From Nitrospirota bacterium (GTDB lineage Bacteria > Nitrospirota > Thermodesulfovibrionia > SZUA-242), in assembly GCA_003235715.1 (NCBI GenBank), contig QJVM01000029.1, forward strand, positions 1 through 36,228: a DNA stretch of 36,228 nt. The letters are read 5' to 3'. This document shows, piece after piece, positions 1-36,228 of this stretch. The stretch's first letter is position 1, and the number at the start of each line of letters is the position of its first letter. The translations under genes and the position numbers were made by a program. The notes beneath the pieces are model-generated. The model saw only the letters and a program-made list of their open reading frames with translations. It was not told the origin of the DNA and made no database searches.

Positions 1-8
1 GTGATTGT

Positions 9-48
9 CGTTTCAGGGCGGGACACGGCTTGAAGCCGTACTGAAACG
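9..48. repeat. Two-tier inverted repeat (hairpin) at the window edge
   Basis: CGTTTCAG (9-16) is the exact reverse complement of CTGAAACG (41-48). Inside it a second stem, ACGGCT (25-30) with AGCCGT (34-39), closes a 3-base loop. GATT (3-6) and AATC (49-52) can extend the outer stem with a 2-base bulge. There is no T-run, so it is not a classic terminator. It could be a REP-like palindrome, an mRNA 3' end, or the end of a mobile unit cut by the window boundary. Confidence 0.6.
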
Positions 49-227
49 AATCATAGCACACGGCTCCAACTCATGACTTCCGTTGCAGGATTCCGGACGG
101 TGCTCGAATGTTCTTCCTGTGCCTGTGTCCCGGGCCAAACAGGAGCTCCCGATGGGGTAAAATAAAACTCTTGAAATCAAGGAGGGAAGGTACCGGGTCT
201 CGGTTGGTGGGCCTTCAGGGAGGACTG

Positions 228-929
228 ATGCAGATTACCTGGCTGGGTCATACAGGGTTCCGGATCGAGCGTTCCGGGGCAGGGACGATATTGATTGACC
301 CCTGGGTGGATCATCCGAAGTCCACCGATTCGGTCAGGGCGGTCGATAAGGCCGACCTGATTCTGGTCACGCATGGCCATGGAGACCATGTGGGCAGTCT
401 GCTCTACATTGCGGAGAAAACGGGCGCGGTTATTGTCTGCATCCACGAAATAGCGGTCTATCTGAATTCAAAGGACATTCCGAATCGGATTGTCGGAATG
501 AACAAGGGAGGGACGGCGGTTTTTGAGGGCGTGCGGGTGACCATGGTGCATGCGGACCACAGTTCGTCCATTCAGGACGGGAACCGGATCCTTCCGGGCG
601 GCGAGGCGGTCGGATATGTCCTCCGGTTCGACAGCGGGCATTCGGTTTATCATGCCGGCGACACCGGGGTGTTTGGAGACATGGCTCTTATCCATAGGCT
701 CTACGCTCCGAGGGTGGCGATGCTTCCCATTGGTGACCATTACACCATGGGGCCCGCGGAGGCAGCCCTGGCGGCTGAACTCATCCGTCCGGAGTGTATT
801 ATTCCCATGCATTACGGGACCTTCCCAGTACTGACGGGCACGCCCGAGGCCCTGGTCCAGGCCCTGTCCGAGGAGCTGAAGGGGCGAGTGCTCGCTCTGG
901 CTGTGGGTCAGGGAGCGGAACTTGAGTAA
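228..929 (+). CDS. UPF0173-type metal-dependent hydrolase (metallo-beta-lactamase fold)
   Basis: A 233-residue cytoplasmic hydrolase of the metallo-beta-lactamase superfamily, closest in layout to the YtkL/UPF0173 group; the physiological substrate of that group is unknown. The metal-binding THxHxDH signature is clear (H49, H51, D53, H54), followed by a later HADH segment, an HAGDT segment carrying the bridging aspartate, and a C-terminal MHYGTFP motif holding the last histidine ligand. I chose ATG 228 because GGGAGGA lies just upstream and the protein then begins MQITWLGHTGF, as family members do; the open frame continues upstream to 108 without recognisable sequence. There is no signal peptide. 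The next gene starts about 80 bases downstream on the same strand. Fold assignment is secure; specificity is not. Confidence 0.9.
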   Translation: MQITWLGHTGFRIERSGAGTILIDPWVDHPKSTDSVRAVDKADLILVTHGHGDHVGSLLYIAEKTGAVIVCIHEIAVYLNSKDIPNRIVGMNKGGTAVFEGVRVTMVHADHSSSIQDGNRILPGGEAVGYVLRFDSGHSVYHAGDTGVFGDMALIHRLYAPRVAMLPIGDHYTMGPAEAALAAELIRPECIIPMHYGTFPVLTGTPEALVQALSEELKGRVLALAVGQGAELE

Positions 930-1010
930 ATCTTTGGGCCCATCGCGGGGAGGAGCCTCGGCCATCCTCCTTGAGGGACGGGCACCAACGTCAACATTTC
1001 AGGGCTTTCA

Positions 1011-1964
1011 TTGAAACTGCATCAATCTGATCGAGACCGCGTGATTACCTTCGGGGACTATATCCGGAGGACATACGGACAGAATGTATCCAAGGTAAAC
1101 GTTGACGCGGGGTTTACCTGCCCCAACCGTGACGGAACCGTCGCCCGGGGCGGGTGCACCTATTGCAACAACAACAGTTTCCGGCCCGAGGCCTGCAAGC
1201 CGGCGGTACCGTTGGCCCAGCAGATCGCCAACGGAATCCGGTACACCGCGAAGCGCTATCGGGCGGAACGTTTTCTGATCTACTTTCAGCCCTATACCAA
1301 TACCCATGCTCCGGTGGAAACCCTGGAGAAGCTTTACCGGGAAGCGCTCTCTCATCCGAAGGTGATAGGTCTCGCTATTGGCACGCGGCCCGACGCTGTG
1401 GATGAAGACAAGCTGTTCCTGTTGGAGCAACTGGCCCGGGAACATTTCATCCTTGTCGAATACGGACTGCAGTCCGTGCTCGATCGAACCTTGAAGCGGA
1501 TCAACCGAGGCCACGACTATGCGTGCTTCCTGAGCGCAGTGAAGATGACCGCGGGCCGGGGCATCCACATTGGCGCCCATCTCATCCTGGGGCTTCCGGG
1601 CGAGACCGCGGAGGAGATGCTGTACGGGGCTTCCGAGATGTCGCGTCTGCCGGTGCGCTTTCTGAAACTGCACCAGCTCCAGGTTATCCGGAACACGGCT
1701 CTTGAGAGACAGTATGAACAGTCACCGTTTCCTGTATTCGAATATGAGGCCTATATCCGGCTGGTCTGCGACTTCCTCGAGAGGCTTTCTCCGGAGATTC
1801 ACCTCCAGAGATTTTGTGCCACGGCTCCGGACGATATCCTGATTGCCCCCCGATGGTCGCTTAGTCGGCACCATCTGCTGAACGATATCCGGAAGGAGAT
1901 GCGGAGGCGGGACAGCCGGCAGGGGGCAAGGCTCCGCGTCTTCTCAGGAGCGCGTTCGTCATGA
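1011..1964 (+). CDS. YhcC-type radical SAM protein (TIGR01212 family)
   Basis: A 317-residue radical S-adenosylmethionine enzyme. The [4Fe-4S] cluster motif has the long spacing typical of the TIGR01212/YhcC family: C37, then C49 and C52 in GGCTYC. Later segments IYFQPYTNTHAP and VEYGLQS also match the family, and the C-terminus contains LQRFCATAPDD. The substrate of the family is not firmly established; links to tRNA or protein modification are only suggestions. The start is TTG 1011, with AGGG six bases upstream; the frame has no ATG before the conserved VITFGDY segment, and a GTG at 1041 is the alternative. It may be co-transcribed with the hydrolase upstream. Confidence 0.88.
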   Translation: MKLHQSDRDRVITFGDYIRRTYGQNVSKVNVDAGFTCPNRDGTVARGGCTYCNNNSFRPEACKPAVPLAQQIANGIRYTAKRYRAERFLIYFQPYTNTHAPVETLEKLYREALSHPKVIGLAIGTRPDAVDEDKLFLLEQLAREHFILVEYGLQSVLDRTLKRINRGHDYACFLSAVKMTAGRGIHIGAHLILGLPGETAEEMLYGASEMSRLPVRFLKLHQLQVIRNTALERQYEQSPFPVFEYEAYIRLVCDFLERLSPEIHLQRFCATAPDDILIAPRWSLSRHHLLNDIRKEMRRRDSRQGARLRVFSGARSS

Positions 1965-2017
1965 GGGCGCGCCCCTTTTTCGGCTCCTTGGCCCGGACCG
2001 TATGCCCGTAAGCCAGT

Positions 2018-2185
2018 ATGGCATCCTCCCGCTTCAAGGAAGACAGCCGCCGGGACCGGCGTTACGGCATGGACCGGCGTATGGTTCACGGTCAGCGTTC
2101 TCCCGAGCGCAGGAGCGGGCATGACCGGCGGTCGGGTGATGACCGGCGGAAGTTCCGTATAACCGGCTCCCGCCGGGTCCACTGA
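2018..2185 (+). CDS. Small basic protein with repeated DRR triplets (hypothetical)
   Basis: A 55-residue ORF whose composition is dominated by Arg, Asp, Ser and Gly, with repeated triplets: RRDRR, MDRR, ERRSGHDRRSGDDRRK. Similar ERRSGxDRRxxxDRR tracts occur in many deltaproteobacterial proteins, often as tails or small stand-alone proteins of unknown role (recollection of family patterns, not a search). ATG 2018 is the only start after an in-frame TAA at 2009. No good ribosome-binding site is visible, which lowers confidence. It lies alone between the radical SAM gene and the convergent fadJ. It could instead be the 3' remnant of a longer protein. Confidence 0.4.
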   Translation: MASSRFKEDSRRDRRYGMDRRMVHGQRSPERRSGHDRRSGDDRRKFRITGSRRVH

Positions 2186-2238
2186 GAAACGAGATTTCTG
2201 CCAGCGGAACGGGTGGTGGAGGGCGGTCCGCAGGTTCG

Positions 2239-2285
2239 GGGAACAAATTTCCCGCACGGTTTGTCCGTGGCCGCGAGGGGTTTTT
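2239..2285. other. Weak hairpins between the small ORF and convergent fadJ
   Basis: CACGG (2255-2259) pairs with CCGTG (2265-2269) across a 5-base loop, and GGGAA/TTCCC pair around 2240-2253. TTTTT lies at 2281-2285, 11 bases beyond the first stem on the plus strand. The region may end transcription from one or both directions, but neither hairpin is strong. Nothing else is visible between 2186 and 2285. Confidence 0.3.
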
Positions 2286-4409
2286 CTAGGCCCTGGTCAG
2301 ACCCCCGCTGTAAAACCTTTCACCCTTCTGAGCCATATTCCTCAGCAGTGCGGTTGGAAGGAATCGCTCCGCATCCTCACGGCTGAGGTTCTCCAGCGTG
2401 CTCACAATATTGGCCACCCCGACCGTATCAGCAAACCGGAGGAGCCCACCCGTAAAAGCCGGGAAACCAGCCCCGAAGATGAGCGCGGTATCGATGGCTT
2501 CCGGTGCGTCCACGATTCCTTCTTCGAGACAGCGGGCCGCCTCGTTGACCATGGGAAGGATCACCCGGTCCACGATGTCCAGATCTTCCAGATCACGTCC
2601 GCCAGTAACGTGGGGCTTCAGGAAGGACGCGAGAGAACGGTCCGGTCGTCGTCGGCGTTTCCGGTCATACCGGTAGAACCCCCGGCCGGTTTTTCTGCCA
2701 AGACGACCCGCTTCCTGCAAAACGCGGAGCAGTCCCGAGGGCTTCATCCTCGGACCGAGCCTCACGTGGAGATTTTCCGAAATCTGAAGGGCAATATCCA
2801 CTCCCACGAGGTCGATCAGGGCCAAAGCGCCCATAGGCATACCGAAGTCCATAAACGCCAGATCAATCCGCTCCGCTGGAACGCCTTCCTCGAGGAGACG
2901 GGTGGCGGCATTGACGTAAGGTGCGAGAAGGCGGTTCACGATAAAGCCGGGCCCGTCCCGAACCACAATGGGCACCTTCCCGAGCCGTTTGGCCAGCGCA
3001 GAAACGGCAAGGAGCGTGTCGGGAGAGGTCTTCTCCGCCTTGACTACCTCGACCAGGCGCATACGCTCCACGGGGTTGAAGAAATGCATGCCTGCCATCC
3101 GCTCGGGGTATGCGACCGCGCTCGCGATTTCGGACACCGGCAACGACGCCGTATTCGTGACCAGAATAGCCTCGGACCGGGCCACCCCGGAGATGTCCTT
3201 GAAAAGGGCGCGCTTGAGCCCGAGATCCTCCGGCACGGCTTCCACAATCAAATCGGCCTGGGCCAGTCCGCGGACATGGGTATCATATGAGACCCGGGCC
3301 AGGGCTGAACGGCTTTCGCCCTTCTGGCAGACGCCCTTTTCCTCTCGCGCGCAGAGATCGGCATTTATTTTTCTCAAACCGGCCCCGAGCGACGGGAAGG
3401 AGTTGTCTGTAAGGCGGACGTGAATTCCCTCGCGAACCAGTAGCGAGGCGATACCGCTTCCCATCACTCCGGCCCCTACCACAGCCGCCCGATGCATCCG
3501 TTCGGCGGGGGCTGTGGCGACCCGTGAATAGAACTCTCGCATGCGGAAGACGGTCATCAGATTGCGGGCGTTCTGGGAAATGCTGGCCTGTCCGGCAAGG
3601 TGCTCTTCAGAAGCAAACCCCTCCTGAGCGCCATGCCGAAGGCCTTCTTCCATGGCTTCCAAAGCGAGAAAGGGGGCCGGGTAAAACTCCCGAAACCGCC
3701 GTGTTGTCTCTGCACGGGCGCGCCGAAACATGAGGTCCCGCACCGGACTGACGGATTCAAAAAGAAGCTGCAGTGACCTCCGGCGGCGAAGACCCGGACG
3801 GGCGTGACGCCGAACAAAACGTTCCGCGGCGTTAAGCAGATTTTCTCTGGGAACGAGCTCGTCCGCCAAACCGAGTCGGAGCGACTCCTGCGCAGAAACG
3901 GGACGACCCGTGGTCATCATTCGAGCCGCCGGGGTGATGCCGATAAGACGCGGCAGGCGCTGGGTACCGCCGAAACACGGAAGGATCCCGAGGGTCGTCT
4001 CAGGGAGACCGAGATAGGTCAGCGGGGCATCGCTCAGGACGCGCCCCGTGCAGGCCAGCGCCAACTCCAGGCCGCCGCCGAGGCAGGGCCCGTGGACCGC
4101 AGCCACAACCGGGATACGAAGGGCTTCGAGCTCATCGAAAACGCCATGGGCCTGCTCTGACAGGGCTGAAAGGTCCGACGCGTCCTCGGCCCTTTCGATT
4201 TCAGAGAGGTCCGCCCCCGCGATAAACCCCGAGGGCTTGCCGGATAGGATGATGGCCCCCTTCAAGCCGGGCTCCTCGGAAATACCGCGGACGATCTTTC
4301 GAAGTTCTCCCAGCACTTCCGACGACAGGACATTGACCCTGCGACCCGGCACGTCGATGGTTACCAGGGCCACATCACCGGCCTGTTCCAGGAGAAAGGC
4401 CTTGCCCAT
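2286..4409 (-). CDS. fadJ: Fatty acid oxidation complex subunit alpha (enoyl-CoA hydratase / 3-hydroxyacyl-CoA dehydrogenase)
   Basis: A 707-residue bifunctional beta-oxidation enzyme, close to the roughly 710-730 residues of FadB/FadJ. Residues 1-190 form the crotonase domain, with catalytic glutamates E115 (GGGLE) and E137 (LPETTLG) aligning with E119 and E139 of E. coli FadB. The dehydrogenase half begins near residue 310 with the NAD-binding GAGVMGSGIA, followed by MHFFNPVERM with the catalytic histidine and glutamate, and ends with the duplicated C-terminal helical domain. It hydrates enoyl-CoA and oxidises 3-hydroxyacyl-CoA. ATG 4409 is preceded by GGAGG and lies one base after the stop of the thiolase gene, so the two form an operon. 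FadJ rather than FadB is chosen because the partner thiolase is FadI-like. Confidence 0.93.
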   Translation of the reverse strand: MGKAFLLEQAGDVALVTIDVPGRRVNVLSSEVLGELRKIVRGISEEPGLKGAIILSGKPSGFIAGADLSEIERAEDASDLSALSEQAHGVFDELEALRIPVVAAVHGPCLGGGLELALACTGRVLSDAPLTYLGLPETTLGILPCFGGTQRLPRLIGITPAARMMTTGRPVSAQESLRLGLADELVPRENLLNAAERFVRRHARPGLRRRRSLQLLFESVSPVRDLMFRRARAETTRRFREFYPAPFLALEAMEEGLRHGAQEGFASEEHLAGQASISQNARNLMTVFRMREFYSRVATAPAERMHRAAVVGAGVMGSGIASLLVREGIHVRLTDNSFPSLGAGLRKINADLCAREEKGVCQKGESRSALARVSYDTHVRGLAQADLIVEAVPEDLGLKRALFKDISGVARSEAILVTNTASLPVSEIASAVAYPERMAGMHFFNPVERMRLVEVVKAEKTSPDTLLAVSALAKRLGKVPIVVRDGPGFIVNRLLAPYVNAATRLLEEGVPAERIDLAFMDFGMPMGALALIDLVGVDIALQISENLHVRLGPRMKPSGLLRVLQEAGRLGRKTGRGFYRYDRKRRRRPDRSLASFLKPHVTGGRDLEDLDIVDRVILPMVNEAARCLEEGIVDAPEAIDTALIFGAGFPAFTGGLLRFADTVGVANIVSTLENLSREDAERFLPTALLRNMAQKGERFYSGGLTRA

Positions 4410-4410
4410 G

Positions 4411-5697
4411 CTAGGACGCCTCCACCAGCACGGCAGCTCCCAGACCTCCGCCGGCGCAGGTGGCAGCCACACCGAGTTCGACCCCCCGCCGACGCATTTC
4501 CAGAAGCAGGGTGAGTACCAGCCTGATCCCGCTCGAACCTGTGGGATGACCGAGGGCAATCGCTCCGCCATTGACGTTCAGAATGGAACGGTCAATATGT
4601 CCCACGGCCTTGTGTCCGGTTACCCATTCCGACCAGCGGTCATCCTCAAAGACACGTTCGTTGGCCAAGACCTGGGCGGCAAAGGCCTCATGAAGTTCCA
4701 CGAGACCGACCTCCTCCATCTTCCTGCCTGAACGGGCGAGCAGAGACGACAGGGCATAGGCTGACCCAAGTCCCATTCTATGGGCAGGAAGCCCTCCCAT
4801 GGTGTAATCGCGAATAAAGCCGAGCGGGGTAACGCCGGCCTTCTGTGCCCCGGACTCGGTCATGAGGACCAGGGCTGCGGCACCGTCCGCGATTCCTGCG
4901 GAGTTGCCGCGCGTAACGGTTCCGTAACGGCGATCAAAAGCCGGTTTCAGGGTGGCCAGCTCTTCGAGGGTTGTGTCCGGACGGATGCCGTCGTCCTCGG
5001 AAATGGGCGCGTCGTAGGCGGGCGGCGCAAGAAGCGGCAGGATCTCTTCGGCCAATCTCCCCGCCCTTCGGGCTTCGTGGGCTCTCTTGTGACTGAGGAG
5101 CGCGTACTCGTCCTGGACCTCGCGGCTGATTCCGAATTCGCGGGCCAGTACCTCGGCCGTCTCTCCCATGGTCAGCGCACACGTCGGATCCGTGAAACTC
5201 CGGGCCAGCACGGCCCGGGACAGCAATCGTCTGGGGCGCAGGCGCGGTACCGATGAAGACAGGCTGCGAGCCTGTTTCCAAAGGGAGGTTTCTTCAGCAA
5301 GGGTTTTGATTTCCCTTGAAAAGAGCAGGGGGATTGAAGACATGGATTCGGTCCCGGCGGCGACGGCCAGGTCTGCCTCGCCAAGGACGACGGATCGGGC
5401 CGTACAGATGAGTGCCGCCAGTCCGGAGGCCCCGCTACAATTCACGGTGGAGGCCGGGACGTGTTCCGAAAGACCGGCCCGAAGGGCGATGACGCGCCCG
5501 AGGTTCACCGCGCCTGCCGGTTGGACTACCGTGCCCACCACGATCAGTCCGACGCGGTCGATCGCCACCGGAAGGCGGTTCAAGGATTCGACGACGCAGA
5601 GCCGTCCCATTTCGTCGGGGGGGAGAGCCTCAAAAGGTCCGCCCGCGCGGATGAAAGGTGTTCTGATTCCGCCGAGTATGGCCACGCGTTCTATCAT
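4411..5697 (-). CDS. fadI: Acetyl-CoA acyltransferase (FadI-type thiolase)
   Basis: A 428-residue thiolase that cleaves 3-ketoacyl-CoA in the last step of beta-oxidation. The nucleophile is C87 in VNCSGASGLAAL; the other catalytic residues are H336 (LHEAFAAQ), H384 (GHPTGSSG) and C414 (TCAGGGLGAA). The ANERVFEDDRWSEWV segment near the active site and the overall length favour the FadI branch over FadA. The start is ATG 5697 (MIERVAILGGIRTPF); GTG 5700 is adjacent, and upstream frame to 5856 looks non-coding. No strong ribosome-binding site is visible. It is first in a two-gene operon with fadJ. Confidence 0.92.
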   Translation of the reverse strand: MIERVAILGGIRTPFIRAGGPFEALPPDEMGRLCVVESLNRLPVAIDRVGLIVVGTVVQPAGAVNLGRVIALRAGLSEHVPASTVNCSGASGLAALICTARSVVLGEADLAVAAGTESMSSIPLLFSREIKTLAEETSLWKQARSLSSSVPRLRPRRLLSRAVLARSFTDPTCALTMGETAEVLAREFGISREVQDEYALLSHKRAHEARRAGRLAEEILPLLAPPAYDAPISEDDGIRPDTTLEELATLKPAFDRRYGTVTRGNSAGIADGAAALVLMTESGAQKAGVTPLGFIRDYTMGGLPAHRMGLGSAYALSSLLARSGRKMEEVGLVELHEAFAAQVLANERVFEDDRWSEWVTGHKAVGHIDRSILNVNGGAIALGHPTGSSGIRLVLTLLLEMRRRGVELGVAATCAGGGLGAAVLVEAS

Positions 5698-6036
5698 CAC
5701 AAGAAATGCTATCGGTGTTTCTTCGGTTTGTGTCGGGGAACGGAACTTGGCCTTCAGCAGGGGGCTTTCCCGCCAAGCGGCTCTTTCCGCACGAATTGAA
5801 CGGGCGGCCGTGGCCCGCGTATAACAAAAATGTATCACATAATCCGTGCAACACAAGGTTCCCGGTAGTTCAAACCCGGCCGGCCGGTCCTGCGGAGAAG
5901 GGTTGCCAAAGGCCCGTCAGATCACATCCTTCTGCTTGAAAAAGGCCATTCTTACGTGCTAAACACTTCGGGAAAGAGGGGCGGGGAACATTCCGCCACT
6001 TCAGAACAAGACGCGTACAAACGGGGAGGAACACGC
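5698..6036. promoter_or_regulatory. Divergent intergenic region between fadIJ and the ThiF-like gene
   Basis: This 339-base stretch holds no convincing gene and must carry promoters for both flanking units. An AT-richer island at 5818-5845 contains a short palindrome, ATGT-atc-ACAT (5830-5840), that could be an operator for fadIJ. A weak sigma70-like pair, TTGAAA (5936-5941) and CTAAAC (5959-5964) spaced by 17 bases, points toward the ThiF-like gene. GGGGAGGA at 6023-6030 is that gene's ribosome-binding site. None of the promoter elements is strong. Confidence 0.35.
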
Positions 6037-6768
6037 ATGTTATCCGAGAATGAGCTGAGCCGCTACAACCGTCAGATGATGATGGACGGGTGGGGCGTTG
6101 GTGTGCAGGAGAAGCTGAAAGGCTCCACGGTGTTCATTGCCGGTGCCGGGGGGCTGGGATCACCGGTCTCGATTTACCTGGCCGTGGCCGGAGTGGGGAA
6201 CCTGCGCATCTGTGATTTTGACTCTCCCGAATACAGTAACCTGAACCGCCAGATTCTTCATAACCCCGGGCGCATCGGCGTGAACAAGGCCGTCTCGGGA
6301 AAGCAGACCCTGGAAGAACTCAACTCTGATATCACGGTCACGGCCTTCACCACCAAGATAGACGAAGACAGCGTGGAAGAACTGGTCGGAAACGCCGACC
6401 TGATTCTGGATTGCATGGATAACTTTCCCACGAGGTATGTGCTCAATGACTGTGCGATCCGTAAACGCATTCCCATGGTCTACGGCAGTATTTGGGGCAT
6501 GGAGGGACGGCTGAGTTTCCTCCAGCCTCCGGAGACCCCGTGTCTGCGTTGCATCTTCCCGGATGCGCCACCCAAGGAGGTCTTTCCCGTGGTGGGCGCA
6601 ACGCCGGGAGTGATCGGGTCGCTCCAGGCTCTTGAGGCCATCAAGTATCTCACCGGTGTTGCCCCAAACCTGAAGGGAAAACTCATGGTCTGGGACGGAA
6701 CCAAAACCGAGTTCCGAAACTACAAGGCTCGGCGCGACCCGGCTTGCGCGGCTTGTGGAAACCTTTAA
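6037..6768 (+). CDS. ThiF/MoeB/HesA-family adenylyltransferase (E1-like)
   Basis: A 243-residue E1-like enzyme that would adenylate the C-terminal glycine of a sulfur-carrier protein such as ThiS or MoaD. The nucleotide-binding GAGGLG is at residues 36-41, followed by NLNRQI with the Asn/Arg pair and GVNKA with the lysine. Two CxxC pairs, C169/C172 and C237/C240, form the expected structural zinc site. The conserved catalytic cysteine segment of ThiF (a CxxAGVxG-like stretch before VGxxGSLQALEA) is absent; here the sequence runs straight from EVFPVVGATP into GVIGSLQALEA. No carrier-protein gene is adjacent, so thiamine versus molybdopterin function cannot be decided. ATG 6037 has a good GGGGAGGA site; the frame extends to 5956 without support. 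Confidence 0.88.
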   Translation: MLSENELSRYNRQMMMDGWGVGVQEKLKGSTVFIAGAGGLGSPVSIYLAVAGVGNLRICDFDSPEYSNLNRQILHNPGRIGVNKAVSGKQTLEELNSDITVTAFTTKIDEDSVEELVGNADLILDCMDNFPTRYVLNDCAIRKRIPMVYGSIWGMEGRLSFLQPPETPCLRCIFPDAPPKEVFPVVGATPGVIGSLQALEAIKYLTGVAPNLKGKLMVWDGTKTEFRNYKARRDPACAACGNL

Positions 6769-6903
6769 GGGATACGTCGGGTCTTTCTGGAATCTGTCGC
6801 GGGACGGATTGCGAGCTTTCTATTCCTGAGGGCATCGCGGAAATCGAAGACGGTCCCACCTCGACTTATTACCTTTTTACATGCTGGGTTACAAAGTGCT
6901 GCG

Positions 6904-6930
6904 TCCTTCCCGGGCTTGATCCCGGAAGGA
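6904..6930. repeat. Hairpin, 10-bp stem with one bulge
   Basis: TCCTTCCCGGG (6904-6914) pairs with CCCGGAAGGA (6921-6930), leaving one bulged C and a 6-base loop. There is no T-run on either side. It lies about 135 bases after the ThiF-like gene and directly before another inverted repeat, so it may be part of a transcript-end structure or a REP-like unit. Confidence 0.5.
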
Positions 6931-6932
6931 AT

Positions 6933-6986
6933 GAGAAGCCTCGGAGCGGCACCGAACGGCCCTCGGGGTAAACGGCTTCTCGTTTT
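6933..6986 (+). terminator. Possible terminator of the ThiF-like transcript
   Basis: GAGAAGCC (6933-6940) is the exact reverse complement of GGCTTCTC (6974-6981), followed by GTTTTG. The 33-base loop region is GC-rich and can fold further. The short T-run and long loop make it a modest candidate for an intrinsic terminator. Confidence 0.35.
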
Positions 6987-7007
6987 GTTGACAAATTGTG
7001 GACGCTG

Positions 7008-7036
7008 TTGACTTTTTTTATACATTTTGGGATACT
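7008..7036 (+). promoter_or_regulatory. Sigma70-like promoter for the histidine kinase operon
   Basis: TTGACT (7008-7013) and GATACT (7031-7036) are separated by 17 bases, five of six and four of six matches to consensus. A second TTGACA at 6988-6993 lies 20 bases upstream with no good partner. The start of transcription would be near 7043, leaving a leader of about 160-185 bases. Confidence 0.55.
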
Positions 7037-7228
7037 GCCCGAAATATGGGCCGCCAGAGCGGTCTTGTTCAGGGCGGTGGGGAGAAGGACCAGATGCGAT
7101 GTGAAGGCCCGGCGGCATTCAGGCCCGGGAATTCTCCCCCTGATATTTCTCCCTCCTGACGGGCACGGCTCAGGCCGAAAGGGATGGGGTGTTGCCACCC
7201 GTAAATGTCCGTCCACGTGGCGGGGAGA

Positions 7229-8740
7229 ATGAAGAAGACTCGAACCCTACTGCTCATCGACGAAAGCCCTGACGATACCACCCTTGCTGCCCTTCAGCTG
7301 AGCCGCAATTCCCAAGACGTACGGGTTGAGAAGGTTAGCGATCCCATTACCTTTGCCGAGCATCTTTCGCGCGGAGGTTTTGCCGCCGTGATTACCGAAT
7401 ATGACCTTTCCTGGGGGAACGGGATCAGGGTTCTGGAGGCGGTCAAGGCCCGCTGGCCGCTCTGTCCGGTCATTCTCTTCACTGCGGACCTGAAAGCAGA
7501 GATGCTGTCGGAGGGACTGCGTCTGGGTCTGGACGGCTATCTTCCCAAGACGAGTAGCGGTTTCCTCAGGCTTGCCTCCACGGTGTTTCGCCTGCTCGAC
7601 CGGGAGGCCCCCTTGACGCCCGGGACCGGGGAGGCCCAGCGGTTCAAAAAGGTGATGAAGGGGTTGGCCACGGGCATTTTCAGTGGAACCCGGGCCTCCG
7701 GCATTCTGGAGGCCAATCCGGCCATGGCTCGCATCCTTGGCCTTGCCGGGCCCGAGGCGCTCAAGGGCCGGAACCTTGCTGACTTTATCGTTACGGAAGA
7801 GGGGCGGGAAAAGTGGAGGGCTGTCCTGGACAAGGCGCAGTCCCTGGAGAATGCGGCCCTGACCCTTTCCGGCGGGCCGGGACACAACGCCTGGATCCGA
7901 CTTACGGTATGGGCGACGGAAGACCCGGTATCCCGTGACTGTATCTACGAGGGAATGGCCGAGGACGTCGGCGGCTGGATGCACGCTGAGGAAGAACTGT
8001 CCAAACGCGAAGAGGCGCTGCGGAAGAGCAACGCCGAACTGAAACAGTTCTCGTACATAGTCTCCCACGATCTGCATGAGCCCCTGCAACTCGTGTCCCG
8101 CTACGCGCAGTTGCTTCTGGACCGGTACGGAGGGAAGGTCGACCGCGAGGCCGACCGTTTCCTGTATCACCTGGTGGACAGCGCTCAGAGGATGCAGGAG
8201 CGAATCGACAGTGTGCTCGAGTACGCCACGCTCGGGGCGAAGGGGCTGAAGCTGGTTCCGGTAAGCTTTTCGGGCCTGGTCGACGAAGCCCTGGAGAACC
8301 TGAAAACGCTGTTGGAGGACACGGGGGCTCGGGTGACTTACGAGCATCTTCCCACGATCAATGCCGACCGTTCTCAGATGCTCCAGCTCTTTGAGAATCT
8401 CATTGGCAATGCCCTGAAGTTCAGGGGCGACAATCCGGTACGGGTGCACATTACGGCCGCCAAGCAGGAGGACGGGTGGAGGTTCTCTGTCCAGGATAAC
8501 GGGATCGGTATCGAACCGGCACAGCAGGAACGGATATTCGGCATGTTTCAGCGCCTTCATACAAAGTCCGAGTATCCGGGCACAGGGATCGGTCTGGCCA
8601 TCTGCAAGAAAATCGTTGAGCAGCATAACGGGAAGATCTGGGTAGAGTCTGAGCCGGGCAAGGGGGCCAGGTTCCTTTTCGTCCTGCCCGAGAAGGTGAG
8701 TTCGGAGCCCATGGAGCGGGCCGTTGAGGCGAACGGATGA
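7229..8740 (+). CDS. Histidine kinase: degenerate receiver - PAS - HisKA - HATPase
   Basis: A soluble sensor kinase of 503 residues with no membrane segment. Residues 5-125 are a CheY-like receiver, 135-250 a PAS-like domain, 265-345 a HisKA dimerisation domain with phospho-accepting H280 (SHDLHEP), and 375-490 an ATPase with N-box (NLIGNALKF), G1 (DNGIGI), F-box (FGMFQRLH) and G2 (GTGIGLAI). The kinase core is complete and of the bacteriophytochrome type. In the receiver the phospho-aspartate position holds glutamate (E57, TEYDLSWGNG), eight residues before the conserved glycine, while the acidic pair and the beta5 lysine remain. It overlaps the start of the next gene by four bases (ATGA) if that gene starts at 8737. 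ATG 7229 is chosen for its MKKTRTLLLID start; ATG 7205 is in frame. Confidence 0.92.
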   Translation: MKKTRTLLLIDESPDDTTLAALQLSRNSQDVRVEKVSDPITFAEHLSRGGFAAVITEYDLSWGNGIRVLEAVKARWPLCPVILFTADLKAEMLSEGLRLGLDGYLPKTSSGFLRLASTVFRLLDREAPLTPGTGEAQRFKKVMKGLATGIFSGTRASGILEANPAMARILGLAGPEALKGRNLADFIVTEEGREKWRAVLDKAQSLENAALTLSGGPGHNAWIRLTVWATEDPVSRDCIYEGMAEDVGGWMHAEEELSKREEALRKSNAELKQFSYIVSHDLHEPLQLVSRYAQLLLDRYGGKVDREADRFLYHLVDSAQRMQERIDSVLEYATLGAKGLKLVPVSFSGLVDEALENLKTLLEDTGARVTYEHLPTINADRSQMLQLFENLIGNALKFRGDNPVRVHITAAKQEDGWRFSVQDNGIGIEPAQQERIFGMFQRLHTKSEYPGTGIGLAICKKIVEQHNGKIWVESEPGKGARFLFVLPEKVSSEPMERAVEANG

Positions 8741-8787
8741 AGGACCGTGACCCTGACCAGGGGACATCACAGGAAGAGAGGGCACAT

Positions 8788-10893
8788 ATGTTTCCCGAAA
8801 CCATAAATCTTCTCATGGTGGAGGATACGCCGGCCGAAGCGGAGCTGGTGCAGATCATGCTGTCCGAGGTCCGCCGGGTTCGATACAATGTAACGCACGT
8901 GGAACGCCTTTCGGCGGGCCTGGATATCCTGAGACGCCGGACCCCCGACGTGGTCTTGCTGGATTTCAACCTGCCCGACAGTTCCGGTCTTGAAACCTTC
9001 CGGAGTGTTCACAGTCTTGCACCCCATGTTCCGGTGATTATCCTGACCAACCTGAAAGATGAAGAGATGGCCATCTATGCCGTACGCCAGGGGGCGCAGG
9101 ATTACCTGGTCAAAAGGGAAGTGGACTCCAATCTCCTGTCCCGGGCCATCCGTTATGCCATTGAGCGGTGCGGCTCGGAAAGGGCCCTTCGCGAAAGCGA
9201 GGAAAGGTATGCCTTGGCCGTGAACGGAGCCAATGATGGGATATGGGACTGGAACCTTCAGTCAAACAGCGTGCATTTCTCGGCTCGTTGGAAATCCATG
9301 CAGGGCTACGAACCCGGCGAGATAGGGGATGACGTCAACGAATGGTTTGACCGGATTCACCCGGATGATGCCCCGCAGTTTCATGCGGCCCTGTCGGCCC
9401 ACCTTGAGGGTAAGACCGAGCACTTTGAGTCCGAGTACCGGCTGAGGAGCAAGACCGGTTACTATTTCTGGCGCCTCTCGCGTGGGCTTGCGGTGCGCGA
9501 TCAGGGGGGACGGCCTTACCGCATGGCCGGTTCCCTTACCGATATCTCTTCCCGAAAGGCGGCGGAGGAACAGCTGCAGCGGGAGGCCCTGTACGACTCC
9601 CTGACCGGACTCCCCAACCGCGCCCTCCTCATCGACCGCATCAACCGGGCCATGGAGGTCGCCCGAAGAAGGCCCAAGGCGGAGTTTGCGGTCGTGTACA
9701 TCGACCTTGACCGCTTCAAGATCATTAACGACAGCCTGGGCCATTCGGTGGGGGATGACCTGCTCGTCCAGGTGTCCGAGAGGCTCGGGTCGCTTTTGAG
9801 ACCAGGGGACACCTTTGCCCGCCTCGTCAGTGACGAATTTGTCCTCGTGCTCGGGGACATCGGCGGACTGACCGAAGTCACGGATTTTGCCGAGCAGATT
9901 CTTGAGAGCATCCGGAAGCCCTTTGAGGTGAGCGCCCATGAAATCCGGATCACGGCCAGTGTCGGGGTGGCCATGTACACCCGGAAGTACGAGCGGGCCG
10001 AGGAGATCATCCGGGATGCGGACATCGCCATGTACCGTTCCAAGACCGCGGAAGGCGGAAGGGGGTACGAAATCTTCAACAGTGAGATGCACCAGAGTGT
10101 CGTGGCCCTGCTGCGTCTCGAGACGGACCTGCGCCGGGCTGTGGAGAGGAACGAGTTTGTCATGTATTACCAGCCTATCGTGATTCTGGAGACGGGCCGG
10201 ATCACGGGTTTCGAGGCCCTGATCCGCTGGCAACATCCGGAACGGGGGCTGCTGGCCCCTCAATCCTTTATCACCGTGGCCGAAGAGACCGGGGTTATTG
10301 TTCCCATAGGCTGGTGGGCCCTTGAGCAGGCCTGCGTGCAGCTCAGGAACTGGCACCGACAGTTTCCCATGACGCCTCCACTGTCCGTGAGCGTGAACAT
10401 TTCAGGCAAGGTGCTGAACGAACGCGACGTGGTGCCGAAGATCCTTGCTCTTATTCAGAGGCACGGCCTGACCCCGCAGAATCTCCGGCTGGAGATCACG
10501 GAGAATATGATCATGGACAGCGGCGAGATAAGCAAGGGCAAGCTCTCAGAACTCCAGAAGGCCGGGGTGAAGCTCAACATCGATGATTTCGGAACCGGCT
10601 ATTCGTCCCTCAGCTATCTTCAGAATTTCAAGTACGACTCCCTCAAGATCGACAAGTCCTTCGTGGGCAACCTTGGCAAAGACGCCAACGGCCTCGCCAT
10701 TGTTCAGACCATTGTGGGGCTGGCCAGCCTCCTTAACATGAACGTGATTGCCGAGGGGGTGGAGACGGCGGACCAGCTTCGCACCCTGCGGGACATCTCG
10801 TGTCCACAGGCCCAGGGTTTCTGGTTTGCCGAGCCCATGAGCATCAGCCACGCTGACGGCCTCCTGGCCAAGCAGTCGCTCCGCGTTCATTAG
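8788..10893 (+). CDS. Response regulator: receiver - PAS - GGDEF (degenerate) - EAL, likely c-di-GMP phosphodiesterase
   Basis: A 701-residue cytoplasmic output protein. The receiver (7-125) is intact with phospho-acceptor D59 (LLDFNLPDSSG). A PAS domain (about 140-258, WDWN and WRLSRGL motifs) precedes GGDEF (270-430) and EAL (440-695). The GGDEF signature reads VSDEF (347-351), losing both glycines, but a product-binding RxxD I-site (RPGD) lies five residues before it. The EAL domain keeps EAL (476-478), NIDDFGTGYSS and AEGVET, so c-di-GMP hydrolysis is the likely activity, with the GGDEF acting as a sensor. It is the probable partner of the kinase just upstream. ATG 8788 has GGAAGAGAGGG before it; ATG 8737, overlapping the kinase stop, is a real alternative. 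Confidence 0.93.
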   Translation: MFPETINLLMVEDTPAEAELVQIMLSEVRRVRYNVTHVERLSAGLDILRRRTPDVVLLDFNLPDSSGLETFRSVHSLAPHVPVIILTNLKDEEMAIYAVRQGAQDYLVKREVDSNLLSRAIRYAIERCGSERALRESEERYALAVNGANDGIWDWNLQSNSVHFSARWKSMQGYEPGEIGDDVNEWFDRIHPDDAPQFHAALSAHLEGKTEHFESEYRLRSKTGYYFWRLSRGLAVRDQGGRPYRMAGSLTDISSRKAAEEQLQREALYDSLTGLPNRALLIDRINRAMEVARRRPKAEFAVVYIDLDRFKIINDSLGHSVGDDLLVQVSERLGSLLRPGDTFARLVSDEFVLVLGDIGGLTEVTDFAEQILESIRKPFEVSAHEIRITASVGVAMYTRKYERAEEIIRDADIAMYRSKTAEGGRGYEIFNSEMHQSVVALLRLETDLRRAVERNEFVMYYQPIVILETGRITGFEALIRWQHPERGLLAPQSFITVAEETGVIVPIGWWALEQACVQLRNWHRQFPMTPPLSVSVNISGKVLNERDVVPKILALIQRHGLTPQNLRLEITENMIMDSGEISKGKLSELQKAGVKLNIDDFGTGYSSLSYLQNFKYDSLKIDKSFVGNLGKDANGLAIVQTIVGLASLLNMNVIAEGVETADQLRTLRDISCPQAQGFWFAEPMSISHADGLLAKQSLRVH

Positions 10894-10980
10894 ATCCGCA
10901 AATTTCAGACGCTTCCGGACATGGCCTTCTGCATCCGCTTCCCGGAGCAAAGGCCGGGCGGGCCCGTATCGCCCCATGAG

Positions 10981-11892
10981 CTAAAGGCGAACGGCCGCGT
11001 GATGCAGGCCTCGTGTGACCTCCGCGAGATTCTCATAGTTCAGAGTCTCCGGCCGGTCGGACGCCCGGCGGTAATGTGGATTTCGGTAAAAGGAGGTATC
11101 TGTAACCATTACGGCCGGGTATTCGTATTCCCAGTAGTTCCTATGATCCGAAAGGTCGATACCCGGCAGGATGGCGGGGGCGGAAAGAGAGCGGATGTCC
11201 ACGGAACATGCGGGAGACATGAGTCGCGCGAACTTCCGGGCGAGACCGCGCTGTCCGAGGCGTCCCACCACGGCTATGAAATTGCCCCGGTCCGGGTAGC
11301 GCCAGTGCATGAAGGGCAGGGGATAGGACTGACTGCTTCTCGCCTCTGAATAGTACCCCAGCATCTCGAGGCCGACCATGGCCTTGACCGGAGCTTTCTG
11401 GACCGCCAGAAACCGGGCGTGTACCGCACTTCCCATAAAAGGGGTGCCGAAATAGGGTGCTTCTTCCAGGACGTAGGCGACCAAATCCAACCGGTGGCCG
11501 GGTTCGGGCGGGTGTCTGGATAATAGACGGGCCAGGGCCAGAAGGGCGGCAACGCCGCTCGCATTATCATCTGCGCCGGGCTGGTTACCGAAAACGTCGT
11601 AATGAGCCGCTATGACGAGGCGGGGTGCTTCCTCGTTTCCAAATGTGCAAATGAAGTTTCGGTATTTCTCCCCCCCGACGAAATACTCCTGAAATGCAGT
11701 CCTTTCCGAACAGCATCCCAGCCCTTCATGGATGTATTCCGCGCAGCGGCTGAAAACTTCAGGGTTTGAGCCATGGCGGGAGCGCTCAATGTCACAGAGA
11801 AAGGAAACGACCTCCCGGATGGCCGAAACGTTCGGACGGGGCGACGTTAAAGGACTCTCCTCCGGCGTCTTCTTACCATTGGGACTCCGCAC
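10981..11892 (-). CDS. M28-family metallopeptidase (aminopeptidase-like)
   Basis: A 303-residue zinc peptidase of the M28 family. Metal-binding and catalytic residues are visible as H97 (AAHYDVF), D108 (GADDNASG), the E143/E144 pair (LEEAPYFGT), an acidic residue in VGLEMLG and H250 (SDHRNYW). No signal peptide is seen, so it is probably cytoplasmic. GTG 11892 is chosen because GGGAGGA lies immediately upstream; a TTG at 12012 would add 40 basic, low-complexity residues. It is convergent with the EAL gene and divergent from the hemerythrin gene. Confidence 0.88.
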   Translation of the reverse strand: MRSPNGKKTPEESPLTSPRPNVSAIREVVSFLCDIERSRHGSNPEVFSRCAEYIHEGLGCCSERTAFQEYFVGGEKYRNFICTFGNEEAPRLVIAAHYDVFGNQPGADDNASGVAALLALARLLSRHPPEPGHRLDLVAYVLEEAPYFGTPFMGSAVHARFLAVQKAPVKAMVGLEMLGYYSEARSSQSYPLPFMHWRYPDRGNFIAVVGRLGQRGLARKFARLMSPACSVDIRSLSAPAILPGIDLSDHRNYWEYEYPAVMVTDTSFYRNPHYRRASDRPETLNYENLAEVTRGLHHAAVRL

Positions 11893-12056
11893 GTTCCTCC
11901 CTTTCGGATTCCGACCTCGGGCCTCACGGTCTGGCCTGTTTTGTCCCGGGTTGGCAAAGAGGGAGCCACGGGCTACAGCGGGCGACACCCCTTGACGATA
12001 GGTAGGGAGCAACAGGCCTCACCTGCCGCGTCTCCCAAGGAGGAAGCATCCGTCTC

Positions 12057-12488
12057 ATGAACGTTGTCTGGACCCGCGACCTTTCTGTCGGTATTCAGGA
12101 AATCGATCGGCAACATCAGGACCTTTTTCATCATATCAATGGTTTCCTGGACAGTCTTCAACCTGCCCCTCCCGGTGATTCTGTGGCCGAACGGTTTGAC
12201 CTTCTCGAGAAATACGTGAATGAACATTTCAGCGCCGAAGAAGGGTACATGAACGGGCAGCTTGCCGGATATTATCCGGACCGAGAAGCGAGACGTCATC
12301 GGGGTGAACACGAGACCTTCATCCGGGACTATCGGGAATACCTCACCGAGATCATGGCCTCCGGTCTGACAGTCCAGCGGGCGGACGAGTTCCGCAGCTG
12401 GATGCGCAACTGGTGGTTCATGCACGTGTCCGGAACGGACCGGAGGCTGGGTTCAGCCCTTCGGGCCCGCTATCCATTCATCAAGTAG
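12057..12488 (+). CDS. Bacteriohemerythrin
   Basis: A 143-residue single-domain hemerythrin that binds O2 at a di-iron centre. All seven ligands can be placed: H20, H57, E61, H81, H85, H123 and D128 in the usual HxxxE, HxxxH and HxxxxD arrangement, with the N-terminal WTRDLSVGIQEIDRQHQ of the family. In anaerobes such proteins buffer or deliver oxygen and often appear with chemotaxis or c-di-GMP proteins, as here. AAGGAGGA at 12037-12044 is the ribosome-binding site, spaced 12 bases from ATG 12057. Confidence 0.93.
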   Translation: MNVVWTRDLSVGIQEIDRQHQDLFHHINGFLDSLQPAPPGDSVAERFDLLEKYVNEHFSAEEGYMNGQLAGYYPDREARRHRGEHETFIRDYREYLTEIMASGLTVQRADEFRSWMRNWWFMHVSGTDRRLGSALRARYPFIK

Positions 12489-12517
12489 ACTGTGTCTGTG
12501 CGGCAAGCGGCTTCTGC

Positions 12518-12853
12518 TTAGGGCGCAAGTTCCAGCTTCCCTGTTTGCGGGTCGTAGCGAAACAGGTTGGGGTCGACCGGCTCGCCGGTGAATGCTTCAA
12601 GCTCCTGAAGCGAGGGAGGGTAGTTCCCATTGGCGGCCCGATAGGCGTCCAGGGCCCTCTGAAGGTTGGCCAGACTGGCCCCGCCCGCGACCTTTCCGGA
12701 GCGGTCGTAGGCTTCCAGAACCTTGTTCCCATAGTCCTGCACGGGATTATCCTTGCACGCAGTTCCCGTGAGACCTGTCAAGATCAGACCGACGAGCAGA
12801 ACAATCATTTTGACTGGATACCTGATTCCTATTGCGAAATTCTGGGTCTTCAT
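12518..12853 (-). CDS. Small predicted lipoprotein with pseudopilin-like segment
   Basis: A 111-residue protein with an N-terminal hydrophobic helix (about 16-31) ending in LTGTAC, so C33 is a probable lipid-anchored cysteine, although the -3 residue is glycine rather than the usual leucine. The mature part has ALDAYRAANGNYPPSLQEL, a pattern typical of type II secretion and pilin-like proteins. AAGGAGAGAGG precedes ATG 12853. It begins 12 bases after the HD-GYP stop, so both probably share a transcript. The function is unknown; a periplasmic partner of the c-di-GMP enzyme is an inference from position only. Confidence 0.75.
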   Translation of the reverse strand: MKTQNFAIGIRYPVKMIVLLVGLILTGLTGTACKDNPVQDYGNKVLEAYDRSGKVAGGASLANLQRALDAYRAANGNYPPSLQELEAFTGEPVDPNLFRYDPQTGKLELAP

Positions 12854-12865
12854 TTTCCTCTCTCC

Positions 12866-14575
12866 TTAAGTAGGATGTTGGCCGGGGAAATAAGTCACTC
12901 CGTCCCAGGCGAAGGGGTCCAACTGGCCTGATGCCAGATGGGTGCCGGCGTAGCGGGCGGCCAGCCCGGTTTTGATCAGGAGGTCGCACAAGGCCCCGTC
13001 GAGATGTTCTTCTGCAACCATAGCCTCCAGGATCCGAACGGCCTCGCTGAGAGGCCTTCCCTTTCTGTAGGGCCGATCCGCTGCAGTTAAGGCTTCAAAG
13101 ACATCAGCCACGGCGAGAACCCGGGCCTGAAGCGGAATCTTCTCGGCCGTCACTCCCCGGGGGTAGCCGGACCCATCCAGCTTTTCATGGTGGGCTCCTG
13201 CGATGAGTGGAACGTTTCTGTATTTCTTCGGGAAGGGCAGGCTTTCCAGCATCCGGATGGTCAGTTCCACGTGCTGGTTGATAATGGCCCGTTCCCGTGC
13301 CGTAAGGGTCCCCCGACGCACCGAAAGGTTTTCCAGTTCTTCAGGAGAGAGCAGGGGATTCTCTGTTTCATTCATGAGGAACCGTTCCTCAGCCAGCGTC
13401 CGAAGATGTTCTATTTTTTCAGTCTCAAGGGTTTCGCCCCCCATGTTGATCTTCTCGATGAAGGCCCGCGCGGCTTCTATCCGCCTCATTTCTTCCCGGT
13501 ACGCGGCATCCCTGATGTGGGACTCCGCTCTGCTGCCAACGCCACGTTGGAGTTGTTCTCTCAGGTGCCGAATCTCAACGTCCCGCTTCAGAATTTCAAA
13601 CCGGTGTCGCAAGAGCTCCATGCGGTCAAACAGCGTTTCCAGCTTTGTACTCTTGTCCACGACGTATTCTGGTGTGGAAACCTTCCCCACATCATGCATC
13701 CACGCCGCCACCCGGAGTTCGTCCATCTGGTCTTCGCTGAAGCGGTGTTCCGCAAACGGACCGGTTGTCGCCGCCGATACCTCGCGGGCCAGCGCTATGG
13801 CCAGGTCCGCGACCCTTTTGATATGACCGCCGGTGAAGGGGGACTTTTCGTCAATCGCCTGGGCAATGGAGCGAATAAAGGATTCGAGCAGATTCTGGAG
13901 TTCATCCAAAAGCTGGACGTTCACCAGGGCCACGGCGGCCTGGGAGGCCAGGGAACCGACGGTGGGAATCTCACTGTCTGAAAAAGGAACGACCTCTCCC
14001 GTATCCGGGTCCATGGCATTGACCAACTGGAGCACTCCGATCACTTCGTCCTCATGATTGACCATGGGCAGAACAAGCATGGAACGAGAGCGGTAGCCAT
14101 TCTTGCGGTCAAAGGCCCGGGTTCCGTCAAAGTCAAAACCCTCGGCTTCATAAACGTCGGCGATGTTTACCGTTTTCCGAACCAGAGCGCAGTAGGCCGA
14201 AACGTTCCGGTGGTTCGCCTCTCCGTCCGAATCGTAAAGCGGCACCGGCGGCCAGGTGATGCCCTCTCCGGTGCCTCCCATACGGAGGTTGAGCGTTCGG
14301 TTCTGAATGATGGCGAAATCCAGATTTCTGCGACCGGGATCAGCCGTGTAGAGGGCTCCACCGTCCGCATGGGTCAGCGCCATGGCTTCCTGGACGATGA
14401 GGTCCAGAAGATGGTCCAGTCTTCTCTCTGCCGAGAGGGCAATGCCTACGGCCACCAGTTTTCGGAAGCGGGAAACCGTATTCGCCTCCTGCAGGCGGAG
14501 TTCAGGTTCCCCTGCCTGAGGGCCTCGAGTTTGTTTGGAACTTTTGCGCCACGACGGGTCTGAAGGTTGGGTCAT
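12866..14575 (-). CDS. GAF-HD-GYP protein, predicted c-di-GMP phosphodiesterase
   Basis: A 569-residue cytoplasmic protein. A GAF domain occupies about 35-220, and an HD-GYP domain 230-545. The metal-binding residues are H251, H294/D295 (MHDVGK), H435, H462 and H463; the GYP signature reads HHEKLDGSGYP (GYP 470-472), so the enzyme should cut c-di-GMP to pGpG or GMP. Between the HD motif and H435 there is an extra charged, helical segment of roughly 100 residues (about 310-420) compared with a minimal HD-GYP domain. This DKSTKLETLFDR-type insertion is, from memory, shared by a deltaproteobacterial subgroup. ATG 14575 has GAGAGGGA upstream. It lies 148 bases downstream of nfnB on the same strand. 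Confidence 0.92.
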   Translation of the reverse strand: MTQPSDPSWRKSSKQTRGPQAGEPELRLQEANTVSRFRKLVAVGIALSAERRLDHLLDLIVQEAMALTHADGGALYTADPGRRNLDFAIIQNRTLNLRMGGTGEGITWPPVPLYDSDGEANHRNVSAYCALVRKTVNIADVYEAEGFDFDGTRAFDRKNGYRSRSMLVLPMVNHEDEVIGVLQLVNAMDPDTGEVVPFSDSEIPTVGSLASQAAVALVNVQLLDELQNLLESFIRSIAQAIDEKSPFTGGHIKRVADLAIALAREVSAATTGPFAEHRFSEDQMDELRVAAWMHDVGKVSTPEYVVDKSTKLETLFDRMELLRHRFEILKRDVEIRHLREQLQRGVGSRAESHIRDAAYREEMRRIEAARAFIEKINMGGETLETEKIEHLRTLAEERFLMNETENPLLSPEELENLSVRRGTLTARERAIINQHVELTIRMLESLPFPKKYRNVPLIAGAHHEKLDGSGYPRGVTAEKIPLQARVLAVADVFEALTAADRPYRKGRPLSEAVRILEAMVAEEHLDGALCDLLIKTGLAARYAGTHLASGQLDPFAWDGVTYFPGQHPT

Positions 14576-14723
14576 CGCTTCACGTCCCTCTCGGACGACG
14601 GACCGCCCTGCCTGTCCGGAAGGATGCCCCCCGAGAGAGCTTCGCGTACAGCCGCGGCTCCGGGGAGGAGGACTAACTGGCTTATCTGTATATGTGGTCG
14701 ATCGCTTGAGGCGGAACTGCTCT

Positions 14724-16142
14724 TTAACAGGTCCGGACTCCGAGCCGGTTGAGAATGGACCGCGCCGCCCGTCTCCCGGCGCCCATGGCCTGAATGACCG
14801 TGGCAGCGCCGGTTACGATGTCGCCTCCGGCAAAGACTCCGGGGATGGACGTCTCGAGACGTTCATTGGTCCTGATGTAACCCCGTTTGTCGAGTTCAAG
14901 GCGCGAGGTTTGTCCCATGATGGGATTGGCGTTCGTGCCGATGGCATAGATAACCGAGTCCGCCTCGATGTCGAACTCAGAGTCGGGCACCGGAACGGGT
15001 CGCCGCCGTCCCGTCTCGTCAGGTTCGCCCATTTCCATTCGGACGCACCGGATCCCCCGGACAAAACCCTCCCCCGACCCCAGTATCTCCACGGGATTGG
15101 TGAGCCAGAGAAACTCCACCCCCTCCTCTTCCGCGTGTCTCACCTCTTCTTCCCGTGCGGGAGATTCCTCTCGGCTTCTTCTGTAAACACAACGGACCTT
15201 CTCAACGCCCATTCTGAGGGCGACCCGCGTGGCGTCCATTGCTGTATTACCGGCCCCTATCACCGCCACCGTGCGGCCCAAGTTCACCGGTGTATCACAA
15301 TAGGGAAACCGATGGGCGCCCATCAGATTGCAGCGGGTCAGGAACTCGTTGGCCGAGAGCACGCCGTTGAGTCCCTCGCCGGGAATGCCCATGAATTTCG
15401 GATACCCGGCGCCCGTACCCACGAAAACGGCATCAAATCCCATTTCGCCCAGCATCTGTTCCAAGGTGAACAGGCGCCCGACCAGGGTATCGCACTGGAC
15501 TTTGACTCCCAGGCGCAAGAGGTTCGCAATTTCGGCTTCGATCACCTGGTCCGGAAGGCGGAACTCGGGGATGCCGTAACGGAGCACCCCCCCCGGCCGG
15601 TGCAGCGCCTCGTAAATAATGACCTCGCAACCGCTCCGGGCGAGGTCCGCGGCGCAGGCCAGCCCCGCAGGTCCGGAACCTACGATGCCCACGCGAAATC
15701 CGTTGGGCCGTATTGCGTGCTTCTGGTGCCAACCCTTTTCGATGGCCATGTCCCCGAGCCACCGCTCAAGACGTCCGATCGCCACGGCCTGGAGCTTCTT
15801 TCCCACGGTACAGTCCTTTTCGCACTGATCCTCCTGTCTACAGACCCGGCCGCATACGGCCGGCAGAACGGTGTCCTCGGTCAGGTGATCATAGGCCTCT
15901 CGGTATTTTCCGGCACGGATGAGACGAATGAACGCGGGGATATCGATATGCACCGGGCACCCGGTCACGCAGCCGGGCCGGGAACAGTCCAGGCACCGCT
16001 CCGCTTCACGCAGAGCCTCCTTCAGGTTGTATCCGAGGGCCACCTCATCGAAGTTTCCGCGCCGGACCGCGGCGTTCTGCTCCCGCATGGGCGTCCTGGA
16101 TTGGGGGATGGTCTTGAGGGTTCGTTTTTTTGGCGGCGTCAT
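14724..16142 (-). CDS. nfnB: NfnB: large subunit of NADH-dependent ferredoxin:NADP+ oxidoreductase (GltA-like)
   Basis: A 472-residue flavoprotein of the glutamate synthase small-subunit family. The N-terminal cysteines (ERCLDCSRPGCVTGCP and CGRVCRQEDQCEKDC) bind [4Fe-4S] clusters; GSGPAGLACA starts the FAD fold and GAGNTAMDATR the NADPH fold. Stand-alone homologues are annotated as glutamate synthase, but an NfnA-like gene directly upstream overlaps by four bases (ATGA), which identifies the pair as the bifurcating NfnAB complex. It couples NADH and ferredoxin redox to NADPH. ATG 16142 has GAGGA five bases upstream; frame continues to 16196 without support. SudA (sulfide dehydrogenase) is the same family. 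Confidence 0.9.
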   Translation of the reverse strand: MTPPKKRTLKTIPQSRTPMREQNAAVRRGNFDEVALGYNLKEALREAERCLDCSRPGCVTGCPVHIDIPAFIRLIRAGKYREAYDHLTEDTVLPAVCGRVCRQEDQCEKDCTVGKKLQAVAIGRLERWLGDMAIEKGWHQKHAIRPNGFRVGIVGSGPAGLACAADLARSGCEVIIYEALHRPGGVLRYGIPEFRLPDQVIEAEIANLLRLGVKVQCDTLVGRLFTLEQMLGEMGFDAVFVGTGAGYPKFMGIPGEGLNGVLSANEFLTRCNLMGAHRFPYCDTPVNLGRTVAVIGAGNTAMDATRVALRMGVEKVRCVYRRSREESPAREEEVRHAEEEGVEFLWLTNPVEILGSGEGFVRGIRCVRMEMGEPDETGRRRPVPVPDSEFDIEADSVIYAIGTNANPIMGQTSRLELDKRGYIRTNERLETSIPGVFAGGDIVTGAATVIQAMGAGRRAARSILNRLGVRTC

Positions 16143-17008
16143 GATTCCTCGGAGATCCCGCGCCGGAGGTTGCAGGAGGCCGCGTGTTTTCTCCATCGTT
16201 CCAGGGCGGCTTTCTCGTCTCCCCGGAACCGATTCAGACGACGCATGAGTTCTTCAAAGTCCACCTGGTGGCCATCGAAATCGGGTCCGTCCACACAGGC
16301 ATATTTCATCTTTCCGGCCACGGTGACCCGGCATCCTCCACACATTCCGGTGCCGTCCACCATGATCGGATTCAGACTGACCATGGTCCGGATACCCCTT
16401 TCCCGGGTCAGTTCGGAACATGCTTTCATCATGACGGCCGGACCAATGGCGATGACTTCGGTGATGTCCCGGTGATGCTCGAGGACCTGGTGAAGCCCGT
16501 CGGTCACCCGGCCTTTTAGGCCGGCGGAGCCATCGTCCGTGCAAAGCACCAGCTCGTCGCACACTTTCCGGAAACGGTCCTCCCAGAAGACCAGGTCGCG
16601 CGACCGGAAGCCCAGCACGGCTATCACGTAAGAGCCATTCTCCTTGTGAGCCCTGAGTTGGGGGTAAATGGGGGCTACGCCCAACCCGCCGCCCACGCCC
16701 ACCACTTTTCCGGGACGCCCGACCGAGCTCGGCATTCCCATGGGCCCGACCAGACTTTGCAGAACTGAACCAGGCCGGCACTCCGCCTTCATTTGCATGG
16801 TGGTCTTGCCCACAGCCTGGACCACCAGGGTCACCGTGCCCCGGGCGGCATCGAAATCCGCCAGGGTCAGCGGTATGCGTTCACCCTGATCATTCAGGCG
16901 AACGATAACAAACTGGCCCGGCCGGGCCGCGCGGGCCATCATGGGATGCTCCACTTCAATCATGAAGGTGACGTCCGAGTAATCTTCGCGCGCTAGGATG
17001 CGATACAT
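16139..17008 (-). CDS. nfnA: NfnA: small subunit of NADH-dependent ferredoxin:NADP+ oxidoreductase
   Basis: A 289-residue FAD and [2Fe-2S] protein of the ferredoxin reductase/PyrK type. The flavin-binding region reads RIPLTLAD; VGGGLGVAPIYPQ marks the NAD-binding fold; the cluster site is GTGMCGGCRVTV followed by YACVDGPDFDGH, matching the Asp-plus-three-Cys ligation known for NfnA. In the complex this subunit holds the bifurcating site's NADH-reactive FAD. ATG 17008 is preceded by AGAGGAAAAG. It is first in the nfnAB operon, divergent from the diguanylate cyclase gene. SudB is a synonym used for sulfide dehydrogenase. Confidence 0.92.
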   Translation of the reverse strand: MYRILAREDYSDVTFMIEVEHPMMARAARPGQFVIVRLNDQGERIPLTLADFDAARGTVTLVVQAVGKTTMQMKAECRPGSVLQSLVGPMGMPSSVGRPGKVVGVGGGLGVAPIYPQLRAHKENGSYVIAVLGFRSRDLVFWEDRFRKVCDELVLCTDDGSAGLKGRVTDGLHQVLEHHRDITEVIAIGPAVMMKACSELTRERGIRTMVSLNPIMVDGTGMCGGCRVTVAGKMKYACVDGPDFDGHQVDFEELMRRLNRFRGDEKAALERWRKHAASCNLRRGISEES

Positions 17009-17221
17009 CTTTTCCTCTTTTCAGTATGCAGGCGGGTGGCTCAGAAAGGGCGGTATCCGGTCAGCCGAGTCAGACCTGTGTGTTCGGATTTTGTCTGCCA
17101 CTATTATATACGGATGGACTGGCCCACTTCAGACGGCGTGCCGAAGATGATGTACGGGACTTGTTGTCAGTGTGGTCATATGCCCGTAAAATGGTACCGT
17201 TGTGGAAGCGTGCATCTCGAA

Positions 17222-18178
17222 ATGAGCGAACCGACACCTGATCCTCACGTCCCCACCGGGGAGATCGCTTCTCCGGAAATGAGCAGGATTCTGGTTGTGG
17301 ACGACGAGACGTCCATCGTCCGTTTCCTCAAGGAGGTGTTGGAAGAGGCCGGGTATCATGTGACACCGGCCTCCACGACCCATGAAGCCATGGGACATCT
17401 GGCCGCTGCTGCCTTCGACCTTCTGATCACCGACATTCTCATGCCAGGGTCCGACGGGCTTGAACTGGCCCGCTTCACAGCCGGGAAGTACGATACGGAC
17501 ATCATCCTGATGACGGGCTACGCAGAGGAGTTCACCTATGAGCTGGCCGTCGAACACGGGGCCACGGATTTTCTTGTAAAACCCCTGCGTCCCCGCGAGA
17601 CGGTCCTCAGGGTCAAGCGGGTTCTGAGGGAGCGTGCGTTGAAGAAGGACCGCGAGAGCATGATCAGAAGCCTTGAGGAGATGGCCATTACCGATGCCCT
17701 GACCGGTCTTTATAACTCAAGGCACTTCTACGGCCGTATCGAGATCGAGGTGAGCTCGGCCGGCCGTTATGGTACGCCCCTGTCACTCCTGATGCTGGAC
17801 ATCGATGATTTCAAGGAGTATAACGATACCTTCGGCCATCTCGAGGGAGATGGCGTGCTCGTTCGGATCGGGGACGTCTTTAGGGAATGTCTGAGAAAAT
17901 CTGACTCGGCCTACCGCTATGGCGGAGAGGAGTTTGCCCTGATCCTTTCCCGGACGCACACGCCGGAGGCCGTGGCCGTGGCTCACCGTATTCGCGAGGA
18001 GATAGAGGCCAGCGAACTCAGTCCCAGGCCCGGGCATAGCATGCGCATTACGGCCAGTATCGGCGTTGCGGAACACCGACCCGGAGAATCAGCGGCGGAC
18101 TTCATCCGGAGGGCGGACCAGGCCCTTTATGAGTCCAAACGGCAGGGGAAAAACCGAGTGTCCATCTCGAGAAAGTGA
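17222..18178 (+). CDS. Response regulator diguanylate cyclase: receiver - GGDEF
   Basis: A 318-residue PleD/WspR-like protein that makes c-di-GMP when phosphorylated. The receiver (20-140) is intact, with acceptor D71 (LLITDILMPGSDG), T98 and K120. The cyclase domain (152-315) carries GGEEF at 234-238 and an I-site RKSD (R225-D228), so product inhibition is expected. No kinase gene is adjacent. Start uncertain: ATG 17222 is chosen because it gives a short polar lead; ATG 17279 is directly before the receiver, and the frame runs upstream to 17036 through a cysteine-containing stretch. A TATTATATA stretch at 17102-17110 may be a -10 element, supporting a start downstream of it. Confidence 0.92.
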   Translation: MSEPTPDPHVPTGEIASPEMSRILVVDDETSIVRFLKEVLEEAGYHVTPASTTHEAMGHLAAAAFDLLITDILMPGSDGLELARFTAGKYDTDIILMTGYAEEFTYELAVEHGATDFLVKPLRPRETVLRVKRVLRERALKKDRESMIRSLEEMAITDALTGLYNSRHFYGRIEIEVSSAGRYGTPLSLLMLDIDDFKEYNDTFGHLEGDGVLVRIGDVFRECLRKSDSAYRYGGEEFALILSRTHTPEAVAVAHRIREEIEASELSPRPGHSMRITASIGVAEHRPGESAADFIRRADQALYESKRQGKNRVSISRK

Positions 18179-18212
18179 GCTGCATCCCGCAGCATGGCGT
18201 GGCGGTCCTTCA

Positions 18213-18234
18213 CCGGCCAGTTACGAGAGGCCGG
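18213..18234. terminator. Hairpin between convergent genes
   Basis: CCGGCC (18213-18218) pairs with GGCCGG (18229-18234) over a 10-base loop, and GCTGC/GCAGC (18179-18193) form a smaller stem just before it. There is no T-run. The location between the 3' ends of the cyclase and PilZ genes suggests a role in ending transcripts from both sides. Confidence 0.3.
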
Positions 18235-18235
18235 C

Positions 18236-18730
18236 TCAGATGGGCAAGAAACTGCTGCAGCGTCCGCACTTGGGGTTAGAGGACATCCTGGATAGTGGCA
18301 CGCGGTTCTTGACTCCGCAGACGGCACACACGACGATGCGGCTTTCCTTGGGCGGGAGTCCGGGACCGGCCGGCTTCCAGCCGTCCACGAAGGGGACGTC
18401 TTCCATCCTTAAACCCTCTCCGATGACCTCTTCCAGCATCCTGACATAATTCAGGTCACAACACCGAAGTTCGATTCCCATTCCGTTCTTGATTAAAGGG
18501 GAATTGGACTTGGCGGCTCGCCGTACCAGGCCGGTCCCGTGGGCCCTGCCGCCGTCCTTCAGGTACACCATGAATTCGATGTGACTGCCGGGCGTGAGAC
18601 AGTTGCTGGTCCGGATGAACAAACCCTTTTCGGACAGGTTGCTCGAGATTCCCTTGAACACCTTGTCCTCAAAGTAAAAGTCAGTCTCCAGTCGGCGGAT
18701 ATGCCTTTCGTGCAGGCGGTTTTTCTTCAT
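18236..18730 (-). CDS. PilZ domain protein with C-terminal TrxC-like zinc ribbon
   Basis: A 164-residue predicted c-di-GMP receptor. The PilZ part (about 5-105) shows the RxxxR motif (RHIRR) and NLSEKG, the (D/N)xSxxG motif, with the expected GLFIRT continuation. The last 30 residues hold VCAVCGVKNRVP and PKCGRCSSF, a two-CxxC zinc ribbon resembling the N-terminal ribbon of thioredoxin 2 (TrxC) rather than any usual PilZ partner. ATG 18730 is chosen from the typical PilZ N-terminus; ATG 18793, with GGGGTG eight bases upstream, would add 21 basic residues. It is divergent from argH and convergent with the diguanylate cyclase gene. Confidence 0.82.
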   Translation of the reverse strand: MKKNRLHERHIRRLETDFYFEDKVFKGISSNLSEKGLFIRTSNCLTPGSHIEFMVYLKDGGRAHGTGLVRRAAKSNSPLIKNGMGIELRCCDLNYVRMLEEVIGEGLRMEDVPFVDGWKPAGPGLPPKESRIVVCAVCGVKNRVPLSRMSSNPKCGRCSSFLPI

Positions 18731-18797
18731 AAGCGGCTTCTGCCTTCTACCCTGCCGTATCGTCCGCTTCAGACCGGAAAGTAAGAGGGTCATTTGC

Positions 18798-18826
18798 TTG
18801 ACACCCCGGGGGGGCTCATTTATTCT
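18798..18826 (+). promoter_or_regulatory. Sigma70 promoter of argH with a very short or absent leader
   Basis: TTGACA (18798-18803, perfect -35) and TATTCT (18821-18826, four of six) are spaced by exactly 17 bases. Transcription would start around 18832-18834, and the argH start codon is at 18834. No ribosome-binding site lies between, so the transcript is predicted to be leaderless. Confidence 0.65.
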
Positions 18827-18833
18827 ACGGACC

Positions 18834-20216
18834 ATGTCTTCGAAAAAGCTCTGGGGCGGAAGATTCGACAAGGCCACGGACGATGCCGTGGAGCGTTTTA
18901 CCGAATCCCTTTCTTTTGACCAACGCCTCTGGCCCTACGATATCCAGGGGAGCATGGCGCATGTCCGGATGCTCGCACGGCAACGCGTCATCCCGAAGGG
19001 GGATGCGGCCCTGATCCTCAAAGGTCTGCGGGATATCGCCGCGGAACTCAAGGGTGGAACCTTTCCCTTCCGGAGCGAGTACGAGGACATTCATATGAAT
19101 ATCGAGGCCCGCCTCATGGAGAAGATCGGCCCCGTCGGGGGCCGGTTGCATACGGCAAGGAGCCGGAACGACCAGGTGGCCCTGGACATACGCCTTTTCC
19201 TGAGAGAGGAAACCCGGACCCTGCTCAAGCTCCTCACGAAGCTTCGCAAATCCGTTGTGCTCACGGCCGAGCGAAACACGGAGGTTTTGCTCCCGGGGTA
19301 CACCCACCTTCAGAGGGCTCAACCGGTGCTCCTGGCCCACCACCTGCTGGCCTATTACGAGATGTTCCGCCGGGACGAGGCGCGCTTCAACGACCTGCTT
19401 CCGCGCATCAATGTTCTGCCCCTTGGCTCCGCGGCACTGGCGGGAACCACGTTCCCCATTGATCGCCATTACGTGGCAAGGCAACTCGGGTTCGAAGCCG
19501 TATCCGAAAACAGCCTCGATGCCGTTTCGGACCGAGACTTCGTGATTGATTTTCTTTCTGCCGCTTCGGTGCTGATGATGCATCTGTCCCGGCTGAGCGA
19601 AGAGATCGTTTTGTGGTCCAGCGGAGAATTCGGCTTTATCGAACTCCCTGATGCCTTTGCCACCGGGTCGTCCATCATGCCCCAGAAGAAGAACCCGGAT
19701 GTTGCGGAACTGACACGGGGGAAAACCGGCCGCGTCTATGGGAGCCTTGTGACGCTTTTGACCGTGATGAAGGGACTTCCGTTGGCCTATAACCGCGATA
19801 TGCAGGAGGACAAGGAGCCCCTTTTCGATGCGGTGGATACCGCCAAGGCTTGTGTGGACCTCATGTCGCGGATGCTCCCGCGGCTCAAGGTCCGGGCAGA
19901 CAGGATGAGGGACGCCGCGGAAGAGGGCTTTACCACGGCTACGGACCTGGCCGATTATCTCGTGGCCCGGGGGATGCCCTTCCGGGAAGCTCATGCCGTA
20001 GCTGGTAAGGCCGTGGCCCACTGCCTGGCCGGGCACAAGAAGCTTCAGGACCTTTCGACGGATGAACTGAAAGCGTATGCTCCCGGCATCCGGGAGGATG
20101 TCCGGGAATGGCTTTCGGTCGAGGGGTCTGCTTCCCGTCGCAAATCCCACGGGGGTACGGCGAAGGAACGGGTGCTCAAGCGGCTGAAGCAAATCCGGAC
20201 CGGAGAACTGGACTGA
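18834..20216 (+). CDS. argH: Argininosuccinate lyase
   Basis: A 460-residue enzyme of the fumarase/aspartase superfamily that splits argininosuccinate into arginine and fumarate, the last step of arginine synthesis. The conserved KLWGGRF start, TARSRNDQ, the GYTHLQRAQP helix and the signature GSSIMPQKKNPD are all present, and the length matches the family. The start ATG 18834 fits the invariant KLWGGRF segment; a TTG at 18798 in frame falls inside the promoter. There is no Shine-Dalgarno sequence. The next gene, a lipoprotein, begins 45 bases downstream, a common position for lipoproteins of this kind. Confidence 0.97.
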   Translation: MSSKKLWGGRFDKATDDAVERFTESLSFDQRLWPYDIQGSMAHVRMLARQRVIPKGDAALILKGLRDIAAELKGGTFPFRSEYEDIHMNIEARLMEKIGPVGGRLHTARSRNDQVALDIRLFLREETRTLLKLLTKLRKSVVLTAERNTEVLLPGYTHLQRAQPVLLAHHLLAYYEMFRRDEARFNDLLPRINVLPLGSAALAGTTFPIDRHYVARQLGFEAVSENSLDAVSDRDFVIDFLSAASVLMMHLSRLSEEIVLWSSGEFGFIELPDAFATGSSIMPQKKNPDVAELTRGKTGRVYGSLVTLLTVMKGLPLAYNRDMQEDKEPLFDAVDTAKACVDLMSRMLPRLKVRADRMRDAAEEGFTTATDLADYLVARGMPFREAHAVAGKAVAHCLAGHKKLQDLSTDELKAYAPGIREDVREWLSVEGSASRRKSHGGTAKERVLKRLKQIRTGELD

Positions 20217-20260
20217 TTCCAAGCCGACGAATTCCAGTCGAGCTTCCTCATTTACGGGTC

Positions 20261-21262
20261 ATGGCCACACATCCACGCCCCTTTTATCTCTATCCCGTGT
20301 TGGCTCTTCTGGGGGGATTTCTGTTCCTTGCCGTATCCTGCGGGAAGAAGGGGCCCCTTGAGCTTCCGGAGGACGTGAGGCCTGCGGCCATCTCGGATCT
20401 CAGGGCCGAGAGCCTGGAAGGCGAAACCGTCCTGTCCTGGACGCGGCCCCGCAGGAATGCGGACGGGTCTAGTTTCCGGGATCTGGCCGGATTTCTCATT
20501 GTGCGTGCAAGCGGAGACGACCCCACGTTTCGGAGGGCCGCTTTTCTGGATATGAAAGGGCAGGATATTCGAGACGGCCGAGTCACGTGGACGGATCCGG
20601 CAGCAAGGACCGGAGAGACCTACACTTATCGCGTTTCCTCCCGAAACTCGCTGAAGGCCTTCAGCCTTCCGTCCAATCTGGCTACGGTCATGGCGGCCCC
20701 CCTGATCGACGCCCCCACGAACCTGCGCGGGGAAGGTGGAGACGGAGAGGCTCTCCTCTCCTGGGAGCCGGTCGGGGCAGCGACCGGGTATTATGTGTAC
20801 CGGTCCCTTCGCGAAGACGGGCCCTTCGAGCGGGTTACGGAGGCGATTCATGGGGACCTGACTTTCAGAGAAGAGGTTTCCAACACAACCCGGCTGTATT
20901 ATCAGGTTCGTGCCGTCGGGGCGGCCGGGGCTCTGGGCAGGGTCTCGAGAACGGTCGAGATTCGGCCGCGCCGTTCCACGCCCCCTGAACCCGTGGAGGG
21001 GCTCAAGGCCAGTTATGCGGCGGGTACGGTCTATCTCTCATGGAAAGCGGTGTCCGATACGGACCGCTTCGGAATCTACGAGGTGTGCCGCCTGTCCGGG
21101 ACAGACTTGCGGTGCGTCCAAACCTCCCGACCCTCCTTCGCGGACCATGACCTGCCCGAAACGGGTGCACTCCGATACGAGGTCAGGGTAGTGGATAATT
21201 CGGCCTCGCCGGTGGAGGGCGAGGCGAGGGACATCACCGTGCTGGTTCCCGGGCCGCCATGA
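20261..21262 (+). CDS. Lipoprotein with LptM-like N-terminus and three fibronectin type III domains
   Basis: A 333-residue envelope lipoprotein. The signal peptide ends at LAVSC, giving C27 as the lipidated residue, and the mature protein begins CGKKGPLELP, very like the CGxKGPLxLP of LptM/YifL. Three fibronectin-III-like beta domains follow (about 36-140, 142-232 and 235-330), each with the LSW or TVYLSWKAV strand. LptM in Enterobacteria is a short lipoprotein that aids LptD assembly; whether the role transfers to this long fusion is unknown. ATG 20261 is chosen because the signal peptide starts there; no clear ribosome-binding site is seen. It probably shares a transcript with argH. Confidence 0.82.
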   Translation: MATHPRPFYLYPVLALLGGFLFLAVSCGKKGPLELPEDVRPAAISDLRAESLEGETVLSWTRPRRNADGSSFRDLAGFLIVRASGDDPTFRRAAFLDMKGQDIRDGRVTWTDPAARTGETYTYRVSSRNSLKAFSLPSNLATVMAAPLIDAPTNLRGEGGDGEALLSWEPVGAATGYYVYRSLREDGPFERVTEAIHGDLTFREEVSNTTRLYYQVRAVGAAGALGRVSRTVEIRPRRSTPPEPVEGLKASYAAGTVYLSWKAVSDTDRFGIYEVCRLSGTDLRCVQTSRPSFADHDLPETGALRYEVRVVDNSASPVEGEARDITVLVPGPP

Positions 21263-21282
21263 CCGGGCTGGAGGGATGCCGC

Positions 21283-21330
21283 TTGCCGTCGTCAGCCGGC
21301 TTGTGGTATCTTTTATCAAATTTAATTGAT
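21283..21330 (+). promoter_or_regulatory. Possible promoter and palindrome before the FmdB-type gene
   Basis: TTGCCG (21283-21288) and TATCTT (21307-21312) are spaced by 18 bases. Directly downstream ATCAA (21315-21319) pairs with TTGAT (21326-21330) in a palindrome that would overlap the transcription start, a usual place for a repressor site. Both elements are only moderate matches. Confidence 0.35.
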
Positions 21331-21347
21331 GTATCGGAGGTGCATTC

Positions 21348-21551
21348 ATGCCCATCTACGAATACAGCTGTGAGAAATGCAAGGCTACCTTTTCGGTCCT
21401 CCAGAGTGTGGGGAGCGGTGATAAGGGAACGCGCTGCACGGAGTGCGGGAGTACGAGGGTAAAGAAGCTCTTTTCTTCCTTTGCCTGCTCGACGTCCGGG
21501 TCCGGAGGCGGGACCGATTTCTCCGGGGGTGGATTTTCCGGGGGCACGTGA
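21348..21551 (+). CDS. FmdB-family zinc ribbon protein
   Basis: A 67-residue protein with one zinc ribbon, C8/C11 and C30/C33, and the family opening MPIYEYSCEKC, followed by a glycine-serine-rich tail. FmdB members are called regulators, but their function is mostly unproven. CGGAGG lies ten bases before ATG 21348, and a strong terminator follows the gene, so it is probably a single-gene transcript. Confidence 0.92.
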   Translation: MPIYEYSCEKCKATFSVLQSVGSGDKGTRCTECGSTRVKKLFSSFACSTSGSGGGTDFSGGGFSGGT

Positions 21552-21603
21552 GGCGTTGGTGGCTGCTGACCGGTCGGTCAGCTCAAGATACGGAAGACAC
21601 GAG

Positions 21604-21630
21604 AAGGCGGCCTCCCGGCCGCCTTTCTTA
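21604..21630 (+). terminator. Intrinsic terminator after the FmdB-type gene
   Basis: A perfect 9-bp stem, AAGGCGGCC (21604-21612) with GGCCGCCTT (21617-21625), closes a TCCC loop and is followed by TCTTAT. Confidence 0.8.
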
Positions 21631-21631
21631 T

Positions 21632-21658
21632 GGGAAAATCCGGGACGGGAAAGTCCCG
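21632..21658 (-). terminator. Probable terminator of the deacetylase transcript
   Basis: On the minus strand CGGGAC (21658-21653) pairs with GTCCCG (21646-21641) over a 6-base loop, followed by GATTTT. It lies five bases after the stop codon of the deacetylase-fold gene. Confidence 0.55.
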
Positions 21659-21662
21659 TAAC

Positions 21663-22589
21663 CTAGCTGTCCAGCATTGTTTCAAGCGTCGCCGCCACCC
21701 CTTCGGCCAGACCGGTCAGGTCGTACCCTCCCTCAAGGAAGAAGACCCAGGGTTTGTCCGGGCCGCACCGCAGGAGGCTCTGGACCATGGTCCTGATCCC
21801 TTCCGACGATACACTCACTTCAGATAGCGGATCCCGTTCATGGATATCGTAGCCGGCGGAAACGAGGAAGATATCCGGCTCGAACTCCCGGACCACATCC
21901 GGAAGCACGGTTCCATAAATTTCCAGGTATTCGGTATCGTTGCTGGTATAGCTCACGGGAACGTTCCGGGTGAAACCGTGACCCGGACCTGTTCCCATGG
22001 AAGCGGAGGCGCCGGTTCCGGGGTAGTGGGGGTATTGGTGGGAGCTGAAGTAGAAAACCGACGGATCGGACTCGAACGTGTGCTCGGTCCCGTTGCCATG
22101 GTGCACATCGAAGTCAATAATCATCACCTTCCGGTACCCCTTCGCCTGGGCGTACCGGGCGGCTACGGCCACGTTGTTGAAAATGCAGAAGCCCATCGCC
22201 CGGTTTCGCTCCGCATGATGGCCCGGTGGACGGACCGCACAGAAGGCGCGGTCGATGTGTCCCTCCTGGATGGCGTCAAGGGCTGAAAGCCCTGCTCCGG
22301 CAGCCAACAGGGCCGCTCCGAGGGACCCTTTGGAGAAATAGGTGTCTCCCATGTCCAGAAGCCCAGGCTGCGTGCGGGAGAGAATCTCCTGGACATAGGT
22401 CGGGTTATGAACGGTGGTCAGTTCGGCCTCGCTGGCTGCCCTTGGTACGAGGGGCGTCAGGCGGCTTCCCAGGCCGTTCTGCGCAAGATGGCGGTTAATG
22501 GCCTCGAGTCGTGCCCCTCGTTCGGGATGTCCCGGGGGAGGCTGATGCTCGAGATACCTGTCGCTGTAAACGTAGCCCACCCTTTTCAT
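21663..22589 (-). CDS. Histone deacetylase-fold hydrolase (acetylpolyamine amidohydrolase/AcuC-like)
   Basis: A 308-residue zinc amidohydrolase. The catalytic histidine pair is H124/H125 (RPPGHHA), and the zinc ligands are D161, H163 (DFDVHHGNGT) and D248 (SAGYDIH). The C-terminal EGGYD tyrosine motif is present. Bacterial members remove acetyl or similar groups from polyamines or proteins; the substrate here is unknown. The start codon overlaps the stop of the cytochrome lipoprotein gene (ATGA), with GAGGG just upstream, so the two are translationally coupled. Confidence 0.94.
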   Translation of the reverse strand: MKRVGYVYSDRYLEHQPPPGHPERGARLEAINRHLAQNGLGSRLTPLVPRAASEAELTTVHNPTYVQEILSRTQPGLLDMGDTYFSKGSLGAALLAAGAGLSALDAIQEGHIDRAFCAVRPPGHHAERNRAMGFCIFNNVAVAARYAQAKGYRKVMIIDFDVHHGNGTEHTFESDPSVFYFSSHQYPHYPGTGASASMGTGPGHGFTRNVPVSYTSNDTEYLEIYGTVLPDVVREFEPDIFLVSAGYDIHERDPLSEVSVSSEGIRTMVQSLLRCGPDKPWVFFLEGGYDLTGLAEGVAATLETMLDS

Positions 22590-23335
22590 TGGCCCTCACG
22601 GATAAAGTTCACAAGTGACTGAACCTGGGCCTCGTCAAGGGGCCCTCCGGCGGACTTGCCAAAGCCGGGCATCGAGGTCCCCGGAACTCCCTCTTGAATC
22701 CCCTTCTCAAGGATATCTGCCGCGAAAGTGCGCAATACCTCCTCGGGGGGGCCCGGACTGTATGCGTCGTCTTTGCTCCGGTGACACATGGAGCAGCTGG
22801 CATCGAAAAGTCTCTCCCCCGAAAGTCCCATGCCCGGTTCCACGTGGCACTTGCGGCAGGTGCCCCTGAAGATGCTCCCGCTCTCCACCTCTATCTCCTT
22901 GTGGGCCGGCGAGGTGACCCGCACCCTGAGACGGAGAGTGATTTCCGGTTCAAGGACATCGTTGCTGAAAAGGGTTACGGTCTTTTCCACGGGCCCCATC
23001 TTCCCTGTGGTGTCCACGAGAAGCCCCATGATGGCCATCCCTCCGGGGGGAATAACGTTCTGGTCCAGGTCCACCACGGTGCATCCGCAGGAAGCCTCCG
23101 TTCGGGTGATCCTCAAGGGGCTGCCCCCTATGTTTCGGAGGCGAATGTCCTTCCGCACCGCCTCGCCTGAAACGGCTTCGCCCATATCAATATCCTGCCC
23201 GGTCAGATAGAGGCGTGCGGGGACGCCACGCTCGGTATCCTCGGCTTTCTCAAATCTGAAGTGCATGCAGCCGGCGATGGCGGACAGGATCAGAAACAGA
23301 AGGATTCCCTTGAAAAGGGGCCAGGGGGTCGACAC
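22586..23335 (-). CDS. DUF1573 - cytochrome c fusion lipoprotein
   Basis: A 249-residue exported lipoprotein (AIAGC lipobox, cysteine about residue 23). The first half is a DUF1573 immunoglobulin-like domain with its typical SCGCT motif. The second half carries two haem-binding CxxCH motifs, CRKCH and CSMCH, only 21 residues apart, and SMPGFG supplying a possible methionine ligand. So the protein would sit in the periplasm holding one or two c-type haems. The start is unclear: GTG 23335 or TTG 23341, neither with a good ribosome-binding site. It precedes the deacetylase gene in one operon. Confidence 0.82.
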   Translation of the reverse strand: MSTPWPLFKGILLFLILSAIAGCMHFRFEKAEDTERGVPARLYLTGQDIDMGEAVSGEAVRKDIRLRNIGGSPLRITRTEASCGCTVVDLDQNVIPPGGMAIMGLLVDTTGKMGPVEKTVTLFSNDVLEPEITLRLRVRVTSPAHKEIEVESGSIFRGTCRKCHVEPGMGLSGERLFDASCSMCHRSKDDAYSPGPPEEVLRTFAADILEKGIQEGVPGTSMPGFGKSAGGPLDEAQVQSLVNFIREGQ

Positions 23336-23398
23336 GACCAAAGGTTATCATTGCATCTCCAGAGCGTCAAGAATGCGGAAAACGAGCAAATCCCTGCG

Positions 23399-23407
23399 TG
23401 ATATAAT
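23399..23407 (+). promoter_or_regulatory. Extended -10 promoter of the DUF2914 gene
   Basis: TGATATAAT contains a perfect TATAAT (23402-23407) preceded by TGn, the extended -10 motif that can work without a good -35; none is visible. The predicted transcription start is about 30 bases before ATG 23444. Confidence 0.6.
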
Positions 23408-23443
23408 CGTCAGGGTATCGCCAGGAAGGATGAGGAGGAGCCT

Positions 23444-23830
23444 ATGCTTCGGCCGGTCATTTTAGGGATAGTGGTACTGCTGATTCTTTCCGGTCCGTGT
23501 CTCGCGGCGGTCATGGAGGTTGAGGAAATAGGCATCGGAAAGTCTGTGGAGGACCGGGAGCTTCTGGAGGCCGGAAGCGAATTCAGGGTTTCGGATGGAA
23601 AACTCTACTGCCTCACCCGTATCACGAAGGGCTCGGGTCAGGAGGCCCGCCACCTCTGGTACCGAAACGGAGAGGTCGTTTCAGACGTTTCCCTGTCCAT
23701 CGGTTCTGAGAACTGGCGAACCTGGTCCAGCAAGTTGATCTTCCCCGGCATGGAAGGTGACTGGAGCGTGAAAGTTCTGGACGCGGATGGGGAAAGAATT
23801 CGGGAAATCGATTTTACGATCCTTCCCTGA
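23444..23830 (+). CDS. Exported DUF2914 protein
   Basis: A 128-residue protein with a cleavable signal peptide (hydrophobic 5-18, cut probably after CLAA at about residue 22). The rest matches DUF2914: LWYRNGEVVSDVSLSIGS, WRTWSSK and GDWSVKVLDADG. The domain's function is unknown. GAGGAGG precedes ATG 23444, and an extended -10 promoter lies upstream. Confidence 0.88.
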   Translation: MLRPVILGIVVLLILSGPCLAAVMEVEEIGIGKSVEDRELLEAGSEFRVSDGKLYCLTRITKGSGQEARHLWYRNGEVVSDVSLSIGSENWRTWSSKLIFPGMEGDWSVKVLDADGERIREIDFTILP

Positions 23831-23854
23831 TGCTTGAGGTCCTGCCTTCGGGTT

Positions 23855-23880
23855 CGGCCGGGTTTGCCCTTGCCGGCCGA
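23855..23880. repeat. Short GC-rich inverted repeat
   Basis: CGGCCGG and CCGGCCG flank about eleven bases between the DUF2914 and ResB-like genes. No T-run follows, so it is at most a weak attenuator. Confidence 0.3.
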
Positions 23881-23982
23881 CTGCGCTCGTGGTTCCCTGA
23901 GAATCGGCGTCTCGTTTTCCAGGAAAATCCGGGCGGATCCGACGGATTCGTCCTTTAGTCCCGGTCTTCCGAGCGGTGTCTT

Positions 23983-24708
23983 ATGCGAAGAGTTTTTGAA
24001 CTGTTTAATTCCCTTCGAACGGCCGTGTGGCTTCTCGTGGGATTGATCGTTTTCCTCCTGGCGGGCTCCCTCATCATGCCGGCCCGGCCGGACCGGTACG
24101 GGGCGATGAACAGCCAGCTCCTGTTTGAATGGCTTGCCGCGGAATGGAGAAACCCGGTTCATTTCTGGTTCCTGATGGTGCTGGTCCTGCTGGCGCTGGT
24201 CACCCTCAATACCCTGGTCTGTTCCGTGGATTCGGTATTGCGAAGGCTGACCCGTCGCGAGTTTCTCCTGCGCATATCTCCCCAACTGATGCACGTGGGC
24301 TTTCTGCTCATTCTGCTGGCGCATCTGCTGAGTTCCGGATGGGGATTCAAGGCAGAGGGGGTGCTTCCCAAGGGAGCCTCGGGAGTTCTGCCCACGGGTC
24401 AGCGGGTGACGCTCCGGACCCTCGATATGGATTTCTATGCTTCCGGTATGCCGCGGAGCTGGTGGGCGGATGTCGAACTGACGGGCGCCGACGGCGAGCG
24501 GGCCTCAGGGAGAATCGGTCCGAACCGCCCGCTCTTTCATAAGGGGGTGGGGGTTTATTTGAAGAATCCCACCATGGTCCGGAACGCACCGGCGGCCCAG
24601 ATTTACGTGGCCGCGGACCCGGGGGCCCTTTGGGCCCTGGCCGGGGCCCTGGTGTTTACCCTGGGCAACGGGATCGTTCTCGTGCTGAGGGTCCGGGGAG
24701 GCAACTGA
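23983..24708 (+). CDS. ResB-like membrane protein (short form)
   Basis: A 241-residue inner-membrane protein with four predicted helices (about 13-32, 60-80, 99-118 and 213-235) and an extracytoplasmic domain between the third and fourth. The opening FELFNSLRTAVWLL and the overall layout match ResB, which with ResC/CcsA attaches haem to c-type cytochromes. H104 in helix 3 (QLMHVGF) could bind haem. It is about half the usual ResB length, and no ccsA/resC gene is in the window; the c-type cytochrome gene nearby is a possible client. The start is ATG 23983. Confidence 0.82.
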   Translation: MRRVFELFNSLRTAVWLLVGLIVFLLAGSLIMPARPDRYGAMNSQLLFEWLAAEWRNPVHFWFLMVLVLLALVTLNTLVCSVDSVLRRLTRREFLLRISPQLMHVGFLLILLAHLLSSGWGFKAEGVLPKGASGVLPTGQRVTLRTLDMDFYASGMPRSWWADVELTGADGERASGRIGPNRPLFHKGVGVYLKNPTMVRNAPAAQIYVAADPGALWALAGALVFTLGNGIVLVLRVRGGN

Positions 24709-24711
24709 AAG

Positions 24712-25074
24712 TTGCGGCGCAGGGATTCCGACAGCAAGCTCGTTTATTCGACGGATCATCCGCTTGAGAGGATCTGCACGGTGTGCCGCAGAAGTCCCTG
24801 CGTCTGCCGGGAGGCCCCTTCCTTACCGGCCCGCCAACAGGTCATTCGTATCTCCCTGGAGCGCAAGGGACGCGGGGGGAAGTCGGTGACCCTTTTGAAG
24901 GGGTTTCAGCTGACGCGGACAGATCGTGAGTCCCTGCTCAAGGACCTCAAAAGGGTTTGCGGTTCCGGGGGCACCTTGCGTGAAGACCATATCGAACTCC
25001 AGGGCGATCACCGGGAAGGAGTGGCTGCGTGGCTTGAGCAACGAGGGTTTCGTACCCGGAGATCGGGCGGTTAG
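24712..25074 (+). CDS. SUI1/eIF1-like translation factor (YciH family)
   Basis: A 120-residue YciH-type protein. It has the DSKLVYSTDHP opening, a CTVCRRSPCVC cysteine cluster, and the SUI1 core with KGRGGKSVTLLKGF and GDHREGVAAWLEQRGF. YciH influences start-codon and initiator selection in E. coli. TTG 24712 is the start, with GGGGAGG ten bases upstream, and it follows the ResB-like stop by three bases. Confidence 0.92.
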   Translation: MRRRDSDSKLVYSTDHPLERICTVCRRSPCVCREAPSLPARQQVIRISLERKGRGGKSVTLLKGFQLTRTDRESLLKDLKRVCGSGGTLREDHIELQGDHREGVAAWLEQRGFRTRRSGG

Positions 25075-25121
25075 TCTTGTCTCAAGGGCCCTCATCGATG
25101 TCCCCATTGGTTTTCGCATCC

Positions 25122-25149
25122 TTGCCTTTTGTCCAAATATGAATAGAAT
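25122..25149 (+). promoter_or_regulatory. Sigma70-like promoter before the cytidylate-kinase-like gene
   Basis: TTGCCT (25122-25127) and TAGAAT (25144-25149, five of six) are 16 bases apart, leaving a leader of about 80 bases. Confidence 0.45.
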
Positions 25150-25235
25150 GAGGGTGAGAAGACTTATTCCGTTGGACGGTGCGGTCAGGTGGTAGGGGGT
25201 GCAGGAAATAATACTATTATCGGGGGTGTAACAGA

Positions 25236-25982
25236 ATGAGGAGAACGGACCCATTGAAACGGGACATCCTGGAAGCGACGGTCGTTGCCCAGGCCGTCCA
25301 GATATTTCGGGACGAGGTGCTGGCCCGTCAGCGGGGAGAGGTTCCTCGGAACCGACCCTTTGTGACCATTTCAAGAGAATTCGGATGTGAAGGAACGGAC
25401 CTTGCCATCAGTCTCGCCGAAGCGCTGAACAAGAGCAAAACCTACGGGAAGGGAGAGGAGTGGCTCTATTACGATCGGGCTCTTCTTGAAAAACTCGCAG
25501 AGGATTATGACCTGAAAGCCGAGGCCATCAAGGTGGCGGAGGAACACGGCCGGTCGGAGATTGAGCAGTACCTGAGCAAAGAGCTTTCCAAAAGACCCGA
25601 CGATTATGATGTCTACCAGTACCTTGTGAGTGCCATCAGCACCCTCTCCAAGCGGGGCAACGTGATCCTTGTCGGACGGGGCGCCTCCATCTTGGCACAG
25701 AACTTCGGAACGGGGTTTCACGTTCGTCTTTACGCATCGACACAGTTCAAGGTGAAGCGCATGCGGGATTGCATGCCGGATATTTCCGACGACGCGGATG
25801 CGGTTGCGTCGTTTATTCAGAAGGAATCAAAGAAACGGGAGGGGTTCATCGAGCGGTTTACCCTGAAGTCCCCGGCTGACCCTCTTTATTATCATCTGAT
25901 GATCAACAACGGGAAGTTTACGGTGGATCAGATGAGGGACCTCGTCCTGGCCGGCATGAAAAGCCGGGGCCTACCCGTCTGA
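25236..25982 (+). CDS. Cytidylate kinase-like protein
   Basis: A 248-residue protein of the cytidylate-kinase-like family (Cytidylate_kin2). ISREFG at 45-50 marks the family's P-loop region, but the loop reads GCEGTDLA, lacking the usual glycine-lysine or GSGGREI form. Later family segments YYDRALLEKLAED, ILVGRGA and HVRLYAS are intact. True CMP kinase activity is therefore doubtful; a nucleotide-binding regulatory role is possible. GGGGGTG precedes ATG 25236 by eight bases, and a terminator follows. Confidence 0.85.
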   Translation: MRRTDPLKRDILEATVVAQAVQIFRDEVLARQRGEVPRNRPFVTISREFGCEGTDLAISLAEALNKSKTYGKGEEWLYYDRALLEKLAEDYDLKAEAIKVAEEHGRSEIEQYLSKELSKRPDDYDVYQYLVSAISTLSKRGNVILVGRGASILAQNFGTGFHVRLYASTQFKVKRMRDCMPDISDDADAVASFIQKESKKREGFIERFTLKSPADPLYYHLMINNGKFTVDQMRDLVLAGMKSRGLPV

Positions 25983-26020
25983 ACCGTTTTAATTAGCAGC
26001 GAACAGCGCGTTGACCTCGA

Positions 26021-26053
26021 GGCCCGTTTCGCTTTGGAACGGGCCCTCTTTTC
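26021..26053 (+). terminator. Intrinsic terminator after the cytidylate-kinase-like gene
   Basis: GGCCCGTT (26021-26028) pairs with AACGGGCC (26038-26045) over a 9-base loop, then CTCTTTT. Confidence 0.75.
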
Positions 26054-26097
26054 GAGAAAACGGCTTCAAGTCTGTGACCCGTGGCGCTTTCATACCC

Positions 26098-26493
26098 ATG
26101 TACGCCCTGTTTATCATTTTTACCGTTGTCCCCATTATTGAGCTCGCCCTTCTCATTAAGGTCGGGGGCCTCATCGGAACATGGAACACCGTGTTCCTCG
26201 TGATGGCCACGGCGGTGGCGGGGGCCTACATGGTGCGGATGGAGGGCCTCTCGGTGTTCTACAGGCTACAGGGCAATCTGGCCCGCGGGGTGTTCCCTGC
26301 GGACGAACTGCTGGATGGGGGCATGATTCTTGTGGCGGGCGCCCTTCTGCTGACCCCGGGATTCTTTACCGATGTTCTGGGCTTTGTTCTGGTCTTTCCC
26401 TTATCCAGGAGCCTTGTACGGAAACGCGTGAAGGCGTATCTTCGACGCCGGGTCCAGTTCCGGCATTTTGGCGATCCCGGCCCTGATGCCTAG
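26098..26493 (+). CDS. FxsA-family membrane protein
   Basis: A 131-residue cytoplasmic-membrane protein with hydrophobic helices near 3-18, 24-43 and 73-100. FTVVPIIELALLIKVGGLIGTWNT and the LLTPGFFTDVLGF segment are characteristic of FxsA. E. coli FxsA was linked to phage exclusion by an F plasmid protein; its normal role is unknown. ATG 26098 is chosen by homology to the family N-terminus; no strong ribosome-binding site is seen. It follows the terminator at 26021. Confidence 0.9.
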   Translation: MYALFIIFTVVPIIELALLIKVGGLIGTWNTVFLVMATAVAGAYMVRMEGLSVFYRLQGNLARGVFPADELLDGGMILVAGALLLTPGFFTDVLGFVLVFPLSRSLVRKRVKAYLRRRVQFRHFGDPGPDA

Positions 26494-26526
26494 GGACCCG
26501 GAGGTTACCACAGGCGGGAGGGCCTT

Positions 26527-27096
26527 TCAGGTCTTTGCGGGCCGGCACCAGTCCTCGGTACAGGTGCACGAATGTTCAATGCCGTCATAGGCCATGAGGA
26601 TTCTCTTCTCGGCCTCCAGTTGTCTGGCCGAAACTGACGAGCAGTCAAAGGAATCCGTTCTCTCCAGAAGAGCCTTCCGGTCGGGAATATTCTCCAGTCC
26701 GTAGTCGATCACGTTGCCGGTACGCACGTCGAGCACTTCGGCCTCATTCCCGTTTGACACCACGGCGAGCGGCACGCAGAAACCAGGCTCAAGAGTCCTG
26801 GCGGCGGCGAGGGCCGGCCGTTCTCGAGTGACCAGAGAGCCTGGCCCATATCGCACGATCATGAGAACCTTCCCCGCGGGAGCCACCGCAAGGTCGGTAA
26901 CCGAATATCCTTCCAGGTCTCCGCATGAGACGTCATGGTGCACCCTGACCCTGAGGTCGGCAATCAGGTACCCTTTCTGGTCCACGAGAAATCGTGCGAG
27001 CTTCTGCCTGAGCCGCTCGTCGTCCGTGTCTGTCAGCCACTCTCCGGTGACGAAGTCCTGAAGTCGTCCGTAGACGTAATGATGACCGCTTCCCAT
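26527..27096 (-). CDS. HsdR N-terminal-like protein (solitary)
   Basis: A 189-residue protein resembling the N-terminal nuclease-like domain of type I restriction subunit R: HHYVYGRLQDFVTGE, DERLRQKLARFLVDQKGY, MIVRYGPGSLVTRERPALAAAR. No HsdM, HsdS or helicase domain is nearby, so it is not a working restriction system. Stand-alone proteins of this kind are common in deltaproteobacteria (recalled). A CTCTEDWC cysteine cluster ends the protein. GGAGG lies just before ATG 27096. Confidence 0.85.
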   Translation of the reverse strand: MGSGHHYVYGRLQDFVTGEWLTDTDDERLRQKLARFLVDQKGYLIADLRVRVHHDVSCGDLEGYSVTDLAVAPAGKVLMIVRYGPGSLVTRERPALAAARTLEPGFCVPLAVVSNGNEAEVLDVRTGNVIDYGLENIPDRKALLERTDSFDCSSVSARQLEAEKRILMAYDGIEHSCTCTEDWCRPAKT

Positions 27097-27356
27097 CTAT
27101 CCTCCTGTCTTCCGGGGCCTCTGTCTTTGCCTTGTTTCATTCTATACCCGACTCGGGACATGGGGAAAAGGGGGGTCCGGTTGCCGTTGGGGTTTATCGG
27201 GAATCCGGGGTCGTCGCCCTTCGGTTGGGGCTTGTGCGGCCGGGGATGCCGAGTTTCAGCAGGAAAGGGGGGAAGGTCGTCGGACGGGGAGGGTGACACT
27301 GTTTCCGCCCGTCAGGCCCTTATGGGTCGGAACTGAGGTTGGAAGGACGGCCGGGG

Positions 27357-27806
27357 TTACTCTCCGCTGTTATCGGCCTCGGTACTGTCGGTTTTCCCGA
27401 TATCCTCCAGGGGCGATATCAGGAGTTTGCCGTCCACGCTGAGACGGAGCACGCAGCGTCCGAGGTCTGTTTCCATGAACTCACACTTCCGGAGCTTGAG
27501 ATGAGCGAGTTCATTGACTTCACAGATGGCATCGAGGGTTTCGTTTCGGATCTGGCGAAGCTTGTCCTCAAAGGACTCATGGTCCGGAGAGAGGATCAGG
27601 TTCACAAGGTCCCGTCCGAGAGCCTTGGTCAGTTGCTTCACGAGTTCCCCGGGGTTGTAGATTCCCTGCAGGAGCAATTCCGCCTCGCGTTCGCACTCGG
27701 ACATGGACTCCAGGGCCTCCATCTCTGTTGGCGCAAGGATTCTCACCTTTACCCGGCTGCCCAAGCTCTTGATGTACACCTCTTCATACGCAATCCTGGT
27801 ATCCAT
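27357..27806 (-). CDS. Unrecognised acidic protein
   Basis: A 149-residue protein that I do not recognise. It is acidic, rich in Glu and Leu, largely helical in appearance and has no signal peptide or membrane segment. A central SFEDKLRQIRNETLDAICEVNELAHLK segment (about 78-104) and a C-terminal RCVLRLSVDGKLLIS segment could be structured. ATG 27806 is chosen over the GTG at 27815; AAGGA lies 11 bases before it. The upstream region is unusually AT-rich, as expected for a promoter. The coding evidence is an open frame of normal composition and a plausible start. Confidence 0.6.
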   Translation of the reverse strand: MDTRIAYEEVYIKSLGSRVKVRILAPTEMEALESMSECEREAELLLQGIYNPGELVKQLTKALGRDLVNLILSPDHESFEDKLRQIRNETLDAICEVNELAHLKLRKCEFMETDLGRCVLRLSVDGKLLISPLEDIGKTDSTEADNSGE

Positions 27807-28325
27807 CGCTGTCACCGTCCTTCTCGATTTGATTTACGCTATGCAAGACCTCCTTATGAATATCTGTTTACTTTTCTGCAAATTATGGGCCAGTCTTTAA
27901 ATAATTGCCTTTATTCAAGATTAAATATTTATATACAAGGTGTTAGCTTGTTAATTCGCCTTCTGCGCCCGTTGGCGAGTTGACCCAGAAGGGCCAAATA
28001 TTCCTCATGCTGGGAAAAAAACTGACAGTGGGAGTCCTCAATCTTTGGGATACGTTTCGGGGTGGGAGCGCTTCTCTGCGGAGGATAACGCCGGCGGGGG
28101 CCGCCCGGTTCTACGCGGTTCGGATGCGGTCCGGCCGTCTGGCCGGGAGCATGGGCGTGGTGTTCTTTCCACAGAGGCGACCTCTCAAGGTGGGGCTGTT
28201 TCATTACATTGCAAAAACCTTGTCTTCTCTGATAGATTTTCTATCCGGGCGGCGGAACTCACGTGTTGAGGGCCTGTTCCGCACCGTCGGAATATTGCAT
28301 AAGCTAAGTTCAGGAGGAACTGGTT
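27807..28325. other. Gene-poor region with an AT-rich segment before rpmE
   Basis: These 519 bases hold no gene I can support. About 27835-27955 is strikingly AT-rich (TTAAATATTTATATAC) in a GC-rich window and probably carries the promoter of the minus-strand gene. On the minus strand AAGGAGG lies about 40 bases before that gene's start, without a start codon at proper distance. Open frames of 134 and 91 codons lie in the rest, but neither has a ribosome-binding site. Confidence 0.55.
28209..28238 (+). promoter_or_regulatory. Possible rpmE promoter
   Basis: TTGCAA (28209-28214) and TAGATT (28233-28238) are 18 bases apart, each four of six matches to consensus. The leader to GTG 28326 would be about 80 bases. 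Confidence 0.35.
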
Positions 28326-28535
28326 GTGAAGAGCGGAATTCACCCCGAATACAAGGAAGTCCAGGCCACATGTGCCTGCGGTGAGACGTTTATGACCCAG
28401 TCAACGGCCAAGAAGATTCAGACCGAGATCTGTTCCAAGTGCCATCCCTTCTTCACCGGCCAGCAGAAGCTGGTGGACAGCGAAGGTCGCGTGGAGCGCT
28501 TTCAGCGAAAGTACGCGAAACACCTCAAGAAGTAG
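28326..28535 (+). CDS. rpmE: Ribosomal protein bL31, zinc-binding form
   Basis: A 69-residue large-subunit protein. The zinc ligands C16, C18, C36 and C39 (CACG and CSKCHPF) are all present, so it is the C+ type that is used when zinc is available. GGAGG lies eight bases before the GTG start. A strong terminator follows immediately. Confidence 0.97.
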
Positions 28536-28549
28536 GCGGATTTACGAAG

Positions 28550-28586
28550 AAACAGGAAACCTGTTGGACAGGTTTCCTGTTTTTTT
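28550..28586 (+). terminator. Strong intrinsic terminator between rpmE and prfA
   Basis: A perfect 14-bp stem runs from 28550-28563 and pairs with 28569-28582 over a TTGGA loop, followed by a run of T ending at 28586. It is the strongest terminator in the window. Transcripts for prfA must either read through it or start in the 26 bases after it. Confidence 0.93.
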
Positions 28587-28611
28587 ACGTCCTCTCAACC
28601 ATACCTAATTT

Positions 28612-29682
28612 ATGATCGAGAAACTGAAAGCCCTCAGGGAGAAATACGAGGAACTGACCCGCCGGATGCTTGACCCGGCCGTGCTTTCCGTCCCCGTGAA
28701 ATACAGGGAAGTGACCCGCGAGCATGCCGAACTCGAGCCCCTGGTGGAGAAGATTCGGGTTTACGAAAAACTTCGCCAGGGCGTGAAAGAGGCGGAGGAG
28801 ATCCTCGGGGATTCAAAGGACGAGGAACTCCGGGCGCTGGCCCGTGCTGAACTGGAGGAACTTCGGGGCCAACTGCCCGGGCTGGAGACCGAACTCCGTC
28901 TGATGCTGATGCCCAAGGACCCTCGGGATTCCAAGAGCGTCATCCTGGAGATCCGGGCCGGAACCGGCGGCGAGGAGGCGGCCCTTTTTGCCGCAGACCT
29001 TTTCCGGATGTATTCCAAGTATGCCGATTCCAAGGGATGGAAAGTCGGTATCGTGGATATGAACGAAACCGGAATCGGGGGCATCAAGGAGGTTGTGGCC
29101 ACGGTCGAGGGAAAGGGTGTATTCAGCCGTCTCAAGTACGAAAGCGGGGTGCACCGCGTTCAGCGTGTGCCTACCACGGAAGCATCAGGTCGAATCCATA
29201 CGTCGGCGGCCACGGTGGCCGTGTTACCCGAAGCCGAGGATGTCGATATCCGGGTGGAGGAAAAGGATCTCAGAATTGACACGTTCTGCTCTTCGGGAGC
29301 CGGAGGCCAGAGTGTGAACACCGCTTATTCGGCTGTCCGAATCGTGCACATTCCCACCGGAATTGTGGTCTCGTGTCAGGACGAGCGGTCCCAGCTCAAG
29401 AACCGCGAGAAGGCCCTCAAGGTTCTTCGGGCGCGATTGTACGAAATCGAACAGGAACGTCTTGACAGCGAGCGTTCCGAGAACCGCAAGCAACAGGTCG
29501 GTTCCGGTGACCGAAGTGAACGAATCAGGACCTACAACTTCCCCCAGAACCGCCTTACGGACCACCGGATAGGCCTCACGCTGCATAAGCTGGACCTCAT
29601 TTTGGAGGGCGAGCTCGATGAGGTGCTCGACCATCTGAACGCCAGTTTCAATGCGGAACGTCTCAAGACGATGAATGTCTGA
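28612..29682 (+). CDS. prfA: Peptide chain release factor 1
   Basis: A 356-residue class I release factor. It reads UAA/UAG with the PxT motif, here PTT at 187-189, and triggers peptide release with GGQ at 231-233. The HRVQRVP and [15 protein letters not shown] segments are the standard RF1 framework. ATG 28612 directly gives the family N-terminus. The stop is followed at once by an ATG in the next gene's frame, so prfA and prmC form the usual pair. Confidence 0.97.
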
Positions 29683-29703
29683 ATGCCTGTTTTACCGGAA
29701 AAT

Positions 29704-30600
29704 ATGAGCGCCACCTCCTGTCGGAAGGATATGCGAGAGGCCATAGGGGAAATCCGAGCCTCCGAGGCCCTCTCCCGGGGCCAAAGGAGCCTGGGCAAGG
29801 GCCCCGAGAGCTTTCGCGAAGCTGAACTTCTGCTGTCGGACCTGATGGGGGTCGACCGCGTCAGCCTTCACCGGGATGATGCGCGTCTGGATGAGGCCAC
29901 CTGGGCCGAGTACGCATCACGTCTTGCCCGGCGCCTTGCAGGAGAGCCGGTCCAGTACATTACGGGTTCCGTGGATTTCCTTTCGTTCCGGCTGAGCGTC
30001 GGGCCGGGAGTGCTCGTTCCAAGACCGGAGACCGAGCTCTGGCTTGCCGAACTGATCGATCGGTGGCCGTCGGTTTCCGGCAGGAGGCCGGAACGCGTCG
30101 TGGACCTGTGCGCGGGGTCGGGCTGTATCGCGCTTGGACTTTCGAGAGCTTTTCCCCGGGCCCAAATCCTGGCCATGGACCGGTCGGAAGCCGCCCTGGC
30201 CTATGCGCGGAGGAACGTGTGCCAGGCCGGCGCTCGGAATGTTTCCTTTTTATGTTCGGATCTTGTCTCCGCGCTGCGACCGGGCCGGATGCTTGCCGAC
30301 CTGCTGGTTTGCAATCCGCCCTACATTTCCAGGAGCGATTATGGTGAGCTGTCTCCCACGGTACGCGATTGGGAGCCTGAAGAAGCCCTTCTCGGGGGAG
30401 AGGACGGTCTCCAGTATTATCGGGAGATAGCCCGCAACCTTCGGCCTGTCCTGAGAGTCGGGGCGGTGGTGGCCCTCGAGGTCGGCTCGGGTCAGGGCCG
30501 GGCGGTCTCCGAAATTCTTGAAAAGGCCGGAGTGACGGGGATGTCGGTTTTCCGGGACCTTGGTGGCCACGATCGGGCGGTATTCGGGGTGCTGACGTAA
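29704..30600 (+). CDS. prmC: Peptide chain release factor N5-glutamine methyltransferase
   Basis: A SAM-dependent methyltransferase of 298 residues that methylates the glutamine of GGQ in release factors, here RF1 from the preceding gene. VVDLCAGSGCIAL is the SAM-binding motif I and CNPPYISRSDY the substrate-amide-binding NPPY motif; the N-terminal PrmC helical domain is present. Three ATGs are possible: 29683 (right after the prfA stop), 29704 and 29731 (GGAAGG just upstream). I use 29704, as its length before the conserved helix best fits the family. Confidence 0.95.
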   Translation: MSATSCRKDMREAIGEIRASEALSRGQRSLGKGPESFREAELLLSDLMGVDRVSLHRDDARLDEATWAEYASRLARRLAGEPVQYITGSVDFLSFRLSVGPGVLVPRPETELWLAELIDRWPSVSGRRPERVVDLCAGSGCIALGLSRAFPRAQILAMDRSEAALAYARRNVCQAGARNVSFLCSDLVSALRPGRMLADLLVCNPPYISRSDYGELSPTVRDWEPEEALLGGEDGLQYYREIARNLRPVLRVGAVVALEVGSGQGRAVSEILEKAGVTGMSVFRDLGGHDRAVFGVLT

Positions 30601-30612
30601 CGTTAGTCCTAT

Positions 30613-30646
30613 CCCCGTTTCGGGGCGTCGGTTGGACAGCCCCTTT
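30613..30646 (+). promoter_or_regulatory. Two mutually exclusive hairpins before murA
   Basis: CCCCG (30613-30617) pairs with CGGGG (30621-30625) over a TTT loop. The same GGGGC (30622-30626) can instead pair with GCCCC (30639-30643), which is followed by TTT. Such an either/or pair in a 70-base gap is reminiscent of an attenuator, but the stems are short. Confidence 0.3.
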
Positions 30647-30669
30647 GAGCGAGAATACGGTCAGCAGTC

Positions 30670-31926
30670 ATGGATAAACTTGTAATCAACGGTGGAAGAC
30701 CCCTGAGGGGTGAGGTCGAGATCAGCGGGGCCAAGAATTCGGTTCTCCCTCTGCTGGCCTCCGCCATTCTTGCGCCGGGATCGTCCAGTTTTACCAACGT
30801 TCCCACGCTCAGGGATGTGGTCACCATGGGCTTGCTTCTGGGCAACCTGGGAGCCCGGGTGGAACGCCAGGGAGACGGGATGAGCGTGGACACCTCTGAA
30901 ATCTCCGGATTTGAGGCACCTTACAGCCTGGTTCGAACCATGCGGGCCGCGGTATTGGTGCTGGGACCGTTGCTGGCCCGCATGGGACGGGCCCGGGTTT
31001 CGCTCCCCGGCGGTTGCGCCATCGGAGCCCGGCCAGTGAATCTTCATCTGAAGGGTCTGGAGAAGATGGGGGCCCATATCGAACTGAACGAGGGATATAT
31101 CGAGGCCTCGGCCGAAGGGCTCAGGGGCGCCCACATCCAGCTCGATATCCCCACGGTAACCGGCACGGAAAACCTTATGATGGCGGCCGTCCTGGCGGAC
31201 GGAGAAACCATCATTGACAACGCGGCCCGGGAGCCGGAGGTAACGGACCTGGCAGACGCTTTGACCGGCATGGGGGCCCGCATTCAGGGAGCCGGTTCCT
31301 CCCGTGTGGTTGTCCACGGGGTGAGCGGCCTTTCTCCGGTCTCGCACCGGGCCATTCCCGACCGGATCGAAACCGGGACCTTCATGGTGGCTGCGGCCAT
31401 CACGGGCGGGGATCTGCTCCTCCGGGGGGCAAGAGCCGACCACGTGGAGGCGGTGGCGGACAAACTTCAGGAAAGCGGGGCCGAGGTGACGGTGGAGCCG
31501 GACGGCCTTCGCATACGGGCCAATCGGAGGCCCCGGGCCGTGGATATCACCACCATGCCTTACCCGGGTTTTCCCACGGACATGCAGGCTCAGCTCATGG
31601 CCCTCCTTTGCACGGCCGAGGGCACGAGTGTGATCACCGAGAATATCTTCGAAAATCGATATATGCACGTGGCCGAGCTGGACCGTCTGGGCGCCGATGT
31701 CCGGGTGGATGGCGCCGTGGCGCAGGTGCGGGGGCTTCCCCACCTGAACGGAGCGCCGGTCATGGCGACGGATCTCAGGGCCAGTGCGTCGCTTGTGCTT
31801 GCGGGCCTTGTGGCCAGGGGAACAACGACCATCCGACGCATCTACCACCTGGATCGGGGCTACGACCGTATCGAGAGGAAACTCGTAGCCGTAGGCGCGG
31901 ACATCGTTCGGGAGAAGGATGAGTAG
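30670..31926 (+). CDS. murA: UDP-N-acetylglucosamine 1-carboxyvinyltransferase
   Basis: A 418-residue enzyme making the first committed step of peptidoglycan synthesis by adding enolpyruvyl to UDP-GlcNAc. K22/N23 (AKNS) bind the substrate and C116 ([11 protein letters not shown]) is the catalytic cysteine, the target of fosfomycin. The presence of cysteine rather than aspartate predicts fosfomycin sensitivity at the target. ATG 30670 fits the family N-terminus; no strong ribosome-binding site is visible. It overlaps the next gene by eight bases. Confidence 0.97.
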
Positions 31927-32380
31927 GACGTCGCCAGGACCGCACGTGGACATCTATGCGGACGGGGCCTGCAGCGGGAACCCGGGGCCCGGAGGCTGGG
32001 GGGCCCTGCTTCGGTTCGGGCAGACCGAGAAGGAACTCTCGGGGTGCGAGGCCAGCACGACCAACAACCGTATGGAGCTTCTGGCCGTCATCACGGCCCT
32101 GGAGTCCCTCAAGAAACCATGCAAGGTGACGGTCGCCACGGATTCCAGCTATGTGGTCAAGGGCATGCGCGAGTGGATCCGGACGTGGCAGAAGAACGGA
32201 TGGAAGAATTCATCCAAAAAGGACGTGATGAACCGGGATCTTTGGGAGCGCCTTCTCAAGGCCGCTGATCACCACCAGATCGACTGGAGGTGGATTCGGG
32301 GCCATGCCGGCCATCCCGAGAACGAACGATGCGACAGTCTCGCCCGGGCGGCCCTGAAGGAATGCGGGACCGGGCCATGA
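31919..32380 (+). CDS. rnhA: Ribonuclease HI
   Basis: A 153-residue nuclease that cuts the RNA strand of RNA-DNA hybrids. The catalytic acidic residues are D15 ([15 protein letters not shown]), E53 (NNRMEL) and D75 (ATDSSYV), with the last aspartate in NERCDSLA; the basic handle QKNGWKN is present. It overlaps murA by eight bases and the HNH gene by four, so the three are translationally coupled. Confidence 0.97.
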
Positions 32381-32685
32381 TGTTCCACGCGGAGGCGGAC
32401 GACGCCTCCATCGCCCGGGAAAAGGTCCGGGCGCGCGAGCTCCGGCGGACCACGTGGTGGAAGCGCAAACTTGAAGAGGGCCGCTGCTATTATTGCGCGA
32501 GGCCCTTCGAGGCTTCGCAGTTGACCATGGACCATCTTGTACCGCTCGCCCGCGGCGGAAAAAGTACCCGCACCAATTGCGTTTGTGCGTGCAAGACCTG
32601 CAACAGCAAGAAGAAATATCTCCTTCCCATCGAGTGGCAGGAATACCTTTCATCCCTGGATCGCCAAAGCAGCGAAGAGGAATGA
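32377..32685 (+). CDS. HNH endonuclease-like protein
   Basis: A 102-residue protein with a full zinc-supported HNH fold: C37/C40, [11 protein letters not shown] with D52 and H53, N67, and C72/C75-N76 (CKTCNSKK). A basic, helical N-terminal part precedes it. The start codon overlaps the rnhA stop (ATGA), so it is built into the murA-rnhA operon, not part of a recognisable phage or intron. It may be a DNA repair-type nuclease or a restriction-like enzyme; the target is unknown. Confidence 0.9.
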
Positions 32686-32730
32686 TCCGCGTCCGTTTCG
32701 GGCACGTGTCGTAAACCGCGGAGAAACCGC

Positions 32731-33960
32731 ATGTCACCCGCCAAGACCCTGGAATTGCTGGCCCCGGCCGGCGACGAGGAAAAACTCAGAACCGTCGTTC
32801 ACTACGGAGCCGACGCCGTCTATCTCGGCTCCTCGCGGTTCAGCCTGCGGGCCATGGCCGGCAATTTCGAGGGGGACGCTCTTGACCGCGCGATCCGGTA
32901 TACGAAGGAGCAGGGGCGAAAGGTTTACGTCACCGTAAACGTTTTCCCGCACAACAAGGACCTTGGACCTCTGCAGGAACATCTCCGGCACCTTGCCGGT
33001 CTCCGGCCCGATGCGGTGATCCTGTCAGACCCGGGAACCTTTTCCATGGTCCGAAGGTTTGCTCCGGACCTTCCGGTTCACGTCAGTACCCAGGCCAACA
33101 TCAGCAACTCGGAATCGGCCCGGTTCTGGGAGTCTCTGGGTGCGCGGCGCCTGGTTCTGGCCCGGGAACTTACCCTCGAAGAGATCAGGGAAATTCGGGC
33201 CAGGGTGGCGGTGGAACTCGAGGTCTTCGTTCATGGGGCCGTCTGCCTTTCGTACTCGGGCCGGTGCTATCTCAGCAGTTTTCTCGCCCACCGTGCCGCC
33301 AACCGGGGAGCCTGCACGAATTCGTGCCGCTGGAACTACACCCTGATGGAAGAGAAGCGTCCGGGCGAGTATATGCCGGTCTATGAGAACGACCGTGGGA
33401 CCTATATCCTCAGTCCGCGCGACCTCTGCCTCATCGAGCACCTGCCCGCCCTGCAGGAGGCGGGCGTGAACAGTCTCAAGGTGGAGGGGCGGATGAAGGG
33501 CATCAACTATGCCGCCGGGGTGGTCAAGACCTACCGGGAGGCGCTGGATGAACTCCATTCCGGACGGCCCTACCGGGTGAAGAAACGTTGGCTGAGGGAA
33601 CTGGCCATGTTCAGCAGCCGGGGATATTCCACGGGCCTTCTGCTCGGCCCGGGCGGGGCGGAAGCCTATAATTTCGACGAAAAGGACGTGTACCGGATGA
33701 GTCATGAACTGGTGGGGGTGGTGCAATCGGTAAACGGCGGGCGGATGGTGGTGAATCTCCGTAACCGGCTGCGGCCCGGCGACCGGATTACCTGCCTTTC
33801 GCCCGGACTTGAGGAAACAGAGATTGTGGTCGAGAAGGTCACAGGCCCCCACGGCGAGTCCCTGGAATACGGATACAACGGACAGCCGGTTCTCCTTGAT
33901 ACCGTGGAGGGGGTGCGTCCCGGAGACCTTCTGCGCAGACAGGTCCAGCCGGCTTCATGA
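32731..33960 (+). CDS. U32 peptidase-family protein (TrhP/RlhA-like)
   Basis: A 409-residue protein of the U32 family. ELLAPAGDEEKLRTVVHYGADAVYLG is the family N-terminus, and the cysteines C172, C179, C195 and C199 (in SYSGRCYLSS and NRGACTNSCRW) match the family's cluster-binding set. Family members YegQ/TrhP and RlhA hydroxylate tRNA U34 and 23S rRNA C2501 rather than cut proteins; this length is nearest YegQ/TrhP. A C-terminal beta domain (about 330-405) follows. The start is ATG 32731. Confidence 0.92.
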   Translation: MSPAKTLELLAPAGDEEKLRTVVHYGADAVYLGSSRFSLRAMAGNFEGDALDRAIRYTKEQGRKVYVTVNVFPHNKDLGPLQEHLRHLAGLRPDAVILSDPGTFSMVRRFAPDLPVHVSTQANISNSESARFWESLGARRLVLARELTLEEIREIRARVAVELEVFVHGAVCLSYSGRCYLSSFLAHRAANRGACTNSCRWNYTLMEEKRPGEYMPVYENDRGTYILSPRDLCLIEHLPALQEAGVNSLKVEGRMKGINYAAGVVKTYREALDELHSGRPYRVKKRWLRELAMFSSRGYSTGLLLGPGGAEAYNFDEKDVYRMSHELVGVVQSVNGGRMVVNLRNRLRPGDRITCLSPGLEETEIVVEKVTGPHGESLEYGYNGQPVLLDTVEGVRPGDLLRRQVQPAS

Positions 33961-34010
33961 CCGCCAAACGCCGAGGGGAACAAATTAGAGGGTGACGGAT
34001 CATTTCTTCC

Positions 34011-35795
34011 ATGGAAACCGTTGAACAACAGACGACCGGGGGGCATCCCTCCGCTACGGCGGCTCCGCGGCAGGAACGCCGAAGAAGCCGTCGCATTCGT
34101 CGTCGGCTCGAGGTGAAGCTGGAAACCGAGCGGACCTCCGTCGCCGGACATACGCTGGACGTTTCCTCATTCGGGGCAAGACTGCTCCTGCCAAAGGCCG
34201 TCCCTCTCGTGGCCGGAGAACGCTACGGGATGATCTTTACCGAGCTTAAATCCGTGGTCAACGTGCAGATCATATGGGTCAACCGCCAGCCCGAACACGT
34301 GGTGGCCGGGGTCTGCAAGGTTTTGACACGCGAAGGCAACCTCGGCACCACGCCCCTTCATGAAATTTTGTTTGAACTCATGGTCCGGCAGCGAACGGGC
34401 GAACTCAAGTTCATCCGGGGGGCCGCGCACAAGAGCATCTTTGTAAGAAATGGGGAGATCATCTGGGCCACGTCAGACCAGGAGTTCGATTCCCTGGGCG
34501 CCCTCATGGTCAGGGACGGAAGACTGGATTCGGCCACCTATGAACGGCTGGTGGGCATTAATTTCCGTCAGTCCGAAAAGACTGTGGAGTCCCTGCTTCT
34601 GGAGAGGGGGCACCTCAAGGCGAAAGACCTGGAAGAGGCCGAGGCCTTTCGAACGGCTGAGACCGTCAAGGGACTCTTCGGTTGGTCCGAGGGGGAGTTC
34701 ATGTTCGACGACGGACGACGCCCCCCCCAGTTCGTCACCCTGCGCACTTCCACCTCGAATCTGATCGTGGAAGGTATCCGGAGGGCGTCCATGGAGCGGG
34801 TCAACGAGATTCTGGAGCCTATCAAGGATATTCCCCTTTCAGTCAGCCTCGACCCTTTGAGACTGTTCCAGCAGGTTTCCCTGAAGGACGAGGAAAAGAC
34901 CGTCATGGGGATGGTGGACGGGAAGACTTCGCTTACGGCCCTGGGCCAGAAATGTACCTATCCTCAGGAGGTCCTCCGCCGGGCGGTGGCGGTTCTGACC
35001 GGGGCCTATCTGATTGAACTCGGCGAAAGCATCGAGGAGGACGCGGAGACCGATTTGGAATCCGGGGCGGAACCCTCCAATGAAAAGGGTGTGGTGGAGG
35101 CCCGTATCGACCAGATGTACCGCCGGCTTCACGACCTGACGCATTACGAAATTCTGGGGGTTCCGCAATCTGCGGACGGCGCCCGGCTCAAGAAGGCCTA
35201 TTATCAGAAGGCCCGCGACTTCCACCCCGACCTTCACCACAAACTCGGCAAGGGATATGGCTCCAAGCTGAATGTCATTTTCAGCCTGGTGAACGAGGTG
35301 TACGAGGTTCTTTCTGATAACGACAAGAGAAAAAAGTATGACCATACCCTGGATTACCTGAGGTCCAAGCGCGTCACGGGCAGCGTGGGGAGTGCCGCTC
35401 CAAGGCCGGCGACGAGCCCGCCGGAGGCCGGTCTCTCGGCCGAGGACATGTACCGCAACGGAAATACCAAGTACAACGCCCGCGATTTTGCGGCGGCGGC
35501 CGAGTTCTACAAGAATGCGGCCCGGCTCGACCCTGAGAAGGGGGTCTACTTTTTCGCGGCCGGCAAGACCCTGATGTTTGTCCCCAAGAGACTGAAGGAG
35601 GCCGAGGAGTATCTTTTGAAATCCGTGGAAAAGGAGCCCTTTAACACGCGGTATCTCCTTGAACTTGGAAATCTTTATCTGAAAGCCCGTCTCGGTACGC
35701 GCGCGGTCCGGACTTTCGAAGAAGTCCTGAAGATCGACCAGAACAATGCCATAGGCAAGAAGGGCTACGAAGCCGCCAAACGCCTCGCCACCTGA
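34011..35795 (+). CDS. PilZ - DUF4388 - DnaJ - TPR protein
   Basis: A 594-residue cytoplasmic protein with four parts. Residues 22-105 are PilZ, with a basic RxxxR region and D50-V-S-S-F-G (DxSxxG), so c-di-GMP binding is expected. About 110-335 is a DUF4388/PATAN-type domain (FELMVRQRTGELKF, SIFVRNGEIIWATS). Residues 376-445 are a J domain with HPD at 405-407, the Hsp70-stimulating motif. A proline/alanine linker (452-475) leads to about three TPR units (476-590). It could couple the second messenger to a DnaK-dependent step. The start is ATG 34011; GAGGG is about 16 bases upstream. It stands alone after the U32 gene. Confidence 0.85.
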   Translation: METVEQQTTGGHPSATAAPRQERRRSRRIRRRLEVKLETERTSVAGHTLDVSSFGARLLLPKAVPLVAGERYGMIFTELKSVVNVQIIWVNRQPEHVVAGVCKVLTREGNLGTTPLHEILFELMVRQRTGELKFIRGAAHKSIFVRNGEIIWATSDQEFDSLGALMVRDGRLDSATYERLVGINFRQSEKTVESLLLERGHLKAKDLEEAEAFRTAETVKGLFGWSEGEFMFDDGRRPPQFVTLRTSTSNLIVEGIRRASMERVNEILEPIKDIPLSVSLDPLRLFQQVSLKDEEKTVMGMVDGKTSLTALGQKCTYPQEVLRRAVAVLTGAYLIELGESIEEDAETDLESGAEPSNEKGVVEARIDQMYRRLHDLTHYEILGVPQSADGARLKKAYYQKARDFHPDLHHKLGKGYGSKLNVIFSLVNEVYEVLSDNDKRKKYDHTLDYLRSKRVTGSVGSAAPRPATSPPEAGLSAEDMYRNGNTKYNARDFAAAAEFYKNAARLDPEKGVYFFAAGKTLMFVPKRLKEAEEYLLKSVEKEPFNTRYLLELGNLYLKARLGTRAVRTFEEVLKIDQNNAIGKKGYEAAKRLAT

Positions 35796-35841
35796 CTCTC
35801 TCCCCGGTACACCGCAGGGGCCCCGTCGGGGATCACGGCCC

Positions 35842-36039
35842 GTTCCAATCCAAAATCTGCACAACGTAACCCACATGCTCGTAGATCGATTTACGGGCAC
35901 AAACGGGATGGAGCTCGACAGTAACGACAACGGTATCCTGGACCTCACGCCCTAGCTGAGCATAGTCGATTCAGTGACCGTGCTCAATGCTCTGGGTTGA
36001 GAAGATATGTTTTACGGCGCCAGGGGAGCGGAGGCGGAA
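35842..36039 (+). pseudogene. Decayed fragment of a lamin-tail-like surface protein
   Basis: One frame (in phase with ATG 35875) encodes VDRFTGTNGMELDSNDNGIL and DLTP, then TAG (35953), then LSIVDSVTVLNALG, then TGA (35998), then EDMFYGA. The sequence resembles the VEGFTG-DLDTNDDG-LDxTPW-VVDSV pattern of exported lamin-tail/nuclease-associated proteins (recalled). Both stops sit where that pattern has or could have tryptophan, and each is one G-to-A change from TGG. There is no signal peptide, ribosome-binding site or full-length context, so this is a remnant. Confidence 0.6.
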
Positions 36040-36048
36040 CTTTCCGCC
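36033..36048. repeat. Short perfect hairpin
   Basis: GGCGGAA (36033-36039) pairs with TTCCGCC (36042-36048) over two bases. It lies at the end of the decayed reading frame and has no T-run. Confidence 0.45.
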
Positions 36049-36132
36049 ATAATTCAGCGTGGAACCGGTCTGGTGGGACGGACCGGGGGGCTGCGATTCA
36101 GGCAGAGCAAACAACCGCAATACGGCCTCACC

Positions 36133-36180
36133 AAGGGGACGTTATCACAGAGGAAATCAGGGCTGTATACCTGTCCCCTT
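36133..36180. repeat. REP-like inverted repeat
   Basis: AAGGGGAC (36133-36140) pairs with GTCCCCTT (36173-36180) around a 32-base middle that holds GTATACCTGTCCCC. AAGTATACTGTCCCC-type repeats are, from memory, the flanks of IS200-like REP-associated transposases in deltaproteobacteria. No transposase is inside the window. Confidence 0.5.
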
Positions 36181-36228
36181 TCGTTTTCAGCAGGAGGTCA
36201 GATATGTGGCTTCTAGCTCGACCCTTTT

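Follow-up and report, generated by a model that had tools for sequence, protein, structure and literature searches.

A predicted PilZ protein with a C-terminal thioredoxin-2-type zinc ribbon, encoded between purA and comF in relatives from one Nitrospirota class

Introduction

What does a zinc ribbon of the kind that heads TrxC do at the tail of a PilZ domain? The question is raised by one gene in a 36,228-nt stretch of Nitrospirota DNA (contig QJVM01000029.1; this whole stretch is hereafter called the window), from a genome of the class that we take to be Thermodesulfovibrionia. The original prediction read the gene as a fusion of PilZ with such a ribbon, and proposed that the ribbon senses redox state or zinc and thereby gates c-di-GMP output. 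Here, we follow the protein through its domains, its relatives and its gene neighborhood, and weigh what the ribbon may be for.

Results

Domains and predicted structure of the window protein

Pfam analysis of the window protein (Table 1) revealed both families above their curated cut-offs, PilZ (PF07238) at 27.9 bits against 22.5 and Zn_ribbon_Thio2 (PF21352) at 39.5 bits (E 5.2e-10) against 27.1, which bears out the fusion as first read; PF21352 was found at the identical place in a search of the window's genome. The PilZ half carries RxxxR (R9, R13) and [DN]xSxxG (N31, S33, G36), which we take to be the c-di-GMP motifs of PilZ domains. Sequence search aligned the ribbon to solved Trx2 structures (7ysi, E 6.9e-5; 2ppt, E 4.9e-4). 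Two NCBIfam models matched under their curated cut-offs, TIGR02266 on the PilZ half (40.5 bits, cut-off 68.7) and the TrxC model on the ribbon half (20.5 bits, cut-off 125). An ordinary TrxC is ruled out by the absence of a thioredoxin domain with its active-site CxxC (Pfam, E up to 1).

The AlphaFold2 model of the window protein, built from a 10-sequence alignment, is mainly beta (mean pLDDT 83.5, pTM 0.63), with a PilZ-like barrel and a ribbon that are both confidently modelled (means over ten-residue blocks mostly 81-94) and with confidence below 50 at residues 1-10 and at linker residues 123-127. When the model was compared with the PDB by Foldseek, c-di-GMP PilZ structures ranked first, and the sole one of 762 matches at E <=0.001 was MotI/DgrA (5vx6_B, E 7.1e-4); the other top folds were MrkH, cellulose synthase, VCA0042, MapZ, PA4608 and Alg44.

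Table 1. Positions of the PilZ-ribbon gene, its parts and other genes discussed in the text (window coordinates)
Feature	Position	Strand	Description	Basis
PilZ-ribbon gene	18236..18730	(-)	164 aa; ATG at 18730, stop ends 18236	ORF, translation, Pfam
PilZ domain	18473..18721	(-)	residues 4-86	Pfam, motif conservation, model
TrxC-type zinc ribbon	18254..18331	(-)	residues 134-159; C135/C138/C155/C158	PF21352, cysteine conservation
Variable linker	18332..18421	(-)	after PilZ C-terminal helix, ~residues 104-133	model confidence, relatives
Response regulator + GGDEF, likely diguanylate cyclase	17036..18178	(+)	convergent neighbor	Pfam Response_reg 82.6, GGDEF 155.9 bits
Argininosuccinate lyase (argH)	18834..20216	(+)	divergent neighbor	Pfam Lyase_1, ASL_C2
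Receiver-PAS histidine kinase	7205-8740	(+)		Pfam
Response regulator-PAS-GGDEF-EAL protein	8737-10893	(+)		Pfam
Second PilZ protein	34011-35795	(+)	DUF4388 and DnaJ above cut-off, TPR weak	

Distribution and conservation of the family

We searched 230 genomes of the window's class with a profile (A1) of four full-length relatives, the window protein among them, and took a match of >=150 bits as a full-length relative. Among the matches listed, 72 genomes gave a full-length match; with G090, which carries the architecture with three ribbons and whose profile match ends at residue 106, the PilZ-ribbon architecture is present in 73 of the 230 genomes, which fall in 10 of the 21 family codes encountered. 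A fusion confined to the window is thus ruled out. Within this one class the architecture is common, and no characterization of it was found in the literature searched.

As a single query against genome contigs, the window protein retrieved zero relatives, while the A1 profile retrieved 10 loci, nine of them with both domains (eight labelled Nitrospirae or Nitrospirota and one labelled uncultured bacterium) and the tenth a weak PilZ-only match in a Deltaproteobacterium. When 395 genomes of the latter's phylum were searched, nine matched at E up to 1e-12, none of them full-length; in one of the nine (G728), judging from its ORF, the profile had picked up a TrxC ribbon. Across 395 genomes drawn from the window's own phylum, all full-length matches among those listed lie inside the window's class. 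PF21352 occurs in 131 of these 395 genomes, and ten out-of-class examples chosen among the matches listed (L193-L202, two of them incomplete) are TrxC-like. A PilZ tree of 100 rows and 104 columns, a weak one, had 8 label changes and is compatible with one origin of the fusion; the window row forms a long branch and falls in no starred set.

Conservation was scored on 76 distinct sequences, those of the 73 genomes together with G095, G099 and G091, excluding three longer PilZ-ribbon-kinase proteins. The four ribbon cysteines, whose conservation in orthologues had been set as a test of the idea, are invariant in all 76. Chance pairs of CxxC are ruled out by this invariance and the Pfam match, and a chance origin is likewise excluded because all ten members of a second alignment (A2) match both Pfam families, PilZ at E up to 0.01. 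The c-di-GMP motif residues are nearly as constant (R9 75/75, R13 73/75, D/N31 75/76, S33 and G36 76/76). Cysteines outside the ribbon each occur in at most 8 of the 76 sequences, none being conserved in the PilZ part. The linker of the relatives varies in length and composition and is rich in E/P/A; the stretch between D92 and the ribbon's first cysteine measures at least 19 residues (median 44; 42 in the window protein), the longest value of 78 belonging to a two-ribbon protein in which the second ribbon may have been counted.

Gene order around purA and comF

The strongest clue to function is the order purA, PilZ-ribbon gene, comF in the relatives, which the original prediction had missed. 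All 72 genomes other than the window's have purA immediately 5' of the gene and in the same orientation, and 70 of them have comF immediately 3'; in the other two, the contig runs out (G192) or no comF match follows (G199). Relative to the purA stop, the nearest predicted start codon of the PilZ-ribbon gene falls between -20 and +40 nt in 68 of 74 cases, and the nearest one of comF precedes the PilZ-ribbon stop by 4-37 nt in 60 of 71 (counts that also take in G095 and G099). Open comF frames overlap ribbon codons at most loci, and at several the only plausible nearby comF ATGs, as predicted starts, lie within the stretch that encodes the second CxxC. Conservation is equally good for the first CxxC and for K141-N142, both located 5' of the usual overlap. 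According to Pfam, the ComF of the relatives consists of DZR_2 (a double zinc ribbon) and a phosphoribosyltransferase domain, and the nearly constant place of the PilZ-ribbon gene beside comF, a DNA-uptake family, suggests a possible link of c-di-GMP to DNA or nucleotide handling. At least 44 genomes of the class that lack the PilZ-ribbon gene have purA and comF next to each other (gap up to ~220 nt, judged by eye). The pair may thus be an old one in which the gene is a passenger.

The sole exception to this order is the window copy, which sits between argH (start taken at an internal ATG, by inference, of a listed ORF at 18798-20216) and the predicted response-regulator diguanylate cyclase. 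The window's genome carries purA on contig C269 and comF on contig C82, neither adjoining the PilZ-ribbon gene. Directly 5' of this comF, in the place taken by the PilZ-ribbon gene in the relatives, is a TrxC-like gene of the same ribbon family (L144), and the fusion may derive from a trxC neighbor of this sort. As a general order, comF after trxC was rejected, being found only in the window's genome and not in G001, G002 or the others compared among the matches listed. PilZ is matched 11 times in the window's genome and PF21352 twice, the second PF21352 match being a TrxC-like protein. Elsewhere in the window, the adjoining histidine kinase and GGDEF-EAL regulator at 7205-10893 (+) are likely a c-di-GMP two-component pair, and the second PilZ protein would join a c-di-GMP receptor to a co-chaperone domain, an unusual combination.

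Natural variants of the locus and other carriers of the ribbon

Three loci are natural deletions at the purA-comF slot (L175, L123 and L172 in genomes G163, G164 and G093): the ribbon is kept and PilZ lost in G163, and PilZ is kept and the ribbon absent in G164 and G093. The loss of the ribbon in the latter two and of PilZ in the former indicates that neither half is indispensable to the locus. Other intermediate states of the slot are a fragmentary PilZ (G195), PilZ and ribbon split between frames (G083) and diverged Cys4 ribbons (G095 and G099); some of all these variants could be assembly errors.

PilZ is followed by two or three ribbons in L084, L098, L104 and L129, the last of which (in G090) has three tandem TrxC-type ribbons and lies within the purA-comF slot. 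In L124, L125 and L126 (L124 by pattern, L126 by Pfam) the ribbon follows PilZ and precedes a TPR-bearing Ser/Thr kinase. It precedes such a kinase in L203 and L204 too (L203 by Pfam), and it lies C-terminal to DUF6982 in L208 (above the PF21352 cut-off) and L205 (just under it). Because it recurs on several such carriers, a portable docking or stabilizing module would fit the ribbon better than a gate specific to PilZ.

Discussion

We tentatively propose, at slightly less than even odds, that the PilZ-ribbon protein is a stand-alone cytosolic c-di-GMP receptor whose tethered, zinc-stabilized ribbon would be a structural module for docking; ComF is the leading candidate partner. In this scheme, c-di-GMP binding at the N-terminal RxxxR and at the [DN]xSxxG loop would reshape the PilZ part, so that the ribbon is either offered to a partner or pulled away from it. 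In the relatives the likeliest partner would be the co-encoded ComF-family protein, and c-di-GMP would act through it on DNA uptake, the handling of ssDNA or nucleotide salvage. The gene of the window's genome lies outside a purA-comF operon and adjoins a predicted diguanylate cyclase. We infer zinc binding, c-di-GMP binding, the partner and the direction of control; ComF is named as first candidate and PurA as second because of gene order. Against the proposal stand the purA-comF pairs that lack the gene, the place of the window copy away from both genes, and the slots in which one half is missing. A docking role has a parallel in Trx2, whose ribbon is thought to mediate protein contacts according to the available part of one paper (PMC8615215).

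One alternative to docking is the originally proposed switch, in which oxidized cysteines would eject zinc and so gate c-di-GMP binding or output. The four ribbon cysteines are indeed invariant, and the same partly available source describes disulfides, zinc release and conformational change in the E. coli Trx2 ribbon upon H2O2 treatment (PMC8615215), so a redox role stays conceivable. Against it, the linker is variable (19 residues or more, median 44), E/P/A-rich and poorly predicted, and no cysteine outside the ribbon exceeds 8 of 76 sequences. With this linker and with no conserved PilZ cysteine, a redox or zinc gate on c-di-GMP output has gained no positive evidence, and we regard it as improbable. 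Its zinc-sensing form is also unlikely: a Ka >10^18 M^-1 for zinc, given for the E. coli Trx2 ribbon in that text (PMC8615215), speaks against sensing of free zinc. The ribbon may otherwise be purely structural or a relic, kept by the overlap with the comF start, on a protein that is an ordinary PilZ receptor. The comF frames that overlap ribbon codons at most loci, the several loci whose only nearby comF ATGs lie in second-CxxC codons, and the lost or diverged ribbons of G164, G093, G095 and G099 would all suit such a relic. The window copy, however, retains all cysteines and scores 39.5 bits to PF21352 with no comF overlapping it; since it keeps the motifs away from comF, their conservation is not merely a by-product of gene overlap. 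The equal conservation of the first CxxC and K141-N142 outside the usual overlap, and the retention of the ribbon without PilZ in G163, weigh in the same direction and leave this explanation unlikely, though worth keeping in view.

The docking partner could also be PurA rather than ComF, which would make the protein a c-di-GMP-responsive modulator of purine flux. PurA consumes GTP, the precursor of c-di-GMP, which is the reason for considering it, and purA is immediately 5' in 72 of 72 genomes with the start within -20 to +40 nt in 68 of 74 cases. Co-transcription alone could account for that order, purA-comF pairs exist without the PilZ-ribbon gene, and the available text of the literature on PilZ with adenylosuccinate synthesis yielded no precedent; we consider a PurA partner very improbable.

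If gene order reflects function, c-di-GMP would be tied directly to a ComF-family DNA-uptake or nucleotide-salvage protein, and the tie would extend over much of a single class whose bacteria are mostly uncultured. For tests of mechanism, the family also offers natural variants in which either half stands by itself or the ribbon occurs once, twice or three times, with copies inside and outside the operon. A bolder extension is that in this Nitrospirota class the PilZ-ribbon protein occupies the place that ComFB has in Bacillus, as a zinc-binding cyclic-dinucleotide receptor co-translated with ComF that puts ComF-dependent DNA uptake or nucleotide salvage under the control of c-di-GMP; we hold this to be rather unlikely, and if true, two unrelated folds would have converged on one job.

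Among known systems, the architecture of PilZ with a TrxC-type ribbon was not found described in the available text of the literature on PilZ domains, ComF and competence, nor where a Leptospira c-di-GMP paper mentions zinc or thioredoxin (PMC12943098). The stand-alone PilZ receptors MotI/DgrA, MapZ, PA4608 and PA0012 (PF07238) share the PilZ fold and motifs with the present protein, but the matched entries describe no C-terminal Cys4 ribbon, and the present genes sit with purA and comF. TrxC shares the ribbon family (PF21352), the cysteine spacing and the N-R-V motif, but there the ribbon is N-terminal on an oxidoreductase, whereas here it is C-terminal on a predicted c-di-GMP receptor without a thioredoxin domain. 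The pilus-linked PilZ proteins of Legionella, Pseudomonas and Xanthomonas share the PilZ family; for Legionella, the available portion of the report makes no mention of a ribbon, states that a PilZ family protein is required for DNA uptake, and speculates that it acts through PilB without c-di-GMP (PMC7811196). As to ComF itself, the accessible text on H. pylori ComFC describes a zinc finger and a putative phosphoribosyltransferase domain, binding of ssDNA and a requirement in transformation (PMC9005727).

A parallel in genomic position is ComFB. In the part of the study available, B. subtilis ComFB is a small cytosolic protein, an all-helical dimer with one Cys4 zinc site of unusually spaced cysteines, its ORF comes immediately before comFC and overlaps it by 4 nt, and its deletion left transformation unaffected under the conditions tested (PMC4381287). 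For the cyanobacterial ComFB/CdgR, the available text gives binding of both c-di-AMP and c-di-GMP, along with effects on pilus formation, DNA uptake and competence (PMC12313861). Homology with ComFB was rejected, PF10719 being unmatched (Pfam, E up to 1) and the predicted fold different. Understanding of what ComFB-like receptors do beside comFC is only at its start, and in the present family a fold unrelated to theirs seems to occupy the equivalent place. A function like theirs could be in keeping with the c-di-GMP motifs of the family and, in the relatives, with the adjacency to comF; the window copy is not beside comF. Set against the all-helical fold of ComFB, the PilZ barrel and ribbon make ComFB at most an analogue.

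Follow-up and report, generated by a model that had tools for sequence, protein, structure and literature searches.

A candidate c-di-GMP-responsive J-domain co-chaperone with PilZ, PATAN and TPR domains in Nitrospirota

What might a single protein do that carries a PilZ domain, a DUF4388 domain, a J domain and tetratricopeptide repeats (TPRs), and at which machine of the cell would it act? The gene for such a protein lies at 34011-35795 on the plus strand of the window (the whole stretch of DNA analysed, 36,228 nucleotides from a Nitrospirota genome), and its product was originally predicted to be a c-di-GMP-linked co-chaperone serving TPR-bound clients. The best explanation may be a cytosolic, c-di-GMP-responsive J co-chaperone that recruits DnaK to a machine of the type IV pilus or type II secretion type, a reading preferred here tentatively and with slightly less than even confidence.

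Domain order and motifs of the window protein

The frame at 34011-35795 is open from end to end, starts with ATG and encodes a PilZ-PATAN-J-TPR protein of 594 aa, and the predicted order of PilZ, DUF4388, DnaJ and TPR has been borne out by Pfam, by phmmer in the case of the TPRs, and by an AF2 model (pLDDT 88.3, pTM 0.61) for which an alignment of 48 relatives served as input. The PilZ domain spans aa 22-104 (34074-34322, as all features below on the plus strand), with a Pfam match at aa 22-97 (E 1.7e-7, 31.9 bits against a cut-off of 22.5) and a barrel of beta strands at residues 34-103 of the model. It carries the RxxxR motif (R24/R28; 34080-34094) and the DxSxxG motif, correctly recognised in the original prediction, which reads DVSSFG (D50-G55; 34158-34175). 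It is followed at aa 108-259 (34332-34787) by DUF4388 (E 5.6e-17, 62.3 bits against a curated cut-off of 25), listed as PF14332, which we take to be the PATAN domain. The J domain at aa 377-444 (35139-35342; Pfam DnaJ E 1.3e-16) has the intact HPD motif that had been claimed for it (aa 405-407; 35223-35231). The TPR array, of about three repeats and a capping helix at aa 477-593 (35439-35789), was assigned by phmmer, with E 1e-34 against designed TPR proteins, and by Foldseek, with a TM of 0.88 by target length against 1na0; the Pfam TPR models at aa 477-580 each score below the single-repeat cut-off. A Foldseek search at full length was uninformative, as TPR matches dominate.

In the AF2 model the DUF4388 core encloses a four-helix insertion (about 161-222), and a winged-helix-like segment, the J-domain helices and seven TPR helices are modelled at high confidence and with two short disordered linkers, disorder being confined to aa 1-24, 343-355 and 458-473. 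Neither the insertion nor the winged-helix-like segment (aa 276-337; 34836-35021), the latter assigned by eye from the AF2 secondary structure, had been part of the earlier reading.

By architecture, the protein is a class C (III) J-domain co-chaperone, for which stimulation of DnaK is predicted; Pfam found no zinc finger and no C-terminal domain of class A/B DnaJ proteins in it, down to E 10. By the same measure it is a PilZ protein, with RxxxR and [D/N]xSxxG on a PilZ fold, for which binding of c-di-GMP is predicted. It shares both motifs and the fold with PilZ c-di-GMP receptors and differs from them in that its PilZ domain is fused to a J protein, a fusion that was not found in the literature searched. 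A c-di-GMP-linked co-chaperone is the most natural reading of the domains, and one that the conservation described below partly supports.

The same genome encodes, on contig C92, a DnaK beside a DnaJ, and also a PilM and seven matches to MshEN, mostly in frames of the size of motor ATPases. Elsewhere in this genome, an Hsp70 gene is split over two overlapping frames (contig C194:20630-22392), possibly by a frameshift or an assembly error, and another partial Hsp70 match lies on C56. The window itself also holds a REC-PAS-GGDEF-EAL gene (8737-10893, plus strand), a gene with GAF and HD-GYP-like domains (12866-14575, minus strand), a REC-GGDEF gene (17036-18178, plus strand) and a second PilZ gene, with a zinc ribbon (18236-18877, minus strand).

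The insertion in the PATAN domain

The family to which the protein belongs comes in two kinds, group A with a PilZ domain (about 560 aa) and group B without it (about 485 aa), and in both the helical insertion in DUF4388 resembles the MshEN module of motor ATPases. When a profile of the insertion, built without the window family, was aligned by hhalign with a profile of the MshEN N-termini of PilB/GspE-type ATPases, the match to MshEN_N had a probability of 98.9 and an E of 3.5e-17 over 53 ungapped columns, as against a probability of 0.3% for control regions (J, TPR and winged-helix). These 53 residues are exactly the length of the published MshEN motif, 24+5+24 (PMC5013675). NF053729 of NCBIfam, which models the MshE-related c-di-GMP motif over 53 positions, matches 42 of the 48 members (best E 7e-15), and its cut-off of 38 bits is exceeded by L011, at 46.6 bits, and by L045. 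For the DUF4388 domain of L011, an AF2 model (pLDDT 92.5) has as its best PDB match 5htl, which is MshE with c-di-GMP (53 residues, rmsd 0.6 A, 42% identity), a Foldseek match whose E is only 7e-3 over a short stretch and of which the hhalign sequence test is independent; c-di-GMP-bound PilF domains are also among the best matches. By these profile comparisons, the family insertion has been shown to be a homologue of MshEN. It has the same 24+5+24 motif and fold as the MshEN/GSPII module of MshE, PilF and PilB, and differs in being inserted in PATAN rather than placed at the N-terminus of an ATPase, and in lacking MshEN_C and the Gln of the first motif.

An MshEN module is defined by two 24-residue motifs with R1, L2, G3, G10 and Q24, joined by a spacer of five residues, and members outside the window family have this motif and the four-helix fold, with the exception that Q24 of the first motif is almost never present. 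Across groups A and B, 75-84% of the sequences retain the first Arg, 78-100% the first Gly and 88-96% the Gln of the second motif. Binding of c-di-GMP by the intact insertions of the family is plausible, not certain, because Arg, Gly and the second Gln are kept and the first-motif Gln is nearly absent.

The insertion of the window protein (aa 161-213; 34491-34649) is degenerate: R1 is lost in both motifs, as are G3 and Q24 of the second, and NF053729 finds no match in this protein, while in hhalign the window-family insertion is still visibly homologous to MshEN (probability 83, E 9e-6). Binding of c-di-GMP by the window protein through this insertion was considered and ruled out, since the motif is lost.

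A separate DUF4388 protein of the same genome, without a J domain (L043:676-1773, on contig C52), has an insertion that scores 55.8 bits against the NF053729 cut-off of 38, a score from which it follows that PATAN domains beyond the J-protein family may be c-di-GMP receptors. A link between PATAN and MshEN as homologous parts was not found in the literature searched, with most subscription journals outside its scope.

Spread of the family and reciprocal loss of its modules

The original prediction had pointed to domain searches across genomes, and these have revealed relatives at E<=1e-30 in 125 of 396 genomes of the phylum, often as several paralogues; at E<=1e-20, a match is present in 25 of 61 genomes searched. 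The window gene is single-copy in its own genome. Genomes of the same family contain a full-length homologue at 45-51% identity, and the domain order is kept in relatives with 43-50% identity from the same family and with about 24-32% from other families. A chance fusion or frameshift artefact was ruled out by this recurrence across many families. In a search of genome contigs, the related loci were all J-domain (DnaJ-like) ones from Cloacimonadota; plasmids yielded nothing beyond J-domain genes and a single DUF4388 protein, and viral sequences nothing beyond generic TPR/J matches. As had been suspected, the PilZ-PATAN-J-TPR architecture was not found in any paper of the literature searched, most subscription journals being outside that scope, and the family, which is widespread, appears to be undescribed.

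In profile searches, DUF4388, DnaJ and TPR are found in 48/48 members and PilZ scores in 24/48. The HPD motif is present in 90 of 92 aligned members, the remaining two (L029 and L030) having no J domain, and helix II around it is strongly conserved in the alignment. Among PilZ-bearing members, R24/R28 are aligned in 66/67, the DxSxxG residues likewise in 66/67, and both motifs together in 65/67. Some larger variants of 628-855 aa with C-terminal extensions (L021, L023, L025, L026, L029 and L030) have DYSDG in place of DxSxxG, so that S and G are one residue closer together.

Core-region trees place the window family, which consists of three genomes in which PilZ is kept and the MshEN motif lost, as sister to 23 group B sequences in which PilZ is absent and the MshEN motif kept. 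This grouping is supported at 0.994 with the core region, 0.997 without the insertion and 0.977 with J and TPR alone, as well as by a UFBoot of 100 (IQ-TREE), and group A, mostly with both modules, falls outside the sister pair. The simplest history would be that an ancestor had both modules and that each branch lost a different one. If so, retention of one c-di-GMP module would seem to matter. There is an exception in L027/L028, which have no PilZ and a weakened MshEN motif, so that c-di-GMP sensing would not be universal in the family.

The pilus motor as a candidate target

Several known systems bear on where such a protein would act. PATAN regulators of Synechocystis have PilB1 and PilC of the type IV pilus as binding partners (PMC12288463, PMC10519157); these proteins (PixG, PixE, LsiR and TaxP2) share with the window protein the PATAN/DUF4388 domain, proposed here as a dock on the pilus motor, and differ in having a receiver domain where the window protein has PilZ, J and TPR. 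In cyanobacteria, a chaperone system made up of DnaK1, GrpE and the TPR-containing DnaJ3 operates on the pilus motor; cells need it to move and to produce polysaccharide normally (PMC9239167, PMC12288463), and it works by a mechanism that is as yet unknown (PMC12288463). In Myxococcus, the PATAN proteins MXAN_3211 and MXAN_4965 co-occur with SgmX, needed for polar PilB (PMC11580455), and here too TPR and PATAN proteins are tied to pilus regulation, with the difference that no J domain is mentioned. Thus, the window protein joins parts that are separately known at the pilus motor, as PATAN regulators and the TPR-containing DnaJ3 with DnaK1 both act there. It resembles the DnaK1-DnaJ3-GrpE system in combining a J domain and TPRs, and differs, in a comparison made by description only, in that DnaJ3 has been described without PilZ or PATAN, whereas here sensor, PATAN and J-TPR are in one chain. 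By analogy, and with no claim of orthology, the window protein may work like that chaperone system.

The genomic neighbourhoods speak to this in part. The window gene begins 50 bases beyond a U32 peptidase gene, and with 433 bases of contig left on its other side the next gene lies outside the sequence; in the window and in two genomes of the same family it is housekeeping genes (murA, rnhA, HNH) that precede it, without pilus genes. In the DnaK1-DnaJ3 system, grpE/dnaK1 are often upstream of pilBTC. At the window locus there are no pilus genes, and it is in the relatives L089 and L099 that the gene lies by PilB/PilC-like genes, 0.4 kb before a PilB/GspE-type ATPase gene (which in L089 scores better as GspE than as PilB) that is followed by a PilC/GspF-like gene. 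In two further loci from two families, L069 and L105, the gene runs into an overlapping coiled-coil gene, after which come pilM, pilN and pilO and, in L105, the genes up to pilQ. Direct adjacency to the pilus core is seen in 4 of 80 neighbourhoods, from three independent families, as against a rough chance estimate of about 0.3 in 80; pilus core genes within about 8 kb occur in 6 of 80, near the rough chance estimate. The family is present in 124 of 353 PilT-positive and 1 of 43 PilT-negative genomes (p 9e-7, confounded by phylogeny); since PilT is present in almost every genome, this co-occurrence is weak evidence.

A coiled-coil gene lies directly 3' of the J-protein gene in about eight loci (L069:6528-7904, L105:10822-12042, L117, L074, L077, L120, L129 and L141); it encodes a putative membrane segment, cannot be convincingly assigned to a Pfam family and sometimes overlaps the J-protein gene, and coiled-coil similarity alone is weak evidence. 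In one of the same-family genomes, the product of the next gene (L067:261-5036, minus strand) has 1591 aa, several LamG domains and the N-methylation motif (N_methyl) of type IV pilins.

A c-di-GMP-responsive J protein with a client other than the pilus (for example in the export of polysaccharide or the assembly of the cell envelope, or else a wide range of TPR-bound proteins) is an unlikely alternative: the PilZ, HPD and MshEN motifs fit it equally, about 74 of the 80 neighbourhoods have no pilus core genes, and in many group B loci the gene is preceded by two others, judged by eye to be polyprenyl synthase-like and AMMECR1-like. Against it, the partners known for PATAN, from cyanobacterial members only, are pilus motor proteins (PMC12288463), and in three families the gene is beside pilus or pilus-like genes. 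The c-di-GMP-linked co-chaperone of the original prediction has gained from the conservation of HPD and PilZ and from the reciprocal loss of modules, whereas TPR-bound clients in general give way to the pilus motor, which is better supported because the partners of PATAN known by experiment in cyanobacteria are PilB and PilC, and DnaK1/DnaJ3 act there.

It is less probable again that the PilZ and MshEN-like parts are docking modules without a ligand and that DnaK recruitment is constitutive. The PilZ protein of Xanthomonas docks on the N-terminal domain of PilB without ligand, the L011 model also matched the N-domain of PilB as it stands in 7lkm, a complex of PilB and PilZ (Foldseek prob 0.97), and the degenerate MshEN motif of the window family would fit such a role; a docking-only PilZ like that of Xanthomonas, however, would be expected to lose the ligand motifs that nearly all PilZ-bearing members keep. 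A scaffold whose J domain has ceased to cooperate with DnaK, so that only the TPR and PATAN parts matter, is very improbable: the J domain is dispensable in some variants, being absent from L029 and L030, but HPD is found in 90/90 members that have a J domain, helix II is strongly conserved and DnaK is encoded in the same genome.

Under the preferred reading of a c-di-GMP-responsive co-chaperone at a pilus-type machine, c-di-GMP would bind the N-terminal PilZ domain or, in sister lineages, the PATAN-embedded bundle of MshEN type, and binding would alter the docking of the PATAN and TPR parts on the motor complex, at the level of PilB/PilC. The J domain would then recruit DnaK and stimulate its ATPase at the motor, and DnaK loaded on the motor or on a motor-bound client would tune pilus activity or linked secretion, in a direction that is likewise putative.

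A stronger form of this proposal, in which interchangeable PilZ or PATAN-inserted MshEN modules make a direct switch from c-di-GMP to Hsp70 that gates DnaK at the type IV pilus motor, is conceivable, if rather doubtful. To our knowledge, no direct link is known between c-di-GMP signalling and the chaperone layer. If such a switch exists, c-di-GMP would control a chaperone directly and two signalling layers would be joined, which would suggest a route by which DnaK reaches pilus motors, a step that work on the cyanobacterial DnaK1 system leaves unexplained (PMC12288463). PATAN domains with intact insertions would then be a broad class of c-di-GMP receptors that has so far gone unrecognised, and many PATAN proteins, such as L043 of the same genome, would be predicted to sense c-di-GMP through their helical insertion.
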